Notes under the pieces: generated by a model
The model's input: only the letters and a program-made list of their open reading frames with translations
Database searches by the model: none
What the model was told of the DNA's origin: nothing
Part shown: positions 1-64,000 of the stretch, piece by piece
How the letters are laid out: each line of letters opens with the position of its first letter
How positions within the stretch are numbered: the stretch's first letter is position 1
From: Sulfobacillus thermosulfidooxidans DSM 9293
GTDB lineage: Bacteria; Bacillota; Sulfobacillia; Sulfobacillales; Sulfobacillaceae
Direction: 5' to 3'
Assembly (NCBI RefSeq): GCF_900176145.1
Contig: NZ_FWWY01000001.1
Location: 377,517 to 441,516, forward strand
DNA: 64,000 nt
Made by a program: the position numbers and the translations under genes

Positions 1-184
1 TTACGGCTTCCCCAAAAATGACACCCAATAAGGCACTAAACGATAAAGCCAGAGCGGCGCCAATAAATACGGATAATGCGGAATTGCTTTGAGCTGACAG
101 GGTCATCACACTCAGTTGTGTTTTATCCCCTAATTCGGCAAAGAAAATTAATCCAAAGGTTGACAACATCACTTTCCAATCCAC
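1..184 (-). CDS. UPF0016/GDT1-family cation transporter, 3' end outside window
   Basis: The leftward frame starts at a GTG (184) with an AGGGA-type ribosome site just upstream and runs open off the left edge for 61 codons. The peptide begins VDWKVMLSTFGLIFFAELGDKTQ. The E-x-G-D-K-T-Q signature inside the first hydrophobic helix is the hallmark of the UPF0016/GDT1/TMEM165 family, which exports or exchanges Mn2+/Ca2+ at the membrane. A second hydrophobic stretch follows. Only about a third of a normal protein is visible. Members of this family are often behind a yybP-ykoY manganese riboswitch; I looked for it in 185-372 and did not find a match. Confidence 0.8.
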   Translation of the reverse strand, partial: MDWKVMLSTFGLIFFAELGDKTQLSVMTLSAQSNSALSVFIGAALALSFSALLGVIFGEAV

Positions 185-387
185 CCAAATCCCTCCCCGC
201 TTGAGCTTGTGCTTCGTCCTCCCCATCTCTTAGGATACCTATGACAGGTAGCACCATTTCATGAACGAAAAGGGGATGGGTTATGGCATTTCTCTTTGCA
301 TGCTGGCTTATTGTGTAAGGTCCTCCGGGTGCTGAATGATGCTATAATGACGCTTTAAGCGGTTCACGAATTTTGGGAGGCAAAGAC

Positions 388-1023
388 ATGTGGGACATCC
401 TCAATATCTTGGGCACCATGGCATTTGCCATATCGGGGGCTCTTGTTGCCATTGAAGAAAACTATGATATTTTTGGGATTTTTGTCTTAAGCTTTATTAC
501 CGCTTTCGGCGGCGGAGCTATCCGGAACCTCTTGATTGGCCTTCCTCTCCAACTATTGTGGAGTCAATCAGCATTATTCAAGACCGCACTGCTGACGACG
601 CTTGTCATCCTGCTTCTTCCCACAATATGGCTTAAACGGTGGCCCTTGATTCTGATCTTTTTCGATGCCGTGGGTCTAGGAGCCTATGCGATTGAAGGAG
701 CCCTCTACGCTGTTTCAGCCCATCATGGATTGGCAACGGTCATTGTGGCAGCAACCTTGACTGGAATAGGCGGAGGCATGTTACGCGATGTCCTCGCGGG
801 ACGCAAACCTTTTGTGTTACAACATGACGAATATTATGCCATCTGGACCATTTTAGGCGGCATGGCGATTGGACTAAAATGGGTCCAAAGTCCTGTTCAA
901 CTCTATATTCTGTTGGGTTCGATTGTTAGCTTGCGTATGATATCGGTCATCTTTCACTGGCGGGTACCACACCATCTCTTCACGCAATGGAGCCGGCAAA
1001 AAAGCCAATCACCGACTCCTTAA
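388..1023 (+). CDS. TRIC-channel/UPF0126 (YicG-like) membrane protein
   Basis: This 211-residue protein of about seven membrane helices contains two copies of the family's internal repeat. The first has 'AISGALVAI...FGIFVLSFITAFGGGAIRNLL' and the second 'DAVGLGAYAIEGA...GIGGGMLRDVLAG'. Glycine-rich GGG motifs kink the pore helices of prokaryotic TRIC trimeric cation channels, so a cation channel role is inferred from the family. The ATG at 388 is preferred over an in-frame TTG at 373 because GGGAGG lies seven bases before it. It stands alone, divergent from the UPF0016 gene, with a TATAAT-like box near 353. Confidence 0.85.
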   Translation: MWDILNILGTMAFAISGALVAIEENYDIFGIFVLSFITAFGGGAIRNLLIGLPLQLLWSQSALFKTALLTTLVILLLPTIWLKRWPLILIFFDAVGLGAYAIEGALYAVSAHHGLATVIVAATLTGIGGGMLRDVLAGRKPFVLQHDEYYAIWTILGGMAIGLKWVQSPVQLYILLGSIVSLRMISVIFHWRVPHHLFTQWSRQKSQSPTP

Positions 1024-1043
1024 ATTCGTCGATTCGTCATGCG

Positions 1044-3413
1044 TTAAGAAGTTTTAATTAAATCGAGACGGTAGTTTTGGCCCTCCCAGTGTCCTGCTTC
1101 CGGCCAATAAAACGTAAATTCCACCATGTCCTGTCCTTTGAGATCGACATCGAGAAAGTACACGCCTAACCCGTTGTCCCTCATGTCCTGCATCTCGTGA
1201 GTTTTCCATTCATTTGTGGTAAAAACACACTGTGCAAATTGGGGCACAACAATCCGTAGGGTTTCATCACTGGCATAAAAGTGATGGCGCTTATGATTAA
1301 ATTGCCAAAACACCATGGCAGAGTGCGTTGGATGCACCGTGTAACGCATTCTGACCACGTCCGGTAACTCAAACACGCGGCCATCCATGGCCGACCGCAG
1401 TAATTTGATATATTCCGCATGAGCCCAAACTAAAGGCATAGCGGATCCTGAAGGACGGCCAAAGTAGAGTTCTTTTTCAGGGATATCGGGTTGATCCCAA
1501 ACTTGCTCGGGAATCATTCCCCCTACACTAGAGGCTCCTTCCATGGCTTTTAAATAGGGCTCGGGAGACTCTCCCAGGGCTAGCGCATAATGCCCTCTCT
1601 CTCCAGCCAATAAGGGCCACAGACGTCCTTGACCCGCACCTTGAAATGGGGATCCGTCAGGCATTTCGCCATATCCATCATGATTATACCGATGCCATAA
1701 GGGCCCATAGGGCAAATCGACCTTTAACACGGCATCATAGGCGGCTACTGAATCCACAATGTGGGGATCGCGTGGTGATTTTAGGCCGTAACGGACCAGT
1801 TCCAAAAATCCGCCGTCAATCACGGCTTCTTCCGGATATTGATTCGGTTCGCCTGGTAACACATTCTTGATGGGAACATAGCCATGTTCCACCCGACCAT
1901 CGGGACTGGGCGGAACGGAGACATGAATGCGGACATAATGACGCGGAAAACGGGGATCCACTTGCCCATGCTCGGTAAAAGTCCATTTGTCAATGCGACC
2001 TTGCCAATAATCGGCCAGATGCTCACAAAATTCGGCAATATTGTCATCGCCTTGCTGACGGGCTAAATCAGCGCCCAGAACTAAGGCACTAATCGTGGCG
2101 GCTAATGTGGAGGGCGAATACCCACCATCTTCTTCCCACCGGTCTTGTTGTGTTACCGGACCCGATAGACAAATATAACGGAGAGCTTTTTTGACCATGC
2201 CGTAAACCGCCCGTTGATTTTTTATATCTTTTAATTGCCATAAATGATAGGCTAAATGAATGGGAAAAGCAGTTTCGTCAAGCTGAGATCCTGACCAATA
2301 GGGTACACCGTCCAACCAAAAATTCTGCGGCCATGATCCATCAGCCTTCTGCGTCGCAATCAGAAACAGTAATGCCTGCCATGCCGCCTCAATGTCTCCC
2401 AAGGCAATAAATGCCTGGGCGGCTTCGACCATGTCCCTTGGCCACACCAAATGGTACCCACCCATATTGCCATCCCCCGCAGCATTACCCCAGGGAATTG
2501 ATAAGGATGCAATGATGCCTCCGGGAAATAATTTGCCGTGGTGAATTTTTAGAACCATGGCCGAAATGCGCTGCTCACGACTATGGGGGTCATCATAGGG
2601 TAAAAGACCACTTAAACCGCTCATATATTCACGCCACTGTTGAATATAGCGTTGTTCAATCGTGTAATAGGGATGCAATAGCGCTAAGGATGCCGTAAAT
2701 TTGGCTTCTTGGATGCTCCGCCCAAAAGCCAGAGCAATCATCTGTTCGGGTTCTGTTAAATCCAGTTCTGCGGTTAATGCCACATTACCGTCTAAAGCCT
2801 CATCATAGGCTTCCAGAGTCCGCCGGTAATATAGTTGTGTCCAGCCATCGGATGCTCCCACATAACCGACACTGCACGATTTGAATTTTGCAGTCGATTG
2901 AATGCATAATGCCGTAGCTTCCCGCCAAGCCAATAATGCTGGCTCTTCACGCAAGGTGATAATTTGCGCGTTATTATGTGCTCCCTGATTGCCAATATGG
3001 GGTGCGACTAACAAAAAAACTCGAAAGTCTTCAATCGATCCGTGGAGAACTTCAAAGCGAAACTGTTGAATAACGACATTGCCGTCGGGCCATGTGACAA
3101 TTCGTTTGATAATCCGAAACGTGCCTTGAGGATCGGTATTAATGAGTTCAAAAGCGGGCGCATCAGGATCTATATAATGAAAATCGTGCCGCAAATCCCG
3201 TTTTTCTTCCAGAAACCGGCCATCACGAGTGAGGACAAGAAATTGCGCGTCGCGGGTATTGGCCTGATCCATCCGAGGAAAATAGATTTCATTTAAAATT
3301 CCATGCGATAAGGTAAACCATACGCGCGAGGTTCCGGCAATGGATGTGCCGACCGCCATTTTATCACTACTGGTCCACCGGGGTTCGAGTCCTGGTGCTC
3401 CGGGTGCCTGCAT
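1044..3413 (-). CDS. Glycoside hydrolase family 15 glucoamylase/glucodextranase
   Basis: The 789-residue cytoplasmic-looking enzyme has no signal peptide. Residues ~5-260 resemble the beta-sandwich N domain of bacterial glucodextranase/glucoamylase ('GTSRVWFTLSHGILNEIYFPRMD'). Residues ~290-680 form the (alpha/alpha)6 GH15 barrel, with 'HLVWPRDMVEA', the acid motif 'QLDETAFPIHL' and the base motif 'PEQVWDQ'. A C-terminal stretch after the barrel is probably another beta domain. It should release glucose from the non-reducing ends of alpha-glucans. The ATG at 3413 has GGGAGGGG upstream; a TTG one codon earlier is less likely. A second, unrelated-looking GH15 gene lies at the right edge of the window. 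Confidence 0.9.
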   Translation of the reverse strand: MQAPGAPGLEPRWTSSDKMAVGTSIAGTSRVWFTLSHGILNEIYFPRMDQANTRDAQFLVLTRDGRFLEEKRDLRHDFHYIDPDAPAFELINTDPQGTFRIIKRIVTWPDGNVVIQQFRFEVLHGSIEDFRVFLLVAPHIGNQGAHNNAQIITLREEPALLAWREATALCIQSTAKFKSCSVGYVGASDGWTQLYYRRTLEAYDEALDGNVALTAELDLTEPEQMIALAFGRSIQEAKFTASLALLHPYYTIEQRYIQQWREYMSGLSGLLPYDDPHSREQRISAMVLKIHHGKLFPGGIIASLSIPWGNAAGDGNMGGYHLVWPRDMVEAAQAFIALGDIEAAWQALLFLIATQKADGSWPQNFWLDGVPYWSGSQLDETAFPIHLAYHLWQLKDIKNQRAVYGMVKKALRYICLSGPVTQQDRWEEDGGYSPSTLAATISALVLGADLARQQGDDNIAEFCEHLADYWQGRIDKWTFTEHGQVDPRFPRHYVRIHVSVPPSPDGRVEHGYVPIKNVLPGEPNQYPEEAVIDGGFLELVRYGLKSPRDPHIVDSVAAYDAVLKVDLPYGPLWHRYNHDGYGEMPDGSPFQGAGQGRLWPLLAGERGHYALALGESPEPYLKAMEGASSVGGMIPEQVWDQPDIPEKELYFGRPSGSAMPLVWAHAEYIKLLRSAMDGRVFELPDVVRMRYTVHPTHSAMVFWQFNHKRHHFYASDETLRIVVPQFAQCVFTTNEWKTHEMQDMRDNGLGVYFLDVDLKGQDMVEFTFYWPEAGHWEGQNYRLDLIKTS

Positions 3414-3607
3414 CAAATCCCCTCCCTACCTTTGTTGTACGAACAAAGAAACTGCCTCAATGTCTTGTTTCTTTTCATTATGCATGAGTACCACAACGAA
3501 AAGGTTGGTCTATCAGGATTAAAAGCCGTGAAATTTTTGCAATGGGCTGAGGGCTGTACCCTGATCCCGTTTTGTCGACAGTTGAATCCACCCTCATCGG
3601 CCGACGT

Positions 3608-4315
3608 TCATTTTGGGATTTCCGCCATCCAAAGAGGATTATCGATGATGACCCCATCAATCCCATGATGAATCCATTCAGTCATGACCTGAGCGTTTTG
3701 AAGATTCCATACGGCGAGACGATAGCCGGCCTGGTGATAACGGTTTAGCGATTCCAGATTTAAAAACGGTGCCGCAACGTGAACGGCATCGACATGCACG
3801 AGGCTTGCAAACTCTTCTGGATCCGGCAACCAACTCGCCCACAGGGCAGCGCGCGAAATATGTGGCAAACGTTTTTCTAAAAGCGTTAATAAGGTTCCAC
3901 TAAATGATGAAAAAAGAATGCGATTTTTCCAATGATCATGCTCCATGATAGGAACTAAACGATCTACAAAAAGGGCATCCAACGGCCCTTGTTCTTTCAG
4001 CTCTAAATTCATGAATAATCCCTGGGGCAATTGGGCCAAATCTTCGAGGCGGTTCATCCTGCCTTGAGTCAGTACCTGTATCTCTAACCAGTCGAGATCT
4101 TTAATCAATATGGGCTGCCCATCTACTCCCCGCAATGCTGCATCATGAGCCAAGACAATGGTACCATCTCGAGCCATTTGCAAATCGCATTCAATCCCGT
4201 GAGCGCCAGCATGGTACGCGTCGAAAAATGCCGGCAGACTATTCTCCGGATACCGGGCCGCGTAACCGCGATGTGCCCATATCAATGGTTTCATTTGTTT
4301 ATAACCCCAAAACAT
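3608..4315 (-). CDS. Glycerophosphodiester phosphodiesterase
   Basis: This 235-residue enzyme starts the mature fold with 'IWAHRGYAARYPENSLPAF', the GDPD signature, followed by 'GIECDLQMARDGTIVLAHDAAL'. These supply the catalytic histidines and the acidic Ca2+/Mg2+ ligands. It ends with 'AVWNLQNAQVMTEWIHHGIDGVIIDNP', the usual last strand. It hydrolyses glycerophosphodiesters to glycerol-3-phosphate and an alcohol. AAGGAG lies nine bases before the ATG at 4315, which makes earlier in-frame starts unlikely. No signal peptide is visible. It is divergent from the binding-protein gene at 4645 and probably a single-gene unit. Confidence 0.9.
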   Translation of the reverse strand: MFWGYKQMKPLIWAHRGYAARYPENSLPAFFDAYHAGAHGIECDLQMARDGTIVLAHDAALRGVDGQPILIKDLDWLEIQVLTQGRMNRLEDLAQLPQGLFMNLELKEQGPLDALFVDRLVPIMEHDHWKNRILFSSFSGTLLTLLEKRLPHISRAALWASWLPDPEEFASLVHVDAVHVAAPFLNLESLNRYHQAGYRLAVWNLQNAQVMTEWIHHGIDGVIIDNPLWMAEIPK

Positions 4316-4644
4316 GTCCGCATGCTCCTTCAATGACAAAATCACGAGACAACATGAGACTTTGGCCGCTACATTCTAAAGATTTAAATCTCATTTCACT
4401 ATAGCAAAAGCGATCGCAGTCTGCGGCTTAGATCTATGGAGAACATGGTTGGAAAACCGCGTAAATGTCATGGCGAAATAGGACTAATATCTGGAGGAAA
4501 TTCGAAAAAATTGTCGAATATGTATAATTATTCTTTGTTAATTGCATAGCTGAAGTTAGATTAAATCTATCCCCATTCTTATCAAAGGTTATTGTGATTG
4601 TTGACTAGAATCATCTGCATGAACATTCAGGAGGCTGATGAAAA

Positions 4645-6372
4645 TTGTCCCCACGTAAATCTCTTATTCTAACCTCAAGTCTCGTGCTATCCCTAATCTC
4701 GGCGGGATGCGGAAATCAGACATCGGCTCCAACCAAGACCGTCGTCAAAGGAGGGACGGCCGTCATTGCCTTAGCCCCACAAACATCGCCCAACTGGTTC
4801 TTCCCCATACGTGCAGTGGGATTTGGCTCGGATGTCAATATGCAGGTCGAGAATTTGATGTACAAACCGTTGTTGGATATTACCCCAACAGATGGGATTG
4901 ATTTCGCTCATTCTCTTGTCTCGAGTATTACAGTATCTCATAATGATACCGTTTTTACTCTGCACCTGAGTTCACGCTACCGTTGGTCAAATAATCAACC
5001 TATTACAGCGCAGGATGTGTTATTTGCCTGGAATCTTATCCAAACAACGAGTTCATCCAATCCCCATTTACCGTGGAGCCACGCCGGTAGTGGTGTTGGC
5101 GGAATTCCGGAATTGTGGAAAAACGTTTCCGCTATCAATCCAACAACCGTTCAAATTACGCTAAAATCTTCTGTCAATCCGATTTGGTTTGAACATAATG
5201 GTTTAGCCCAGATTACTCCCCTGCCGGTTGCCGTATGGGATAAATATCCTCATAACATCATCAAGGAATTGGCCTACATCAAATCGGTCGCCAATTCTCC
5301 AGGGGCTGAGCCCTATCACGTGGTCGATGGGCCTTATCAGTTTGCCAGTATGGAGCCCAATAATAACTGGACATTTATTCCCAATCCCCATTATGGAGGA
5401 CACAAATCATCACTGGCTAAAGTGATTTTCCAATATGAAACCTCACCGCAGGCTGAATTTGAAGGGCTAAAAACCGGGACGATTACGGTCGGATATCTCC
5501 CCGCTTCATTATGGAACTCACGAACTCAACTGCACAATGACACCTTAACCACAGCGTATTTATTTGGCTTTAATTACTTGCAACCCAACTTAAATCCCGA
5601 GGCTCCAGGAGGCCTTGGAAAAGCTTTTGACTCCCGCTATGTGCGAGAAGCCTTACAAATGGGAATCAACCAACCCGGGATTATTTCCACGTTTTATCAT
5701 GGTTATGGTGTGGTAGAAGATAGTCCCATCCCCTCCGAGCCGCCCACGCATTTTTACGATAGTCAATTAAAGTCGCCACTCTATCCCTACAATCCTCAAG
5801 CTGGAAAACAATTGCTAGAAAAACATGGGTGGCACATGGTCAACGGTGTCATGACCAAAGGATCGACTCGCCTGGCATTTACTTTGACATATGTGAGTGG
5901 CAGCAACACGGTTAGTGATATTGCGCAGTTACTAAAAAGCAGCTGGGCCAAAGAAGGAATCGCGGTCACCTTGCAGTCACAGCCGTTCGACCAAATCATT
6001 GCCCAAGCCAACCAAAGCGATCCCAGTAAATGGAACATGGTTTGGTGGGGAGGGGGATGGACATATGAGCCAGACTTTTATCCCACCGGTGGAGGCTTGT
6101 TCAAAACAGGTGCCGGTGCCAATTTTGGTGGATATCATAGCTCCGTGATGGATCAATTAATCACCAAAACCTATGAACCCGGAACACCTCATCAAATCCA
6201 ACAACGTCTCGATGCTTACCAAAAATGGGCCGCCCAGGATTTGCCCGTGTTGTGGATGCCGTGGACGCCATCTTTTAATGTGCATGCCAACACCTTGCAT
6301 GGCTCCGTCAAAACCTTTAATCCGGTCTCAGATCTGTATTCTCCCAATTATTGGACTCTGTCTCCGTCGTAA
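4645..6372 (+). CDS. ABC transporter family 5 substrate-binding lipoprotein
   Basis: The 575-residue protein opens with a lipoprotein signal peptide ending in the lipobox L-I-S-A-G-C (Cys at about residue 22). It then has the SBP_bac_5 fold of oligopeptide/dipeptide/nickel-binding proteins: 'LMYKPLLDI...FTLHLSSRYRWSNNQPITAQDVLFAWNLI' and a distal 'PDFYPTGGGLFKTGAGANFGGYHSSVMDQLI'. It should sit on the outer face of the membrane and deliver peptides or similar ligands. The start is TTG: AGGAGG at 4629-4634 is ten bases upstream, and the nearby ATG at 4638 reads into a stop after six codons. No permease or ATPase genes are adjacent, so its partners must lie elsewhere. Confidence 0.9.
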   Translation: MSPRKSLILTSSLVLSLISAGCGNQTSAPTKTVVKGGTAVIALAPQTSPNWFFPIRAVGFGSDVNMQVENLMYKPLLDITPTDGIDFAHSLVSSITVSHNDTVFTLHLSSRYRWSNNQPITAQDVLFAWNLIQTTSSSNPHLPWSHAGSGVGGIPELWKNVSAINPTTVQITLKSSVNPIWFEHNGLAQITPLPVAVWDKYPHNIIKELAYIKSVANSPGAEPYHVVDGPYQFASMEPNNNWTFIPNPHYGGHKSSLAKVIFQYETSPQAEFEGLKTGTITVGYLPASLWNSRTQLHNDTLTTAYLFGFNYLQPNLNPEAPGGLGKAFDSRYVREALQMGINQPGIISTFYHGYGVVEDSPIPSEPPTHFYDSQLKSPLYPYNPQAGKQLLEKHGWHMVNGVMTKGSTRLAFTLTYVSGSNTVSDIAQLLKSSWAKEGIAVTLQSQPFDQIIAQANQSDPSKWNMVWWGGGWTYEPDFYPTGGGLFKTGAGANFGGYHSSVMDQLITKTYEPGTPHQIQQRLDAYQKWAAQDLPVLWMPWTPSFNVHANTLHGSVKTFNPVSDLYSPNYWTLSPS

Positions 6373-6379
6373 AATCATT

Positions 6380-6414
6380 CCCCGAAGACGGTCGCAAAAC
6401 GCCTGTCTTCGGGG
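6380..6414 (+). terminator. Hairpin after the binding-protein gene
   Basis: CCCCGAAGAC at 6380-6389 pairs perfectly with GTCTTCGGGG at 6405-6414 around a 15-base loop, eight bases after the stop codon. No U-run follows, so it may act as a weak terminator or an mRNA 3'-end stabiliser. Confidence 0.55.
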
Positions 6415-6502
6415 CTATCTGCTGGCTTATCACGCATCTTACGAATAGACAAAATTTTTCCTCTAATATTCGTTATACTCGTATCAAAAAGGAGTCTTAC
6501 GC

Positions 6503-8095
6503 ATGCACTCCCTTATTCATCGCCATAACTTATATGATCTTCTCCATCGGTCCGCTGCCCGTTATCCCGAAAAAATCGCGGTGATTAGCCCAACGTGTCG
6601 GCTTACCTACCGGGAATGGGAATGGGCGGCTAAAAATATGGCCCAATACCTTTTTCAGCAGGGATTCCATAAAGGGGACAAAATCGCGGTTGATGCCCGA
6701 AACTCCGCGGAATATGCGACGCTCATTTTCGCCGCTGCCCAATTGGGCGTAATCCTCGTTCCCATCAACTTCATGTTATCAGCCCACGAAATTGCTTACA
6801 TTTTGAGCCATGCTGAGGTCGATGGCATCATCAGCGACAGGGAATTTACCGAACGAATTGATAGGGCCATCTTATTACAACCCGATCTGGCTCCCCTCAC
6901 ACATCGTCTTTTTGTGCTGATTCCCCTCGAGGAGGCTAGGGGATGGGAGACATTCCCCGCTTTATCTTCTTTAGCTTCATCACCAAGTTTTACAGATTTC
7001 CCTGTCGATGGACCTTCAGGCGATGACCTGGCCCAAATCCTTTACACATCGGGAACAGAATCTCGTCCCAAAGGCGTTATGCTAACCCATAGCAATTTGA
7101 TTCACGAATATGTGAGTGTGGTCATCGACGGGGGATTTTCTGCAGACGATATTGTCCTACATGCTTTACCGTTTTACCATAGTGCACAACAACATGTGTT
7201 TTTAGGTCCTTATACCTACTTAGGCGCCACGCACGTCATTACATCGATGCCCCGTCCTGATATTATTCTCCCTCTCATTGCGGAAGAACGGGTTACGGAA
7301 TTCTTTGCACCACCAACCGTATGGATTAGCTTACTCCGCTCTCCCCTCTTCGATCAGTATGATTTAAGCTCTTTGACGAAAGGTCATTATGGTGCGGCGA
7401 TTATGCCTAAGGAAATTCTATTGGAACTCAGTCGACGGTTACCCCATACCCAATTTTGGAATTTTTACGGTCAAACCGAAATCGCTCCGTTAGCCACCGT
7501 CCTAAAACCTCAGGATCAGCTCAGAAAACTTGGATCATGCGGTCAACCAGCCCTCAATGTGGAAACAATTCTACTTGATGAGCATAATCATCCGGTACCG
7601 TGTAACGAGATTGGTGAAATATGCCACCGGAGTCCGCATATCATGCCGGGTTATTACCGCGATCCCGAAAAGACTCAAGAAGTCTTTCAAGGAGGATGGT
7701 TTCACAGTGGTGACTTAGGAATCATGGATGAAGAAGGCTATTTAACTGTGGTCGACCGTAAGAAAGATATGATTAAAACCGGTGGCGAAAATGTCGCCAG
7801 TCGCGAAGTCGAAGAAGTCATTTACCAATTGCCGGGGATTTTCGAAGTGGCTGTGATTGGTGTTCCCGATCCTTATTGGATCGAAAAGGTCGTGGCCGTG
7901 GTTGTCTTAAAAGACGGCACAACCATGAGTCCCTCCGATATCATTGCCTGGTGTCGGAAACATCTCGCCCCCTACAAAGTTCCTAAAGAGGTCATGATAG
8001 CCTCTTCCTTACCGAAAAATCCGACGGGAAAAATCTTAAAACGGGAACTGCGTCGGACTATAAGTGAAGATCCGGGTCAGATTTCAAAAGCTTAA
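6503..8095 (+). CDS. AMP-forming acyl-CoA synthetase
   Basis: The 530-residue enzyme has all core motifs of the adenylate-forming superfamily: the P-loop-like 'ILYTSGTESRPKGVMLTH', A5 'NFYGQTE', A7 'HSGDLGIMDEEGYLTVVDRKKDMIKTGGENV' and the C-terminal catalytic lysine in 'NPTGKILKREL'. It activates a carboxylic acid, probably a medium or long-chain fatty acid, to its acyl-CoA through an acyl-AMP. The chain length cannot be told from sequence by eye. AAAAGGAG precedes the ATG by about ten bases. It is followed by a strong convergent terminator and appears monocistronic. Confidence 0.9.
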   Translation: MHSLIHRHNLYDLLHRSAARYPEKIAVISPTCRLTYREWEWAAKNMAQYLFQQGFHKGDKIAVDARNSAEYATLIFAAAQLGVILVPINFMLSAHEIAYILSHAEVDGIISDREFTERIDRAILLQPDLAPLTHRLFVLIPLEEARGWETFPALSSLASSPSFTDFPVDGPSGDDLAQILYTSGTESRPKGVMLTHSNLIHEYVSVVIDGGFSADDIVLHALPFYHSAQQHVFLGPYTYLGATHVITSMPRPDIILPLIAEERVTEFFAPPTVWISLLRSPLFDQYDLSSLTKGHYGAAIMPKEILLELSRRLPHTQFWNFYGQTEIAPLATVLKPQDQLRKLGSCGQPALNVETILLDEHNHPVPCNEIGEICHRSPHIMPGYYRDPEKTQEVFQGGWFHSGDLGIMDEEGYLTVVDRKKDMIKTGGENVASREVEEVIYQLPGIFEVAVIGVPDPYWIEKVVAVVVLKDGTTMSPSDIIAWCRKHLAPYKVPKEVMIASSLPKNPTGKILKRELRRTISEDPGQISKA

Positions 8096-8139
8096 AGCGT
8101 GCCTGTCGCACCACATAAACCTACACATCGTGGTTTGAC

Positions 8140-8181
8140 GATCAAGACCCTCAGCATCCACAAATGCTGGGGGTCTTGATC
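8140..8181. terminator. Long bidirectional terminator between convergent genes
   Basis: The arms 8140-8157 and 8164-8181 form an 18-base-pair stem with a single G-T wobble and a six-base loop. It sits between the convergent acyl-CoA synthetase and thiO genes and can stop transcription from either side. There is only a short U-tract. Confidence 0.8.
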
Positions 8182-8210
8182 GATAAAGGCTTCATGCCGG
8201 CACAGACTTT

Positions 8211-9338
8211 TCACGATCTCCAAAAACGCTCAGGTAAAAACCCAGAGGGAGGCAACGTACCATTTTGTGCCCAGTTTAGGACCAAATCCCCTGTAATGGC
8301 CGATAATAGCACGCCATTGCGGTAATGTCCCGCTGCCACGTAAAGCCCTTGGCGTCCAGGCCATGGCCCCAAGATAGGAAGACCATCCGGCGCCATGGGC
8401 CTTAGTCCAGCCCAAATGGCTTGCCAATGCATCTGGGGAACTCGAGGACCAAAATAATGAAACGACTGAGCCAATTGAGCGACCCCATCCGCCGTGACTC
8501 GGTCATCAAATCCCGCATCATCTTCCGTCGCACCCAAAATCAATCGGCCATCGGGTTTGGGCACCACGTACCTGTGATGCGCGAAGACAATATGGCGTAT
8601 GGGAACTTCATCACTGGTTAACGCAAGAATTTGGCCACGGATGGGCTTAACGGGTAAGGCGCGCACCTCGTCCAATGTCGCCAAAATCGACTGAGCCCAT
8701 GAACCTGCAGCGACAATGACGGCTTTTTGAGCCCGGTACTGTCCCTTAGTGGTTTCGATTCCCAGAACATCCCCACTCTTTGATGTCAAAAAACGTTGGA
8801 CCATAACACCAAAACGACTTACCATGCCAGCATGATTTCCGGCCCGTACCAGAGCCTGTACCAATTTAGGACCATGTACCTGCATCTCATGAGGTGCATA
8901 TAAAGCCCCCACAGCATGTTGCATATCCGGTTCCAGATCTTTCAATTGTGCGGATGTGACCCATTCGACCGCCACTTTCGTCTTTTGCCAGCGATATAAC
9001 TCATGAAGGCGATTGGCTTCCACGTCATCTAACGCGGCTTGAATCACACCCGTTTGATGCAGATCGACATGCATCTGACTGGCTTCTTCAATTTCTTCGA
9101 TTAAGGCAGGATACCGAAGGAAACTCGCCTGTAGCAAATCGAAAAAAGGCACGGATGATCCCGCTTCGGCCGTTGGCGATAATATGCCCGCTGCAGCCCG
9201 CGATGCTTGGCCACCGGGCGGTCCCTGATCGACCAGCATGACCGAGTAGCCATGCGTCACTAAGCGGTACGCAATCATAGCGCCGATAATGCCGGCTCCG
9301 ACGACAATGAAGTCTTGGCTGTTTTGCATCTCCTCCAT
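8211..9338 (-). CDS. thiO: Glycine oxidase (FAD), thiamine thiazole pathway
   Basis: The 375-residue flavoprotein has the Rossmann dinucleotide motif 'FIVVGAGIIGAMIAYRL' near the N-terminus, the DAO-family 'GGQASRAAAGILSPTAEAG', and C-terminal 'WAGLRPMAPDGLPILGPWPGRQGLYVAAGHYRNGVLLSAITG'. ThiO oxidises glycine to dehydroglycine, which thiazole synthase uses in Gram-positive bacteria. It is the last gene of the riboswitch-controlled thi operon, three bases after the thiF stop. The ATG at 9338 has AAGGGG eight bases upstream. A second ATG three codons later is possible but too close to its GGAGGAG. Confidence 0.93.
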   Translation of the reverse strand: MEEMQNSQDFIVVGAGIIGAMIAYRLVTHGYSVMLVDQGPPGGQASRAAAGILSPTAEAGSSVPFFDLLQASFLRYPALIEEIEEASQMHVDLHQTGVIQAALDDVEANRLHELYRWQKTKVAVEWVTSAQLKDLEPDMQHAVGALYAPHEMQVHGPKLVQALVRAGNHAGMVSRFGVMVQRFLTSKSGDVLGIETTKGQYRAQKAVIVAAGSWAQSILATLDEVRALPVKPIRGQILALTSDEVPIRHIVFAHHRYVVPKPDGRLILGATEDDAGFDDRVTADGVAQLAQSFHYFGPRVPQMHWQAIWAGLRPMAPDGLPILGPWPGRQGLYVAAGHYRNGVLLSAITGDLVLNWAQNGTLPPSGFLPERFWRS

Positions 9339-9341
9339 TGG

Positions 9342-10085
9342 TCATTCCCCTTCCCCACCACACACGGCACACTCCTTGCGGGCCGAAAATCGGACAACGC
9401 GTGATTGAGCCCGGTACGCATCATAGGTCCAAATTCGGCCTTGTAAGATATCTCCGGTATGTAACAAGATTTTTAATACTTCTTGCGCTTGAACGGTGCC
9501 AGCCATGCCCACCACGGGTCCCAAAACTCCCGTGACCGCACAATCTTGATCAGCATAGGAACTATCCCCAAAAAGGCACTGCAAACAGGGTTTACCGCCA
9601 TTGACGACATACACTTGGGCTTCATAGCCAATGGCCCCGGCGAACACGACGGGTACATGAGAACGCACACTAAAACGGTTCAACACCGTTCTCGTAATCC
9701 AGTTGTCGAGACCGTCAACAATGACGTCATGCCCTTGTAACAGCTGCTCCGCATTGTCGTCATTCAGGGCAACCGGTTCGATGTGAAACGACGCGTTCGG
9801 TGCGACCTCTTGCAAGTGTTCGCGAGCAGCCTGGACTTTGAGCCGGCCAATATCGGTTGGCCGAAACAAGATTTGCCGTCCTAGATTGTGGGCACTCACC
9901 CGGTCAGGATCATAAAGCGTTAGGTGGCCTACGCCTTGCGCCGCCAGGTATAAAGCTGAGGCGTTACCCAATCCTCCCATGCCAACAATAGCCACACGGC
10001 TTTCCTTGAGCCGTTTAGCCCAAGAAGGCTTGGCATCTGGCAACGATACGAGTCGCCTGACACGGTCTTTATCCGTTATCACCAT
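9342..10085 (-). CDS. thiF: Sulfur-carrier adenylyltransferase ThiF
   Basis: The 247-residue E1-like enzyme shows the ATP-binding 'VAIVGMGGLGNASALYLAAQGVGHLTLYDPDRVSAHNLGRQILF', the 'VDGLDNWITRTVLNRF' region and two zinc CxxC pairs ('KPCLQC' and 'ECAVCGG'). It adenylates the C-terminal glycine of ThiS so that sulfur can be added. The ATG at 10085 follows the thiG stop. A TTG at 10106 would overlap thiG and is less likely. Its position between thiG and thiO supports a thiamine role over the similar MoeB. Confidence 0.92.
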   Translation of the reverse strand: MVITDKDRVRRLVSLPDAKPSWAKRLKESRVAIVGMGGLGNASALYLAAQGVGHLTLYDPDRVSAHNLGRQILFRPTDIGRLKVQAAREHLQEVAPNASFHIEPVALNDDNAEQLLQGHDVIVDGLDNWITRTVLNRFSVRSHVPVVFAGAIGYEAQVYVVNGGKPCLQCLFGDSSYADQDCAVTGVLGPVVGMAGTVQAQEVLKILLHTGDILQGRIWTYDAYRAQSRVVRFSARKECAVCGGEGE

Positions 10086-10089
10086 GATG

Positions 10090-10869
10090 TTATTGACCTG
10101 CAGCAATCATACCCGTTGTGGGAGAAGACGCGACCGCGTCTTGTCTTTTGGGCATCCGTCCTGCTTCAAAACCTAAACGGCCCGCCTCTACAGCCCATTT
10201 CATCGCTTGGGCCATCATCACGGGGTCCCCTGCTTGGGCTATTGCTGTATTAATCAGAACCGCATCGGCTCCGTTTTCCATGGCAAGACAGGCATCTTGC
10301 GGACTACCAATGCCGGCATCAACGATGACAGGCACTGACACCCGCTGTTTGAATCGGCGTACGGCCTCGACATCCAAGACACCTTGACCCGATCCAATCG
10401 GCGAACCCAAGGGCATGATGGCATGGGCTCCCGCTTTATCGAGATATTTGGCCAAAACCGGATCCGGGGTGGTATAAACCATCACCGTAAAACCCTCTTG
10501 CACTAACACTTTGGTCGCTTCCAAGGTTTCAATCGGATCAGGCCATAATAACTCTTGATCGCCAATAATCTCCAATTTAACTAGGGTGCCAATGCCCGCG
10601 GCTTTCGCCAAATGCGCTACGGCAATGGCCTCTTTCGCCGTGTAACAGCCAGCCGTATTCGGTAAAATCCGTACGTTCTTAGGAATAAAATCGAGTAAGG
10701 ACGGTTCGCTGGGATTGTCTAAATTCACCCGCCGCAGTGCTACGGTAACGAGTTCGGTTCCCGATGCGACAATCGCATCGCGCATCAGGTCAAAAGTTTG
10801 ATATTTTCCCGTTCCGACAATCAAACGGGATCTAAAAGTATATTCCCCAATTTGCAAAACATTCCCCAT
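10090..10869 (-). CDS. thiG: Thiazole synthase ThiG
   Basis: This 259-residue TIM-barrel protein matches ThiG throughout: 'YTFRSRLIVGTGKY', 'ILPNTAGCYTAKEA', the Schiff-base lysine in 'LVKLEIIGD', 'IMPLGSPIGSGQGV' and 'PVIVDAGIGSPQDACLAMENGADAVLINTAIAQA'. It condenses 1-deoxyxylulose-5-phosphate, dehydroglycine and ThiS thiocarboxylate into the thiazole phosphate. It lies three bases after thiS. The length is typical of the family. Confidence 0.97.
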   Translation of the reverse strand: MGNVLQIGEYTFRSRLIVGTGKYQTFDLMRDAIVASGTELVTVALRRVNLDNPSEPSLLDFIPKNVRILPNTAGCYTAKEAIAVAHLAKAAGIGTLVKLEIIGDQELLWPDPIETLEATKVLVQEGFTVMVYTTPDPVLAKYLDKAGAHAIMPLGSPIGSGQGVLDVEAVRRFKQRVSVPVIVDAGIGSPQDACLAMENGADAVLINTAIAQAGDPVMMAQAMKWAVEAGRLGFEAGRMPKRQDAVASSPTTGMIAAGQ

Positions 10870-10872
10870 GTC

Positions 10873-11073
10873 TTAACCCCCTCCGACAAATCGTACAATT
10901 TCCACGGTATGACTCTCTTGCACCTGGGCCTGGTCGAAATCCGTACGGCCAATAATTTCGCCATTGACCATCACGGCGACGGTTTGATGATCCACTCCTA
11001 AGACATCTAACATCTCTTTGACGGTTCGAACATTTGGCAAGTCACGCGGTTCTCCATTGATAATCAGTCGCAT
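10873..11073 (-). CDS. thiS: Sulfur carrier protein ThiS
   Basis: This 66-residue ubiquitin-fold protein begins 'MRLIINGEPRDLP' and ends in the Gly-Gly tail ('RFVGGG') that ThiF adenylates and that carries the thiocarboxylate for ThiG. A CAGGAGG ribosome site precedes the ATG. Its start overlaps the end of the preceding TenI/ThiE-like gene by ten bases, so translation of the two is probably coupled. Confidence 0.95.
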   Translation of the reverse strand: MRLIINGEPRDLPNVRTVKEMLDVLGVDHQTVAVMVNGEIIGRTDFDQAQVQESHTVEIVRFVGGG

Positions 11074-11681
11074 GGTGTACCTCCTGGTGAGTTCGGGTAC
11101 GAAGATCGTAAATGGCTTTTAATCTTTTCACACGCGGCAATCGGATTGGCCTCATACCACAAGCCATCAGACAAGCAGACACCATAAATTCCTATTCCTT
11201 GGAATGCTTGAACATTGTCTTGGTTAATGCCCCCAATAACGAGAACAGGGGCACTGGCTTGATGGATAATTTGGCGCAGATCCGACCAGGACCGGGGAGC
11301 CAAACCCGGTTTGGATGTGGAGACAAAAGCGTGACCCCACAGATAATAGTCCGCTCCTTGGTGATAAGCTAACTCGTCAAGGGTATGCACAGACGCCATA
11401 ATGGGCTTATGCCAAATGGAGCGCAATGATGCGGCCGGGGCAGAATTTGCAGGCAGTGCCAACCCATCGGCTGGTAAAGAAAGCGCCACCGAAACGTAGG
11501 AATTAATCCACAGCGGAAGACCCGGAGCCATTTCGCGGATTTTTAAGGCCGTGCTCTTTACGGAAGGAGCGAGCCCTTCTTTATCGCGCACAATGAGACC
11601 ATCAAGAATGCCTTGCAAACTGGGCAATATGGACCACGCACTATGAGGAAACCGCGGTACATCGATTACGCCAATTACCAT
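11064..11681 (-). CDS. TenI/ThiE-like thiazole tautomerase or thiamine phosphate synthase
   Basis: The 205-residue TIM-barrel protein is a diverged ThiE/TenI family member: 'ILDGLIVRDKE', 'GLALPANS', 'MASVHTLDELAYHQGADYYLWGHAFVSTSKPGLAPRSWSDLRQI' and 'APVLVIGGINQDNVQAFQ'. As first gene of a thiazole-only operon and lacking the strong ThiE diphosphate motifs, it is more likely TenI, which aromatises the thiazole product. A ThiE role cannot be excluded. It lies directly downstream of the TPP riboswitch and its terminator. Confidence 0.8.
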   Translation of the reverse strand: MVIGVIDVPRFPHSAWSILPSLQGILDGLIVRDKEGLAPSVKSTALKIREMAPGLPLWINSYVSVALSLPADGLALPANSAPAASLRSIWHKPIMASVHTLDELAYHQGADYYLWGHAFVSTSKPGLAPRSWSDLRQIIHQASAPVLVIGGINQDNVQAFQGIGIYGVCLSDGLWYEANPIAACEKIKSHLRSSYPNSPGGTPCD

Positions 11682-11699
11682 CTCATACCCGCCCCAAAT

Positions 11700-11723
11700 A
11701 AAAAAATCCGCATGCGAGCGGAC
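11700..11723 (-). terminator. Expression-platform terminator of the TPP riboswitch
   Basis: Read leftward, GTCCGC pairs with GCGGAT around a six-base loop and is followed at once by a run of T residues (complement of the A-run at 11700-11706). It lies between the aptamer and the first thi gene, so TPP binding is expected to favour termination here. Confidence 0.7.
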
Positions 11724-11730
11724 AACACTC

Positions 11731-11812
11731 GCTTCCCTACGATGGTGCTAACCATATCAGGTTCGAAGGGTACGGCTTATGCCGTTCTCAGTCCCTTTAA
11801 GGACACCCCTAG
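11731..11812 (-). promoter_or_regulatory. TPP (THI-box) riboswitch of the thi operon
   Basis: On the minus strand the RNA starts AGGGGTGTCC, continues through ACTGAGA, then ACCCTTCGAACCTGAT, then ATGGTTAGCACCATCGTAGGGAAG. These are the conserved blocks of the TPP aptamer, in order and with normal spacing. It controls tenI-thiS-thiG-thiF-thiO. The downstream terminator suggests transcriptional control with repression by thiamine diphosphate. Confidence 0.95.
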
Positions 11813-11907
11813 CGATCATTTGATGATATTTTTGGTTTCAGCCGTTCCATGCTTTTTCTACAGAAGTCCCTTTATGCTTTCGGTGAAGACAGGAATGGCT
11901 TGCATTC

Positions 11908-11937
11908 ATGATGGCCTGAATCACAACGAAATGTCAA
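11908..11937 (-). promoter_or_regulatory. Probable promoter of the thi operon
   Basis: On the minus strand a perfect -35 TTGACA (11937-11932) is followed after 18 bases by CATCAT (11913-11908), a four-of-six -10 match. This would start the transcript about 90 bases before the TPP aptamer. Confidence 0.5.
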
Positions 11938-11992
11938 GGGGCTTTAAAAAATTGTTGACGACAGACTATCCTCAGGACCAGGAAAGTCGCGA

Positions 11993-13405
11993 TTATGATG
12001 ATGTCTCATACTCCGCGGTAGACAATCCCATTTGTTGGCCAAAGGTTTGCGCCATGTCTTTCGCTTGTTTTACCCGGTCCGGCATCCCTACTCCCCCTTC
12101 GAAAGCTCCCAGCACAAAGAGTCCTGGGAAGGAGGCAAGATACTGATGCAGCTCAGCAATTCGCTCAAGATGCCCCACCACATATTGCGGCATGCCCTTA
12201 GGAATACGAAATACCCGCAAATATTTAGGAGGGTGTTGAATGTGCATAGTGCGCTCAATTTCACGATAAAACAGCTGCGTTAATGTGTCGTCATCATACT
12301 CCAAAATATTTTCTGTGGACCGTCCATAAAAGGCCCGCAACACAAATAGGGGTGCCACGTGCGGATAATGCCACTTTGAAGACACCCAGGTTACCGCCGT
12401 CATGCGCAAGTCAGCTTGTTTAGGCACCAAAAACCCCGTCTTATCCGTTTTCACGGGAATATCGGCGGGATCATAAGCTGCCCCAATCACAGCGAGATTC
12501 GCATACGGAATATTTTGCAAAATCGTTTGGGCTTCATGGGGTAAAAAGGCTAGGATTTGCGCACTGGCATAAGCCGGAATCGTCATGATGACCGCATCAT
12601 ATTCACCCTGGCGCTTGGCGGAAATAACCGACCACTTCTGATGGGATGCCGGTTCAATGCGCTCGACAGGTTCCGATAACAGCACCTGAGTGCGTGAAAG
12701 CGCCGCGGCCAGACTATGAATGATTTGCTCCAGCCCCCGGTCAACCGTCAAAAAAGCACTATGATAGCGTTGCACAAATTCGTTGGGAGCTGGTGGAATG
12801 CGCCGCTTTGATCCCAAATAAACAGAACGCGCTTGTTGTTCCGCAGCTAACAGATGAGGAAACGTGGCCTTTAAACTCATCTGGTCAATATCCCCAGCAA
12901 ATATTCCCGACAACATCGGTGCTGCGAGCCGGTCTACGATTTGATTGCCAAAACGTCGCCGAAGGAAATGGCCAAGCGATTGGTCCGTGGTTGGCCCTTT
13001 GCTCATAATAAAATCTTTGGCTAACGCTATTTTTCCCGTTAACGAAAGCAAGGGACTCGTTAACACCGGTTTGGCTTTAGTCGGCACACCCGTTTGAATG
13101 CCGTCGGGAATGGGATAATATCGATCTCGCCAAAATACATAAGCACCGCGAACGCGCGGATTGGTCCCAATTAAATGCGGCCCTAATCCGACCTTTTCAC
13201 ACAATTCCACAAGATCTGGCTTTGTCGCTAGGAAGGAATCTGGCCCTTTCTCCAACACAATATCATGGTCGGTATCGGTACGCACCCATCCGCCCAACTG
13301 ATCTCCGGCTTCGAATAAATCCATTGTCACATTCGGGTAATACTGCTCTAGATAATATGCCGCAGAAAGTCCCGTTAATCCCCCGCCTACCAATGCAACA
13401 CGCAT
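11993..13405 (-). CDS. hemY: Coproporphyrinogen/protoporphyrinogen oxidase HemY
   Basis: The 470-residue flavoenzyme starts MRVALVGGGLTGLSAAYYLE, the FAD-binding motif. It then shows 'GGWVRTDTDHDIVLEKGPDSFLATKP', typical of HemY, and the C-terminal 'GLFVLGAFEGGVGMPDRVKQA'. In Firmicutes this enzyme oxidises coproporphyrinogen III to coproporphyrin III (CgoX). It is third in hemE-hemH-hemY, the Bacillus order, starting eight bases after the hemH stop. Two adjacent ATGs exist; the second (13405) fits GAGG eight bases upstream. The frame is open further upstream but overlaps hemH and is not needed. Confidence 0.93.
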   Translation of the reverse strand: MRVALVGGGLTGLSAAYYLEQYYPNVTMDLFEAGDQLGGWVRTDTDHDIVLEKGPDSFLATKPDLVELCEKVGLGPHLIGTNPRVRGAYVFWRDRYYPIPDGIQTGVPTKAKPVLTSPLLSLTGKIALAKDFIMSKGPTTDQSLGHFLRRRFGNQIVDRLAAPMLSGIFAGDIDQMSLKATFPHLLAAEQQARSVYLGSKRRIPPAPNEFVQRYHSAFLTVDRGLEQIIHSLAAALSRTQVLLSEPVERIEPASHQKWSVISAKRQGEYDAVIMTIPAYASAQILAFLPHEAQTILQNIPYANLAVIGAAYDPADIPVKTDKTGFLVPKQADLRMTAVTWVSSKWHYPHVAPLFVLRAFYGRSTENILEYDDDTLTQLFYREIERTMHIQHPPKYLRVFRIPKGMPQYVVGHLERIAELHQYLASFPGLFVLGAFEGGVGMPDRVKQAKDMAQTFGQQMGLSTAEYETSS

Positions 13406-13415
13406 CATGCCTTCC

Positions 13416-14336
13416 TCACTCCAATTGAGACGTCTCCATAACGAGATGTGCCAACATCTCCAGAAACTTCGGGTCATCATTAAATGACGCGGTTCTTTCC
13501 ATATGTACTCCGAGGTCTTGAGCGACTTGTTGGCACTCAATATCCAAATCATAGAGTACTTCGAGATGATCTGAGACAAATCCTATCGGACAGATTAAGA
13601 CGTGGTAGTAACCTTCACTGGCCAACTGGCGAACCGTATCGACAATGTCAGGTCCCATCCACGGTTCCTTAGTTCTGCCGGCACTTTGCCATGCGTAGCG
13701 GTAACGCGTGATACCGCACGCTTCAGCAACCAATTCCCCGCTTTGTCGCAGTTCTGTCGGATACGGATCGCCCTTTTGGTAGATTGTCTGCGGTAAGCTA
13801 TGTGCCGTAAAGATCGTCACCAAATCAGCTTGCTCGTCGGGCGAAAATTTCTCCCGTGCTTTGAGAACACGGTGCGCAACGAGATCGATAAAGCGGCAAT
13901 TTTGATACCACGATGAAATGCCTCGCCAGGGCAAAGACAGATTATGGCGGGCCAGTGACTCTCTAATCTCGTCAAAATATTCCCCAACACTCATAGTCGA
14001 ATAATGCGGGGCCAACACTAGGGCGACAAAGCGTTCGATACCCGCACGCGCCATGTCCAAGATGGCCTCGTCGATAAATGGCGGTGAATGTTTTAAACCG
14101 AGAAATACCTGAAATGACTCTCCTGCCATTACATTTAATGCCTCTTGGAGCCCTGCCGCCTGCTTTTGAGTAATGGCTGTAAGCGGCGAAAATCCGCCAA
14201 TGGCTTCATAGCGCATCCGCAAATTTTCTAACTGCTCGGGACTTGGCGCACGCCCATGACGAATATGTGTGTAATAGCGCAGTAAGTCATCTGGATCCTG
14301 AGCTGACCCGTACGCCATCACCAAGACACCCATCAC
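13416..14336 (-). CDS. hemH: Ferrochelatase (coproporphyrin type)
   Basis: The 306-residue enzyme has the family opening 'GVLVMAYGSAQDPDDLLRYYTHIRHGR' and the catalytic 'TIFTAHSLPQTIYQKGDPYP', whose histidine binds the incoming iron. It also has 'ICPIGFVSDHLEVLYDLDIECQQVA', with the conserved H and E pair. It inserts Fe2+ into coproporphyrin III in the Gram-positive route. AAGGAG lies ten bases before a GTG at 14336; an ATG one codon later is the alternative. It sits between hemE and hemY. No hemQ (chdC) is present in the window. Confidence 0.93.
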   Translation of the reverse strand: MMGVLVMAYGSAQDPDDLLRYYTHIRHGRAPSPEQLENLRMRYEAIGGFSPLTAITQKQAAGLQEALNVMAGESFQVFLGLKHSPPFIDEAILDMARAGIERFVALVLAPHYSTMSVGEYFDEIRESLARHNLSLPWRGISSWYQNCRFIDLVAHRVLKAREKFSPDEQADLVTIFTAHSLPQTIYQKGDPYPTELRQSGELVAEACGITRYRYAWQSAGRTKEPWMGPDIVDTVRQLASEGYYHVLICPIGFVSDHLEVLYDLDIECQQVAQDLGVHMERTASFNDDPKFLEMLAHLVMETSQLE

Positions 14337-14381
14337 CCCGCATCATCTCCTTGCCATGACATGTCAAATGATAAGGACGCT

Positions 14382-15425
14382 TCATAGTTCATTTGCTTGA
14401 TAAGGATATTCATGTACGAGTTGGACTAAGCGCTTAAGATCGTCAGCATTAGCGGCTGGCGGAACACCATGTCCTAAATTAAAAATATACCGAGAATCAT
14501 GAGCCATCATTGTCAAAATATGAGTGGCCTGATCGGCGATAACCTCCCACGAGGATAACAGAGCAACCGGATCTAAATTGCCTTGGAGGGTAATGTCCTT
14601 TCCTAATTGCCTACGAACTTGGGATAAGGGCACGCGCCAATCAATCCCCAACACACTGGCTCCCGCTTGTTTCATTAAGGGCAATAGCGCTGCTGTACCG
14701 GTTCCAAAATAAATAGTGGGCACCTGGAACTTCTCTAATTGCGCAAAAATATACTGCATGACCGGCAGCACAAAAGTTGCATAGTCGTTTACGCTCAGCG
14801 TCCCAATCCAGCTGTCAAAGATTTGCACGGCCTGGACACCGTGGCGAATTTGGGCACTTAAATGTTCGACAATGCCTTCAGCTAATCGCATCATGAGATC
14901 GTGCCACAATGCCGGTTGTTCCCACATCATTTTTTTTGTATTTTCATATTGCTTAGAGGGACCGCCCTCAATAATGTAACTCGCTAAGGTAAAGGGTGCT
15001 CCTGCAAAGCCGATGAGGGGAATCGGATCAATGCGTGCACAAATGCGTTCGATACTCGAAAAAACTTCGGGGAGATCCTCTTCAGGTCGTAGCGGGTGTA
15101 ACCGGGCTAAATCTTTTGCAGAACGAATCGGCTGCGCAATCACAGGCCCTTTATGTTCTTGGATATCAAAATCAATTCCCATCGGTCCCAAGGGAATCAT
15201 GATATCCGAAAATAATATCGCGGCGTCGACGCCTAATTCTTCGACCGGCCGGCAGGTGACTTCGGTAATAACGTCTTCCGAATGAGCCATTTCTAAAAAC
15301 GAATATTGCTCACGCAATTGACGGTATCCAGCCTGATAGCGACCGGCTTGACGCATAAACCAGACGGGAATGGCATCATGAGGTTTTCCCCAACAGGCAT
15401 CAATAAATCGGCTCGCGTGACTCAC
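14382..15425 (-). CDS. hemE: Uroporphyrinogen decarboxylase
   Basis: The 347-residue enzyme contains the N-terminal signature 'PVWFMRQAGRYQAGYRQLR', 'DAAILFSDIMIPLGPMGIDFD' with the catalytic aspartate, and 'LGHGVPPAANADDLKRLVQLV' near the end. It decarboxylates uroporphyrinogen III to coproporphyrinogen III. The start is placed at a GTG (15425) because AAGGAGG lies ten bases upstream; earlier in-frame TTG/ATG codons lie before that ribosome site. It is the first gene of the haem operon. Confidence 0.95.
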   Translation of the reverse strand: MSHASRFIDACWGKPHDAIPVWFMRQAGRYQAGYRQLREQYSFLEMAHSEDVITEVTCRPVEELGVDAAILFSDIMIPLGPMGIDFDIQEHKGPVIAQPIRSAKDLARLHPLRPEEDLPEVFSSIERICARIDPIPLIGFAGAPFTLASYIIEGGPSKQYENTKKMMWEQPALWHDLMMRLAEGIVEHLSAQIRHGVQAVQIFDSWIGTLSVNDYATFVLPVMQYIFAQLEKFQVPTIYFGTGTAALLPLMKQAGASVLGIDWRVPLSQVRRQLGKDITLQGNLDPVALLSSWEVIADQATHILTMMAHDSRYIFNLGHGVPPAANADDLKRLVQLVHEYPYQANEL

Positions 15426-15458
15426 CCCTGTTGTTCCTCCTTCTGGCATGTTCAAGCT

Positions 15459-15464
15459 ATTATA
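15459..15464 (-). promoter_or_regulatory. -10 box of the hem operon
   Basis: A perfect TATAAT lies on the minus strand about 34 bases before the hemE GTG and just after the amtB terminator. No good -35 hexamer is visible: the position 17 bases upstream falls in the terminator stem. Confidence 0.5.
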
Positions 15465-15474
15465 GCATAATGAA

Positions 15475-15503
15475 GCGCGCTCTCTTCATGGGAAGAGGCG
15501 CGC
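15475..15503 (-). terminator. Terminator after amtB
   Basis: GCGCGC plus CTCTTC pairs with GAAGAG plus GCGCGC around a four-base loop, with one bulged base, giving a 12-pair GC-rich stem. It follows the amtB stop and directly precedes the hem -10 box. Confidence 0.7.
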
Positions 15504-15527
15504 TCGAGCTTACGTGATAAACTGGAA

Positions 15528-16898
15528 TTAATACGTTTCTGCGACTTGGGGTTCACCGGCCAGTACAGATTCTTCTTCGGGTTCCTGGGACACTTCCCCA
15601 TGAATCGCCATGTCGCCTTCGGCCAATTGTTTGTCAGCCACCCGCAAGGGAACAATCAAGCCAATGACTTTCAAAATCCCCCATGTCATTAAGCCGTCAT
15701 ACACTACAATCACCAGCAACGCTTCGATTTGCACAAGCACTTGGTGGGGATTGCCGTAAATCAAACCGGTAACCGAAACACCTTGACCCACTTTCTTCGA
15801 TAAATATTCAAACATATTGGGGTCCGCAAAGACTCCCGTGAGGATTCCGCCGAGGGCTCCAGCCACAGCGTGCGTGTGGAAAACGCCTAGCGTGTCGTCC
15901 ACTTTCCGGAATAGTTTGGTTTGGCCTAACTTGTTCATGCTAAGCCACGGCACAAATCCGGCCGCCACCCCGATGGCCAGTGCCCCGTACCCATTGACAT
16001 ACCCAGCGGCTGGGGTAATGGCCACCAAGCCACAAACCATACCATTAATAGCTCCCACTAACGAGGGTTTTGATGTCGCCCACATGTCCATAATCATCCA
16101 CGTTACCAAGGCCACACCTGCGGCTAAGTTGGTGTTTAAGACAGCTGCCGCTGCATCCGCGTTAGCAAAGTAGGGGTCTCCACCATTGAAACCGTTCCAT
16201 CCTAACCATAGAATTCCGGCACCTGCTAACGCGACTAAGAGGTTATTCGGATTGAAATTTTTGCGATCTTGCATTAAGCGAGGTCCCACAACGGCTGCGG
16301 CCACGAAACCGGAAATACCAGCGGCCACGTGAATCACGTAACCTCCACTGTAGTCCACCGCCCCTAATTGTGAAAGCCAGCCACCGCCCCACAACATAAA
16401 GGCGTTCACGCTGTACACCAAGGTTGACCAAACCGGAACAAAGAGCATCCATGCTTTGAAATTCATACGTCCCAAGACGCCGCCAGCTAAAATTGCGGGA
16501 GTAATGGCTGCAAACACAAACTGGAAGTATACTAACGTCGATCCGGGGAACTGAAACGGCGGCATAGCACCGGATACTAGCGGTACAGACGCTTGACCTT
16601 GTTCATACAAACTCCCCAAAATTGGATGGGGTACTCCGACCATAGCTCCTAAAATGCCCGGCCCCAGTTTAAGAGGAGTTCCAAAACCCATACTATATCC
16701 AAACAACACCCACGAAACTAACACAATGGAAAAAGCGTAAAGAACCATAAAAGCGGAATTGACAGCCCATTTTTTCTTGACAATACCACCATATAAAATT
16801 GCTAAACCTGGCACACTCATCAACCCGACAAACGTCGCGGCCGTGAGCTGCCAAGAGTTATCGCCTGTGTTCAAATAGGAAGGGGATGGAATGTACAT
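15528..16898 (-). CDS. amtB: Ammonium transporter AmtB
   Basis: The 456-residue protein has 11 hydrophobic segments and characteristic Amt motifs: 'VPGLAILYGGIVKKKWAVNSAF', 'FVFAAITPAILAGGVLGRMNF', 'DYSGGYVIHVAAGISGFVAA' and 'DDTLGVFHTHAVAGALGGILTGVFA', the last carrying pore histidines. It conducts ammonium across the membrane. The C-terminal tail is acidic ('EEESVLAGE'). No glnB/glnK partner is adjacent, unlike the usual pairing. GAGGAG precedes the ATG. Confidence 0.95.
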   Translation of the reverse strand: MYIPSPSYLNTGDNSWQLTAATFVGLMSVPGLAILYGGIVKKKWAVNSAFMVLYAFSIVLVSWVLFGYSMGFGTPLKLGPGILGAMVGVPHPILGSLYEQGQASVPLVSGAMPPFQFPGSTLVYFQFVFAAITPAILAGGVLGRMNFKAWMLFVPVWSTLVYSVNAFMLWGGGWLSQLGAVDYSGGYVIHVAAGISGFVAAAVVGPRLMQDRKNFNPNNLLVALAGAGILWLGWNGFNGGDPYFANADAAAAVLNTNLAAGVALVTWMIMDMWATSKPSLVGAINGMVCGLVAITPAAGYVNGYGALAIGVAAGFVPWLSMNKLGQTKLFRKVDDTLGVFHTHAVAGALGGILTGVFADPNMFEYLSKKVGQGVSVTGLIYGNPHQVLVQIEALLVIVVYDGLMTWGILKVIGLIVPLRVADKQLAEGDMAIHGEVSQEPEEESVLAGEPQVAETY

Positions 16899-17346
16899 TG
16901 GCTTACTCCTCTCAAAAAAACGTTAACCAATATTGCTGAAAAATTATGCATCTGCACGTATGAATATCGGACTATGGTAATGTTACACAACGAAACCGAA
17001 AAAATCAATATATCTGACACGGTTTCAACAAATATTTCTCACATAACTGGCAAATAATCCTTAACACCTTACATAATTTATGAGCAAATCGCCTTGTTGG
17101 TACCGTAACTGGTCTTACATATCTTCCAATTTGATGTTGTGGAATACGGGTTTTGTCTTTCCCTATCACTTCTCATTTCGTGCATCCATCTCTGTACGAC
17201 AAAACGTAAACTTTAGTGATTAGGTGATTGATGTGATTTGCATCCGAAGTTCAAGACATGATTTGGTCCATCCAAAATGGAAACGACATCTCGATGTAAC
17301 AACCATAGCGTCTTAAGATCCGAAAACGTCACATAAGGGGGAATAA
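16899..17346. other. Intergenic region between amtB and a divergent lipoprotein gene
   Basis: This 448-base AT-rich stretch should hold both divergent promoters. I see the ribosome sites at its ends but no clear coding frame, riboswitch or transposon remnant. A half-site resembling a GlnR/TnrA box occurs around 17030-17045 but its second half does not match, so no nitrogen-regulation site is claimed. Confidence 0.5.
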
Positions 17347-17919
17347 GTGGTGAGACATAAATGGTTATCTGTGGTGACCGCCAGTGGAGTACTAAGTTTG
17401 ATTATCGCAGGGTGTGGCCAAAGTCAGGCCCAAGGCTCTTCAGGACATCCTACCGCACAAACCGTGGTCGATATCAAAACAGCCATGGTTAAGGGGCATA
17501 ATGAGCCCGTTCTAACCAATGCCAAAGGGGATACCCTTTACTATTTCACCAAAGACACCGCTTCTCATTCTGCATGCACGGGGAGCTGTGCGCTGATTTG
17601 GCCTCCCTTATTGGCTAAAAACGGAATTTCTGCTCCCGCGTCCATTAAAAGTCATTTTTCGATACTTCACGATCCTAATGGTCCTCAGGTGGAATATAAT
17701 GGGCACTTGCTTTACCGCTACTCTGGCGATACGGGACCTTTACAAACTCATGGAGAAGGGTTATTTGGCGCCTGGTTTGTCGCTACACCGCATCTCGGTC
17801 AAACAGGATCCCAGATGAGCTCACATTCGCCGTCAATGATGTCTAATTCCCCGTCGTCCTCGTCCTATTCGTATCCATCCTCATCATCTTCATCGTCCGG
17901 TTCCGGTTATGGCTATTAA
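17347..17919 (+). CDS. Secreted lipoprotein with COG4315 repeats
   Basis: The 190-residue protein has a lipoprotein signal ending 'LSLIIAGC'. Two copies of the Lipoprotein_15 (PF03640) type repeat follow: 'GDTLYYFTKDTASHSACTGSCALIWPPLLA' and 'GHLLYRYSGDTGPLQTHGEGLFGAWF'. The family is extracytoplasmic and of unknown function. The tail (~150-190) is almost entirely Ser/Pro/Tyr/Gly and looks like a flexible linker or wall-spanning stalk. The start is GTG behind AAGGGGG; a second GTG follows directly. A good terminator lies downstream. Confidence 0.8.
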   Translation: MVRHKWLSVVTASGVLSLIIAGCGQSQAQGSSGHPTAQTVVDIKTAMVKGHNEPVLTNAKGDTLYYFTKDTASHSACTGSCALIWPPLLAKNGISAPASIKSHFSILHDPNGPQVEYNGHLLYRYSGDTGPLQTHGEGLFGAWFVATPHLGQTGSQMSSHSPSMMSNSPSSSSYSYPSSSSSSSGSGYGY

Positions 17920-17945
17920 GAGAAGACCTCTTTGCTAAGAAAGAT

Positions 17946-17986
17946 GGCAGGCTAACATCCTCTACAGGGTGCCGACCTGCCTTTTT
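17946..17986 (+). terminator. Intrinsic terminator after the COG4315 lipoprotein
   Basis: GGCAGG (17946-17951) pairs with CCTGCC (17976-17981). An inner CATCC/GGGTG stem extends the hairpin, and TTTTT follows. Confidence 0.8.
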
Positions 17987-18152
17987 CGTTTGAGATCTCG
18001 ATCGTCTGAAACACTCGTTAATCTGAGGGACGGCCGTGATTCCCCAAGGAGCCGTGTTCATCACACAGACTAACTCCCTTATCCCACATTGCTTCACGTG
18101 TCGCTTTGATCTCTTGACCATTTGCTGATATGTCGGTGTAAGGGATTTTTCT

Positions 18153-18638
18153 TCAAGATTCTTCACGCAACGTTAAAGAGGTGACTTGAGCGGATAACAG
18201 CCGAATTAAGGCGTGAGGATCCACAAAAATCTGCAGCCCTCTTTGCCCAGCGCTGATGCTTATAAAGTCCAAGACCATAGCCGAATCGTCAAGATAACAC
18301 GGATAAGATTTTTTCATGCCCAAAGGAGAAACGCCTCCCCGAATGTAGCCGGTTAACACCGGGAGGTCTTTGGTCACCACGAGCTCAACATGCTTATTGC
18401 CACTAATGCGTGCCAGCTTTTTCAAATCAATTTGTTCATCTCCTGGCACCAAAGCCACTAATACTCCGGTGTGATTGCCCCGCAATACCAGCGTTTTAAA
18501 TATAAAATGGGGCGCAATATCTAATTTTTTGGCAACGGATAGGGCGTCGATTGCATCCTCAGACCATACATATTCATGTAAGGAATATGTAATCCCAGCT
18601 TTATCCAATATGCGACATGCAATGGTTTTTTTGGCCAC
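18153..18638 (-). CDS. YbaK-type aminoacyl-tRNA deacylase
   Basis: The 161-residue protein matches the YbaK/EbsC editing domain across its length: 'ILDKAGITYSLHEYVW', the FKTLVLRG strand with its conserved lysine, 'LVALVPGDEQIDLKKLA', and 'GYIRGGVSPLGMKKSYPCYLDDSA'. Such proteins hydrolyse mischarged tRNA, classically Cys-tRNA(Pro). The substrate is inferred from the family. It is divergent from the SufB-like gene. Confidence 0.9.
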   Translation of the reverse strand: MAKKTIACRILDKAGITYSLHEYVWSEDAIDALSVAKKLDIAPHFIFKTLVLRGNHTGVLVALVPGDEQIDLKKLARISGNKHVELVVTKDLPVLTGYIRGGVSPLGMKKSYPCYLDDSAMVLDFISISAGQRGLQIFVDPHALIRLLSAQVTSLTLREES

Positions 18639-18986
18639 TGACCATTCGCCTCAATCGAAAAAAGTCAAAAAACAGATTACCGTCTTAGTCAACAATGACA
18701 TAAGCTTCATAACAAATCGGCCATCTTTGATTCACCGAGATGCCCTGAGTCATCCTCTTGACATTCCCTTGAAAACGGCATCGGGCAAAATCCACGGCGT
18801 CAAGGAACTGTTTAAGTGAATGGTATACTTTTCATAGAGAACAACACAAGAGGTCGAGTGCTAAGAAAACGTCATGGAAATCGAGTAAGAAGGCACAGAC
18901 CGGGATATTGTTAATCGCTACAAAACTTTTGCACACAGTTACGAGGAATGATCATATCAAGTTAGGAAGAAGGAATTTACACAAAA
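18639..18986. other. Intergenic region upstream of the YbaK and SufB-like genes
   Basis: This 348-base divergent region holds a rightward open stretch to 18819 that overlaps the YbaK gene antisense and has no ribosome site, so it is not called as a gene. No structured RNA was recognised. Confidence 0.4.
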
Positions 18987-20186
18987 ATGGAACTATGGCC
19001 GCCGTTTGAACAGATCACGCCAGATATGATTATAACGATGAGTGAAAAGAGGCAAGAGCCACCCTGGCTGAGAAATTTCCGCTTGAAGGCGTGGGAACGA
19101 TTAACCTCGGATGCTGTGGCCCCATTTTGGCCTTCAATGGCACCTATACCCTTTGCCATGCCGCCGAGCCGTCAAGAAATTGCCGCGTATTATCAACATT
19201 CTGACGAAGCAGACCTGGTCTATCAACGCCTTAGCCAAACGTTGTCCGACTCAGGCATCATTTATGGGGATTTCTATGACGTGTTACAAAAACATCCGGA
19301 CATGATCCAGCAATATCTCGGATCTCTCATTACTATTCAGGACAGCCCGTTATCGGCTCTTAACTCCGCGTTTTTCACCGGGGGCATGGTGGTTTATATT
19401 CCGGATCATGTCCATTGTCAAGTCCCGTTAAGCTATTTTCGTGCCTTCTCCAATCCTGGGCAAATTGAACGCCAATTAATTATTTTAGGGACTGGAGCCA
19501 GCGCCGAATTTGTTGAGGGACGCCCCTCATTAGATTACGCGCTGCATCACATTGTGCTGACGGAAGTGATCTTATCAGAAGCTGCATCACTCAAGTACAC
19601 GGCTATCAAAAACTGGGATAGTCACGTGAATACGTGGGTAAAAAAGCGCACACATTGTGCTAAAGAGGCGCACGTAACTTGGGTGGAAGGACATTTCGGA
19701 GGACAGGACACACGTGAATGGACAGAAGTTATTTTAACAGGCGAACAGGCGCGTTGTGATCTGGTCAGTTACTTGTACAGCTCTTCCTCCCAACAGATCT
19801 CATATGTTCCCCGGATTATCCATGACGCTCCCCACTCATCGTCCCTTCTCACCGTGCATGGGGTAGCCACGGGCAATTTGCAGATAACCGGAACACAAGA
19901 TGTCTTACCGCATGCCCAAGGGGCTGTCATCCAGCGTGATCTTTTGGCATTAAAATCCGGACGTGCCCAAGTGACTTTATCTAATCCGAGCATTATCGCA
20001 GAGCCAAGTGCAGAAATCACCGGCAATGATTTTGTCGTGCAACCGTGGAATCTTACCGATGCTCATCAAAATGGGCGGCCCCTTGAGATTGCTCAAAGCT
20101 TTTTATCCCATCTTCCCATGGAGTTCGCGATCGAAGCGCAACGGTTAATCAATCAAAAATCCCGCCAGGACGTTCCGGGGCGTTAA
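18987..20186 (+). CDS. Stand-alone SufB/SufD-like protein, degenerate C-terminus
   Basis: The 399-residue protein resembles the SufBD beta-helix family: 'FFTGGMVVYIPDHVHCQVPLSYFRAFSNPGQIERQLIILGTGASAEFVEG', 'LHHIVLTEVILSEAASLKYTAIKNWDSHVN' and 'RDLLALKSGRAQVTLSNP'. SufB-SufD-SufC normally builds Fe-S clusters. This copy is shorter than typical SufB (about 460). Where SufB/SufD carry conserved Cys, His and 'SRG' residues it has 'IIAEPSAEITGNDFVVQPWNLTDAHQNGRP'. No sufC, sufS or sufU lies nearby. It may be a paralogue with another role. The ribosome site (AAGGA, 12 bases before ATG) is weak. It ends in a four-base overlap with the convergent Mrr-like gene. Confidence 0.7.
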   Translation: MELWPPFEQITPDMIITMSEKRQEPPWLRNFRLKAWERLTSDAVAPFWPSMAPIPFAMPPSRQEIAAYYQHSDEADLVYQRLSQTLSDSGIIYGDFYDVLQKHPDMIQQYLGSLITIQDSPLSALNSAFFTGGMVVYIPDHVHCQVPLSYFRAFSNPGQIERQLIILGTGASAEFVEGRPSLDYALHHIVLTEVILSEAASLKYTAIKNWDSHVNTWVKKRTHCAKEAHVTWVEGHFGGQDTREWTEVILTGEQARCDLVSYLYSSSSQQISYVPRIIHDAPHSSSLLTVHGVATGNLQITGTQDVLPHAQGAVIQRDLLALKSGRAQVTLSNPSIIAEPSAEITGNDFVVQPWNLTDAHQNGRPLEIAQSFLSHLPMEFAIEAQRLINQKSRQDVPGR

Positions 20187-20878
20187 TCCAACATCGCCCC
20201 GGCCGGCAACCGCACTCGGTCTAGTAAAGCTGCAAGTTGGTGTCCATCCCACAGTTCGATACCCTGTTGTGTTGCCAGATCCCAGCTTTCGCTGTCATAG
20301 CTTCCGACCGTGATAAAGAGGGCACGCTCCATAGCTTTTTGCTTTTTCAGCGATAGTAATTGAGTGATGTCGGCTTCATGAACAATACGATTTTTGACCT
20401 CTAAATACGCCAAAATTCGCTGAGAACCGCCAGAAAAATGGTGCAGTTCGAGCCATGTCTCTCCCTCACACGCTCCTTGATAGCCAAATTTCGCAAATAA
20501 ATGCCGAATTACCCGGCAGAATTGCAAGGGGGTCATGAACTCACAATCGCTGATGGTGATATATCGTCCGGTGTCCTCTGGACTTTCCGATGCCGGCCCA
20601 TAACCTAACACACGCGCTTCCAGTCGTTTAATCAACATATCTAGATAAATGCGGTCCACTTTAGCTAAATGGAACGTCTCGGCAATCAATGCACTAACCG
20701 CCTCAATTTGAACTTGGGTTAAAGGGGTTCGTTGCTTTTCCAACAACCGGGTCACCACCGGTTCGATTTTGGGCCAGTATTGATCGAGTAATTGACGGCG
20801 CAACCGCTGCATTTCTTCAAAGTATCCCAAGTTCTTCACCAATCTCCTTGTCATGACCGTTTCTTTGGGCCATGACAA
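20183..20878 (-). CDS. Mrr-like restriction-endonuclease-fold protein
   Basis: The ~231-residue protein has a helical N-terminal half and a C-terminal nuclease-like fold. Visible motifs are 'GETWLELHHFSGGSQRILAYLEVKNR' (E-x-K) and 'ALFITVGSYDSESWDLATQQGIELWDGHQLAALLDRV', which resembles the Mrr catalytic domain ending ('G...A......I.L.DG..L..LL'). It could act on foreign or modified DNA, but no methylase or helicase partner is present. The start is uncertain: TTG at 20878 fits AAGGAG eight bases upstream, while ATG 20854 and a GTG at 20839 are downstream alternatives. An inverted repeat covers this start region. Confidence 0.6.
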   Translation of the reverse strand: MSWPKETVMTRRLVKNLGYFEEMQRLRRQLLDQYWPKIEPVVTRLLEKQRTPLTQVQIEAVSALIAETFHLAKVDRIYLDMLIKRLEARVLGYGPASESPEDTGRYITISDCEFMTPLQFCRVIRHLFAKFGYQGACEGETWLELHHFSGGSQRILAYLEVKNRIVHEADITQLLSLKKQKAMERALFITVGSYDSESWDLATQQGIELWDGHQLAALLDRVRLPAGAMLD

Positions 20879-20880
20879 GG
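20847..20880 (-). repeat. Perfect 10-bp inverted repeat over the Mrr-like gene start
   Basis: CCTTGTCATG and CATGACAAGG are perfect inverted copies separated by 14 bases. One arm contains the TTG candidate start; the other contains part of the AAGGAG that would serve a downstream start. It could be an operator or an mRNA hairpin hiding a ribosome site. Confidence 0.6.
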
Positions 20881-21107
20881 ATTTGGCTCCTTCTCTCCTT
20901 TCGCCTGCGCTCACGCGCCTCTTCAGGGTTTTCATCCCTCACGGCCTCAAACCTTTGAAGATCAAGAAAAAATCAGCATTACCCAGTTGGATATCTCCCG
21001 GTACCTTTTGACTCATTTGGGTCTTTCCCCGATCACCTGAGTCAACACGAAGGCCAGAACGAAGCTTTAGCCCATCCCAGATTCAGTCTAGAGGTTATCC
21101 CAGTCCC

Positions 21108-22394
21108 CTACAAGCCCTTGGGCGGGGAATAATCCGATCCCACCACAATTTTAAAGTCCCACGGGGTGGTGTGATAGGCTGTAAATTCTTGTTGATTGGG
21201 TCCCAGCATGCTAGCAATTTGGTTACCTAAATACCGGTCCCCTGTGGTATTTATTAGCACAGTTCGGTGATGGTTGTGATGATTAGCCCATCCTACTGGC
21301 AACACGGTATATCCTTGTTGTTGAAGCTTCTGTGCCAATTGTTCTGCCGGTCTTAAACTCTTCGTTCCGCTTTCGACTTGGAACACCACGGAATGTTTTT
21401 GTTGAGGGGTCAGATTGTCCCCCAGCAAAACATTTTGAATCAGAAGAGGTGTGAGGTGCCGGCTCCAATGCCAATAACTCAAAGGAATATGCATGTAAGG
21501 GTCAACATGCGTGGTCGCATAACCAGGAATCGTGGCATACCGCACAGAAGACAGTGAAATGCTTTTAGCAAATAGTCCCAACGACAATAATTGCCCTGTC
21601 GATAAATTGGTATAACTGAGTGCCGAAATCAAATCATGCGCCAAACGAGGCCACCGAGGAATTTCCTGGGGTTGTAGAAGTTGTGCTGCCATGTCCCGCA
21701 ACACTTGTTGTTGTTGCTGAATCCGGCCTATATCGCCCTGACTCGTATTTCGAAAACGAACAAACTCGAGAACTTGCTGCCCGTTTAAATGATGGACGCC
21801 TTTTTTGAGGTCTATGCCAAGAGGTCCGCCTGGCTGATAGACTTCATTTTGGGGAACATCAACGGTCAACCCTCCCATGTCATTGATGATTTTGGCAAAC
21901 TGGAACAAATTTAAATACGCATAATAGTCCACCGGAACATGAAACGTGTTTTCAACGACCGCCACCGTTTCACGAACCCCACCAAAAAAACTGGCTTCGG
22001 CAATCTTGGTCTTCCCGACAGGAGGAACTTCAACGCGAGAATCCCGAGGAATGGATAAAACCCCCACCTGTTTGGTGGCCGGATTTATTGAGACAAGAAT
22101 CATGGTGTCCGTGCGATTGCGCGCATCCTTGGCGGTAATATCATGGTGATTTGCGGTTTCCAAAGAACTTCCAAGCAACAAAAACGTCACCCGGTGTGTA
22201 AATGGATACGCGGTATAATGGGCATTTTTTGAAGAAACATGAGCCGTAGCTAAAGCATGCGTTGGATGTTCGATAAACATCCCGTACACAATCGCAGAGG
22301 CTGCCACACCTAGCACCCCGATACCGACCAGATACGGCCAGATCTTTCGATGTTTCCGCGACTTGCGGCGACGTGACTCCATAATTTCTGTCAA
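21108..22394 (-). CDS. LytR-CpsA-Psr (LCP) family cell-wall ligase
   Basis: The 428-residue protein has a basic cytoplasmic tail and one membrane helix (~18-40). The LCP domain (~65-260) follows: 'RNRTDTMILVSINPATKQVGVLSIPRDSRVEVP', 'YLNLFQFAKIINDMGGLTVDVPQ' and 'LNGQQVLEFVRFRN...DIGRIQQQQQVLRDM'. A LytR_C-like domain at ~325-420 ends the protein. LCP enzymes attach secondary wall polymers to peptidoglycan outside the cell. The start is a TTG at 22394 behind AAGGAAGG; an ATG four codons later is possible. It is downstream of the D,D-carboxypeptidase gene in the same direction. Confidence 0.92.
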   Translation of the reverse strand: MTEIMESRRRKSRKHRKIWPYLVGIGVLGVAASAIVYGMFIEHPTHALATAHVSSKNAHYTAYPFTHRVTFLLLGSSLETANHHDITAKDARNRTDTMILVSINPATKQVGVLSIPRDSRVEVPPVGKTKIAEASFFGGVRETVAVVENTFHVPVDYYAYLNLFQFAKIINDMGGLTVDVPQNEVYQPGGPLGIDLKKGVHHLNGQQVLEFVRFRNTSQGDIGRIQQQQQVLRDMAAQLLQPQEIPRWPRLAHDLISALSYTNLSTGQLLSLGLFAKSISLSSVRYATIPGYATTHVDPYMHIPLSYWHWSRHLTPLLIQNVLLGDNLTPQQKHSVVFQVESGTKSLRPAEQLAQKLQQQGYTVLPVGWANHHNHHRTVLINTTGDRYLGNQIASMLGPNQQEFTAYHTTPWDFKIVVGSDYSPPKGL

Positions 22395-22445
22395 ATCCTT
22401 CCTTTCCGGTTCCGGTCAGTTTGTCTAATGTGCGCTTCCCCTACT

Positions 22446-22481
22446 AAGGCGGGAGTCAAAGAGGGCAGGACTCCTCGCCTT
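22446..22481 (-). terminator. Stem-loop between the carboxypeptidase and LCP genes
   Basis: AAGGCG-GGAGTC pairs with GACTCC-CGCCTT (one bulged base, 12 pairs, 11-base loop). It lies in the gap between two same-direction genes. No U-tract follows on the minus strand, so it may only reduce read-through. Confidence 0.5.
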
Positions 22482-22501
22482 TTGACTTCTTCTCTTGCCT
22501 T

Positions 22502-23680
22502 TTAAAGGCCACGCGTTAACCGGTAAATCAAGCTTGGCTGGGACAAGGGGGCTGATAGCATAAGAGGAATTGACCAATGTTGAGAACCTGCAGTAATCGA
22601 CAAAGATCCTGTTTGCCCTCCACTCCAATGAATACGTTCTTGCACATGTTCACCGGGCCACATGACAGTCGATACAGATTGATTCGCGATCAGGGAGACC
22701 GAATGGGTCCAGGGCGCCTGAATTCTCCCTACCACTTGACCTTTTTGCACTAACGAGACCGGTTTTAATTGCGCTGTTAATTGATTGATCAAACTGACTC
22801 CATCATTGAGCGCCGATTGTAACTGGGGTAATTGCTTTGTCCCTTGTTGTCCCAAGACCGCACCAAATATCGTTACCGTGTGAGAGCCAATGGTTCGCGG
22901 TGCGGAAAAAACAAAGCAACCACCGGCTGCCAAGGTGGAACCGGTTTTAACTCCCGTTATTCCATCATGCCCGACGACATAGTTAAAGTTTTCGATGGGC
23001 CGAGAGCTATCAGGCCACGAAATTTGCGGCATAGCCACAATTTGTCGAAACACGGGAATTTGCATGGCTTTTTCGGCGATGATCGTTTCATCCCGCGGTG
23101 TGCTGACATTCCCAGGATTTAAACCACTTGGCCCAACAAAATGGGTGTGATGCAACCCCAGTTTCTTGGCTTCTTGATTCATGAGCTGGGTAAAAGCCTG
23201 GGACGATCCGGATACCCAGTTGGCGGCAATATGTGCGATATTGTTGCCGGATGCTACAAGTAGGCCTTCCAGAATCTTGCGCTCCGACAATTTTTCACCT
23301 TGAACAACCTTCGCCACCGATTGTTGGCTTAAGATATCCTGCTGATATTCATGAACATCATGTGCGGTAATGGTTACCGACGGACCTGGGCTATAGAGCC
23401 CCAATGGATACTTTTGTAACAATAAATAAGCGGTCATCATTTTGGTCACACTGCCAACAGGAATCGGCTGATCCGCTCCGGCAGCCCCCACTTCGCCGCC
23501 GGGACTCACCGCTAAATAGGATTCGGGACCACTTGGCCAGTCCATTTGCAATGATGCCGTCATATGTGGGGGTGTGAGCGTTGACGTCAAGGTGGCGGCC
23601 CCTACGGGTCGCCCGATTTGTATCCCTAATGCCCCAATCACAACAACACCAATACCCGCCAAATATGTCCATTTTGCCAC
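22502..23680 (-). CDS. D-alanyl-D-alanine carboxypeptidase (peptidase S11)
   Basis: The 392-residue protein has an N-terminal signal/anchor (~5-28) and the three penicillin-binding motifs: SxxK at S77-V-T-K80, SxN at S144-G-N146 and KTG at 245-247. The C-terminal ~270-390 forms the beta-rich domain of DacA/DacF enzymes. It trims the terminal D-Ala from peptidoglycan stem peptides outside the membrane. The start is GTG 23680 behind GAGGGA. It is upstream of the LCP gene, a sensible wall-synthesis pairing. Confidence 0.93.
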   Translation of the reverse strand: MAKWTYLAGIGVVVIGALGIQIGRPVGAATLTSTLTPPHMTASLQMDWPSGPESYLAVSPGGEVGAAGADQPIPVGSVTKMMTAYLLLQKYPLGLYSPGPSVTITAHDVHEYQQDILSQQSVAKVVQGEKLSERKILEGLLVASGNNIAHIAANWVSGSSQAFTQLMNQEAKKLGLHHTHFVGPSGLNPGNVSTPRDETIIAEKAMQIPVFRQIVAMPQISWPDSSRPIENFNYVVGHDGITGVKTGSTLAAGGCFVFSAPRTIGSHTVTIFGAVLGQQGTKQLPQLQSALNDGVSLINQLTAQLKPVSLVQKGQVVGRIQAPWTHSVSLIANQSVSTVMWPGEHVQERIHWSGGQTGSLSITAGSQHWSIPLMLSAPLSQPSLIYRLTRGL

Positions 23681-23733
23681 AACGATCCCTCTTTCCTAAA
23701 AATCGACAAGTAATTAAACAGAATTCCACAAAT

Positions 23734-23759
23734 AAAAAACGCCCAGGATGTTCCCTGGG
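23734..23759 (-). terminator. Terminator after the DUF3147-like pair
   Basis: On the minus strand CCCAGG, a six-base loop and CCTGGG are followed by CG and six T residues. It separates the DUF3147-like genes from the downstream carboxypeptidase gene. Confidence 0.75.
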
Positions 23760-23794
23760 TTACACTTTTGTGATGTTGTTGCATCAAAATGCTG

Positions 23795-24142
23795 TTAGAC
23801 CGTTGGGATCTGTTTTTTCGCGGTCAGCACAATAGCCACGCCCACAAATACCGCATACACGATAAGCCCCATGATGATGACAACAGGCCATGGGAAGTGA
23901 CCGTAAGTGGCTAAGATGGTTCCCGCTACAGCAAAAAACGTGGCGATCATGCCCCAAATTGCCGTGGTCGTATAAGCCCGCACCCCTTGATGACCTGAAG
24001 ACAAATAAATAAAAATCAAAGACGTGAGAAATACCGCAGGAAATCCGGACAAAATTCCGGACAGAAACGGAGCGGCCCGGGTTACCAGACTGACCGAGAC
24101 GACAATCAATCCCCCAATAATAAAGCGAATGATTGACACCAT
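23795..24142 (-). CDS. Small membrane protein, DUF3147-like (second of pair)
   Basis: This 115-residue protein has four predicted membrane helices. It shares 'G(I/F)L(S/A)GFPAVFLTSLI' with its upstream neighbour (24173-24517), so the two are paralogues probably working as a heterodimer. The DUF3147 assignment is from memory of family patterns and is tentative; function is unknown. The ATG at 24142 lies seven bases after GGAGG. A TRAAPFLSG segment aligns with the neighbour's TKKVGGKAGG. Confidence 0.7.
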   Translation of the reverse strand: MVSIIRFIIGGLIVVSVSLVTRAAPFLSGILSGFPAVFLTSLIFIYLSSGHQGVRAYTTTAIWGMIATFFAVAGTILATYGHFPWPVVIIMGLIVYAVFVGVAIVLTAKKQIPTV

Positions 24143-24172
24143 CATGATGCCTCCTCCATAAACTCTAGAAGT

Positions 24173-24517
24173 CTAAAGCGATTGCATAACCGCAACCGTT
24201 AAACCCGCGACGGTTCCCCAAAACAATAGCAGCGATCCAAAAGCCCAATGGAAGCGCTGATGCTTGAAAACGTATGGCGCAATGAGTGTGACCGCCATTC
24301 CCGCAATTAGCGAAACACCTCCACCCATGGCCATTTGGCGAAGAATCCGGTCTAAATGAGGACCATTATGCGCCATGGCTCCCACAATTAAAGCCGATGT
24401 AAACACCGCGGGAAATCCCGCCAAAAATCCTCCGGCTTTCCCACCCACTTTTTTCGTCAGCCAGGTTGCAAATGACACGGCAAAACCACCCATTAAGAAC
24501 TTCAATACAAGATCCAT
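24173..24517 (-). CDS. Small membrane protein, DUF3147-like (first of pair)
   Basis: This 114-residue protein with four hydrophobic helices has the motif 'GGKAGGFLAGFPAVFTSALIVG'. It resembles its downstream neighbour in length, topology and motif, consistent with tandem duplication. The start at ATG 24517 is chosen because GAGG lies about eleven bases upstream; the GTG at 24529 overlaps that site. It is divergent from a LysR-type regulator, a common arrangement for a regulator and its target. Confidence 0.7.
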   Translation of the reverse strand: MDLVLKFLMGGFAVSFATWLTKKVGGKAGGFLAGFPAVFTSALIVGAMAHNGPHLDRILRQMAMGGGVSLIAGMAVTLIAPYVFKHQRFHWAFGSLLLFWGTVAGLTVAVMQSL

Positions 24518-24562
24518 GAGCCCATTCACCTCATAATTAAGACTACAATGAATCCCTTATGT

Positions 24563-24586
24563 CGTCTAAGACGGTTTTGTTATAAT
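24563..24586 (+). promoter_or_regulatory. Promoter and possible operator of the lysR gene
   Basis: TATAAT at 24581-24586 lies 46 bases before the LysR start. The palindrome CGTCT-A-AGACG at 24563-24573 falls between the expected -35 and -10 and could be the regulator's own site, shared with the divergent DUF3147-like promoter. Confidence 0.4.
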
Positions 24587-24631
24587 TGTGTATAGGAAAA
24601 AACTATGGATAAGAAAAGGAGGCGATGACCG

Positions 24632-25516
24632 ATGGAGCTTAAACAACTCGAATATTTTGTAGCCGTCGCAGACCATAAAAGCATCACGAAGGGTGCAGCC
24701 AGTCTCTATGTGTCCCAACCCACCATTAGTCAACAAATCAAGCTACTAGAAGAAGAGTTAGGCCATCCTTTGTTTATTCGCCACGCGCAAGGCGTCGAAC
24801 TAACCGATGATGGCGCCACCCTTCTTCGCTATGCGCTTCGCGTGTTACAAAATGTTGATGATGCCAAAGCCGAAATTCAAGGGGCCGCGTCCTCGCATGG
24901 AACCATCGCCATTGGCGTGTTACCTACCCTCACCCGCTCTATACTTCCCACGGTCATTCGCCAATATCAACGAATACATAAAGACATCCAATTTGCAGTG
25001 ACAGAAGGTAGTTCGCAACGCCTGTTAAAATCTATTACAGCGGGCGATCTCCATCTCGCTTTAGTCGATTTACCCCTAAGCGATCCCCTCTTAGCTGTCG
25101 AAACTCTGTGGACCGAAGAGTTAATCCTTATCACGCCCCACGCGATGCCTATGCCGCCAGGTCCCTTATCATTAGAACAGGTCCGTCACCTCCCTTTTAT
25201 TACGATGGAACCCGGTTATGGACTTCGAGATGCGTTATTTCGCATGGCCCAAGCTCGCGGTTTTAACCCCCACATCGTTCATGAACTGACCAGTATTGGC
25301 GCCATCATTGGTTTTGTGGAACATGGTTTTGGGATTAGTGTCGTACCCGAACGGACCGTGGAATTAGAAATTCAATCTCGCCGCATCGGTTTCGTGCGCC
25401 TAGCCCAAAGCAATACGCGAGACATTGGCATGATTTGGCGCGCCCATCGGCGCTTACCCGATCCGGTCCAAACGTTTTTGGCATTTCTGCGCACCTATGG
25501 ATGGCAATCTAAGTAA
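24632..25516 (+). CDS. LysR-type transcriptional regulator
   Basis: The 294-residue protein has the winged HTH 'MELKQLEYFVAVADHKSITKGAASLYVSQPTISQQIKLLEEELGHPLFIR' at residues 1-50. A type-2 periplasmic-binding-fold effector domain occupies ~90-290 ('TIAIGVLPTLTRSILPTVIRQY', 'GFGISVVPERTVE'). It resembles the CynR/CysB branch. AAGGAGG precedes the ATG. It likely controls the divergent DUF3147-like pair; the effector is unknown. Confidence 0.93.
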   Translation: MELKQLEYFVAVADHKSITKGAASLYVSQPTISQQIKLLEEELGHPLFIRHAQGVELTDDGATLLRYALRVLQNVDDAKAEIQGAASSHGTIAIGVLPTLTRSILPTVIRQYQRIHKDIQFAVTEGSSQRLLKSITAGDLHLALVDLPLSDPLLAVETLWTEELILITPHAMPMPPGPLSLEQVRHLPFITMEPGYGLRDALFRMAQARGFNPHIVHELTSIGAIIGFVEHGFGISVVPERTVELEIQSRRIGFVRLAQSNTRDIGMIWRAHRRLPDPVQTFLAFLRTYGWQSK

Positions 25517-25662
25517 CATTTTGAGAGGTTTTGGGAATTTTTCTCCTAAATCTGTGAAAACACGTGATAAATGGTCATTGCACGTGTCAAATGGTTCTAT
25601 TGAGTAATAATTGGTCTCTACATATAATGACAAATTTATCGTTATTTCGTATAGTGTGTCCG

Positions 25663-25818
25663 ACTCCACGCGCCGAATCGTAATTTTTGTAATTACGTAC
25701 GGGGGATTACTAGGATTTTATCCTAGGGTGAATCGTTTGCCATAACGGGCAAATGTAGGGCTCCTTCAGCCCGAACCACAGAACTAACCTCGAAGGCAAT
25801 ATCCGAAGGAAGGGAGCC
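25663..25818 (+). promoter_or_regulatory. ydaO/yuaA cyclic-di-AMP riboswitch
   Basis: The leader carries the conserved blocks of this class in order: CGCCGAATCG, ACGGGGGA, CTAGGGTGAATCG, CAGCCCGAACC and AGAACTAACCTCGAAGGC. Placement before a LysM-NlpC/P60 wall hydrolase is the classic context. The 3' strand of the closing stem contains the AAGGGAG ribosome site of the next gene, only about six bases from its TTG start, and no terminator intervenes. Control is therefore probably at translation initiation, with c-di-AMP expected to switch the gene off. Confidence 0.87.
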
Positions 25819-25824
25819 TATTTC

Positions 25825-26979
25825 TTGAATCTTTTACGGTCAAAAAAAGTCGCTGCGAGCATTGCAGTAGGCTTATTGTCTGTGCCTGCGGCCATGAGTA
25901 TGTTAACTGTGTCGGCATCATCTCCGTTGACACTCGCATCTGCCAACACCAGTGCCGCCCCGAAATTTTTATCCGCGCGTTTTTATACCGTGCAACCTGG
26001 GGACACATTAAGTGGTATTGCATATCGGTTCCATACTTCCGTTGCGACACTAGTCGCCTTAAATCACATTAGTAATCCTAACGCGATTTATGTCGGACAA
26101 GTCCTGCGTATTAGCAATGCATCGTCCAGCACAGCCTTAGGTTCGGGAACAACGAGTGCTTCTCTCACTTTTGACACCGCCCGTTCTACCTACACAGTGC
26201 AGCCGGGCGACACTTTAGGAGCGATCGCGGCCCGGTTCCATGTTACAGTAGCGGAACTGGTAGCATGGAATCATATCGCGAACCCCAACCTCATTGCCGT
26301 CGGACAAGTTCTCGTGATTGGTTCAGCATCGGGTTCGACAAGTTCTAGCGCGAGTCCCGCATCTTCTCCTGCCAGTTCTTCCTCGACAACATATACGGTT
26401 CAAGCCGGCGACACCTTGGGATTAATTGCCCAAAAATTCGGAATTTCATGGCAGACTTTGGCTTCATATAACCACTTGGCGAACCCCAATGTTTTATATA
26501 TCGGCGAAGTCCTCCAAATCCCCGGTAATGGACAAGCCTCATCGAGCGCCACGGTTCAACTCCCTGCTCAAAATGCGTCAGTCAGTTTTGGCCAGGCTAT
26601 TGTGAATACCGCGGAACATCTTTTAGGCATTCCATATGTATGGGGCGGAACGACGCCAGCGACGGGATTTGATTGTTCGGGACTGGTCTACTATGTTTTC
26701 CGGCAAAACGGGGTGCCCATGCCGCGCACAAGCTGGGCTCAATATTCTTATGTGACGAAAATCGCCAAATCGCAATTGCAACCCGGCGATTTAGTGTTCT
26801 TTAGCACGGATGGTCCCGGTGCATCCCATGTTGGCATTTATATTGGAGCCGATCCGGCCTTAGGTTATTCTCAGGCCTTTATCGAATCTCCAGAACCAGG
26901 ACAAACGGTGCGCGTATCAAACCTCAATAGTCCCTATTATCTGGATCACTATTATGGCGCGGGCACTGTAAACCCGTAA
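25825..26979 (+). CDS. LysM x3 - NlpC/P60 peptidoglycan endopeptidase
   Basis: The 384-residue secreted protein has a signal peptide (~1-40). Three LysM domains at ~53-96, ~122-166 and ~189-232 each begin YTVQ(P/A)GDTL and are joined by Ser/Thr linkers. A C-terminal NlpC/P60 domain (~253-384) has the catalytic Cys284 in GFDCSG and His335 in ASHVGIYIG. It cuts peptidoglycan cross-peptides, probably gamma-D-Glu-diaminopimelate bonds. The start is TTG behind AAGGGAG inside the c-di-AMP riboswitch closing stem, linking wall hydrolysis to c-di-AMP. A strong terminator follows. Confidence 0.95.
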   Translation: MNLLRSKKVAASIAVGLLSVPAAMSMLTVSASSPLTLASANTSAAPKFLSARFYTVQPGDTLSGIAYRFHTSVATLVALNHISNPNAIYVGQVLRISNASSSTALGSGTTSASLTFDTARSTYTVQPGDTLGAIAARFHVTVAELVAWNHIANPNLIAVGQVLVIGSASGSTSSSASPASSPASSSSTTYTVQAGDTLGLIAQKFGISWQTLASYNHLANPNVLYIGEVLQIPGNGQASSSATVQLPAQNASVSFGQAIVNTAEHLLGIPYVWGGTTPATGFDCSGLVYYVFRQNGVPMPRTSWAQYSYVTKIAKSQLQPGDLVFFSTDGPGASHVGIYIGADPALGYSQAFIESPEPGQTVRVSNLNSPYYLDHYYGAGTVNP

Positions 26980-26996
26980 TCTGAATACAAATCTCG

Positions 26997-27027
26997 GACG
27001 AAGACTTCGGTCTTCGTCTATTTTTTT
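26997..27027 (+). terminator. Intrinsic terminator after the NlpC/P60 gene
   Basis: GACGAAGAC, a TTCG tetraloop and GTCTTCGTC form a nine-pair stem followed by TA and seven T residues. Confidence 0.92.
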
Positions 27028-27109
27028 CTTCATGACAATCCTTGGGATATTTCCTTTTCCTCATGGTCAATCAACCGGTTATTCCCCCTTGCAAAGCATA
27101 TAATGAAGA

Positions 27110-27121
27110 TGTGTTAACACA
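27110..27121. promoter_or_regulatory. Palindrome TGTGTTAACACA downstream of a TATAAT box
   Basis: A perfect 12-base palindrome lies six bases after TATAAT (27099-27104), with a second GTTAAC nearby at about 27133. This is the expected place for a repressor site controlling the gene at 27300. No -35 match is convincing. Confidence 0.4.
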
Positions 27122-27299
27122 AGAATAAATAATGTTAACCCATTCACTTTTGGTACTTTATGGTAAACGCCTTTGCTTCCCTACTCAAGATCAAAAACGT
27201 CGTGCATTTCATTTACCGGATCCCTATCCAATACCCAGGAGCATAAGATAAACTGTTTTTGAGACGAGAGCATCGTAGATGAGAGGGAAGGAGAAAAAC

Positions 27300-27854
27300 A
27301 TGGGAAAAACTTTTGATAAACTCCTACCGGAGCATGAAGCCTTTATTTCCCGCCAACCTATTTTCTTTGTAGCCACTGCTCCTCTCGCCGCCCAAGGCCA
27401 CGTCAATCTCTCACCCAAGGGATATGACGTGTTTCGGATTTTTTCTCCCACGCAAGTTGGCTATCTTGACCTCACGGGAAGCGGTAATGAAACCGCTGCC
27501 CATATTTTAGAAAATGGGCGTATTACTTTCATGTTTATGGCGATAGATGGGCCCCCTCAAATCCTGAGGTTGTATGGAACGGGATATTCTGTCCATCCCT
27601 CTGATGCCCAGTGGCCGGAACTTTCTCCGTCCTTCCCCACTCACTATCCGGGCATCCGTCAAATTATCATGGCAACCATCCACCAGGTCAGTACCTCTTG
27701 CGGTTATGGAGTCCCCTATTTATCGTATCAAGGGGATCGGGACACCCTCTCACGGTGGGCCGAAGCCAAAGGGCGAGACGGCATTATCCATTATCAACAA
27801 ACGAAAAATCGTCACAGTTTAGACGGGCTTCCCACAAATATTTGTCCGGAATAA
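27300..27854 (+). CDS. Pyridoxamine 5'-phosphate oxidase-family flavoprotein
   Basis: The 184-residue protein has the split-barrel pattern 'FISRQPIFFVATAPLAAQGHVNLSPKGYDVFRIFSPTQVGYLDLTGSGNETAAHILENGRITFMF', followed by 'ILRLYGTGYSVHP'. This is typical of PF01243-type FMN or F420-binding proteins. The conserved 'TSCGYGVP' and 'SRWAEAKG' near the end match the larger conserved group often called PNPOx-like. True PNP oxidase activity is doubtful. AAGGAG precedes the ATG at 27300. Confidence 0.8.
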   Translation: MGKTFDKLLPEHEAFISRQPIFFVATAPLAAQGHVNLSPKGYDVFRIFSPTQVGYLDLTGSGNETAAHILENGRITFMFMAIDGPPQILRLYGTGYSVHPSDAQWPELSPSFPTHYPGIRQIIMATIHQVSTSCGYGVPYLSYQGDRDTLSRWAEAKGRDGIIHYQQTKNRHSLDGLPTNICPE

Positions 27855-27943
27855 GGCGAAAATACCGAATCAATTGTCGCAAAAAGCAAAATTTCTACGA
27901 GTAGAAAACGTGACTTTGCAGAGTGGAATACGGAACCGGAGTT

Positions 27944-28564
27944 TTAGTCGACATAACCAATCACGCCGCGCAAAGCCTTGAGAACGCGTTCATAGTGCCC
28001 AGGATGAAAGGCATCTGCAGGGGGCAATTGGTCCATCGTGAACCAACCTGCCGCCAGAATTTCTTCAGGTTGGGGTTTAATGGTTCCACCAATTTTGTGA
28101 CCGCGAATGACAATGTGATATAGATGGTGAGAAACAACCCGCCGGTCCATCCAATTATCAAAAACGCCAACGACATTGTCGGGCTTCATATGAATACCCG
28201 TTTCTTCTTCGACTTCCCGAATCACAGCACGACTCGGACGTTCACCAACCTCGACTGCGCCTCCGGGCAATGCCCACTTTTCTGTATCTTTGCGCTGAAT
28301 CAGCAAAATCGCGTCCCCATTAATCACCGCCCCATCGACCCCAACTTTAGGCGTGACCGGCGTGATCTCACTTAACAACGGAGCATCTTCAGGTAATCCG
28401 CCTAATATGCGGGCTAATTTGTGAATCCGGGCATAACGAGCTTGATCGTAAACATTATCGGCATAATGTTGTCCGTCAAGCGCCAACGCTTCAAGAATTT
28501 GGCCAATTCGAGCGGGTGTGAGTCCCTGATCTTCATTTTTCACGACATATCCCCCCATGACCAA
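27944..28564 (-). CDS. NUDIX hydrolase with N-terminal helical domain
   Basis: The ~206-residue protein carries the complete Nudix box 'GGAVEVGERPSRAVIREVEEETGI' (~110-132), which binds the Mg2+ ions that cleave nucleoside diphosphate-X substrates. Residues ~12-65 are a Nudix_N-like helical domain seen in ADP-ribose/NADH-type hydrolases of Gram-positives. The exact substrate is unknown. The start is uncertain among TTG 28564, ATG 28558 and GTG 28543; the last has GGGGGG upstream. Confidence 0.85.
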   Translation of the reverse strand: MVMGGYVVKNEDQGLTPARIGQILEALALDGQHYADNVYDQARYARIHKLARILGGLPEDAPLLSEITPVTPKVGVDGAVINGDAILLIQRKDTEKWALPGGAVEVGERPSRAVIREVEEETGIHMKPDNVVGVFDNWMDRRVVSHHLYHIVIRGHKIGGTIKPQPEEILAAGWFTMDQLPPADAFHPGHYERVLKALRGVIGYVD

Positions 28565-28647
28565 CGAGAAATGGCCACCTGTTTCCCTATTTCCCTTACT
28601 GGGCTCACCTTATTTTAGCAATTTCTCGAATGGGGTGAAAAAAGCGC

Positions 28648-28899
28648 CTATCCGCGCACACGCGCATCGTGCAATACGCGTTCCACCATGCGTTTTAACA
28701 CTTTAATATTATCGGGGACCGTCACAATATATGTACCTGTCTCGTCATATCCGATGTATTCCATCGATTGCGCATCATATTGCAAGGCATGGGCCACAAA
28801 GTATTCAACGTATGTTTTCGGACATTGATGTCGCGCCTTTAACCGCATAAACAGTGCAGCCGACATTTTCCCGATAATGTCCACAGCGATAATAGGCAC
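28648..28899 (-). CDS. Conserved-looking hypothetical protein, start unclear
   Basis: The 83-residue frame from a GTG at 28899 shows 'PIIAVDIIGKMSAALFMRLKARHQCPKTYVEYFVAHALQYDAQSMEYIGYDE'. I do not recognise the family. The GTG has no ribosome site. The same frame stays open upstream to about 29010 and reads protein-like ('EPVWLDQGYVYWKLGVQTCEG') but has no ATG, GTG or TTG. A ribosome-site-like AAGGGGG lies at about 28993-28999. Translation may begin at a rare codon there, or a frameshift may be present. Confidence 0.5.
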   Translation of the reverse strand: MPIIAVDIIGKMSAALFMRLKARHQCPKTYVEYFVAHALQYDAQSMEYIGYDETGTYIVTVPDNIKVLKRMVERVLHDARVRG

Positions 28900-29218
28900 A
28901 CCTTCGCAGGTTTGAACCCCTAATTTCCAGTAGACATAACCCTGGTCGAGCCATACGGGTTCTTTGGCAGTTGCCTTAAGCGTGAAGATACACCCCCTTC
29001 GGTGGTCTAATAAATCGATTCATGATTCGACATTGATGAATGATTTTCCTGCCCATCAGAAACCTTGTTAAAAAACTTCTTCTTGCTTCCAATATATTCG
29101 CATCAATCCGGAGCGATATCATTTGCGTGTTTCCGATATTCTCCATTATTTTTTATGGTACCACGTGAGACTATCATGAGGACATTAATCTGATCGACTT
29201 TTTAGGGATTTTTCGGAT
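28900..29218. other. Gap holding the probable 5' part of the hypothetical gene
   Basis: The first ~110 bases continue the minus-strand hypothetical gene's frame upstream of its nearest standard start. The remaining ~200 bases are AT-rich with no recognised gene, terminator or structured RNA. Confidence 0.4.
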
Positions 29219-31570
29219 TTACATCGCACGGGGTTCGAGACAAGTATTCGCGTCTTCTATTGCGTGTTCATAGTGATTCACCATAACGTGTGGGATCGTC
29301 AATTCCATAATTTCCGGAACGTCATCGATCAAACGGGACACCCGGAGAAAAAGATCGGTTAATTTCTCTACAACATCGGCTAGTATCTTGACATTGTCTT
29401 CTTTCACAATTCCGTGCGCTAATGCCATGGCGTCGCGATCGGTCAAAGGAATCAAACGGCTGTGGGCCATTTGAGACGTAGCGGTTCGAACCGTTAAAAC
29501 CGGACCAAATAACGAATCAATATGACAGGAAAGAGATAATTTTAAGATCGCAGATTGCCGATCGAAAGAGGAAAGTGAAGACTCTAAACCTGCTAATGCC
29601 AAAAGTTCGAATGTTTTCTGTGAGCCAATCCAAATTGGAGCATTTGTCTGCCAGGCACGCGCCAACGCCCGAGCTTGCGTCATATGAACTCGGTCTAAAT
29701 CAGGCAAATGGCCCAAGGGTTGTCGCCGGTACGCGGCGTAATGGCTCACCTGAACAAGTGCTCGCACCGCCAATTCTGGAAATGGATACACCGGAATCCT
29801 AAAGGACTCTCCACGAATATAGTCTATGGGACCTGGTCCGGTCATCAAAAAGTTAGCCACAATCGGTTTGACCAAGCCAACGTCCATGACGGCGTCACGA
29901 ATCGCCGCTGAAACTCCAGCGGCTTCAGAAATCCCCACCGGAATAAAAAGGACAATAATCGCGTCCACATGAGGATCCTTCAAAGCCGCATGGACTTCGT
30001 CGTAATACCGTGGGGCTAAAGCCGTAAATCCTAAGTCAATAGGAGGATGAGCCAAGTGCATGCCACCGGCCTTTAAGGCATCCACGGTAATAACGGCGGC
30101 ACCAGAGGCATTAGCAATGACTTGCACACGCTTGCCAGCGGGCAAAGGCATGGAGCTCAATAACGCGGCAACATCAAATAATTCCTGCAATGTATCGGCA
30201 CGGATAATACCGGTTTGTTGAAATAACGCTTTCACAATATTGTCATCGCCAAAATGTTGGGAGGCCATTTCAGGAGATAACACCGCGTCAGCACTGCGTG
30301 CACTTTTCACCACTAAAATTGGCTTATGTTGCGTGATCCGGCGTGCAATGCGGGTAAATTTTCGAGGATTACCAAATGATTCTAGGTAGAGCAAGATCAT
30401 TTCTGTCGCCGGATCATCTTCCCAATATTGCAGAAGATCGTTAGAGGACACATCCGCTTTATTGCCAGTACTGACAAACGAGGATACGCCAACTCCCATT
30501 CGGCTCGCATAGTCGAGAATGGCAATCCCCAACGCTCCCGATTGACTGGCAATAGCCACCGTGCCTTGGGGAGGTAAAGTCGGCGAAAAGCTCGCGTTCA
30601 TACGGACCTCATTACTCGTGTTAATGATTCCCAGGGAATTGGGGCCCACCAGACGAATTCCTTCGTGCCTCAACATTTGTGTAATGGATTGCTCCAACTC
30701 GGCACCCGCTTCATCCTGATCGGAAAATCCTGCGGAAGTAATGAGTACCGCACGGACATGCGCTTCAATACAATCCATCACCACCTGGCTAACCAAGTCC
30801 CGGGGCACCACTATCACAGCTAAATCGACCGGATCGGGGATGTCTTTAACCGAAGGATAAGCTTTGACACCTAAAATGGCCCTGGCACTTGGGTTCACCG
30901 GATAAACCACGCCGGTAAATGATGCGTTTAAGACATGTTGCAATAGTAAATGACCAAGCCGATGTGAATCGCGCGATGCTCCAATGATAGCCACAACAGA
31001 GGGTTCAAAAAAGGCACGTAATGAGGCAGCCGTGGCCAGTTTTTCCCTAGCCCCAGCTAATGCATGGATGCGTTCTGTTTGCTGCAACGGCAAAACCAGG
31101 TGAATCACACCGGAGTCTTGTTGTTCGTGGATTTCATAGCCACTATCTTGGAACACGCGCAACATGGGCTGATTTTCACTGAGTACATAGGCTTCAAACT
31201 GAAGGACTCCTCGTCTCCATGCTTGTTCAGCCAAATGCTCGAGTAATAAGGTGCCAAGTCCTCGCCCTTGAATGCGCTCATCCACAAAAAACGCCACTTC
31301 AGCCGTCGTATCGGACACCATAATATAGTGGCCAATGCCTAAAATTTGGTTTTGACTCACACAGACTAATGCCTTGCCCCGCCCTCCAGCCGATAACATG
31401 CGGTCAATTTCGGCATCATCCACCTCTTTCACCATGTGAAAAAATCGATGATAAAGAGCATCAGGAGACGCATTGCGAAATAATTCGCGTAACATTTCCC
31501 GGTCGGTCTCTGTAGGACGCGCTTCCCTAAGGTCAGCAACCCGCCCGTCTCGCAAAATGATCCGCGCCAT
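29219..31570 (-). CDS. Protein acetyltransferase: N-terminal GNAT fused to degenerate NDP-forming acyl-CoA synthetase
   Basis: In this 783-residue protein, residues ~1-165 are a GNAT acetyltransferase ('AEVAFFVDERIQGRGLGTLLLEHLAEQAW'). Residues ~185-290 form a CoA-binding Rossmann domain ('PSVVAIIGASRDSHRLGHLLLQ'). Residues ~300-610 are succinyl-CoA-ligase-like ('VGPNSLGIINTS', 'VAIASQSGALGIAILDYASR'). The final ATP-grasp region is clearly shortened: the usual lysine and 'HKSDVGGV' segment is missing before 'FGPVLTV'. This matches Pat/PatZ-type lysine acetyltransferases with GNAT at the front. They acetylate and silence acetyl-CoA synthetase. It is divergent from an AcuC deacetylase gene. Confidence 0.87.
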   Translation of the reverse strand: MARIILRDGRVADLREARPTETDREMLRELFRNASPDALYHRFFHMVKEVDDAEIDRMLSAGGRGKALVCVSQNQILGIGHYIMVSDTTAEVAFFVDERIQGRGLGTLLLEHLAEQAWRRGVLQFEAYVLSENQPMLRVFQDSGYEIHEQQDSGVIHLVLPLQQTERIHALAGAREKLATAASLRAFFEPSVVAIIGASRDSHRLGHLLLQHVLNASFTGVVYPVNPSARAILGVKAYPSVKDIPDPVDLAVIVVPRDLVSQVVMDCIEAHVRAVLITSAGFSDQDEAGAELEQSITQMLRHEGIRLVGPNSLGIINTSNEVRMNASFSPTLPPQGTVAIASQSGALGIAILDYASRMGVGVSSFVSTGNKADVSSNDLLQYWEDDPATEMILLYLESFGNPRKFTRIARRITQHKPILVVKSARSADAVLSPEMASQHFGDDNIVKALFQQTGIIRADTLQELFDVAALLSSMPLPAGKRVQVIANASGAAVITVDALKAGGMHLAHPPIDLGFTALAPRYYDEVHAALKDPHVDAIIVLFIPVGISEAAGVSAAIRDAVMDVGLVKPIVANFLMTGPGPIDYIRGESFRIPVYPFPELAVRALVQVSHYAAYRRQPLGHLPDLDRVHMTQARALARAWQTNAPIWIGSQKTFELLALAGLESSLSSFDRQSAILKLSLSCHIDSLFGPVLTVRTATSQMAHSRLIPLTDRDAMALAHGIVKEDNVKILADVVEKLTDLFLRVSRLIDDVPEIMELTIPHVMVNHYEHAIEDANTCLEPRAM

Positions 31571-31634
31571 GGCTCATCCTTCCCCGCTCTTTGTGAGTGC
31601 CTCTTCTCCATTATGAACTTCCGTCAAGAAATCT

Positions 31635-31640
31635 TATAAT
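31635..31640 (+). promoter_or_regulatory. -10 box of the acuC-like gene
   Basis: TATAAT lies only 12 bases before a GTG start and 24 bases before an ATG. Transcription would start near 31647, leaving a very short or nearly absent leader, and neither start has a good ribosome site. Confidence 0.45.
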
Positions 31641-31652
31641 GAAACAAAAAGA

Positions 31653-32840
31653 GTGGATGCGAAAATGACGCAATTAGCGAAGTTTGTTTATTCCCCTTCA
31701 TATACCCAATATGATTTCGGCCCGTCTCATCCCTTTAATCCGCTTCGGCTCGTTGCCACCAAAAGCCTCATCGACACCATGGGATTATTAACGCCTCACG
31801 ACACGATCATACCGGATTTGGCAACCTTTGACGAACTCTTTTTAATTCATCAACCCGACTATATTGACATGGTACAGCGTTTTCAAACATATGAAGACAC
31901 GCTTAATCCTAATCTTTTGCGCCTAGCACAAGATTATGGTTTGGGAACCGAAGATGATCCCGTCTTTCCGAAAATGCATCAAGCGGGATCTCTAGCCGTC
32001 GGGGGAACGCTGACAGCGGCCCGTCTGGTGGCCAGCGGACAGGTGCTTCATGCCCTGAATATTGCGGGGGGCTTACATCATGCCAAAAAGGCATCGGCCT
32101 CGGGATTTTGCATTTATAATGATGTCGCCATCGCGATCAAATGGCTTCGAGAACACACGTCATGGAAGATTGCCTATATTGATACCGATGCACATCATGG
32201 CGATGGCGTTCAACAAGCATTTTATGACGATCCTCATGTTCTCACGATCTCGTTGCATGAGACAGGACAATATCTTTTCCCAGGTACCGGCAGTGTGGAA
32301 GAACTCGGAGAGGGTGCTGGCTACGGATTTTCCCTCAACCTGCCCTTGCGTCCCTATAGCGACGATGAATCCAGCCTCGAAAGTCTTTTGTCAGTGGTTC
32401 CCCAAGCTTTAGCCGTTTTTCAGCCGGATCTCATTGTTAGTCAACATGGCTGTGATGGGCATTTTTGGGATCCGTTAACCGATTTATTAGCTTCCACCTA
32501 TTTCTATGCCCAAGTTCCGTCGCTCGTGGATGCTTGGGCACACCAATTTAGTCAAGGACGCTGGATAGCCGTAGGCGGTGGCGGGTATGAACTGTTGCGT
32601 GTTGTCCCCCGGGCATGGACGTTATTATGGGCGCAAATGATTCACCAGCCGTTAGCCAATTCTGCCACCATTCCGTCTTCTTGGCTCGAACAATGGCAAT
32701 CCTCTTCTCCAGAGCCCTTACCTCGCACCTTTTTGGACCGTTTGGAAGATCGGCCTACCACGCCATCATCCTTCGCCATAACCCAGCAAAACCGCCAAAC
32801 CGTTTACCATCTCAAACAACTTGTTTCTTGGTTACAATAA
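31653..32840 (+). CDS. acuC: AcuC-type histone-deacetylase-fold protein deacetylase
   Basis: The 395-residue enzyme has the class I HDAC core: 'GPSHPFNPLRL', 'NIAGGLHHAKKASASGFCIYNDVAIAIKWL', 'IAYIDTDAHHGDGVQQAFYDDP' with zinc ligands, and 'SQHGCDGHFWDPL'. AcuC removes acetyl groups from lysine, reactivating acetyl-CoA synthetase in Bacillus. It is divergent from the GNAT-Pat-like gene, giving writer and eraser side by side. The start is either GTG 31653 or ATG 31665; both have weak ribosome sites close to the -10 box. Confidence 0.9.
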   Translation: MDAKMTQLAKFVYSPSYTQYDFGPSHPFNPLRLVATKSLIDTMGLLTPHDTIIPDLATFDELFLIHQPDYIDMVQRFQTYEDTLNPNLLRLAQDYGLGTEDDPVFPKMHQAGSLAVGGTLTAARLVASGQVLHALNIAGGLHHAKKASASGFCIYNDVAIAIKWLREHTSWKIAYIDTDAHHGDGVQQAFYDDPHVLTISLHETGQYLFPGTGSVEELGEGAGYGFSLNLPLRPYSDDESSLESLLSVVPQALAVFQPDLIVSQHGCDGHFWDPLTDLLASTYFYAQVPSLVDAWAHQFSQGRWIAVGGGGYELLRVVPRAWTLLWAQMIHQPLANSATIPSSWLEQWQSSSPEPLPRTFLDRLEDRPTTPSSFAITQQNRQTVYHLKQLVSWLQ

Positions 32841-32934
32841 TCCTTGGATCAACAATATTAAAAAAATTTAACAGATTCTTATGTTAAGTCCATATCATCC
32901 AAAACAAACCGTGCTATAATGTAATTGACAAATA

Positions 32935-32950
32935 TGTGAATGATTTCACA
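32935..32950 (+). promoter_or_regulatory. CRP-type site in the leader of the zinc-ribbon gene
   Basis: TGTGAATGATTTCACA matches the CRP consensus TGTGA-N6-TCACA exactly. It lies about 14 bases after a TATAAT box (32916-32921) and touches the AAGGAGG ribosome site, a position that suggests repression. The Crp/Fnr-family gene at 59703 is one candidate binder. Confidence 0.4.
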
Positions 32951-32963
32951 AGGAGGAATAATG

Positions 32964-33140
32964 ATGACTCACTCCAACGAAGAATTGTGCCCGGTCTGCC
33001 ACCAATATCCTGTACGGTACCAAACGCTGAAGATTACTGGCGATGTCTACGCGATTTGTGACAATTACCCCGAATGTTCTTATGTTAGCCGGCTCGAGAC
33101 CCCGGCACAAGACTGGGCGACCATGCGGCCCTCCGCTTAA
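32964..33140 (+). CDS. Small zinc-ribbon protein
   Basis: The 58-residue protein contains C-P-V-C and C-D-N-Y-P-E-C spaced as a four-cysteine zinc ribbon, similar to topoisomerase-type fingers. No other domain is present and the function is unknown. The ATG at 32964 is seven bases after AAGGAGG; an ATG one codon earlier is closer. It is single, with a CRP-like site in its leader and a strong terminator after it. Confidence 0.75.
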   Translation: MTHSNEELCPVCHQYPVRYQTLKITGDVYAICDNYPECSYVSRLETPAQDWATMRPSA

Positions 33141-33156
33141 ATTTCAAAACATCAAG

Positions 33157-33187
33157 AAAACACCCCACCATCACGGCGGGGTGTTTT
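33157..33187. terminator. Bidirectional terminator
   Basis: AAAACACCCC (33157-33166) pairs with GGGGTGTTTT (33178-33187) around an 11-base loop, giving A/T runs on both sides. It serves the small zinc-ribbon gene (+) and ilvD (-). Confidence 0.88.
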
Positions 33188-33200
33188 GCGGAGGACAGAT

Positions 33201-34877
33201 TTAATCAGTAACAGCACCTCGGCTACTACTCGACACCAGTTTACGGTATTTGACCAGTACGCCACGGGTATATTTCGGATCGGGCGGTTGCCACTGCTGG
33301 CGACGGCGTTCGATTTCTTCTTCGGGCACATTCAGCTGTAAAAGACGCTTATCCGCATCAATGGTGATAGAATCCCCTTCTTGCACTAAAGCAATCGTGC
33401 CTCCCACATAAGCTTCTGGAGCGACGTGTCCCACGACTAAGCCGTATGTGCCGCCGGAAAAGCGTCCATCCGTAATCAGACCCACACTATCCCCTAGCCC
33501 CGCGCCAATCAGTGCGGATGTGGGGGACAACATCTCCCGCATTCCAGGCCCTCCTTTGGGACCTTCATAACGAATAACAATGACATCACCGGGATGAATC
33601 TGGTTCGATAAGATCGCTTCCATGCAAGCTTCTTCGGAATCAAACACGCGAGCCGGCCCGGTAATATGGTGTTGCTTAATCCCAGAAATCTTGGCGACCG
33701 CTCCTTCTTCCGCCAAATTTCCCTTCAGAATACTTAAATGTCCACTTGGGTAGATGGGGTTACTCCAGGAATGAATCACATCTTGATCGGCCCGGGGTTC
33801 AGGAGGCACGTCTTGCAACAAGTCGCCCAATGTCTCGCCTGTAATGGTTAGGACATCGCCATGAAGGAGTCCCCGGTCCAACAACATGCGCATCACCTGT
33901 GGAATTCCTCCGGCCCGATGAAGGTCGGTAGCAACATAACGCCCTGAGGGTTTTAGATCGCATAACACCGGAACACGTTGCCGGATGACCTCAAAATCAT
34001 CAAGACTTAAGGGGACTTCCGCCGCGTGAGCAATCGCTAAGAGGTGCAAAACGGCATTGGTTGAGCCGCCTAACGCCATGACAACTGATATCGCATTTTC
34101 AAAAGCTTTTCGGGTCAACAAGTCCCGGGGACGAATATTCTTCTGAATCGCATTAACCAAAATGCGCGCCGACAATTCGGCACTATCCGCCTTTTCATCA
34201 TCTTCTGCTGCCATCGTAGACGAATATGGGGCACTAATGCCCATGGCTTCAAACACCGAAGACATCGTATTGGCGGTATACATCCCCCCACAAGATCCCG
34301 CCCCAGGACAGGCACGCCGTTCAACTTCCAGCAGTTCTTGATAGTCAATGCGTTGGGCCACATATTCTCCCACCGCCTCAAAGCTGCTGACAATGGTTAA
34401 ATCACGCCCCCGGTAATGTCCCGGTTTAATCGTACCACCATAGACGAAAATGGCGGGAATATTCATCCGGGCAAACGCTATCATGGCACCGGGCATGTTC
34501 TTGTCGCATCCACCGATTGCCAATACGCCATCCATGCGCTGTGCTTGACAGACCGTTTCAATGGAATCAGCAATCACTTCCCGGGATACTAAGGAATAAT
34601 GCATTCCTTCGGTTCCCATTGAGATTCCATCACTGACGGTCGGAATACCAAACACTTGCGGCATCGCACCCGCTTCCCGTAACGCGCGTTCGGCCCGCTC
34701 GGCCAATCCTCCTAACCCGATGTTACAAGGGGTAATACTACTGAACCCATTAGCAATCCCTACAATAGGCTTCTCAAAGTCATCATCTCCAAAACCTACT
34801 GCCCGTAACATGGCACGGTTGGGAGACCGTTGAATACCTTGAGTAATTGCGCGGCTACGCAAATTTTCCATGAGCAT
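33201..34877 (-). CDS. ilvD: Dihydroxy-acid dehydratase
   Basis: The ~558-residue enzyme is a full IlvD: '[26 protein letters not shown]', '[14 protein letters not shown]', '[27 protein letters not shown]', '[24 protein letters not shown]' and '[26 protein letters not shown]'. The three cysteine motifs hold the Fe-S cluster. It makes the 2-oxo acids for valine, leucine and isoleucine. Starts at ATG 34877 and ATG 34871 are both near AAAGGA. It stands apart from other ilv genes in the window. Confidence 0.96.
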
Positions 34878-35040
34878 CGTATCCTTTGTGATGTGGTATT
34901 GAGAGGCAGTTAAAATATTTTCATAGATTATACCATACACTGTTTATTCACATTGATTTGATTTTTTTACGCAAGATGACCCGGCACCTCGTTTTGCATC
35001 ATCTGATTGGTGCGCCCATTTGTCTTCAAGACAAACGAAA

Positions 35041-35056
35041 AGGCCCTCACAGGCCT
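35041..35056 (-). terminator. Terminator after the small membrane protein
   Basis: On the minus strand AGGCC, a six-base loop and GGCCT are followed by TTTCGTTTGTC. The stem is short but GC-rich. Confidence 0.6.
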
Positions 35057-35101
35057 CACGTTATCAAACACGTTATGCGTTTTTGAACGGCTCTTTGGAA
35101 A

Positions 35102-35293
35102 TTACGAAACTTGTTTATCACGAAGATGAATGACGAGCCCTAGACCTTGTGGGGACTTTTGCGCGTTCTTCAACAGCTGGCGGCAGTAACGCCCCGTTCC
35201 ATAAGCAATCGTCCATACCAATACCAGAGCGGCACCAGCAACAACCACCACGAAAGCCAGAATAATACCACTTAAGAACATCACAAAAGGCAT
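35102..35293 (-). CDS. Small single-helix membrane protein, unknown
   Basis: The 63-residue product starts MPFVMFLSGIILAFVVVVAGAALVLVW, a single long membrane helix, followed by a basic cytoplasmic tail. The ATG at 35293 is eight bases after AAGGGGG; earlier ATGs are too close. No family is recognised. It has its own terminator. Confidence 0.6.
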   Translation of the reverse strand: MPFVMFLSGIILAFVVVVAGAALVLVWTIAYGTGRYCRQLLKNAQKSPQGLGLVIHLRDKQVS

Positions 35294-35386
35294 CTGCATT
35301 TCCCCCTTTACTATAAATAACGCCACAAACTCGTTAAGGGTTTCCTTCAGACGACCTTTTGTTAAAATTTTTATGGCAGTTGCTAG

Positions 35387-36022
35387 CTAGAGAAGAAAAG
35401 ACTGCAATGTATCACGCAAGTCCTTTTCGGAATGAGCCACCTGCCACTGGGGATCTTTAGGCCATAGGGGCTTGGGTACATACCATAGAGCCTGGATAAA
35501 CTGGATACCACTTTGCCGAGCCGCTTCTTTGTCATTCATCGTATCCCCAATTAAAATGGCATCTTGAGCGGGAACATCTAATGCTTGCAAGATTTTGACA
35601 ATCCCATCGGGGTGAGGTTTCGGCCGCTCAACATCCTGAGCCGTAATAATCATGGAGAAGTAATGGGATAACTGGAAATAATCAAGGGTTAAACTCGTAG
35701 TATCACGTTCTTTATTCGTCACGATCGCTAAGGGAATATGCTGCGCATGTAATTCTTTCAATAAGTCAAGGACCCATGATTCAATCTGCAACTGATTGTG
35801 CCCCTGGACATAACATTCCAGGTAATCTTGGAGGACTTTTTCCCACTGGTCACCAAATTTTTGGCGAAAAATAATCGATTCACCCGGCCCAAACAGCGCG
35901 TGGACTGCTTCCGTCGAGATTTCTGTATTCCCATACTTCTGAAACATTTTCTGAAAGCATGTCGTAATCAAGGGCACGGTGTCAAGCAGCGTGCCATCTA
36001 AATCAAATAATAAAGCGGCCAA
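35387..36022 (-). CDS. HAD-superfamily phosphatase (Gph/PpaX-like)
   Basis: The 211-residue protein has HAD motif I 'LLFDLDGTLLDT', motif II threonine in 'IPLAIVTNKERD', the lysine in 'ERPKPHPDGI' and motif IV 'ILIGDTMNDKEAARQSG'. The helical cap between motifs I and II is the phosphoglycolate/pyrophosphate phosphatase type. The natural substrate is not determinable. It begins 14 bases after the small hypothetical gene at 36037. Confidence 0.9.
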   Translation of the reverse strand: MAALLFDLDGTLLDTVPLITTCFQKMFQKYGNTEISTEAVHALFGPGESIIFRQKFGDQWEKVLQDYLECYVQGHNQLQIESWVLDLLKELHAQHIPLAIVTNKERDTTSLTLDYFQLSHYFSMIITAQDVERPKPHPDGIVKILQALDVPAQDAILIGDTMNDKEAARQSGIQFIQALWYVPKPLWPKDPQWQVAHSEKDLRDTLQSFLL

Positions 36023-36036
36023 AATGACCCTCCCAT

Positions 36037-36324
36037 CTACTGGTCTTTATCGAGATTTTTCACGGTAAACCGTAATTCATGACTGCGGGGGAATTCTCTG
36101 GGAATGATATCTTTTAATAAGGCCTCGGCTTCACGTTCATCCACGTGCCACTCTTGACGGACATAGCCGTCTTCAGCAACCCGCAACTGTCCTTCCCTGG
36201 TCCGTTCTACATGCACGGCCCGATCCTTTTTGAAATTGAGAATTTCTAGTCGCGTTTGAGGTTTTAAGCGGTGGACCATTTGAATGGCCGTTTTGACAGC
36301 ACTTCGTGCCGCAACCTTGCTCAT
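36037..36324 (-). CDS. Hypothetical basic protein
   Basis: The 95-residue protein is soluble, rich in Lys, Arg and Glu, and has no recognised domain: 'MSKVAARSAVKTAIQMVHRLKPQTRLEILNFKKDRAVHVERTREGQLRVAEDGYVRQEWHVDEREAEALLKDIIPREFPRSHELRF'. AAAGGGG lies nine bases before the ATG at 36324. It is probably cotranscribed with the HAD phosphatase downstream. Confidence 0.6.
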   Translation of the reverse strand: MSKVAARSAVKTAIQMVHRLKPQTRLEILNFKKDRAVHVERTREGQLRVAEDGYVRQEWHVDEREAEALLKDIIPREFPRSHELRFTVKNLDKDQ

Positions 36325-36394
36325 GAGATATCGCCCCTTTAATTTCTTTAGTTTACCAAGGTGAACTGGGGTCGTCATCTTAAAATTTTGCCAT

Positions 36395-37339
36395 TTAATC
36401 CGATGACGATTTGGACTTCTGGACTGTGGAAACAGCCATGGGCAATGGCGCCTTTAAACTGTGCCAGATCATCCCAGCAATCACCAAGCCTATGCCCAGC
36501 TCGTCATATCCCCTAAGAGTCCCCGACAAGTGAAAAATTTGCGCCAGGACAACCGTGAAAACAATTTCCATAGACTGTGTGGCTTCGATTTTTGCAAGAA
36601 TCACGGGATGACCATGGGCCTGGTCGGTGGCGCCAAAGAACAAGGCCGTGGCAATCACGCCAGAAGCCATAGCCACAATAAACGTCTGTTCCCATTGCCA
36701 AACAGGCGGAGGACCAACCGTTTTCATCCCTATCGCCGCTAAGACTATCCAAAATGGTAAGCTGCCAAGCGTCATACCGAATATCCGGGCAGGTGCATGA
36801 ACTTGCCCTTGAGTCCACGCCATCATTTCGCGATTACCTAAGGGATACGCCAAGGCAGCCACCATGACGGCAACGAAACTGCCCACTTGTTGTCCGCTCA
36901 TTGATAGTTGACCATGCCACTGCACGATAAAAATTCCCAACAAGATTAAGACAGACGGCCAAAGTGATCGCCATGGGATAGGTTGGTGGGTTGTCACAGG
37001 AACCAATAAACTCCCGAATACGATCGTTAATTGAAACGTCGCAGCGATCGCCCACGACGGGCCATATTGCGCGGCATACGTGAGGGGCCCGTAAAATAAA
37101 CCGAATCCAACCGTGCCCCAGATTATCCACGGCCAAATATTTTTACGCATAAGTCGGAACAAGGAGCCTAACTCACGTTGGAGTAGCACCCACAAGAGAA
37201 ACAGCGGGACTGTATAAAAATAGCGAAGGCTGCTACTAAAAAGCCAGCTTCCGCCATGAACCGCCATCAGTTGATTCACAACAAACGTACTCGCAAAAAA
37301 CAACGAGGCTAAGACACCCAAACCAATAGCTTTCAACAC
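36395..37339 (-). CDS. Drug/metabolite transporter superfamily protein (EamA/EmrE-like)
   Basis: The 314-residue protein has ten hydrophobic helices in two related halves, the DMT layout. The opening 'GLGVLASLFFASTFVVNQLMAVHGGSWLFSSSLRYFYTVPLFLLW' fits the multidrug resistance efflux (PF13536) branch. The substrate is unknown. The start is GTG 37339, with TTG next to it, behind GGGGG. It follows the PHP phosphatase gene by 21 bases. Confidence 0.82.
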   Translation of the reverse strand: MLKAIGLGVLASLFFASTFVVNQLMAVHGGSWLFSSSLRYFYTVPLFLLWVLLQRELGSLFRLMRKNIWPWIIWGTVGFGLFYGPLTYAAQYGPSWAIAATFQLTIVFGSLLVPVTTHQPIPWRSLWPSVLILLGIFIVQWHGQLSMSGQQVGSFVAVMVAALAYPLGNREMMAWTQGQVHAPARIFGMTLGSLPFWIVLAAIGMKTVGPPPVWQWEQTFIVAMASGVIATALFFGATDQAHGHPVILAKIEATQSMEIVFTVVLAQIFHLSGTLRGYDELGIGLVIAGMIWHSLKAPLPMAVSTVQKSKSSSD

Positions 37340-37360
37340 ACGGCCCCCTGTTAATAGCCA

Positions 37361-38185
37361 CTAGGATAAAGAGATGGTGCGTATCCCATCCGCTGTGAAC
37401 GCGGTAATAGCCCAGATTCCACATTCACGGGCCAAGATTTTAGCTTCATCAAAGTATAGTCCCACATTTTCCGGCTCATGCGCGTCAGACGCCAACGTCA
37501 CACGTAAATGGGCTTTAGCGGCTTCTTGCAGTAACAGCGGGTCCGGATAAATTTCTTTGATGGGACGGCGCAATCCTGCGGTATTGATTTCTAAAGCGAC
37601 CTGATGATCCGCTAATGCTTCCACAAATAAGCGGTACCAGGGGCGTAATACATCACTGGGAACTTCGGCCAATCCATAAATTTTAGGTAAATCGGGATGG
37701 GTTATGGCGTGGAATAGTCCCGACGTCACCGCTTTAATCGAATACTGATAGTATTTAGCCCATATCTCCTCGGAATCTCGCATCAGATATTGATCTTTCA
37801 TGTCACTGACATCAAGTCCAAAGTCGTCGATGAAATGAATGGAACCGAGAACAAAGTCCCACGAATATTGCCGTAAATAGTCGCGAATTCCATCTTCCTG
37901 TTCGGGAACATAATCCATTTCCAATCCCACCGCAATGGGATACTTATGGCGAACCTGGTCAAGAAACGCGGTGTATCCTTTAAGAGGGTATAAGCAGCGC
38001 TTTTGCGACCATTCTCCCGGTAATAACCCGGCGCTTTCCAAAAAGCGATAGCCATGTTCAACGATACCAAGGCCCCCAACATGTCGTGACGTGGCGACGG
38101 CAAGAAATTGTTCCAACCAGGATTCAGGATATTCAAGGGGTGAATAGGGGCCGTGCTCCATGTGTACATGTTGATCAAACCACAT
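37361..38185 (-). CDS. PHP-family phosphoesterase (histidinol-phosphatase-like)
   Basis: The 274-residue protein begins 'MWFDQHVHMEHGPYS', the metal-binding HxH motif. It carries 'GIVEHGYRF', 'VGLEMDYVPEQEDGIRDYLRQYSWDFVLGSIHFID', 'HAITHPDLPKIYG' and 'ASDAHEPENVGLYFDEA', the full set of PHP metal ligands. HisJ-type histidinol-phosphatases look like this, but no his genes are near, so the substrate is open. Confidence 0.85.
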   Translation of the reverse strand: MWFDQHVHMEHGPYSPLEYPESWLEQFLAVATSRHVGGLGIVEHGYRFLESAGLLPGEWSQKRCLYPLKGYTAFLDQVRHKYPIAVGLEMDYVPEQEDGIRDYLRQYSWDFVLGSIHFIDDFGLDVSDMKDQYLMRDSEEIWAKYYQYSIKAVTSGLFHAITHPDLPKIYGLAEVPSDVLRPWYRLFVEALADHQVALEINTAGLRRPIKEIYPDPLLLQEAAKAHLRVTLASDAHEPENVGLYFDEAKILARECGIWAITAFTADGIRTISLS

Positions 38186-38225
38186 TCATTGTCGTCTCCT
38201 TCAGGACCTGCCATTTCGACGTTTC

Positions 38226-39074
38226 TTACTCATACCAATGTGATTCATCATACTTGGTATAGGTCGCGATAAAGGCCGAAATGTAGGCTATAGTCATGGA
38301 TAGCCCCATAATTAAGACGCCGAGTTGTTGATCAGCCAGAGCTGAAATCCCAAAAATTCTTGGCGCATGAATGTAAAACTGATAAAAGGGCTGGGTTGTG
38401 TCAATAATGTAGACTAATGCTGGCATCATCAAATCGAAATTAAAGAAAATGTAAACCAGTTGATAGCCACGGGAAATCATGCCCAATTCCGGCAGAGTTC
38501 CGCCTTTTCGTACCACACTCAGTTTGCGCGATCCTTTTTGTAATACGGGAGACATAACCGGCCACCACATAAAAATGGCCGAGAACAACATGACATACGA
38601 CTCTAAAACGTACACCCAATCGTTTCGCAAACTGGCATCCAAAAATGGAGGCCACTCGATAGCCGAGAAAATCACATTAAACGTGATAATCGCAAAGGGG
38701 GGATTGGTTGCCACCCGTAAGACCTTGTACCAAAATCGGGTTTTCCACAAACTTTGAATCATCCATTGAGGAATTCCCGCTAATAATAATGGTGGCAAGA
38801 CCATGCTTAATAGGGCATATTGAACCATATGTCCGGAAAACAAATAATCATCCGCGATTAACTTTAATGGTGTCCCCATGGCTAAATAAAAGACAACTAA
38901 GGCCGAGATAAAATAAACCTTTTGCATGGTTGGCACCGGCGGAAGATTTTCGCCAAACCGGTGTTTTAATGGCCCTAACAACTGAAAATAGACAACCAGT
39001 AAGATTATGACGAGAAGCATAACTTCTGGATGCCATAACGCAAAAAAGTTATAATGCTGAAACAGAAATGCCAT
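38226..39074 (-). CDS. ctaG: Cytochrome c oxidase assembly factor CtaG (caa3 type)
   Basis: The 282-residue integral membrane protein has about seven helices and the caa3_CtaG pattern: 'YLFSGHMVQYALLSMVLPPLLLAGIPQW', 'WPPFLDASL', 'MFSAIFMWWPVMSP' and 'LADQQLGVLIMG'. It aids CuB insertion in caa3 oxidases of Bacillus. It lies 5 kb from the oxidase operon rather than inside it, which it presumably serves. Confidence 0.9.
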   Translation of the reverse strand: MAFLFQHYNFFALWHPEVMLLVIILLVVYFQLLGPLKHRFGENLPPVPTMQKVYFISALVVFYLAMGTPLKLIADDYLFSGHMVQYALLSMVLPPLLLAGIPQWMIQSLWKTRFWYKVLRVATNPPFAIITFNVIFSAIEWPPFLDASLRNDWVYVLESYVMLFSAIFMWWPVMSPVLQKGSRKLSVVRKGGTLPELGMISRGYQLVYIFFNFDLMMPALVYIIDTTQPFYQFYIHAPRIFGISALADQQLGVLIMGLSMTIAYISAFIATYTKYDESHWYE

Positions 39075-39170
39075 GATATACCCTCGCTCATTCTAGTTGA
39101 AAATCATTGATGTCCTCCATTATAGCCCTTTCTTTTGAAGTTCCCACAGAACCTAAGTCCTTAGGCGTCG

Positions 39171-40580
39171 TTACTTGAATACCGGCGCTTTACGCACTTT
39201 GGTGGCTTGCTCAAAAGCATAGGCCAGTTGGATCAGGAGCGATTCCTGAAAAGCCCCAGCCGTAAAGGTCAAACCCAACGGCTTTCCTGCCTGGGTATAT
39301 CCCATGGGTACCGTAATAGAAGGATAACCCGCTCTGGCTGCAATGTCTGCTCCTCGGTTATTCATAAATATTAACGCATCGAGACGGTAATCCTCTAGGG
39401 TTTTGTCAATGCCTTGACGTTGTGACCACTCCAAATCACGACGACGGGCCATAAGATAGCGGGCATCCGTCAATCGGCCCTGGGTTGCAAAGGACTCCAT
39501 TAAAACAGATTGTCCATAACGCAAAGCGTCTTGACTATGGGCATTGTTGAAATCTATCACATCTTTAAGCGTTTTGGGTCCGTTGCTTGTCCACTTGTTT
39601 AAATAAGCATTTAATGCCGCGGGAAATTCGTAAAGAAGCACATCATAAGTCCAGTTTTCGTTAGCGGTTTCGATATTGGCGGGATCTACAATTTCAGCAC
39701 CAGCATTACGCAGGACCTCAAGAGCTTGGTCAAAAATTGCCCGTTCTTCATCAGTCGCCTGATCAAGATACCGTTGGCGGGGAACACCTAAACGTCTTTT
39801 TTGCAATCCATCCGCTATTAAATCTCGCCGGTAGTCAGGGAATCCCGGTGCCAGGGCCGTTACGGGATCTTCGGGATCAAATCCTTGGATAACCGTTAAC
39901 AAGATGGCGGCATCAGTCACCGTAGTGGCCATAGGACCAGCCGTATCTTGCGAATAAGCTATGGGCACAATGCCGGATCGGCTGACTAATCCGATTGTGG
40001 GTTTGATGCCCACCAACGAATTTTGGCTTGAAGGACTCAATATGGATCCTGACGTCTCCGTACCTAAAGCCACAGGCGCAAATCCGGCTGCGATAGCTGC
40101 TCCAGATCCTGAACTGGATCCGCCAACGTCAAAAATTCCGGGGCCATAGGGATTCATGACTTGTCCCCCGTGAGAGCTGTAACCATTAGGCATATGGTCG
40201 GACATAAAATTAGCCCATTCTGTTAAGTTGGTCTTTCCCAAAATCATGCCTCCGGCCTCGCGAATTTGCTTAATAACGAAGGCATCTCTTAGGGCATAAT
40301 TATCTTTAAGAGACAACGAGCCTGCTGTGGTATGCATATCCCCATCAACAGCAATATTGTCTTTCACTAATACGGGCACACCAGCTAATAGTCCGCCATG
40401 CTGGTACCGTGCGACTTTATCGGCACGCCGAGCCTCGGCTAACACATGCGGATTCAATTCCAAGACAGCATTGATCCGCTCGTTATACTCGGCAATGGTC
40501 GTTAAGAATTCCCATAACCACTCTTGCGCACTGATCTTACGCTGCCTCCAGCGGTCTTGAAAGGTTGCAATCAGGGACAT
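39171..40580 (-). CDS. Amidase signature family hydrolase
   Basis: The 469-residue enzyme contains the amidase catalytic triad: Lys73 (VLVKDN), cis-Ser155 (GGSSSGSG) and nucleophile Ser179 (GTETSGSI). 'GIKPTIGLVSRSGIVPIAYSQDTAGPMA' follows, typical of the family. It hydrolyses amides; it is not obviously GatA because it lacks gatB/gatC neighbours. The product is cytoplasmic, with no signal peptide. Confidence 0.92.
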   Translation of the reverse strand: MSLIATFQDRWRQRKISAQEWLWEFLTTIAEYNERINAVLELNPHVLAEARRADKVARYQHGGLLAGVPVLVKDNIAVDGDMHTTAGSLSLKDNYALRDAFVIKQIREAGGMILGKTNLTEWANFMSDHMPNGYSSHGGQVMNPYGPGIFDVGGSSSGSGAAIAAGFAPVALGTETSGSILSPSSQNSLVGIKPTIGLVSRSGIVPIAYSQDTAGPMATTVTDAAILLTVIQGFDPEDPVTALAPGFPDYRRDLIADGLQKRRLGVPRQRYLDQATDEERAIFDQALEVLRNAGAEIVDPANIETANENWTYDVLLYEFPAALNAYLNKWTSNGPKTLKDVIDFNNAHSQDALRYGQSVLMESFATQGRLTDARYLMARRRDLEWSQRQGIDKTLEDYRLDALIFMNNRGADIAARAGYPSITVPMGYTQAGKPLGLTFTAGAFQESLLIQLAYAFEQATKVRKAPVFK

Positions 40581-41133
40581 GTTGGATAAGCCTGAATCTT
40601 ATAGAAGGCAAAAAGATTGAGGGACATCGTGGCTCCTCATAATTCTGGGTCAAGAACACTTAGGCACCCATATTAAATAGCGCGTCATATCTTCAGCTTT
40701 TGCTTCTAAAAGACCAGACGTTCCTCCTCTCGCGTTTCATTCGGTCCTATTTTGAAGGCTCTAAAAAGTTTACGGCATAAGATTCCCACAAATTTATATC
40801 GAGAACACTTGGGATATTTTAATTATAAAACTCCTTTTCAGAGCCGAAAATAAAAATATCAAGCTTTAGGCACGGTGTTTCCTTCCCTGCAACAGAGATT
40901 TTCTCGTTTACTAATACGAGTTGGCTCCTGGCGCATCATTTGACGATGATACCCCATAGGGGTATCATGAATTCGAATTATGGCCAAGCAATCTCTGACC
41001 AGAGTTCGCAATATCTCAGGTGTTGTGTTGTCATATGACGGCAAAAGCGTCACCATATATGAGAGGGCTCGATATTTTTAAGCTATTACGGGAAAATAAC
41101 ATATCATGACTATTTAACCAACGAGGTGAAATT
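40581..41133. other. AT-rich intergenic region with a perfect palindrome
   Basis: This 553-base stretch contains no convincing gene: the minus-strand frame 40859-41056 lacks a ribosome site. It holds the palindrome at 40946-40968. A short imperfect direct repeat, (C/A)(A/G)AGAACACTT(A/G)GG, occurs near 40652 and 40801. The promoter of trxB should lie at its right end. Confidence 0.5.
40946..40968. promoter_or_regulatory. Perfect palindrome resembling a CsoR/CstR-type operator
   Basis: Arms ATGATACCCC and GGGGTATCAT flank a central ATA. ATACCCC/GGGGTAT is the style of site bound by CsoR/CstR/RcnR-family repressors that sense copper or persulfide. It lies about 165 bases before trxB. No such repressor gene is visible in the window. 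Confidence 0.4.
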
Positions 41134-42093
41134 ATGGATGCTCGCAAAGTCATCATTTTAGGAACCGGGCCGGCAGGGCTTACGGCAGCAATTTACGCAG
41201 CACGCGCGAATCTCAGCCCTTTAGTTATAGAAGGCAATGAACCCGGGGGCCAATTGACTCTGACGACCGAAATTGAAAATTTTCCTGGCTTCCCTGATGC
41301 CATCATGGGACCCGATTTGATGGAAAATATGCGGAAACAAGCCGAACGGTTTGGGGCCGAATTTATTTTTGGTATGGCAACATCCGTGGATTTACAGACA
41401 CGTCCGTTCCGTGTTGTGGTGAATGAAGCCGATGAATTTTTTGCGGAATCGCTGATTATTTCTACAGGAGCCTCCGCGAAAATGCTCGGCATCCCAGGCG
41501 AAGCTGAAGCGTTAGGGCATGGCGTTTCCACCTGTGCGACCTGTGATGGATTCTTTTTCCGTGACAAGAAAATTATTGTCGTCGGCGGTGGCGATTCAGC
41601 CATGGAAGAAGCCACATTTCTGACCAAATTTGCGTCGGAGGTGACCATTGTGCACCGCCGTGATACCTTGCGCGCATCCAAAGTCATGCAGGAACGGGCC
41701 CACAACAATCCTAAAATTAAGTGGATGATGGATGTCACGCCAGTCTCAGTGAAGTCTGAAAACAACCATGTCGTTGGGTTGGAAGTTCGCGATAACAAAA
41801 CAGGCGAGACCAAGGTCCTAGACACGGAAGGGATTTTTGTGGCGATTGGTCATAATCCGAATACCGCTTTTCTCAATGGACAGGTTGAAACCGATAAAGT
41901 GGGATATATTATTACAAACCCGCACAATACCGCCACGAGCGTTCAAGGTGTATTTGCTTGCGGAGACGTTATGGACTCCCATTATCGTCAAGCCATTACG
42001 GCTGCGGGAAGTGGCTGCCGCGCCGCCATGGATGTAGAAAAATATCTTGAAGGCTCATTTGTCTATGATTGGTCCATGAGTGGCACGCACTAG
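41134..42093 (+). CDS. trxB: Thioredoxin reductase
   Basis: The 319-residue flavoenzyme has the FAD motif 'VIILGTGPAGLTAAIYAARANLSPLVIEG', 'GGQLTLTTEIENFPGFPD', the redox disulfide Cys134-A-T-Cys137, the NADPH motif 'IIVVGGGDSAMEEATFLTKFA' and 'GVFACGDVMDSHYRQAITAAGSGC'. It reduces thioredoxin with NADPH in the cytoplasm. Low-molecular-weight ArsC enzymes use thioredoxin, so it may supply the ArsC-like protein at 56.3 kb. GAGGTG precedes the ATG. Confidence 0.96.
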   Translation: MDARKVIILGTGPAGLTAAIYAARANLSPLVIEGNEPGGQLTLTTEIENFPGFPDAIMGPDLMENMRKQAERFGAEFIFGMATSVDLQTRPFRVVVNEADEFFAESLIISTGASAKMLGIPGEAEALGHGVSTCATCDGFFFRDKKIIVVGGGDSAMEEATFLTKFASEVTIVHRRDTLRASKVMQERAHNNPKIKWMMDVTPVSVKSENNHVVGLEVRDNKTGETKVLDTEGIFVAIGHNPNTAFLNGQVETDKVGYIITNPHNTATSVQGVFACGDVMDSHYRQAITAAGSGCRAAMDVEKYLEGSFVYDWSMSGTH

Positions 42094-42097
42094 AATT

Positions 42098-42128
42098 CAG
42101 GCCGTTCCCGATTTCAGGGAACGGCCTG
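42098..42128 (+). terminator. Stem-loop after trxB
   Basis: CAGGCCGTTCCC pairs with GGGAACGGCCTG (12 pairs, seven-base loop), four bases after the trxB stop. The U-tract is poor (GCTGTTGC). Confidence 0.75.
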
Positions 42129-42217
42129 GCTGTTGCATACCGAAATATCCTATCTTTCATGTATAATTATGCTGTTTTTCTGACGGGTTCACACAATTCG
42201 GGCATGAAGATTTTTGT

Positions 42218-42249
42218 TTGACACCCCGGAATGGATACTGCACTATATA
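42218..42249 (+). promoter_or_regulatory. Probable promoter of the ferredoxin gene
   Basis: A perfect -35 TTGACA at 42218-42223 is followed by an AT-rich CACTATATA at 42241-42249. The best -10 hexamer within normal spacing is only a partial match. Confidence 0.5.
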
Positions 42250-42284
42250 GGGGATACTCCCCCAAAAATTTAAGGAGGAAGCAT

Positions 42285-42554
42285 ATGGCCCATGTAATTA
42301 CTGGTTTATGCCAAGACACCAAAGACCAGAGCTGCGTCGAAGTTTGCCCTGTTGACTGCATTCATCCAGCCCAAAGTTTGGACGGTGACGAAGCTTACGA
42401 AGCGGCTCCCCAGCTTTATATCGATCCCGATGTGTGTATTGACTGCGGGGCTTGCGTTCCGGAATGTCCAGTTGGTGCCATTTTTATGCAAGAAGATTTG
42501 GCGCCCGAAGATGAAAAGTACATCGAGATTAACGCCGCTTATTATCGCAAATAA
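42285..42554 (+). CDS. 7Fe (3Fe-4S/4Fe-4S) ferredoxin
   Basis: The 89-residue protein has C9-x7-C17-x3-C21-P and C51-x2-C54-x2-C57-x3-C61-P. This is the arrangement of seven-iron ferredoxins, with C9, C17 and C61 holding the 3Fe-4S cluster and C21, C51, C54 and C57 the 4Fe-4S. Cys25 is an extra cysteine. It carries low-potential electrons, possibly with the ferredoxin reductase at 50893. AGGAGG is eight bases before the ATG. A strong terminator follows. Confidence 0.92.
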   Translation: MAHVITGLCQDTKDQSCVEVCPVDCIHPAQSLDGDEAYEAAPQLYIDPDVCIDCGACVPECPVGAIFMQEDLAPEDEKYIEINAAYYRK

Positions 42555-42559
42555 TTGAC

Positions 42560-42586
42560 ACAAGCCTAGGACATGCCTAGGCTTGT
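42560..42586 (+). terminator. Terminator after the ferredoxin gene
   Basis: ACAAGCCTAGG and CCTAGGCTTGT form an 11-pair stem with a five-base loop, followed by TCTTTGTC. It overlaps the last codons of the convergent acyltransferase gene. Confidence 0.8.
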
Positions 42587-43761
42587 TCTTTGTCATACAC
42601 CACTTGCTTCACAGATGGCCGTGAGGATTGTCCAGGTTTTACATAACCCCATTGCGAGTATGCAATCAACCGCTTCCCCCAATTTATTCCCGGTTTCTCA
42701 ATATATCTAAAACTGAGTTCACTTACAGCCAGACTCAATGCTCCTGCGACGAATAATCGCAAGACAAACCCTTGCAATGTATGCGTATTCGCAAAAGACC
42801 AGTCACTGACTTTCCCTAAAATAAACCAGTGGGTCAAATATAAACTGTAACTACGGGTTCCAATATATTGCAACACCTTATTGTGCACTAACCATGACAA
42901 ACCGGAGTAATCTTTCCAAGTCAGCCAAACCAATAAATAATTCGGAATCACCCATAAGAGATTTGCCATTTGGAAAGACCACTCATGCCACCCGAGAAAC
43001 AAGGCCCACATGAGCCATAATGTGCTCCAACCACGCAAAGTCGGTTCATGATCGAACTTCACCATCCCGAGTCCGGCCGCGAACCATATTGCCTGAGTAG
43101 GAAAACTCCATAGTAAAAAGGAATGAGCCCAATGTGGCCAAGTAAACCAAAGATGCTGCAAAATAATGGGCCATAACACAGCTCCCATCAAACCCCATAC
43201 GAGAAAAGTCCATGCTGATACTTTGGGAAAAATACGCCGCATAACAAAGGGGAATAATGCGTAAAACGTCATTTCCACACCGATAGACCATTCGACACCA
43301 ATCCACGAATTTTGAAACCAGGGAACCCAGCCAAACACGAATGTCACATGGGCCAACAAATTTTCCCAAGTAAAGATATGCCCTTGCATTGTCGTGGGAA
43401 CAACCGTAGGATTTCCCGTGGTCCATAACCCTGTGACCAGCAACATTAGATAAAATAACGGAGCGATGCGAAAAAATCTTCGGGTCCAAAAAGCTTTTGC
43501 TGGCGCGGCATCCTTGTGATGGCGATATTGCCAACTCAAAACTAATGTGAGCGCGGACACCATGTAAAAAAGCCCAACCCCTTGGTCACCTTGACCCACG
43601 AAACGCATCCACCAGGGACCGTAAAATGGCCGGATTATCGCAGCATGAAAGACCATTACGCTTAAAATAGCTATTCCCCGTAGTGCATCCAGCCTAGCAT
43701 AGCGCGGAGGAGAAGAACCAACCCAACCCTTTTGTTGCCGACCGCTCGTACCACGTATCAC
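42577..43761 (-). CDS. Acyltransferase 3 (OafA/YrhL-like) membrane protein
   Basis: The 394-residue protein has ten or more membrane helices and the family opening 'RLDALRGIAILSVMVFHAAI', with the catalytic histidine after the first helix, then 'FWTRRFFRIAPLFYLML' and 'YSLYLTHWFILG'. Such proteins O-acylate sugars of wall or surface polymers. The start is GTG 43761, seven bases after AAGGAGG; the ATG at 43794 precedes that ribosome site. Confidence 0.88.
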   Translation of the reverse strand: MIRGTSGRQQKGWVGSSPPRYARLDALRGIAILSVMVFHAAIIRPFYGPWWMRFVGQGDQGVGLFYMVSALTLVLSWQYRHHKDAAPAKAFWTRRFFRIAPLFYLMLLVTGLWTTGNPTVVPTTMQGHIFTWENLLAHVTFVFGWVPWFQNSWIGVEWSIGVEMTFYALFPFVMRRIFPKVSAWTFLVWGLMGAVLWPIILQHLWFTWPHWAHSFLLWSFPTQAIWFAAGLGMVKFDHEPTLRGWSTLWLMWALFLGWHEWSFQMANLLWVIPNYLLVWLTWKDYSGLSWLVHNKVLQYIGTRSYSLYLTHWFILGKVSDWSFANTHTLQGFVLRLFVAGALSLAVSELSFRYIEKPGINWGKRLIAYSQWGYVKPGQSSRPSVKQVVYDKEQA

Positions 43762-43916
43762 ACGCTGTCCTCCTTCATCGCAAAATTTCCTCATGAGGAT
43801 TGAGCGTATGGGGTAAAAGTGGTGGCCACCACATGGCTATGCTACCAAGTTCATATCCATCGATCTACCCAAAATGGTCAAACTTCAGGCAGACTTCAGG
43901 AACATTAGAAGTAGAA

Positions 43917-43938
43917 GGAGGCTGGATAACCAGCCCCC
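43917..43938 (-). terminator. Terminator of the oxidase operon
   Basis: On the minus strand GGGGGCTGG, a TTAT loop and CCAGCCTCC form a nine-pair stem followed by TTCTACTTC, just after the last cox gene. Confidence 0.65.
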
Positions 43939-43957
43939 TTACCTACAAATCGTCATC

Positions 43958-44191
43958 TTATCCTGAAATCGACGGAGGTTGTGGCGTATTAGCACCAGTT
44001 CCAGGCCTTCGTGATGTCCTTTGTGATGATTTTTCATCACGATCAATGCTCATCGCGACTTTGCGCAGGGTGAGCAATAAGATCGACATGACCACAATCT
44101 GAAAAATCCACCAGGCGGGATCCCACCAATGCGGGACGCCTTCGCTGTAGGGCATTTTCAGCGGTAGTGTCGGCCAAAATCCGCCTCCCAT
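43958..44191 (-). CDS. Small oxidase-operon membrane subunit
   Basis: The 77-residue protein starts MGGGFWPTLPLKMPYSEGVPHWWDPAWWIFQIVVMSILLLTLRKV, with a single membrane helix and a basic Pro/Ser-rich tail. It follows subunit III in the operon and is probably an accessory or subunit-IV-like polypeptide of the oxidase. No family was recognised. GAGGAG lies about ten bases before the ATG; the frame upstream overlaps subunit III and is not used. Confidence 0.7.
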   Translation of the reverse strand: MGGGFWPTLPLKMPYSEGVPHWWDPAWWIFQIVVMSILLLTLRKVAMSIDRDEKSSQRTSRRPGTGANTPQPPSISG

Positions 44192-44214
44192 ATCGTTTCG
44201 TCTCCTCTCTGGTC

Positions 44215-44793
44215 TCAAATAATGTAGACGGCGAGCCAGCTCGCAATCCACGCTAGCGCCACATAAATCCAGAAGTAGACACTGGCTTCCGCCGTCCAAA
44301 ACCGTTCGGGAGCCATGTTCTGGCGGACATTGCGGAGAATACTAATCCCCAGCATTATCAGCCCAATCACGGCATACACCAGATCCGCCCCCAGAATCAC
44401 ATAGTACATTTCTCCAAAGCGGGACTGGGGCGACACATACCGCATCCCCCACTGGTACACAAGGCCTAAAAGCGCCAAGAGCCCCAACCCCGCCGCGATT
44501 TTGAGGCGGGATCCCACCCGATCCCGGTCTTGCAAGTGGCGGCCGGCCTTGACCGCTTGCCAGGCGACGAGGGCACTGACCGCCATCAAGGCGGCAACCA
44601 CCACGCCAAAGCCTTGGTTGGCTTGCGGTGCCACATACGTGCCGTCATAGAGATACTTCGCCTCAAACAAGACGACGAACGGCACAATTTGGGTGGCAAT
44701 AAAGACCAGCATACTAAAGCGGACCGCCCGGTAATTATGCGGGGTAATCGCCTCACTGCGGCGCTCGACAGGCATTTCGGGTTTATTCACCAT
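44215..44793 (-). CDS. ctaE: Haem-copper oxidase subunit III
   Basis: The 192-residue protein has five membrane helices and the pattern of short bacterial subunit III: 'RFSMLVFIATQIVPFVVLFEAKYLYDG', 'GDRDRVGSRL'-like loops, and 'RFWTAEASVYFWIYVALAWIASWLAVYII' at the end. It stabilises subunit I near the proton-uptake channel. It begins 12 bases after the coxA stop in the same operon. A gene symbol is given by Bacillus usage. Confidence 0.88.
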   Translation of the reverse strand: MVNKPEMPVERRSEAITPHNYRAVRFSMLVFIATQIVPFVVLFEAKYLYDGTYVAPQANQGFGVVVAALMAVSALVAWQAVKAGRHLQDRDRVGSRLKIAAGLGLLALLGLVYQWGMRYVSPQSRFGEMYYVILGADLVYAVIGLIMLGISILRNVRQNMAPERFWTAEASVYFWIYVALAWIASWLAVYII

Positions 44794-44805
44794 CGTTGTT
44801 CCCCC

Positions 44806-46749
44806 CTATTTGTTGTGTGGTGTCGGCACATAATCATGCCAGTCATAGTGGGGATCCGTGGAAGCCCGGCTGGTGGCAGCCAGCTCATCCATCGCCGTGG
44901 TTACCACCGGCACCGTGGACCCTTCCCCGTATTTGTAGAGACTGGCCACAATTTCGGGTTGTACGGGGAAATTGTGGTGAGGCGGCGGCGAGGCTGTAAA
45001 CCACTCCGGCGTTTTGGCATTCCACGGATTCTCGCCCGCTTTTTCGCCATTAGCCCAGCAGTACCCAATGTAGATAATATTGGCTACAAACGAGGCCCCC
45101 AAGATAAAGGCAAAGATCGACACCTCAAAGTTCATCGGTTGGAGGTAGGCCGGATAGGCCGGCACCCAGCGGTTCATCCCGTGTAATCCTAAGAGGAAGA
45201 ACTGGCTGAAGGTGAGGTTGAAGGCAAAGAAGGTGATAATCGCCAACGTCTTCCCCCAGGTCTCGTTGTACATGCGGCCCGAGAGTTTCGGCAACCAGTA
45301 ATACATCGCCCCAAAGCCACTGAAGACCATCGATCCGATAATGGTGTAGTGGAAGTGCCCCACCACCCAGAAGGTGTCATGAAGCTGCAAGTTGACAATC
45401 GGGTCCGCCAAAAACACGCCCGTGAGGCCCCCGATCAGGAAATTGAACATGCTCATCAAGATCCAGATGACCGGGGTGGTCAGCCGAATTTTCGACTTCC
45501 ACAGCGTGCCAATGGCCGCCATGTAGGCAAACCCGGTGGGAATGGAAATCATCTCCGTGAAGAAGGAGAACGGCAAGATCTCGCTATTGCGCAAGTTGGT
45601 GAACATGTGGTGCGCCCACACCAGCCCCGAGAGCATCATCACGAACACCAAGCCAATCACGGCCCATTGTCGGCCAAACAGCGATTTTTGCGCCATGACC
45701 GGAATAATTTCATTCCATAGGGCGAAGGCGGGGACGGCAATGATGTACACTTCAGGGTGGCCAAACAACCAGAAGAGCATCAGATAGGTTAAGGGACTCC
45801 CTGTTGCCGTAAAGAAGTTAAGCGGCACGATTTTATCTAACAGCCCCATCACGAAGGTCGTCTGAATTTCCGGGAACCAAATTAGCATCAGCAAATTGAC
45901 ACTCACCTGGCCCCACACAAAGAGGGGTAAGCGCCCCCAGGTCATCCCCGGAGCCCGGCGGAACATCACCGTCGCCACCAGGTTTAAAGCGACGATGAGG
46001 GACGAGGTGGTGAGCGCCAAAACCCCCAAGTAGTAGAAGATAATGCCATTGGCATCTTGTCCCGCTAAGGGCTCATAGCCGCGCCAGCCGGTCGACCATT
46101 CTCCCAAAATCGGGCTAAAGAGCACGGTCAAGATCCCGGCGGGGACCAACCACACGCCAATGCCTGAGAGTTTCGATAGGACCGTTTCACGGGCCCCAAT
46201 CATGAGGGGCACAAAATAGTTACCTAAGCCCCCAATCATGAACACGGTGGCGAAGGAAAACATCATCAAGGTGCCGTGAATCCCCACCGCCGTCAGGTAA
46301 TTGCTGGGATAATGAAAAATCGTCAGGTACGGGGTCATCAGCTCATAGCGCATGAGCATCGCAATGGCTCCCGCGATCAGGAACCCCCCCATGGCGAACA
46401 TCATATACTGGATGCCGATGACCTTGTGGTCGGTGGCAATTTCCCAGTAGCGCCGCCAGCCTTTTTCTTTTTCCACCCAGCGGGTTTCAAAGCCCATAAG
46501 CGGCAATAAGACGGCGTCATAGACGCCGATGCCTAAGAGCCATCCTATCACGGCCCCAACCCACCCCAACGTCACCGAGGGACCCGTCACAAAGGGATGC
46601 CCCCGAAACGGATCGACGGCAATCACAAACGTGTTGACCAAGAGAAATCCAATAGCGGCCCATAAAAATCCCCGCAGCACCGGAGGCATCATGGCCTTCT
46701 TCGGGTGCTGGAGCGGTTTGTGTTCGGGCGTCATTACAGCTTGTGCCAC
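44806..46749 (-). CDS. ctaD: Haem-copper oxidase subunit I
   Basis: The 647-residue protein has at least 12 membrane helices with the full active site: 'IHGTLMMFSFATVFMIGGLGNYFVPLMIGA' with a low-spin haem ligand, 'LFGHPEVYIIAVPAFALWNEI' with the CuB-ligand His, D-channel Glu and cross-linked Tyr of A1-type oxidases, 'VWAHHMFT' with two CuB His, and 'HDTFWVVGHFHYTI' with both haem ligands. It reduces O2 to water and pumps protons. An N-terminal extension of about 90 residues holds extra helices. Confidence 0.97.
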   Translation of the reverse strand: MAQAVMTPEHKPLQHPKKAMMPPVLRGFLWAAIGFLLVNTFVIAVDPFRGHPFVTGPSVTLGWVGAVIGWLLGIGVYDAVLLPLMGFETRWVEKEKGWRRYWEIATDHKVIGIQYMMFAMGGFLIAGAIAMLMRYELMTPYLTIFHYPSNYLTAVGIHGTLMMFSFATVFMIGGLGNYFVPLMIGARETVLSKLSGIGVWLVPAGILTVLFSPILGEWSTGWRGYEPLAGQDANGIIFYYLGVLALTTSSLIVALNLVATVMFRRAPGMTWGRLPLFVWGQVSVNLLMLIWFPEIQTTFVMGLLDKIVPLNFFTATGSPLTYLMLFWLFGHPEVYIIAVPAFALWNEIIPVMAQKSLFGRQWAVIGLVFVMMLSGLVWAHHMFTNLRNSEILPFSFFTEMISIPTGFAYMAAIGTLWKSKIRLTTPVIWILMSMFNFLIGGLTGVFLADPIVNLQLHDTFWVVGHFHYTIIGSMVFSGFGAMYYWLPKLSGRMYNETWGKTLAIITFFAFNLTFSQFFLLGLHGMNRWVPAYPAYLQPMNFEVSIFAFILGASFVANIIYIGYCWANGEKAGENPWNAKTPEWFTASPPPHHNFPVQPEIVASLYKYGEGSTVPVVTTAMDELAATSRASTDPHYDWHDYVPTPHNK

Positions 46750-46802
46750 GATTATCCCTCCTTCAAAATCTCCCTCATCGTCGTCGGTCGTTCAAGGCGG
46801 CG

Positions 46803-47621
46803 TTATCCCGCCCCATTGGCTAACGATTTTTCGTATTGAATCCACTGCGCGAATTGCGCTTGCGACACCACTTTCAAGGGCGCTTCCATCCACGGATGAC
46901 CCGGTCCACACACTTCAGCACATTGCACCCGCACCATCGGATTCACGCTGAAGGACGTAATCTTGGTCGGGGTCAGGTACTCATAACGGGTTTCCCCGGG
47001 AATCACATCCTCTTTAATGCCAAAGGCCGGAATCCAGAAACTGTGAATCACATCGGCATATTGGTCGTAGGTGTGATAGGGGTCATACGAGCGCAAGACA
47101 AATTCCACGGGCTTGTTGACCGGCAGTTCCAACAGGTCTTGCCCGTTGGCATTGACCGTCTGCGTCAGCCCATATTGCGGATAGCTAAAGATCCATTCCC
47201 ACTGCCGGGCGGTGACATCGACAATCAAGTCGTGGGTGTTGGCTGCAGGTTCATCCAAGGCAAACATCTGCTCCATCGCGGAGGTCGTGGGATGGAGGAA
47301 AAAGAGCAAGTTGATGACAATACTGCCCCCGACCCACATCACCACAAACGCTTTGTTGTCCACCGCGAACCGGCGGTTCGCGGGCGGCATTTCCCCCCGC
47401 TTGGTGTGAAAACGCACCATGGTAAAAAGCAAGAACAAGACGACAAAGACAAAAATCGGGGTGAGGACCACCAAGATGAAATTAAACGCCTGCAGCGCCA
47501 ATTCCCCTTGGTTGGAGACAATATAATACATCGGGTTGTGATGAATCAGGACCCGGTCCCCAATCTCTCCCAACACACTAAAGACGACCCATAAAATCGT
47601 AAATAAGACATTCTCTCCCAT
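46803..47621 (-). CDS. ctaC: Haem-copper oxidase subunit II with CuA site
   Basis: The 272-residue protein has two or three N-terminal membrane helices and a periplasmic cupredoxin domain. The CuA ligands are present: His in 'VIHSFWIPAFGIKEDVIPG' and 'CAEVCGPGHPWM', the CxxxCxxxHxxM motif. 'RQWEWIFSYPQYG' is the aromatic electron-entry patch. CuA shows that the oxidase takes electrons from a one-electron carrier rather than quinol. No cytochrome c domain is fused, so the copper proteins encoded just upstream are likely donors. Confidence 0.96.
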   Translation of the reverse strand: MGENVLFTILWVVFSVLGEIGDRVLIHHNPMYYIVSNQGELALQAFNFILVVLTPIFVFVVLFLLFTMVRFHTKRGEMPPANRRFAVDNKAFVVMWVGGSIVINLLFFLHPTTSAMEQMFALDEPAANTHDLIVDVTARQWEWIFSYPQYGLTQTVNANGQDLLELPVNKPVEFVLRSYDPYHTYDQYADVIHSFWIPAFGIKEDVIPGETRYEYLTPTKITSFSVNPMVRVQCAEVCGPGHPWMEAPLKVVSQAQFAQWIQYEKSLANGAG

Positions 47622-47645
47622 GATGGGCGTGCTCCTTTCTCAGCC

Positions 47646-48293
47646 TCAGGCCGGCAAAATCATGACTTTCCCGCGCATACCCGTACGGTAGTGAATGTAC
47701 TGTTGGACAAAGCAACCATAATCCCAAATCCCGGGTTTATTGGGCACGGTAAAGGAAATATGGATGCTGCCGCCGGGTTTCAACGTCGGGCTAAAGTCGC
47801 CGCCCGTTTGGATGTTAAAGAGCGCCTTAGGCCCGTCATAGGTCACAATCGCTTTGTTGGGCACAAAGTTATCGATGTTATAGGGATCACTCAAGGTCAC
47901 ATGGACCCCATCCCAAAAGTCGACGGCCCAGGCGTCCGCCGAGAGATTGCCAAAGGCTTGGAAATAGGCCTCATTCACATGGCGGCCCATGGTCCATTCA
48001 TGCCAGTGGGTGTGACTTTGATTTTGGAAGATAATGTCCATCTGGTCGCCAACGCGCCAGGTCATGTAATTGGGGATGTAATAGTAGTCGTACGCGTAGA
48101 GGTGGACCGTCCCGGAACTCACCGGCGATCCAAAGAGACCGCGCGCGGCATCCACGAGCGCTTGGCGCCCAAAGAGGGTCACTGCGCCCGCCACCCCTAA
48201 GGCGGCACTGCCGACGAGGAACTGGCGGCGACTCCATTGTTGCTCTTCAGGAATTTCCGGTTCAACCGGGGGCTCATTTGGTAATTTGTTCAC
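47646..48293 (-). CDS. Tat-exported cupredoxin (type 1 copper protein)
   Basis: The 215-residue protein has a Tat signal ('SRRQFLVGSAALGVAGAVTLFG'). A cupredoxin domain follows, with 'NQSHTHWHEWTMGRH' supplying a histidine ligand and 'YGCFVQQYIHYRTGMRG' supplying Cys, His and Met in the C-x6-H-x4-M order of a type 1 site. It sits between the sulfocyanin-like gene and subunit II, suggesting an electron donor to CuA. AAGGAGG lies seven bases before the GTG at 48293; the TTG/ATG frame upstream precedes it. Confidence 0.8.
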   Translation of the reverse strand: MNKLPNEPPVEPEIPEEQQWSRRQFLVGSAALGVAGAVTLFGRQALVDAARGLFGSPVSSGTVHLYAYDYYYIPNYMTWRVGDQMDIIFQNQSHTHWHEWTMGRHVNEAYFQAFGNLSADAWAVDFWDGVHVTLSDPYNIDNFVPNKAIVTYDGPKALFNIQTGGDFSPTLKPGGSIHISFTVPNKPGIWDYGCFVQQYIHYRTGMRGKVMILPA

Positions 48294-48329
48294 CCAAGTT
48301 CCTCCTTCCAATCTTCATCTTTACTGTGT

Positions 48330-48842
48330 TCAGGATTGAAATGATGGCACTCCGGACGGCACCACTTTCACGATGTCCCACAAATCGCTCGTAGGCGTAT
48401 TGTCCGGATCGCCATTAAGCATATCGCCTAAAATAAACGTCCCGACCTTCGATGCGGTAAACGTGTAAGATTGGCTTTGTCCCGGTAATAACCCTGCCGT
48501 CGGCGAAGTAACCACTTGAGCATACGGTTCGCCTGCGCCCGGAAAGGCTAAGTGATGATGATCATAGATACCTATTGACTCCGGTATCGGGCCATTGTTC
48601 ACAAAGTTCATAGTAACGTGATAGTCGACAGGAATTGTGATGAGTAGATGTCCCTGTGTAAACCCATCAAACACATTCGCCTGCTTGGCACTCGAGTAGG
48701 TGCTTTCAATCTTTAAATCGACCGTCTTGGTTGCCGGATGGACAATCATCCACTGCGAGGCATTGATGCTTTGCGTACCGCAACCAGCCAAAGCCAATCC
48801 AAGCATACCCAAAGCTGTCAGCCCAGCCCATTTACTTTTCAC
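48330..48842 (-). CDS. Sulfocyanin-like lipoprotein lacking copper ligands
   Basis: The 170-residue lipoprotein has a signal ending 'LGLALAGC'. A sulfocyanin-type beta-sandwich follows: 'VTMNFVNNGPIPESIGIYDHHHLAFPGAGEPYAQ', 'SPTAGLLPGQSQSYTFTASKVGTFILGDM'. In true sulfocyanins the region after 'GTF' holds Cys, His and Met of the type 1 copper site. Here it reads 'ILGDMLNGDPDNTPTSDLWDIVKV', with no Cys or His. It may have lost copper or been repurposed as an assembly or scaffold subunit. It is the first gene of the oxidase operon. Starts GTG 48842 and TTG 48845 are both possible. Confidence 0.7.
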   Translation of the reverse strand: MKSKWAGLTALGMLGLALAGCGTQSINASQWMIVHPATKTVDLKIESTYSSAKQANVFDGFTQGHLLITIPVDYHVTMNFVNNGPIPESIGIYDHHHLAFPGAGEPYAQVVTSPTAGLLPGQSQSYTFTASKVGTFILGDMLNGDPDNTPTSDLWDIVKVVPSGVPSFQS

Positions 48843-48911
48843 CAAACACCATCCTCTCCCTCCACATAATCAACCCACATATGTGACGGGCATGATCATC
48901 CACGTGCATTG

Positions 48912-49295
48912 CTATTTTGTTTCCGAGGCATCATTAACTTCCGATATATGAGCATGGGAGTACTTAACCACTTGTACGGGATCTAGCGTTATCAGACCTG
49001 CGTCTACCATTTCATCAAGAACGGGGAGGAACTTATCAATATCTTCTTTCGTATCAACAATTTCTACGACAACGGGCAAATCATCCGATAAATCCAAGAT
49101 ATTAGCTGTATGGATACGAGAGTTAGGCCCATATCCTTCCAGAGCTCGAATCACAGTCGTACCTGCTAATCCATTTTCTCTAGCCTTCAAAACAATCTGG
49201 TGATATAGCGGCTTGTGATGCCAATGTACATCTTCTCCGATCATAATGCGAAGTCGAATTCCATCACCTACTAAGGGTTTATGTGTGTGATGCAT
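48912..49295 (-). CDS. DUF190 PII-like protein under a fluoride riboswitch
   Basis: The 127-residue protein matches DUF190: 'RLRIMIGEDVHWHHKPLYHQIVLKARENGLAGTTVIRALEGYGPNSRIHTANILDLSDDLPVVVEIVDTKEDIDKFLPVLDEMVDAGLITLDPVQVVKY'. The fold is ferredoxin-like, as in PII regulators, and DUF190 proteins are often encoded with the fluoride exporter CrcB. Here no crcB is adjacent, but a fluoride riboswitch with terminator precedes the gene by ~100 bases. It may regulate or assist a fluoride channel encoded elsewhere. The ribosome site AAGGG is weak. Confidence 0.88.
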   Translation of the reverse strand: MHHTHKPLVGDGIRLRIMIGEDVHWHHKPLYHQIVLKARENGLAGTTVIRALEGYGPNSRIHTANILDLSDDLPVVVEIVDTKEDIDKFLPVLDEMVDAGLITLDPVQVVKYSHAHISEVNDASETK

Positions 49296-49393
49296 CGTCG
49301 ATCAACACCCTTCAAAAACTCATTGCAGTTCTACCAAAAGATCGTCATGAGGAAGTCTTCTTAAGCATAAGGATTTATTTAAGGTAGCAGCAT

Positions 49394-49425
49394 AAAAAAA
49401 CAAAACCTCCTTAGAAAAGGCAGGT
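49394..49425 (-). terminator. Terminator of the DUF190 fluoride riboswitch
   Basis: On the minus strand ACCT-(G)-CCTT, a four-base loop and AAGGAGGT are followed by TTTGTTTTTTT. The 5' arm reuses the bases that form the aptamer pseudoknot, so folding of the two is mutually exclusive. Confidence 0.8.
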
Positions 49426-49473
49426 GTCATTAGCTTGATATCAAGCGGTTGGGTAGCGGTCAACACCATGACC
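49421..49473 (-). promoter_or_regulatory. Fluoride (crcB) riboswitch before DUF190
   Basis: On the minus strand GGTC-ATGGTGTT-GACC forms the first stem and loop, GCTTG-ATAT-CAAGC the second stem, and TAATGACACC follows. Loop bases GGTGT pair with ACACC in the pseudoknot. This matches the crcB motif closely. Fluoride should stabilise the aptamer, block the overlapping terminator and switch DUF190 on. Confidence 0.92.
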
Positions 49474-49493
49474 ATATTAAAGTTACAAATCGA

Positions 49494-49523
49494 ATTGTAC
49501 TTCACAATATCATTACTTGACAA
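49494..49523 (-). promoter_or_regulatory. Promoter of the DUF190 unit
   Basis: On the minus strand TTGTCA (49523-49518), 18 bases, TACAAT (49499-49494). The predicted start lies about 14 bases before the fluoride aptamer. Confidence 0.65.
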
Positions 49524-49968
49524 CATGTTATGGAATTTTTTTGCGAATAGCACAAAATACCCGTTATCGTTTCAACATAAAGAGTCCCGGTGACGATTTT
49601 ACTAGGTTATGGTGCCAAAAACGATTTATGGGTAAATTTCATCTCCCAATTTGCATCTGTAAGTTTGGGTTTGGGTGAGAGGTCTCAGGCAGAAATAATT
49701 CGGACCTAAAGCATAAGACATGATATTTTATTGTAGTTCTTTGCAACAATGTATGAGGTATGAGGCACGATGTATGTATATAATGTTACTCACCATACGT
49801 TTGGCTCAAATATCCATTCATGAGGAAGTGTTTCTAAAAGAGGACTGGCTGAGTGTACAGGCGTATCCGTTTCCGCGTCAATTAAGGCTGGCGGTATGTC
49901 ATTTAGGGGCAGGGAATATTCACGCCAGCACAAATCGGGTGATGTGGGGTATTTTCGCAATGTCGGAA
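49524..49968. other. AT-rich stretch without a recognised gene
   Basis: A rightward frame (49720-50061) has no ribosome site, no recognisable family, and overlaps the ribbon-helix-helix gene antisense. I consider it unlikely to be real. The region looks like decayed or accessory DNA. No repeats or transposase fragments were recognised. Confidence 0.4.
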
Positions 49969-50163
49969 TTATTTGCGATGTTTGGCAACAGTCATATCAG
50001 ATGGTTGAGAAGCAGGGCAGGAGGCGCAATCCAAATACAACGCGAGAGCCTCAACAATTAATGATTCTTCATCTGTTCGCAAGTCTTGAGCACAGGTAGC
50101 AAGTTTATTAGCCAATTCATTAGTTATCGGAATATTCAATCTATAAGTTAAAGGGATAATCAC
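49969..50163 (-). CDS. Small ribbon-helix-helix-like protein
   Basis: The 64-residue product contains 'IPLTYRLNIPITNELANKLATCAQDLRTDEESLIVEALALYLD', a beta-strand then two helices as in CopG/Arc DNA-binding antitoxins or regulators. A strong GGGAGGTGG lies about ten bases before the GTG at 50163; the upstream ATG frame precedes it. No toxin gene is adjacent, so it may act alone. The tail has two cysteines. Confidence 0.6.
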   Translation of the reverse strand: MIIPLTYRLNIPITNELANKLATCAQDLRTDEESLIVEALALYLDCASCPASQPSDMTVAKHRK

Positions 50164-50329
50164 GCCTTGACCACCTCCCTGTTGTCTTACAGGATTCATA
50201 TGAAAAATGTAGAACCCTTACGAATTATGGACCATATCACACCAGAAGTATAGTCCAGATAAAAAATTTCTCGACAAAATATGCCTGTATTCGGCCATCT
50301 TTTGGGCATTTGCACGGTTTCCCGAGCCA

Positions 50330-50821
50330 TTAAAGACTTGGCCCCCGAGGATATGAGGGCCAATCTTTAACGTGTTGGCTCAAAAAGCTCGCCGAACCGC
50401 AAGCCACAACGGTAAAAGGAAAGACGGAAAGCACGGGAAACCACGGAGTGGTTTTCACCAGTAAGGGAAATATTGCAAAGGCGATGCCGGGAGGAAAAAA
50501 TAAACCTAAAGGGGGTAATATCAGAAAAACAATTATCCCTGCCAAGGCAGCAATTAAGGGACCATGAAACCATAGTCCCAATAAACTCCCCACAGCTGCA
50601 CTTAAAGTACCTCCAAGAATGATTGGCCCCGGTTGCGACACCGTTTGCTGTGGCAAAGCCACGATGAGGGTTAACGTGGCTCCGAATGGTGGCACCAAAA
50701 ATGCGGTCAAATGCCATGGCTGTTGATCAATCAAGGCAAACAAACCCAGAATCACACCAAACCACACATACGTTTGCCATGGCAACCGAAACGGATAACG
50801 CTGCAAAAATGGTTGTCTCAT
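50330..50821 (-). CDS. HPP-family membrane protein
   Basis: The 163-residue protein has four to five hydrophobic helices and the HPP-family segment 'LVPPFGATLTLIVALPQQTVSQPGPIILGGTLSAAVGSLLGLWF'. HPP proteins are linked to nitrite/anion transport in some organisms; the role here is unknown. The last codons form a hairpin (TTGGCCC pairing with GGGCCAA between 50336 and 50364) that may end transcription. It lies 71 bases after the ferredoxin reductase gene in the same direction. Confidence 0.8.
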   Translation of the reverse strand: MRQPFLQRYPFRLPWQTYVWFGVILGLFALIDQQPWHLTAFLVPPFGATLTLIVALPQQTVSQPGPIILGGTLSAAVGSLLGLWFHGPLIAALAGIIVFLILPPLGLFFPPGIAFAIFPLLVKTTPWFPVLSVFPFTVVACGSASFLSQHVKDWPSYPRGPSL

Positions 50822-50892
50822 AAATCCTTGGCCTCACATCGTAATTTCCTCACACGTCATAAGACTCTCAATGATAATTCGTGACTTCAGAA

Positions 50893-51897
50893 TTACCGCT
50901 GCTTATTTTTTAATGTCGTACTATGGGGCAATCCCGACACGCCAGGATGTAGATAGGAGCGAATTTGCGCCACAGCAATGCCCACTTCACCAAATCCCGT
51001 CGCAATCAATTTCACCTTACCCGGGTAGTAAACCGCATCGCCAACTGCCCAAATCCCAGGTCGACTGGTTAGCATAGAATCCAATGACACTTTAATTGTT
51101 GAACCCTTCAATTCAATTCCCCATGTCTTCACAGGGCCTAAATCCGGATGAAATCCTAATCCACCAATAATGGCGTCCACAGCTAATTCACTGGGACCCT
51201 GTTCGTGATGCTTAACACGAACCCCGGTGACTTGATGGCGGCCATAGATTTCTTCGACTTCGGCTGGCGTAATGATCGAAATGTTCGGGGCTTCATGCAT
51301 TTGCCGAACACTGTCTTCTTGCGCTCGAAACTCATTTCGACGGTGGACAATGCTAACTTTATGAGCCTTCTTGGACACGGCCAGCGCCCAATCAACGGCG
51401 GTATCTCCTCCTCCCACGACCAAAACGTGTTGACCAGCAAACGTATCTAATGGTGGAACAAAGTAGTGAAGTCCCTTTCCTTCAAAAATTTCAGCCCCTT
51501 GGGCAGGTAATCTGCGGGGAGTAAATGAGCCAATACCAACCGCTAATAAAATCGCGCGCGAATAATGCACGCCCCGTGTGGTATGCAAAAGAAAGTTTCC
51601 ATCATCCAAACTTTCCACAGCCTCTACCGATTCCTTTAAGACCACTTCGGGATGCATACGCTCCATTTGAGCTACTAAGTTTAACGCCAAATCCTTGGCT
51701 GCGATTTCAGGAAAACCTGCCACGTCATAAACAGGTTTTTCAGGATAGAGGGCATATAATTGTCCACCCAATTCAGGCAAACTTTCAATAATTTTGACTT
51801 TCATCCCATGCAAACTCGCCAAGGTGGCGCCAAATAATCCCACGGGCCCTCCGCCGACGATTGTTACATCATATAATTCCGTATGAACCGCCTCCAA
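50893..51897 (-). CDS. Ferredoxin-NADP+ reductase, thioredoxin-reductase type
   Basis: The 334-residue flavoenzyme has FAD motif 'VTIVGGGPVGLFGATLASLHGMKVKIIES', 'GGQLYALYPEKPVYDVAGFPEI', NADPH motif 'VLVVGGGDTAVDWALAVSK' and 'GIWAVGDAVYYPGKVKLIATGFGEVGIAV'. The thioredoxin-reductase CxxC is absent, and the C-terminal extension is that of YumC-type FNR. It transfers electrons between NADPH and ferredoxin, possibly the 7Fe ferredoxin at 42285. Confidence 0.92.
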   Translation of the reverse strand: MEAVHTELYDVTIVGGGPVGLFGATLASLHGMKVKIIESLPELGGQLYALYPEKPVYDVAGFPEIAAKDLALNLVAQMERMHPEVVLKESVEAVESLDDGNFLLHTTRGVHYSRAILLAVGIGSFTPRRLPAQGAEIFEGKGLHYFVPPLDTFAGQHVLVVGGGDTAVDWALAVSKKAHKVSIVHRRNEFRAQEDSVRQMHEAPNISIITPAEVEEIYGRHQVTGVRVKHHEQGPSELAVDAIIGGLGFHPDLGPVKTWGIELKGSTIKVSLDSMLTSRPGIWAVGDAVYYPGKVKLIATGFGEVGIAVAQIRSYLHPGVSGLPHSTTLKNKQR

Positions 51898-52344
51898 TCA
51901 TATTTCTTGCGCTAGCCCGCGTTGATATCCATCGAATTCATCGGATCATGGTCGTTATGGCCAGGTATAGGCTTACGACAATGGCTATCTTCATTTAGCC
52001 GACTATATCTGACTATACCAAGGAGAGAATCAATTTGACACTTTAGTTTTTTAATGTAGCGGATTGCCCCCAGATTGGCAAGGGGATGATTTTTGTCTAT
52101 TGGCCGCATCCATCCCTTTCGTAAAAGGAACCCTCTCGTAAAGATGATCAACCAATAGATATTTGTCTCTCAAACTAAATCGGTCAAAGTGGCCCCTGAA
52201 ATCGCCCCAAGAATACTGACTTTAATGACGCACTACAACCCCCAAGACAAAACCCATTCGCCGGTTATTTATTTTCACCGGGGAAAGGGCTCTGGAACCC
52301 TCAGGTTAATAAATTGGAAAAATCAGGAAAGAGAACTGGTGGAT
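51898..52344. other. Intergenic region with a startless coding-like frame
   Basis: A rightward frame open from 52159 to a stop at 52356 (65 codons) reads 'SVKVAPEIAPRILTLMTHYN' and ends 'QERELVDLNP'. It has no ribosome site and only an internal ATG, and overlaps the convergent phosphatase gene end. It may be a gene remnant. Nothing else was recognised. Confidence 0.35.
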
Positions 52345-52803
52345 TTAAATCCGTAACGTCGCAATTATTTTTTTGGGATTCAATAGCAAATCAAGGGCAA
52401 CATAAATATTCGGTACAAAAATATCCGCCACTTGAAGTACTTTGGCGGCTGTTCCCTCTGGGCCACCTGTAACAATGGACAAATCAGCCCGAGTAAACAT
52501 TTCATAATCATTCCAACCATTTCCTACGGCCACCACACCTCCTGCCAACTGTTCAACAAACCGTGCCTTGTCCTTGCCGGTTTTCACGATCTCTACCCGA
52601 ACAGGCAATGCTTTAAGGGCATTATGAACCGAGCCGAAAGAATCCGCTGTTAAAATCACACACGGAAGCAAATTTGAAACACGAAACAGTAAGGGCCCTA
52701 AATCGGGTAACAAATCACCTCCATTGGCTAACGTGCCATTAAAATCAAAAACGGCATGGGCGAGCTGCAGTTCGCCTTGGCCGGGAATATCAATGGTATA
52801 CAT
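52345..52803 (-). CDS. Soluble HAD phosphatase related to P-type ATPase P-domain (COG4087-like)
   Basis: The 152-residue minimal HAD protein has motif I 'AVFDFNGTLANGG', motif II 'VILTADSF', a conserved 'VKTGKDKARFVEQL' lysine and motif IV 'VAVGNGWNDYEMFTRADLSI'. It lacks a cap and membrane parts, like the COG4087 soluble P-type-ATPase-like phosphatases. The substrate is unknown. The ATG at 52803 lies eight bases after GAGG. Confidence 0.82.
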   Translation of the reverse strand: MYTIDIPGQGELQLAHAVFDFNGTLANGGDLLPDLGPLLFRVSNLLPCVILTADSFGSVHNALKALPVRVEIVKTGKDKARFVEQLAGGVVAVGNGWNDYEMFTRADLSIVTGGPEGTAAKVLQVADIFVPNIYVALDLLLNPKKIIATLRI

Positions 52804-52870
52804 CAAGACATCCTCTCCTACTTTTTCATTAACGGCTAATGTCTATCACACCTATGTGTTCAAAGAATTC

Positions 52871-53527
52871 TCACATCAGTGGAATTCTGAGGTTCTCCTT
52901 TGTCTCTTGACACGCCATCAAGGCATCAGCCAAGGAGGGCGATAAAAATTGACCATGGGTTACCATAACCCGGCAATAGCGAGTTAGCCATGTATGCCAC
53001 CACCGCTTACGCTGCCACTCCTTAGGAAAAAATGGTTTCCACCATCCTTTAATCTCAACCAGACCTTGATAATGCGCATAACACACCGAAAAACGTAAGG
53101 CTTGGCGAGCACGAGCCATTTGGACAAGATATCGACTAAATCGTAATATCAACGCCTTTTCGAACTCGCATGCGGAGCAAGACGCATACTCGCCGAGACG
53201 AACGGCAGCTAGAACGTGAGGACAATTGTGATTCATCGTGTCAGGCGATAAAGAATCTGCCCACTGGCATAAGTCCATAATATGCCGCGGACACAAAGTC
53301 CCGTCCTTCTTATTGCCATCATAAGCAGAAGATCTCATCATAACTTCTTGAAAATGGGTAGCTAATCCTCTTTGTTGACCCACACACATCATGCACTGGT
53401 CATCGTCTAAAGAACTTATAAACAAGTGATCCCACTGGGACGCCAAGATTGTTGGATAACGATCCCTTTTCCATAACAGTTTTCTCCAAATCCCTCTTGG
53501 CTTAAAAGCGATATTTCTTCTGGTCAT
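52871..53527 (-). CDS. Cysteine-rich protein translationally coupled to enolase
   Basis: The 218-residue protein shows two similar metal-site modules: 'CMMC...LCPRH' and 'CSAC...VCYAH', that is CxxC followed by CxxH, twice. This resembles DUF6062-type proteins, but the assignment is tentative. It is rich in Trp, Arg and Lys. Its ATG overlaps the enolase stop (ATGA), with AAGGAA upstream, so it is made together with enolase and comes under the same fluoride riboswitch. The function is unknown. Confidence 0.65.
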   Translation of the reverse strand: MTRRNIAFKPRGIWRKLLWKRDRYPTILASQWDHLFISSLDDDQCMMCVGQQRGLATHFQEVMMRSSAYDGNKKDGTLCPRHIMDLCQWADSLSPDTMNHNCPHVLAAVRLGEYASCSACEFEKALILRFSRYLVQMARARQALRFSVCYAHYQGLVEIKGWWKPFFPKEWQRKRWWHTWLTRYCRVMVTHGQFLSPSLADALMACQETKENLRIPLM

Positions 53528-54804
53528 TGTTCCTTCACTCGCTCTGAATCCCATCCAGCAAATGGTAAAGACGAATCCATGGCTTCGATGAGCAACAAAC
53601 GATTATATTTCGCCACACGCTCTCCACGCTGGGGAGCCCCTGCCTTAATAAAGCGAACACCGTCTGCTATGGCCAAATCAACCATCATGGTGTCACACGT
53701 TTCTCCGGAACGATGAGAGACAATCGCGTCCCATCCAGCATCATGAGTCATGGCAATAACTTCACGAGTTTCCGTCAAAGTACCAATTTGATTTAATTTA
53801 ATTAAAACCGCCGACGCTGCGCTTTCTTGAATACCTCGCATAACCCGTTCCTTGTTTGTGACAAAAATGTCATCGCCGACAATATTCACATGCTTAGGCA
53901 TTTCACGCATCAACTCGGCCCAATCAGACCAGGCATCTTCCGATAACCCATCCTCTATCGAAATGAGCGGATAATCCCTGACCCAGGTTTCATACTGATC
54001 AATAAGTTCTTGAGCCGTCACCTCATGGCCATACCATGCATACCGTCCGTTCTGAAATAGTTCACTCGCTGCCACATCAATGCCGAGCGCAATATCCCTT
54101 AACGGACGATATCCAGCCCGTTCGATACTCAAGATGAGCAACTCGAAAACTTCGCGAGGATCCGCGAATTCCGGGGCAAATCCTCCCTCGTCACCCACCG
54201 TCGTCCGGTATCCTTGCTGATGCAATATCTCTTTCAATACTGTGTAAGTGTCAACCCCCATCGCCACTGCTTCTTGCATACTGTCAGCGCCCCCAGGGAT
54301 AAGGAGAAATTCTTGAATTGGCATCTTCGTATCCGCGTGAACACCGCCGTTAATCACATTCATTTGGGGAATGGGAAGCCCAGGGGAGTAGTGAGAATTT
54401 AAATAGGCATAGGCAGGTAGGTTGCGATACGTAGCTGCCGCAGCACTCACGGCCAATGATACTCCTAAAATACTATTAGCTCCCCATCTGTGTTTGGAAG
54501 CGGTACCGTCGCCCCCGATTAACTGGTGATCAATATCGTCTTGTTGTTCTGGGTCTAACCCGAGAATAACAGGCCTAATCAAGTGATTCACGACGTGCAC
54601 CGCTCGCATGACGTCTCCCCGTCGATACAGACCAGACTGATCCCGAATTTCTTGAGCTTCATACCGTCCCGTAGATGCCCCGTGAGGAACAGCTGCTCCA
54701 CCTTTATGTCCGGTATCTAAGGTCACTTCGACAAAGAGGGTCGCATCAGCACGGGAATCTAAAATTTGGTACGCGTGAACATCGGCAATGGCTGCGTGAG
54801 GCAT
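53524..54804 (-). CDS. eno: Enolase under a fluoride riboswitch
   Basis: The 426-residue enzyme matches enolase: 'ILDSRADATLFVEVTLD', 'AAVPHGASTGRYEAQEIRD', 'VGDEGGFAPEF', 'ISIEDGLSEDAWSDWAELM', 'IVGDDIFVTNKERVMRGI' and 'VSHRSGETCDTMMVDLAIA', with the Mg2+ ligands and catalytic Lys/Glu. It converts 2-phosphoglycerate to phosphoenolpyruvate and is strongly inhibited by fluoride plus phosphate. Raising its level when fluoride is present would offset inhibition, which fits the riboswitch upstream. A Cys-rich gene follows with a four-base overlap. Confidence 0.97.
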   Translation of the reverse strand: MPHAAIADVHAYQILDSRADATLFVEVTLDTGHKGGAAVPHGASTGRYEAQEIRDQSGLYRRGDVMRAVHVVNHLIRPVILGLDPEQQDDIDHQLIGGDGTASKHRWGANSILGVSLAVSAAAATYRNLPAYAYLNSHYSPGLPIPQMNVINGGVHADTKMPIQEFLLIPGGADSMQEAVAMGVDTYTVLKEILHQQGYRTTVGDEGGFAPEFADPREVFELLILSIERAGYRPLRDIALGIDVAASELFQNGRYAWYGHEVTAQELIDQYETWVRDYPLISIEDGLSEDAWSDWAELMREMPKHVNIVGDDIFVTNKERVMRGIQESAASAVLIKLNQIGTLTETREVIAMTHDAGWDAIVSHRSGETCDTMMVDLAIADGVRFIKAGAPQRGERVAKYNRLLLIEAMDSSLPFAGWDSERVKEQ

Positions 54805-54841
54805 CCTCTTTCCTCCCTTGCGGATTATTTCTGGGAAGATG

Positions 54842-54874
54842 AAAAAATAACACCTTCCCCAGAGAAGGTGTTAT
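54842..54874 (-). terminator. Terminator of the enolase fluoride riboswitch
   Basis: On the minus strand an 11-pair stem (ATAACACCTTC with GAAGGTGTTAT, loop TCTGGG) is followed by six T residues. Its 5' arm contains the AACACC used by the aptamer pseudoknot, so ligand binding competes with termination. Confidence 0.9.
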
Positions 54875-54923
54875 TAGCGGCTACATCCGCATTTCGGCTC
54901 ACGCCAGGGCCAACACCATGACC
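54864..54923 (-). promoter_or_regulatory. Fluoride (crcB) riboswitch before eno
   Basis: On the minus strand GGTC-ATGGTGTT-GGCC forms the first stem and loop. A GGC-GTGA-GCC hairpin and a GCGG-ATGTAG-CCGC hairpin follow, then TAATAACACCTTC. Loop GGTGTT pairs with AACACC. The loop is identical to that of the DUF190 riboswitch. Two small hairpins in place of one make it a slightly unusual member. Fluoride should allow read-through into eno. Confidence 0.88.
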
Positions 54924-54936
54924 GATTATGATTAGT

Positions 54937-54966
54937 ATTGTGCCACGGTCGACTTTGTGTGGTCAA
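54937..54966 (-). promoter_or_regulatory. Promoter of the eno unit
   Basis: On the minus strand TTGACC (54966-54961), 18 bases, CACAAT (54942-54937). Transcription would begin just before the fluoride aptamer. Confidence 0.6.
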
Positions 54967-55019
54967 CGTCTAAATTCTTAAATGCATCACGAAGTATGAT
55001 TCTTATGGCGTAGATTTTC

Positions 55020-55048
55020 TTGACAGCATCAACAACACTCCCTAAACT
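55020..55048 (+). promoter_or_regulatory. Promoter of the CBS-like gene
   Basis: Perfect -35 TTGACA (55020-55025), 17-base spacer, -10 TAAACT (55043-55048). It is back-to-back with the enolase promoter, about 54 bases away, and 24 bases before the fluoride aptamer. Confidence 0.65.
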
Positions 55049-55071
55049 AAAATTAAATTATCAATGCAAAC

Positions 55072-55124
55072 GGGCCATGGAGCTGGCCTTATTAAATGTC
55101 GTTCTCGCGGCTAATGGCTCCTGA
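55072..55124 (+). promoter_or_regulatory. Fluoride (crcB) riboswitch before the CBS-like gene
   Basis: GGCC-ATGGAGCT-GGCC (55073-55088) forms the first stem and loop. GTCG pairs with CGGC in the second stem, and TAATGGCTCCTGAT follows. Loop GGAGC (55079-55083) pairs with GCTCC (55117-55121). These are the conserved crcB elements with a compensated change in the pseudoknot relative to the two other copies (GGAGC/GCTCC in place of GGTGT/ACACC). Confidence 0.92.
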
Positions 55125-55148
55125 TTATTTCCAATCAGGGGTTTTTTT
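55118..55148 (+). terminator. Terminator of the CBS-like gene's fluoride riboswitch
   Basis: CTCCTGATT pairs with AATCAGGGG (nine pairs with one G-T) around ATTTCC, then seven T residues. The 5' arm overlaps the pseudoknot bases CTCC, so aptamer and terminator compete. Confidence 0.92.
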
Positions 55149-55176
55149 ATTCCCTGATTCCGAAAGGGGAATTATC

Positions 55177-55668
55177 ATGAGCGTAGAACGCCTCCAATCT
55201 GAGTCATGGATTCTGCCCATTACGTCTAGCGATTGGCTGGAAGAACACCAGCTATTCAATTTAACTCCACATTACTTTCGTAAACTCACCGCTCCGGAAT
55301 TTACGATTGCGGTGGTCAACCGTCATAACCGGCTGATTGGTACCATTGGGTATCGGGAAGTTTTACAGGAACTTTTAGATACGGGATCGCAAGTGACGCA
55401 AAGTCTATGGCCCCCATTTACCTCGGTTGAAGAATCCGAGTGGTCATGGATGAAACGGATTCAAAACTTTACACCCATTCCGGCTGGACTCTTAATGCGT
55501 CCCGCTCCCCCTATATTGACCCCGCCGTGGGATTTGTGGCGCGCTGCAAGTCTATTGACCATGACCTCTCATGACGTGCTGTGGGCCGTTGATGAACGCA
55601 AAGTTCCGCAGGGTAAGATTACTATTGGGTCATTACAATATCATCCGGAATGGAATATGCTCACCTAA
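55177..55668 (+). CDS. CBS-domain-like protein controlled by a fluoride riboswitch
   Basis: The 163-residue soluble protein looks like a tandem CBS module. 'EFTIAVVNRHNRLIGTIGYREVLQELL' (~50-76) resembles a CBS strand-strand-helix, and 'GLLMRPAPPILTPPWDLWRAASLLTMTSHDVLWAVDERKVPQGKITIGSLQYH' (~110-160) a second. CBS pairs bind adenine nucleotides and often gate channels or enzymes. No channel is fused. The ATG at 55177 follows AAAGGGG and lies after the riboswitch terminator; earlier in-frame ATGs fall inside the RNA elements. It could sense nucleotide status during fluoride stress. The CBS assignment is by pattern only. Confidence 0.65.
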   Translation: MSVERLQSESWILPITSSDWLEEHQLFNLTPHYFRKLTAPEFTIAVVNRHNRLIGTIGYREVLQELLDTGSQVTQSLWPPFTSVEESEWSWMKRIQNFTPIPAGLLMRPAPPILTPPWDLWRAASLLTMTSHDVLWAVDERKVPQGKITIGSLQYHPEWNMLT

Positions 55669-55693
55669 AGAAGCCATCACTCTTTGCCATCGC

Positions 55694-55729
55694 AGATCCT
55701 CTGTGGAAGCACTTTGCCACAGAGGATCT
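55694..55729 (+). terminator. Hairpin after the CBS-like gene
   Basis: AGATCCTCTGTGG pairs with CCACAGAGGATCT (13 pairs, ten-base loop), followed by TAAAG. It is strong as a stem but lacks a long U-tract. Confidence 0.7.
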
Positions 55730-55845
55730 TAAAGAAGATAAGAGGGAAAAAACCATTTGTCTGGATTCTCATTACGACTTATTACGACTTAAGAATAAAG
55801 TGAATAGGTGACCATCAACTTCATTCATTGTTATAGGCTTAGCGG

Positions 55846-56208
55846 TTAAATCCATTCTAAATCGCTGACCGTTTGGTCCGTAACCACATTTCCCGTATGT
55901 TTGGGGGCCTTAGGTTCCAATAACAAAACTTGTACTTCCTGAGCTGCCACCGGCATATGATCGACACCATGGGGAATCACGACGAATTCCCCTTCTCGCA
56001 CCGTCAGATCCTGGTCTCGCATTCGAATTTGTAAGGTCCCTTTAACAACCAAAAACATTTCATCTTCCTCTTCGTGACGGTGCCACACAAATTCTCCTTG
56101 GAGTTTAGCTAGCTTCACATACATATCATTGACTTCGCCCACAATCTTGGGATGCCAGGTTTCATGAAATAACCGAAATTTTTCCGACAAATTGACAGGA
56201 GATATCAT
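55846..56208 (-). CDS. Single-domain cupin
   Basis: The 120-residue protein contains the cupin metal motif 'GEFVWHRHEEEDEMFLVVKGTLQIRMRDQDLTVREGEFVVIPHGVDHMPVA', with the two-His-one-Glu plus His ligands of mononuclear cupins. Catalytic or binding specificity is unknown. The ATG at 56208 is used; AAGGG is about 12 bases upstream. It follows the ArsC-like gene in the same direction. Confidence 0.85.
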   Translation of the reverse strand: MISPVNLSEKFRLFHETWHPKIVGEVNDMYVKLAKLQGEFVWHRHEEEDEMFLVVKGTLQIRMRDQDLTVREGEFVVIPHGVDHMPVAAQEVQVLLLEPKAPKHTGNVVTDQTVSDLEWI

Positions 56209-56310
56209 AAAGGTCAACACCCTTTTCTGTTTAAAGTCTAGCTTGTTCGATGAGAACGTAGGACGAATATTCCCCAATGCACACCGAGAGTAAAAGGACA
56301 GCCAGCGCAT

Positions 56311-56760
56311 TTAAGATTTTTCATCATGGATCCAAGGCTGATCATCCAATAATTTTCGAACATGACGGACAATCTCATCACGCAGTGTTCTCAGCCCATT
56401 CATGTGTGTTATGGGATCTACTGAGCTTGACACGTCAGGTCCCGGAATCGACCAGTGCACGTGATAAGGTCCAGGAGGAGGAATAGGACAAACAGCACGA
56501 CTTGGATCACATAAGGTTACGACGACATCAAAATCTGCCATGTCATAAAGAGCCAAAGGCACAGGAGAATGCATCACAAAAGGTATTCCAATTTCTTCAA
56601 GAAGCTGTGACAATTCGACCCGTACTTGTTGGGCAGGATTGACTCCGGCACTAAATGCTTCGATATGTTGTCCACCGAACCAGTGGGCGGCAGCTTCGGC
56701 AATTTGACTGCGAAGCGCATTTTCTCCTCACACAAACAATATTTTCACGACTTGGGACAT
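56311..56760 (-). CDS. arsC: ArsC-like arsenate reductase with in-frame UGA (probable selenocysteine)
   Basis: Read from ATG 56760 the frame gives 'MSQVVKILFV', then UGA (56730-56728), then 'GENALRSQIAEAAAHWFGGQHIEAFSAG', and continues to 56311 (149 residues). UGA sits exactly at the nucleophile of the CX5R phosphatase loop of thioredoxin-coupled ArsC ('FVCxxNxxRSQ'). The two resolving cysteines are intact ('TLCDPSRAVCP'), and AAGGGG lies nine bases before the ATG. A SECIS-like hairpin follows the UGA. A standard caller would start at TTG 56613 and lose the active site. It probably encodes a selenocysteine ArsC; a nonsense mutation or base error is the alternative. Confidence 0.75.
56693..56716 (-). 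other. SECIS-like hairpin after the arsC UGA
   Basis: On the minus strand GCTTCG-CA pairs with TG-(C)-CGAAGC around the loop GTCAAAT. The loop begins with GU and its first base is the 20th after the UGA, within the spacing expected for bacterial SECIS elements bound by SelB. Confidence 0.55.
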
Positions 56761-57029
56761 CTTGACCCACCCCTTTTGACTAAGCCAAGTTCATTATACA
56801 ATAAGGATATAACAGTTTATGGATACCAATATCCAGATACATAGACGGCGGCATCAATAACAAGACCACAGCGTAATGTGAAACAGATTACAGTCATGAC
56901 ATCTAATCTTATCTACAATGAAATCCAGCCATTAAGCGGTTTTTAAAGTTCGCGATTTTCTAGCGTTATCTGTTCATCTCTAAAGCCGTATGCTTCGCAA
57001 TTGATATCCCAAGAAGGGAGAACGTCCCT

Positions 57030-57268
57030 ATGCCGTCTGTCGATATTTACACGCATCCCGGGTGTCCTGGGGTGAAGCTGCCGAAATATTTTTTAAACAA
57101 CGAGGAATTCCTTATCAGATCTATAACATTGCCGACAATATCGTAGCCCAACAAAAAATGCAGCAATGGGGCTATAAAGAAACGCCCATCTTAGTGATTG
57201 GAGAGCAGATCCTTCGCGGATTTGATCCTGTCGCCTTAGAACAATGGTGGCGTCATAGCACATCGTGA
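57030..57268 (+). pseudogene. Glutaredoxin-like gene with an apparent frameshift
   Basis: From ATG 57030 (AAGGGAG nine bases upstream) the frame reads 'MPSVDIYTHPGCPG', the glutaredoxin start. It then loses homology. One base back, the frame continues 'GEAAEIFFKQRGIPYQIYNIADNIVAQQKMQQWGYKETPILVIGEQILRGFDPVALEQWW', the rest of a glutaredoxin/NrdH fold. The break is at a run of four G (57069-57072). A fifth G, or a -1 slip there, would restore a continuous protein with a C-P-G-G active site instead of C-P-x-C. It may be a mutation, a sequencing error in the G run, or a programmed shift. Confidence 0.7.
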
Positions 57269-57320
57269 TAAATTCATCCCTTCACCGGTCTGCTGGCATC
57301 GTCGTTCCGGTGCTTATCAA

Positions 57321-58715
57321 TTGCCAGTGGAAACAAAAGACGTATGTCTCACGGCATCCTTAAGCAACCTTAAAGCCATCTTAAGCCATCTTAAGCAGCA
57401 AGAAGGAGTGATTAACACGACCTCAAAAACCCTTTTCCCGGTCTCGTTTGAAACCATTACCCCAGACACCGTGCTCAAAGCCTATCATGACATTCGAGCG
57501 ACAACGATGAACTTAACAATGCCGCTCGAAACCGAAGATTATGTCATTCAAAGTTGTCCTGAAGCAAGTCCGCCAAAATGGCATTTAGCCCATACGACCT
57601 GGTTTTTTGAGACATTCATTTTACAGCCATTCTGTGATACCTATCGTCCCGAACAAGATGCCTACCGCATGTTATTTAATTCCTATTATGAACAAGTCGG
57701 CCCTTACTTTCCAAGAGACCGTCGGGGAACATTATCTCGCCCCACTGTTCAGGACATCATACACTATCGGCAAAAAGTTGATGATCAAATCACGCAATGG
57801 ATTCCTAGGTTATCTATGCCGCTTTTCAGCCGGATTGCTGAGCTTATTGGCTGGGGACTCCATCATGAACAACAGCATCAAGAACTTTTGATGATGGACA
57901 TTTTGGCTAATTTTGCTGCAAATCCCCTTTTCCCCGCTTATCAGGATAACCCCTCAACCTGGGAGTCTTTAACCATCTCTCCTTGGCAATGGCTCGAAAT
58001 TCCGGAAGGAATCACGTTTTTAGGTTACGAGGGAACAGGGTTTTCCTATGATAATGAAAAGCCTCGGCACAAAGTCTGGTTAACCCCCGCCCGCATTGCC
58101 AACCGTACTGTAACCAATCACGAATTTCTTGAATTCATTTTAGATGGCGGCTACCAAAATCCCACACTGTGGCTTTCGGATGGTTGGCATTGGTTATTGG
58201 ACCATCATTGGCAACATCCCCGATATTGGCACCAAATCGACGGAGAATGGTTTGAATTCACCCTCTTGGGTCTTCTACCCTTACAACTCAATGCACCCGT
58301 CGTGCATCTCAGCTATTATGAAGCGGACGCTTTCGCTAGGTGGCGAGGGGGACGCTTACCCACCGAAGCCGAGTGGGAATGGGCAGCCACTCATCTGCCG
58401 ATAACGGCCAGCAATTTTCTAGAATCCCAAATCTTTCATCCTGAACCGGTAATAGGCCCCCTAAATACGATGCTCGCCACCTTAGGCGGGGTATGGGAAT
58501 GGACCCAAAGTCCTTACGCCCCATATCCAGGCTATCATGCTCCGAAGGGTGCTTTAGGTGAATACAACGGAAAATTCATGAACGGACAATATGTTCTGCG
58601 TGGTGGATGTGCCCTCACTCCTCAGTCACATATTCGCACCACCTACCGAAACTTTTTTTCTCCGGAATCCACATGGGCTTTTTCAGGATTACGATTGGCA
58701 GGAGATGTCCAATGA
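57321..58715 (+). CDS. egtB: Ergothioneine biosynthesis sulfoxide synthase EgtB
   Basis: The ~464-residue enzyme has an N-terminal DinB-like domain with 'PPKWHLAHTTWFFETFIL' and the iron site 'GWGLHHEQQHQELLMMDIL' (HxxxHxE). A C-terminal formylglycine-enzyme-like domain follows ('ITFLGYEGTGFSYDNEKPRHKVWL', 'RWRGGRLPTEAEWEWAA', 'VLRGGCALTPQSHIRTTYRNFF'). It joins a thiol to trimethylhistidine using O2. The start is uncertain: TTG 57321 lacks a ribosome site, and AAGGAG at 57403-57408 has no ideal start after it. A tandem repeat (AGCCATCTTA) lies in the first codons. It overlaps egtD by four bases. Confidence 0.9.
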   Translation: MPVETKDVCLTASLSNLKAILSHLKQQEGVINTTSKTLFPVSFETITPDTVLKAYHDIRATTMNLTMPLETEDYVIQSCPEASPPKWHLAHTTWFFETFILQPFCDTYRPEQDAYRMLFNSYYEQVGPYFPRDRRGTLSRPTVQDIIHYRQKVDDQITQWIPRLSMPLFSRIAELIGWGLHHEQQHQELLMMDILANFAANPLFPAYQDNPSTWESLTISPWQWLEIPEGITFLGYEGTGFSYDNEKPRHKVWLTPARIANRTVTNHEFLEFILDGGYQNPTLWLSDGWHWLLDHHWQHPRYWHQIDGEWFEFTLLGLLPLQLNAPVVHLSYYEADAFARWRGGRLPTEAEWEWAATHLPITASNFLESQIFHPEPVIGPLNTMLATLGGVWEWTQSPYAPYPGYHAPKGALGEYNGKFMNGQYVLRGGCALTPQSHIRTTYRNFFSPESTWAFSGLRLAGDVQ

Positions 58716-59719
58716 ACCAAGAACGATCACGATATCATATTATTGACCGTCAACCTAAATCGGAAGATATTTTAACGGAAGTGTTAGATGGCCTGTCCCA
58801 ACGTCCCAAGCGTTTGCCCCCAAAGTTATTTTACGACGCTCAAGGATCCTTGCTGTTCGAAGCAATTACCAAGCAGCCTGAATATTATCTCACCCGTGCT
58901 GAACAAGCGATCTTAGATCACATCCAAGAACCTTTACAGGCCCTGGTGCCTCATCCCGTTACCCTGATCGAACTGGGCAGCGGTAGCGGCGCCAAGACAC
59001 GCCAGTTGCTTCGCCATTTGCCCCAAGCCACCACATATGTTGCCATTGATATATCGTTGGATGCGTTACACTCTGCCTTATCCGCATTGTCTCAGGAGTT
59101 TTTGCACCGTCAGTTCATTGGAGTCGCCGCAGATTATGGAGCAGCGTTCTCGTTGCCTCAAACTATCGACAAAAATCCCAAGCTTTTGGTCTATTTAGGA
59201 TCAACGCTTGGCAATTTTGATCCTCCAGAGGCGCAAGAGTTTCTTGAACGGTGGGCCCAAAACCTATCCTCCTGTGATGCTTTATTGATTGGCATTGACT
59301 TAAAAAAGCAAGCCAGCATCCTGCATCATGCTTATAATGACGCGAAAGGGATTACGGCAGCGTTCAATCGCAATGTTCTGACTCGCATTAACCGCGAGTG
59401 CGGCGCCAACTTTCCCGTCAACCATTTTAGCCATCATGCCGAATACCAAGCTCAAAATGGACGGATTGCGATGTATTTGGTTAGTCATTATGCTCATCGA
59501 GTGAGCATTGCCGGGCATGAATTTGTCTTTGAGCAGGGTGAACGCATCCTCACCGAGTACTCCTATAAATACACCATTACCGAGTTTCAAACCTTGGCAC
59601 GTCAAGCTGGGTGGATACCCCTTGCCGTCTGGACCGATCCACGTAATGCCTTTAGTCTTCATTATTTACGTCCCTTTCCGAAGGGAACAAAGGATGGAAT
59701 CCATGAAAACGAAATTTGA
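58712..59719 (+). CDS. egtD: Histidine N-alpha-methyltransferase EgtD
   Basis: The 335-residue enzyme has the family opening 'RPKRLPPKLFYDAQGSLLFEAITKQPEYYLTRAEQAIL', the SAM site 'TLIELGSGSGAKTRQLLRHL', 'YLGSTLGNFDP' and the C-terminal 'EYSYKYTITEFQTLARQAGWIPLAVWTDPRNAFSLHYLRP'. It trimethylates histidine, the first step to ergothioneine. AGGAG is seven bases before the ATG, which overlaps the egtB stop (ATGA). With egtB it forms a minimal ergothioneine module; egtA, egtC and egtE are not present in the window. Confidence 0.95.
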   Translation: MNQERSRYHIIDRQPKSEDILTEVLDGLSQRPKRLPPKLFYDAQGSLLFEAITKQPEYYLTRAEQAILDHIQEPLQALVPHPVTLIELGSGSGAKTRQLLRHLPQATTYVAIDISLDALHSALSALSQEFLHRQFIGVAADYGAAFSLPQTIDKNPKLLVYLGSTLGNFDPPEAQEFLERWAQNLSSCDALLIGIDLKKQASILHHAYNDAKGITAAFNRNVLTRINRECGANFPVNHFSHHAEYQAQNGRIAMYLVSHYAHRVSIAGHEFVFEQGERILTEYSYKYTITEFQTLARQAGWIPLAVWTDPRNAFSLHYLRPFPKGTKDGIHENEI

Positions 59720-60386
59720 TTATTTGGCAGAAATTAATTTGTTAACAGAGCTGAGTGCAGAGGATATCGCGGCCATTGATGCTCTTGTCCCCATTATGTC
59801 CTACCCAGCGAACACCATTATTTACGAACCCGGAGATAAAATTCAACAAATCTTTTTCTTAAAACGTGGCAGGGTTCAACTATTTCAAGTCACCCCCGAA
59901 GGAAAGCAACTCACATTGACGGTTCTAGGGGATGGCAACATTTTTGGCGAAACGGACTTGTTTGCCACTGGAGCAGGGAGTTGTTATGCCAAAACAGTGG
60001 CTCCAACGCTGGTTTGTAAGATGGGGAAAGCCGATTTAGCGCGGTTTATGGAGCAACGTCCCCGGATTGCGTTGAAACTCGTTGAAATTCTCTCCCAAGA
60101 GATCCGGAAATTGCAAGCACTAACGACGATGTTATTGCTTGAAGATGTCAAAACGCGCATTGGATATCTGCTTCTGACTCTCTCCGATCAATTTGGCCAA
60201 GAAGAGGACCATGGGTGGGTACGGATCGACTTAAAGCTCACCCACCAGGAAGTCGCCCATTTAATCGGAGCCACCCGCGAATCCGTCAGTCTCGTTCTTA
60301 GCGAATTTCCCGCTGATACCGTGCAAACAGAACGGGGGGTAATTCGTGTGCAACCCAAACGATTAGAGAATCTGTTAGATGACTAA
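59703..60386 (+). CDS. Crp/Fnr-family transcriptional regulator
   Basis: The 227-residue protein has a cyclic-nucleotide-binding-like beta barrel ('PANTIIYEPGDKIQQIFFLKRGRVQLFQVTPEGKQLTLTVLGDGNIFGETDLF', ~30-95), a dimer helix, and a winged HTH 'LTHQEVAHLIGATRESVSLVLSEF' (~175-200). No Fe-S cysteine set of Fnr is seen. It starts at ATG 59703 behind AAAGGA and overlaps egtD by 17 bases, so it is cotranscribed with egtBD and may control thiol or oxidative stress genes. The leader of the zinc-ribbon gene at 32964 contains a matching CRP-type site. Confidence 0.9.
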   Translation: MKTKFDYLAEINLLTELSAEDIAAIDALVPIMSYPANTIIYEPGDKIQQIFFLKRGRVQLFQVTPEGKQLTLTVLGDGNIFGETDLFATGAGSCYAKTVAPTLVCKMGKADLARFMEQRPRIALKLVEILSQEIRKLQALTTMLLLEDVKTRIGYLLLTLSDQFGQEEDHGWVRIDLKLTHQEVAHLIGATRESVSLVLSEFPADTVQTERGVIRVQPKRLENLLDD

Positions 60387-60406
60387 ACAATCTCAACTTC
60401 ATGAGT

Positions 60407-60434
60407 ACCCTTCCCCAGTGTCCGGGGGAAGGGT
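60407..60434 (+). terminator. Terminator of the egtB-egtD-crp operon
   Basis: ACCCTTCCCC pairs with GGGGAAGGGT (ten pairs, eight-base loop), 20 bases after the regulator stop. The U-tract is weak. Confidence 0.7.
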
Positions 60435-60483
60435 GCCTGAATCTTCATTCCGCCCGTGAACAGCTCCTCGTCATATGACAAAG

Positions 60484-60510
60484 GCGACAGGCATTACCCT
60501 ATCCTGTCGC
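60484..60510 (-). terminator. Terminator after the beta-propeller gene
   Basis: On the minus strand GCGACAGG, an 11-base loop and CCTGTCGC are followed by CTTTGTC. It serves the leftward gene ending at 60546. Confidence 0.6.
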
Positions 60511-60545
60511 GTTAATGTTCACGTGCTAGGTTATAAACCGTGATC

Positions 60546-61583
60546 TTAGCGAATGACAAGCCAGCGATTACTGGCTACATGGGGCAATAAGCGAAGGATT
60601 TTTCCCGATGAAAGTTCCACAACCGCGGTTTCCTTTAAATTTTCCACCGTTACCACAGCGGTTTTTCCCCCAGGTAACACGGCTAGACCACTTAACTGGT
60701 TGAGTCCTTGAAGGTTGACACGCACAGGAACCTCGCCTAAGTAGGTGTCATTGAGCGCAGAGAATTTCAAAATGTGACCAGAGAATCCCGCCGCATAGAC
60801 ATACTGTTGTCCCGGAGATACTGCCAGTTGCATAAATCCTGCATTCGCCCCGGGGATATCTGAATAACTGAATGAAGGATCGACTTCCGGGGTTGGAATC
60901 CGCGTGATAGTTCCCGTGCGGGGATTTAACACAGTCATAACCCCGGTTTTGATGTCCGCTGAAAAAATCTGGCCATGTGCCCATACCAGGTCTCCAGACC
61001 GCGGTACCGAAAAATGACGGATAATGCGTCCGGATGGCAACGCAATTTCCGTAATAGTCGAGTCCATATTGCCCCCAACAAAAGCATCATGGCCATTCGG
61101 CGACACAATGATAGCGTTGCCACCCACAGGGTCGACAAAACGCTGAGAATAGCCTGCTCGGGTCGAATATGCCGCAATCTGAGTAGAAGACAGCTCGAGC
61201 ACCGTCTGATGATTAGGAGTCACCCGGGCAAGACGACCTCCCGGCAGAGACGAAAACGTGGCTATAGGTTTCAAGGTTCCGGGCTTCATTACCACCGTAG
61301 TTCCCGCTTCTGTCGGAATGAAAATTTCATGGCGGGGAATATCATACCCTACATAAAAGCTGTTGCCTTCAAGGGTGCCAGACGGCGCAAAAGACCCGAT
61401 TCGCGCGGTACTTTGTCCTACAGCCCAATCCACAATGGTTCCCGGGCCCGGTCCCGAAGGTGGTCCCGAAAACGCCCCGACCACTTGTACACCGTGACCA
61501 AGAGGTACATGTGCATTAAACGAAAACCCTGTAGTCATCGAAGCCGCCAAGATTAAGGCACCCATACTGGCTTTTATCATCAT
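60546..61583 (-). CDS. Secreted YncE-like beta-propeller protein
   Basis: The ~345-residue protein has an N-terminal signal peptide ('KASMGALILAASMTTGFSF'). Repeated blade motifs of a surface-antigen/YncE seven-bladed propeller follow: 'IVSPNGHDAFVGGNMDSTITEIALPSGRIIRHFSVP', 'LAVSPGQQYVYAAGFSGHILKFSALND' and 'LAVLPGGKTAVVTVENLKETAVVELSSGKILR'. It is probably outside the membrane; ligand unknown. The ATG at 61583 is nine bases after GAGAGG; an earlier ATG is very close to the ribosome site. Confidence 0.75.
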   Translation of the reverse strand: MMIKASMGALILAASMTTGFSFNAHVPLGHGVQVVGAFSGPPSGPGPGTIVDWAVGQSTARIGSFAPSGTLEGNSFYVGYDIPRHEIFIPTEAGTTVVMKPGTLKPIATFSSLPGGRLARVTPNHQTVLELSSTQIAAYSTRAGYSQRFVDPVGGNAIIVSPNGHDAFVGGNMDSTITEIALPSGRIIRHFSVPRSGDLVWAHGQIFSADIKTGVMTVLNPRTGTITRIPTPEVDPSFSYSDIPGANAGFMQLAVSPGQQYVYAAGFSGHILKFSALNDTYLGEVPVRVNLQGLNQLSGLAVLPGGKTAVVTVENLKETAVVELSSGKILRLLPHVASNRWLVIR

Positions 61584-61660
61584 TGTTAACATCCTCTCCT
61601 CATTTGCATACTCGTTGATTGTGGGCTACACAGCATAAACCACACAGTGTCGCGAAAAAT

Positions 61661-62014
61661 TCATGGACGTTCTCTATCGCTGTTTGACGGGTGTTTTGTG
61701 GGAGGGACGATGTCCCGCTTAGAATCTACATGGCCTGGGGACCTCGCCTGATCGCGTCTGAGATATGAACCACTGGGCAGTCCCATCGCTACGACAATCG
61801 CTACAAAACCCAACACAAACCAAAGCCACATCATGTGCACTTCGTAATAGATTAGAAGAATCCCACCGAGCCCATATAACCCCCGTGCTTCCCACCTGCC
61901 GTTAATCCACAGGTGTTTGGCGCCGAGGCCATATGCCACAAGAGCAGCGGCCAAAAGCCCGTCATGAATAACCCCGGCACCCGAACCAAATAAAGTAAGA
62001 AATTGGTGCAGCAT
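61661..62014 (-). CDS. Small membrane protein, unknown family
   Basis: The 117-residue product has three or so hydrophobic helices ('GVIHDGLLAAALVAYGLGAKHLW', 'GLYGLGGILLIYYEVHMMWLWFVLGFVAIVVAMGL') and a polar, basic tail. No family is recognised. GGGAGG lies just before the ATG at 62014. It is followed by the secreted propeller gene in the same direction. Confidence 0.6.
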   Translation of the reverse strand: MLHQFLTLFGSGAGVIHDGLLAAALVAYGLGAKHLWINGRWEARGLYGLGGILLIYYEVHMMWLWFVLGFVAIVVAMGLPSGSYLRRDQARSPGHVDSKRDIVPPTKHPSNSDRERP

Positions 62015-62142
62015 AGAACCTCCCATTGACTCTCGAAATGCTCATAACCATGGCCATGATCTCCCTTAGCTTGTAAGAGATCCGAATTTTTGTGGGACGA
62101 AGGGAGAGCCCTACAGCACTCTCCCCCGTTGGACTTCTCACA

Positions 62143-62634
62143 TTATTGAGCTAGCTCATGTCGACCTCGCCTGGCCACAACAGACGATGAATTCAATAAG
62201 AAGGCCGCACTGACGACACCAAACATCATATGTGCAATAGCAAAAGCCCAGGGTGGCATGTGCGAAGCCATCAGCGGATCGATCAGGGGTAACACCGCGA
62301 ACTGGTTAATGACCCAAATGACAAGTCCGTATACCATTCCCCACACTAGTCGCCCCATTCCTCTGGGAATAGCCAAAAACCTAAAGAGAATCGCTAATAT
62401 CACACCCAAGACCATTCCCATCATCATGTGGGTCATGATTCCCACAATGATGATCCCGATAGACAGATGCATCGCTGAAGCCCCGAACCATACCGCGGCA
62501 ATGAGTTGAACAGGTGCCCACAACCCCATACCACTGAGCGCCGAGACCATCATGGCCCACATCGCCATAACCATAGCCCCCACGATTCCTCCCAGTATGC
62601 CGCGTCCCCACGCAACGTCATGTGAATTTGTCAT
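62143..62634 (-). CDS. Four-helix membrane protein, Met/His-rich, unknown
   Basis: The 163-residue protein has four to five membrane helices with many Met residues: 'GAMVMAMWAMMVSALSGMGLWAPVQLIAAVWFGASAMHLSIGIIIVGIMTHMMMGMVLG' and 'PLMASHMPPWAFAIAHMMFGVVSAAFLL'. Met and His in the helices might bind copper or haem, but that is speculation. AGGAGG precedes the ATG at 62634 by eight bases. Confidence 0.65.
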   Translation of the reverse strand: MTNSHDVAWGRGILGGIVGAMVMAMWAMMVSALSGMGLWAPVQLIAAVWFGASAMHLSIGIIIVGIMTHMMMGMVLGVILAILFRFLAIPRGMGRLVWGMVYGLVIWVINQFAVLPLIDPLMASHMPPWAFAIAHMMFGVVSAAFLLNSSSVVARRGRHELAQ

Positions 62635-62804
62635 GCTTTCCACCTCCTAAGGGGACGATATCATCCCCTCGAGAAATGTTCTGCAAGCTATCTCACACTC
62701 CAAACGTCGTGGGAACACATTTATGGGAGTTTCCAGCAAACGACAATGTCTATGCGCCATGCAAGTCCATGACCATTATACACTACATCATGTCGTATAA
62801 GAAA

Positions 62805-62830
62805 GGCAAACTGCGCTGTGTCAGTTTGCC
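62805..62830 (-). terminator. Terminator after the NrtS-like gene
   Basis: GGCAAACTG and CAGTTTGCC form a nine-pair stem with an eight-base loop; on the minus strand TTTCTTATACG follows. Confidence 0.7.
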
Positions 62831-62879
62831 TATGCCTGAATTTTTTCCGAAAAGCAGGATATATCATCGTATGACGATC

Positions 62880-63197
62880 TTACGCGTGATGGACACGGCT
62901 TGCGGACAAAGCCCCCCACATGGACACGGCATAGGGTACGCAATATGTCAACCCGGTTTTCACAAACAATTCTGTCGTCCAAGGGCCTGTCCAATATGTA
63001 CTCCCATGATTGATCAGGGCGAGAATCGTGCCCACAACCAGTGCCGTCTTGACTCCATTACGAACCCATGGCCGATAAAGCGCGGCATCCCGGCCACAAA
63101 GCCACACAACCTGGGAATCTTTAACGGTTCTGTAGCGCACAATGGGACGGCCACAGGTGTGACAAACTAAATGCGGTTCCTCTTTCTCGGTTTTCAT
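62880..63197 (-). CDS. NrtS-like membrane protein with N-terminal zinc ribbon
   Basis: The 105-residue protein has an N-terminal 'LVCHTCGRPIVRYRTVKDSQVVWLCGRD' that looks like a small metal ribbon. An NrtS-like pair of membrane helices follows: 'NGVKTALVVGTILALINHGSTYW' and 'KTGLTYCVPYAVSMWGALSA'. NrtS proteins are linked to nitrate/nitrite transport in cyanobacteria; the role here is an inference. GAGGTG precedes two adjacent ATGs (63200 and 63197). Confidence 0.7.
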   Translation of the reverse strand: MKTEKEEPHLVCHTCGRPIVRYRTVKDSQVVWLCGRDAALYRPWVRNGVKTALVVGTILALINHGSTYWTGPWTTELFVKTGLTYCVPYAVSMWGALSASRVHHA

Positions 63198-63230
63198 CAT
63201 TCTTCACCTCACTTACGTGTGACGCTTTAC

Positions 63231-63266
63231 CTTCTTTGTCTTCTTTGTCTTTTTTGTCTTCTTTGT
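63231..63266. repeat. Four tandem 9-bp repeats
   Basis: CTTCTTTGT is repeated four times with one variant copy (CTTTTTTGT) upstream of the NrtS-like gene. It is a simple repeat likely to vary in copy number and to alter the leader or promoter spacing. Confidence 0.8.
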
Positions 63267-63319
63267 CTGTCGGGAAGAGACAATGGAACAAGAGAGAGGT
63301 GATGAAATCCTACGCGGTT

Positions 63320-64000
63320 TTACGTGGCCTGAGGCCATCCCCGGCATCCTCTAAGCGGTCCACTTTGGGAAGAAGACTGTGCTTGTTCCACATGTAATAT
63401 CGCTGTGATCACGCCTAAATGGGTAAATGCCTGGGGAAAGTTTCCCCAAAACCGCTGAGTGAGAGGGTCATATTCTTCAGCAAATAATCCGTGTGGAGCA
63501 ATGGACAAAAACCGCTCTAAAAGCTTTTTGGCCTCTTCAATTTGGCCGGCCAATGCCATTGTCCCTATTAACCACGTACTACAAAGCAAAAAAGCATGCT
63601 CAGAGCCGACAATTCCGTCGTCCATGGCACGATAACGGTATAAGAAAAGGCCATCGTTGTCCCCAGGCACGCAAAGATACTTCCTTATCGCTGATATAGT
63701 CGATACCATCCGCGGGTCGTGGGCAGAAACAATACCTAACTGTGGTAATAAGAGAACACTCGCATCAAATGTGTCTTTATTGAAGGTCTGCATAAAACTC
63801 TGTGTGCCCAAACTGTAACCTTCTTGAAGCACTGTCTCGCGAATCTCGGTAGCGATGCGCTGCCAGCGGTCCAAAGGAGCCACAAGTTGCCACTTCTTCG
63901 CTATTTTTTGGGCACGATCAAGAGCCACCCAACACTGCGCCTTGCTATAAAGAAAGTGTTGGGGTTCCCCACGTGTTTCCCAAATACCTTCATCGGGCTC
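63320..64000 (-). CDS. GH15 family glycosidase (trehalase/glucoamylase-like), 5' end outside window
   Basis: The leftward frame is open from the right edge for 226 codons. It begins 'EPDEGIWETRGEPQHFLYSKAQCWVALDRA', the GH15 motif with the catalytic acid region 'DEGIWE'. It continues with 'FDASVLLLPQLGIVSAHDPRM', 'EHAFLLCSTWLIGTMALAGQIEEAKKLLERFL' and 'NFPQAFTHLGVITAIL'. This is the C-terminal half of a GH15 enzyme of the trehalase/glucan-glucohydrolase kind, distinct from the N-domain type at 1044. The substrate is probably trehalose or another alpha-glucoside. Confidence 0.88.
   Translation of the reverse strand, partial: EPDEGIWETRGEPQHFLYSKAQCWVALDRAQKIAKKWQLVAPLDRWQRIATEIRETVLQEGYSLGTQSFMQTFNKDTFDASVLLLPQLGIVSAHDPRMVSTISAIRKYLCVPGDNDGLFLYRYRAMDDGIVGSEHAFLLCSTWLIGTMALAGQIEEAKKLLERFLSIAPHGLFAEEYDPLTQRFWGNFPQAFTHLGVITAILHVEQAQSSSQSGPLRGCRGWPQAT

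Follow-up and report, generated by a model that had tools for sequence, protein, structure and literature searches.

The toxicity of fluoride is greatest under low-pH conditions, in which HF passes through membranes; enolase is an enzyme that fluoride inhibits. Among the targets of fluoride riboswitches, enolase is already known (PMC11139923), and a fluoride-linked enolase target has been reported with 176-fold induction (PMC5533749). Fluoride-ON riboswitches that act by transcription termination have a classical layout (PMC2864571, PMC8752731) in which the terminator overlaps a strand of the pseudoknot, an arrangement expected to raise expression upon ligand binding (PMC2864571), and a linchpin is needed for fluoride locking (PMC8752731). 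The fluoride-resistance operon of Enterobacter cloacae FRM, in which one riboswitch drives an enolase together with fluoride-inhibited enzymes in one operon that includes crcB, is a described system of this kind (PMC5533749). As for the organism studied here, fluoride reportedly causes complete inhibition of S. thermosulfidooxidans during sulfur oxidation (PMC12831704). Within the part of the literature covered by our search, no paper dealt with pairs of fluoride riboswitches in divergent orientation, and none had Sulfobacillus fluoride riboswitches as its topic.

The window analyzed in this study is a 64,000-nucleotide stretch of the 3.86 Mb genome of S. thermosulfidooxidans DSM 9293, in which a gap of 370 bp between an enolase gene (minus strand) and a two-CBS gene (plus strand) holds two divergent leaders. 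The likeness to the crcB motif (RF01734) extends to P1, the loop AUGG, the pseudoknot, the linchpin-type A and U, the overlapping terminator and enolase as a target; in contrast to that motif, two aptamers stand back to back in one gap, and the enolase aptamer, which carries an inserted P1-P3 hairpin and has AUAA preceding the pseudoknot strand, escapes the Rfam model. The locus shares a riboswitch-driven enolase with the E. cloacae operon, but here there are separate units, each with its own riboswitch, and the two crcB exporter genes of the window genome, a tandem pair at G000:C1:2348209-2348893 (L074), have no aptamer match nearby with Rfam or with our family model R1.

Two divergent aptamers in one gap

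The features of the locus, in window coordinates, are as follows.

52345-52806, minus: HAD-type (P-type-ATPase-like) phosphatase (PF08282 over cut-off)
52871-53554, minus: cysteine-rich protein c15, overlapping the enolase stop and kept in relatives of the genus
53524-54804, minus: second, diverged enolase (PF00113, PF03952, TIGR01060)
54833-54841, minus: post-terminator segment CATCTTCCC, with two predicted alternative partners, the terminator 3' arm and the SD (54811-54817)
54846-54875, minus: intrinsic terminator with pseudoknot strand AACACC (13 pairs, -15.7 kcal/mol, z -4.9)
54867-54923, minus: fluoride aptamer of the enolase leader, from P1 to the pseudoknot 3' strand (descriptor and model R1)
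54937-54966, minus: promoter-like site TTGACC-18-CACAAT (consensus match only, 9/12)
55020-55048, plus: promoter-like site TTGACA-17-TAAACT (consensus match only, 10/12)
55064-55130, plus: fluoride aptamer of the CBS-like gene (RF01734, 34.9 bits)
55116-55143, plus: intrinsic terminator with pseudoknot strand GCTCC (11 pairs, -13.4 kcal/mol, z -2.9)
55149-55159, plus: post-terminator segment ATTCCCTGATT, with two predicted alternative partners, the terminator 3' arm and the SD (55163-55172)
55177-55668, plus: stand-alone two-CBS protein, 163 aa (family profile)

An earlier note on this DNA had placed two back-to-back fluoride aptamers in the gap and proposed an RF01734 search of both strands as a check. 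That search recovered the plus-strand aptamer, only just above the gathering score of 34 bits, and gave no match to the minus-strand aptamer in the gap even at E<=1. Matches in the gap to BTnc231 and to the RpsF leader were dismissed, being far below their own cut-offs. On the minus strand, a pseudoknot-aware descriptor identified P1 GGTC/GGCC, the loop ATGGTGTT, the joining stretch CTAATA and a pseudoknot strand ACACC, the aptamer reading GGTC-ATGGTGTT-GGCC ... GCTAATAACACC. Recognizing that this lax descriptor yields about one chance match per 64 kb and is thus weak alone, we applied a stricter test with a held-out covariance model, R1, built from an alignment (A1) of 39 other aptamers of the host's bacterial family, with the minus-strand aptamer and its three orthologous loci within the genus excluded. 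R1 matched the held-out aptamer at 54864-54932 (minus) with 31.0 bits (E-values of 2e-5 over 340 kb and 1.2e-7 over 2 kb) and also detected the held-out orthologues at L052, L053 and L054 (29.3, 35.8 and 31.5 bits, respectively); the plus-strand aptamer, itself part of the R1 training set, scored 48.3 bits. Both aptamers are therefore present where the note had put them, one by RF01734 and the other by the held-out family model, and the Rfam model misses an aptamer variant.

P1 and a pseudoknot of 5-6 bp are found in both aptamers, and the pseudoknots are exactly those claimed, GGTGTT/AACACC on the minus strand and GGAGC/GCTCC on the plus strand. Compared with the plus-strand aptamer, that of the enolase has an extra hairpin after P1 and ahead of P3 (window sequence GGC-GTGA-GCC; loops GCAA in L053 and ACAA in L054) and AUAA instead of AUGG before the pseudoknot strand. 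Folding of the bare aptamers with RNAfold, which does not represent pseudoknots, yielded no signal (z of -0.7 and -0.4). In both leaders the pseudoknot 3' strand lies inside the 5' arm of the intrinsic terminator, in line with the overlap described in the note, and because of this overlap both aptamers are predicted to be ON switches. The note had also assigned a promoter to each aptamer; promoter-like sites do occur on both strands, by consensus match only, with three such sites seen vs. 1.0 expected in shuffles.

The claim that the pseudoknot is conserved by covariation was borne out on the 39 family aptamers of A1, as evidenced by: 1) standard pairs in 98.3% of the pseudoknot; 2) double-sided changes at 3 of the 6 pseudoknot pairs (GC:36/AU:3, AU:21/UA:18 and UA:25/CG:13); 3) a fall in pairing to 36-58% when the 3' strands were slid; and 4) a covariation score reached by 0 of 500 shuffles, a count which overstates the significance and is no probability because the A1 rows are related. 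All rows except L063:1164 had been chosen by Rfam, a selection that hardly favours the pseudoknot result because the printed structure line of RF01734 has no pseudoknot. Counting was limited to P1 and the pseudoknot, P3 having been misaligned by MAFFT in the aptamers of the short CBS class. An A before and a U after the pseudoknot strand are invariant columns in A1 and are present in both window aptamers; by our own mapping, these nucleotides are probably of the A40-U48 linchpin type.

Genes behind the aptamers and competing readings

The plus-strand gene starts with ATG at 55177, preceded by AAAGGGGA. Pfam CBS (PF00571) scored 18.8 bits on the window protein, under its 24-bit gathering score, and weak CBS matches were seen in 8 of 11 relatives; the family profile matched the stand-alone two-CBS proteins CBSX1/2 over residues 39-153 (CBSX2 3e-5) and also the CBS module of MgtE, in agreement with the note, which had called the gene CBS-like. 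Unlike these proteins, the window protein is very diverged and fluoride-linked, it has a conserved LWP motif between its halves, and its type is restricted to the host's bacterial family among the sampled genomes, with no relative outside that family at 1e-8 among 299 genomes sampled from the phylum. Each of the 11 relatives in the alignment is preceded by a same-class fluoride aptamer (loop AUGGAGCU, pseudoknot GGAGC/GCUCC), with a c5 gene intervening in L055. An AlphaFold model of the protein made from three sequences had a pLDDT of 31, too low to be of use. A role in nucleotide or Mg sensing during fluoride stress is a guess on our part.

The other flanking gene is an enolase, as the note had it: it scored 489 bits with TIGR01060 (cut-off 300) and retains the catalytic and Mg-binding motifs, and another, more canonical enolase of the genome is at G000:C1:693734. 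In a tree of the family, one branch (support 85/82) sets nine riboswitch-island enolases, the window copy included, apart from 29 others, which, given the long branches in the tree, suggests with moderate confidence that the island enolases form a separate group. Residues invariant in the 29 others are dropped in the island enolases, for example E in SHRSGETE, replaced by C/T/S/D/V (C370 in the window), and, in all but one, H in GASTGxHEA, replaced by Y/R/Q (Y48 in the window). The riboswitched enolase could possibly be a fluoride-tolerant enzyme. The c15 gene is likely in the same operon as the enolase, and so is the gene of the HAD-type phosphatase, relatives of which occur in other fluoride islands. 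None of the c15 copies tested matched a Pfam family above cut-off; c15 proteins have CPRH and CxxC motifs and recur in fluoride islands, other copies being at L073 2247-2978 (plus) and L072 51-527 (plus). In the relatives, the enolase is internally deleted in one genome (G003) and gone at two loci of another (G002), with the aptamer persisting. At these loci (L053 15703-15757, plus; L054 15631-15686, minus; L052 14185-15099, minus), the retained aptamer now precedes the c15 and HAD genes.

We consider it very probable that the gap contains two divergent crcB-type fluoride riboswitches, each with its own promoter, that terminate transcription without fluoride and let both transcripts be completed with fluoride. 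Without fluoride, the pseudoknot 3' strand of the nascent leader would fold into the intrinsic terminator, and transcription would stop; at high intracellular fluoride, Mg-bound fluoride would lock the pseudoknot and block the terminator, and both transcripts would be finished, with the minus transcript encoding a spare enolase, the c15 protein and the HAD-type phosphatase, and the plus transcript the small two-CBS protein. The aptamers, the covarying pseudoknot, the terminators, the identities of the genes and the recurrent pairing are computational results; fluoride binding, the ON behaviour and the co-induction of both units are what we infer for this locus. One competing view is that the minus strand bears a chance resemblance to an aptamer and that the leaders are ordinary divergent terminated leaders with no riboswitch. 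The chance matches of the lax descriptor would allow for this, but the held-out model score, the conservation among orthologues, the fluoride-type neighbourhood and the location immediately upstream of an overlapping terminator and an enolase make it hardly credible. Decay is the other, and the enolase aptamer would then be a relic that has ceased to respond to fluoride, in keeping with its position below Rfam detection and with the deleted or absent enolase in the relatives. However, neither the window copy nor any of its three orthologues in the genus has lost P1, the pseudoknot, the linchpin-type nucleotides or the terminator, the enolase leader is 93% identical to that of L052, and the aptamer has been kept even where the enolase was lost; we therefore regard decay as improbable, if somewhat less so than chance resemblance.

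A possible second layer of control

Beyond the two riboswitches, the segments that follow the terminators may have a function of their own. The ATTCCCTGATT segment is conserved in 4 orthologues, and alternative pairings are predicted in both leaders, namely AAUCAGGG/CCCUGAUU against AUUCCC/GGGAAU in the CBS leader (plus) and GGGAAGGUG/CAUCUUCCC against UCUUCCC/GGGAGGA in the enolase leader, hinting at joint transcriptional and translational control. As an extension of the riboswitch reading and not a replacement for it, each leader might be a four-segment relay governing termination and translation, with the pseudoknot 3' strand/terminator 5' arm as segment 1, the terminator 3' arm as segment 2, the post-terminator stretch as segment 3 and the SD as segment 4. 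In the OFF state, 1:2 would pair along with 3:4, so that transcription is terminated and the SD hidden in leaked mRNA; in the ON state, the pseudoknot would pair with 1, and 2 with 3, leaving the SD free.

Several observations favour such a relay. Both pairings were jointly met in about 0.001 of shuffles for the two window leaders (0.016 for the enolase leader of L052), the predicted SD exposure in the enolase leader rose from 0.02 to 0.61 with segment 1 held as in the pseudoknot, and, in three relatives, conservation of the CBS leader is 88-94% over its post-terminator stretch, vs. 72-83% for the gene and 65-75% for the inter-aptamer region. On the other hand, the relay was noticed only after data inspection, the predicted SD exposure in the window CBS leader rises just from 0.24 to 0.30, the 3:4 pairing alone is not rare (0.05-0.2 of shuffles), and visual inspection of other genera did not reveal the relay. 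We surmise that a relay is quite conceivable, while leaning against it; the conserved segments and pairings are suggestive only of a second control layer.

Recurrence of the pairs and a putative fluoride regulon

Aptamers were listed with Rfam and R1 across 34 genomes of the host's bacterial family, yielding 120 aptamers in 30 of them. The note had called a back-to-back pair unusual. This did not hold for this family, as neighbouring aptamers within 300 bp formed nine divergent, one tandem and no convergent pairs, the divergent ones being spread over nine genomes and four genera with varying partners:

CBS-like / enolase: G000 (window genome) and G003
CBS-like / c15 gene: G002
CBS-like / two MutS-like ATPases: G009 and G024
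pyrophosphatase / enolase: G008
MFS / small protein: G001
c5 protein / another gene: G017

G030 has a CBS-class aptamer opposite the MutS-like pair, with no intact CBS-like gene behind that aptamer in the sequence piece read. The divergent arrangement is a variant that recurs within an already known class of riboswitch and no new class.

The note had further described the locus as a fluoride-response hub; with six fluoride aptamers in the window genome, a better description is that of a single node in a larger fluoride regulon. A third fluoride riboswitch of the window (49414-49482, minus, 44.2 bits) lies upstream of a DUF190 gene (48912-49295), another aptamer of the genome is upstream of NADH-dehydrogenase/formate-hydrogenlyase-like genes (G000:C1:544892), and further ones are at 1736046 and 2251053. 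The first of these (L073 2047-2120; G000:C1:1736046-1736119, plus), an aptamer with a terminator, was missed by Rfam and lies ahead of a c15-like gene and an MFS fragment. The window also harbors a TPP riboswitch (11717-11820, minus, 77.1 bits), a c-di-AMP riboswitch (25661-25813, plus, 52.1 bits) and, at 57321-59719 (plus), two ORFs that are EgtB- and EgtD-like by eye (ergothioneine synthesis). The largest number in a relative, 16 aptamers, was found in the genome G027; one of its contigs, of 17 kb (L056, G027:C67), has seven Rfam fluoride aptamers, all on one strand, preceding pyrophosphatase, YaaH, MutS-like, MFS and other genes. Neighbouring and related fluoride islands contain pyrophosphatase, HAD, MutS-like, DUF190, CrcB and formate-hydrogenlyase-like genes.

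That related bacteria keep such pairs points to a large, little-described network of fluoride-response genes. In its broadest form, which we put forward tentatively and deem rather unlikely as a whole, this would be a family-wide regulon of many separately riboswitched units, often in divergent pairs, with leaders that act, at least in this genus, as four-segment relays on both termination and ribosome access; it would induce a fluoride-adapted enolase along with a dedicated two-CBS protein. A bacterial family with up to 16 fluoride riboswitches per genome and recurrent divergent pairs is well suited for finding resistance proteins beyond exporters, and the two-CBS protein, the cysteine-rich c15 and the second enolase clade can be named as candidate members of the fluoride response.
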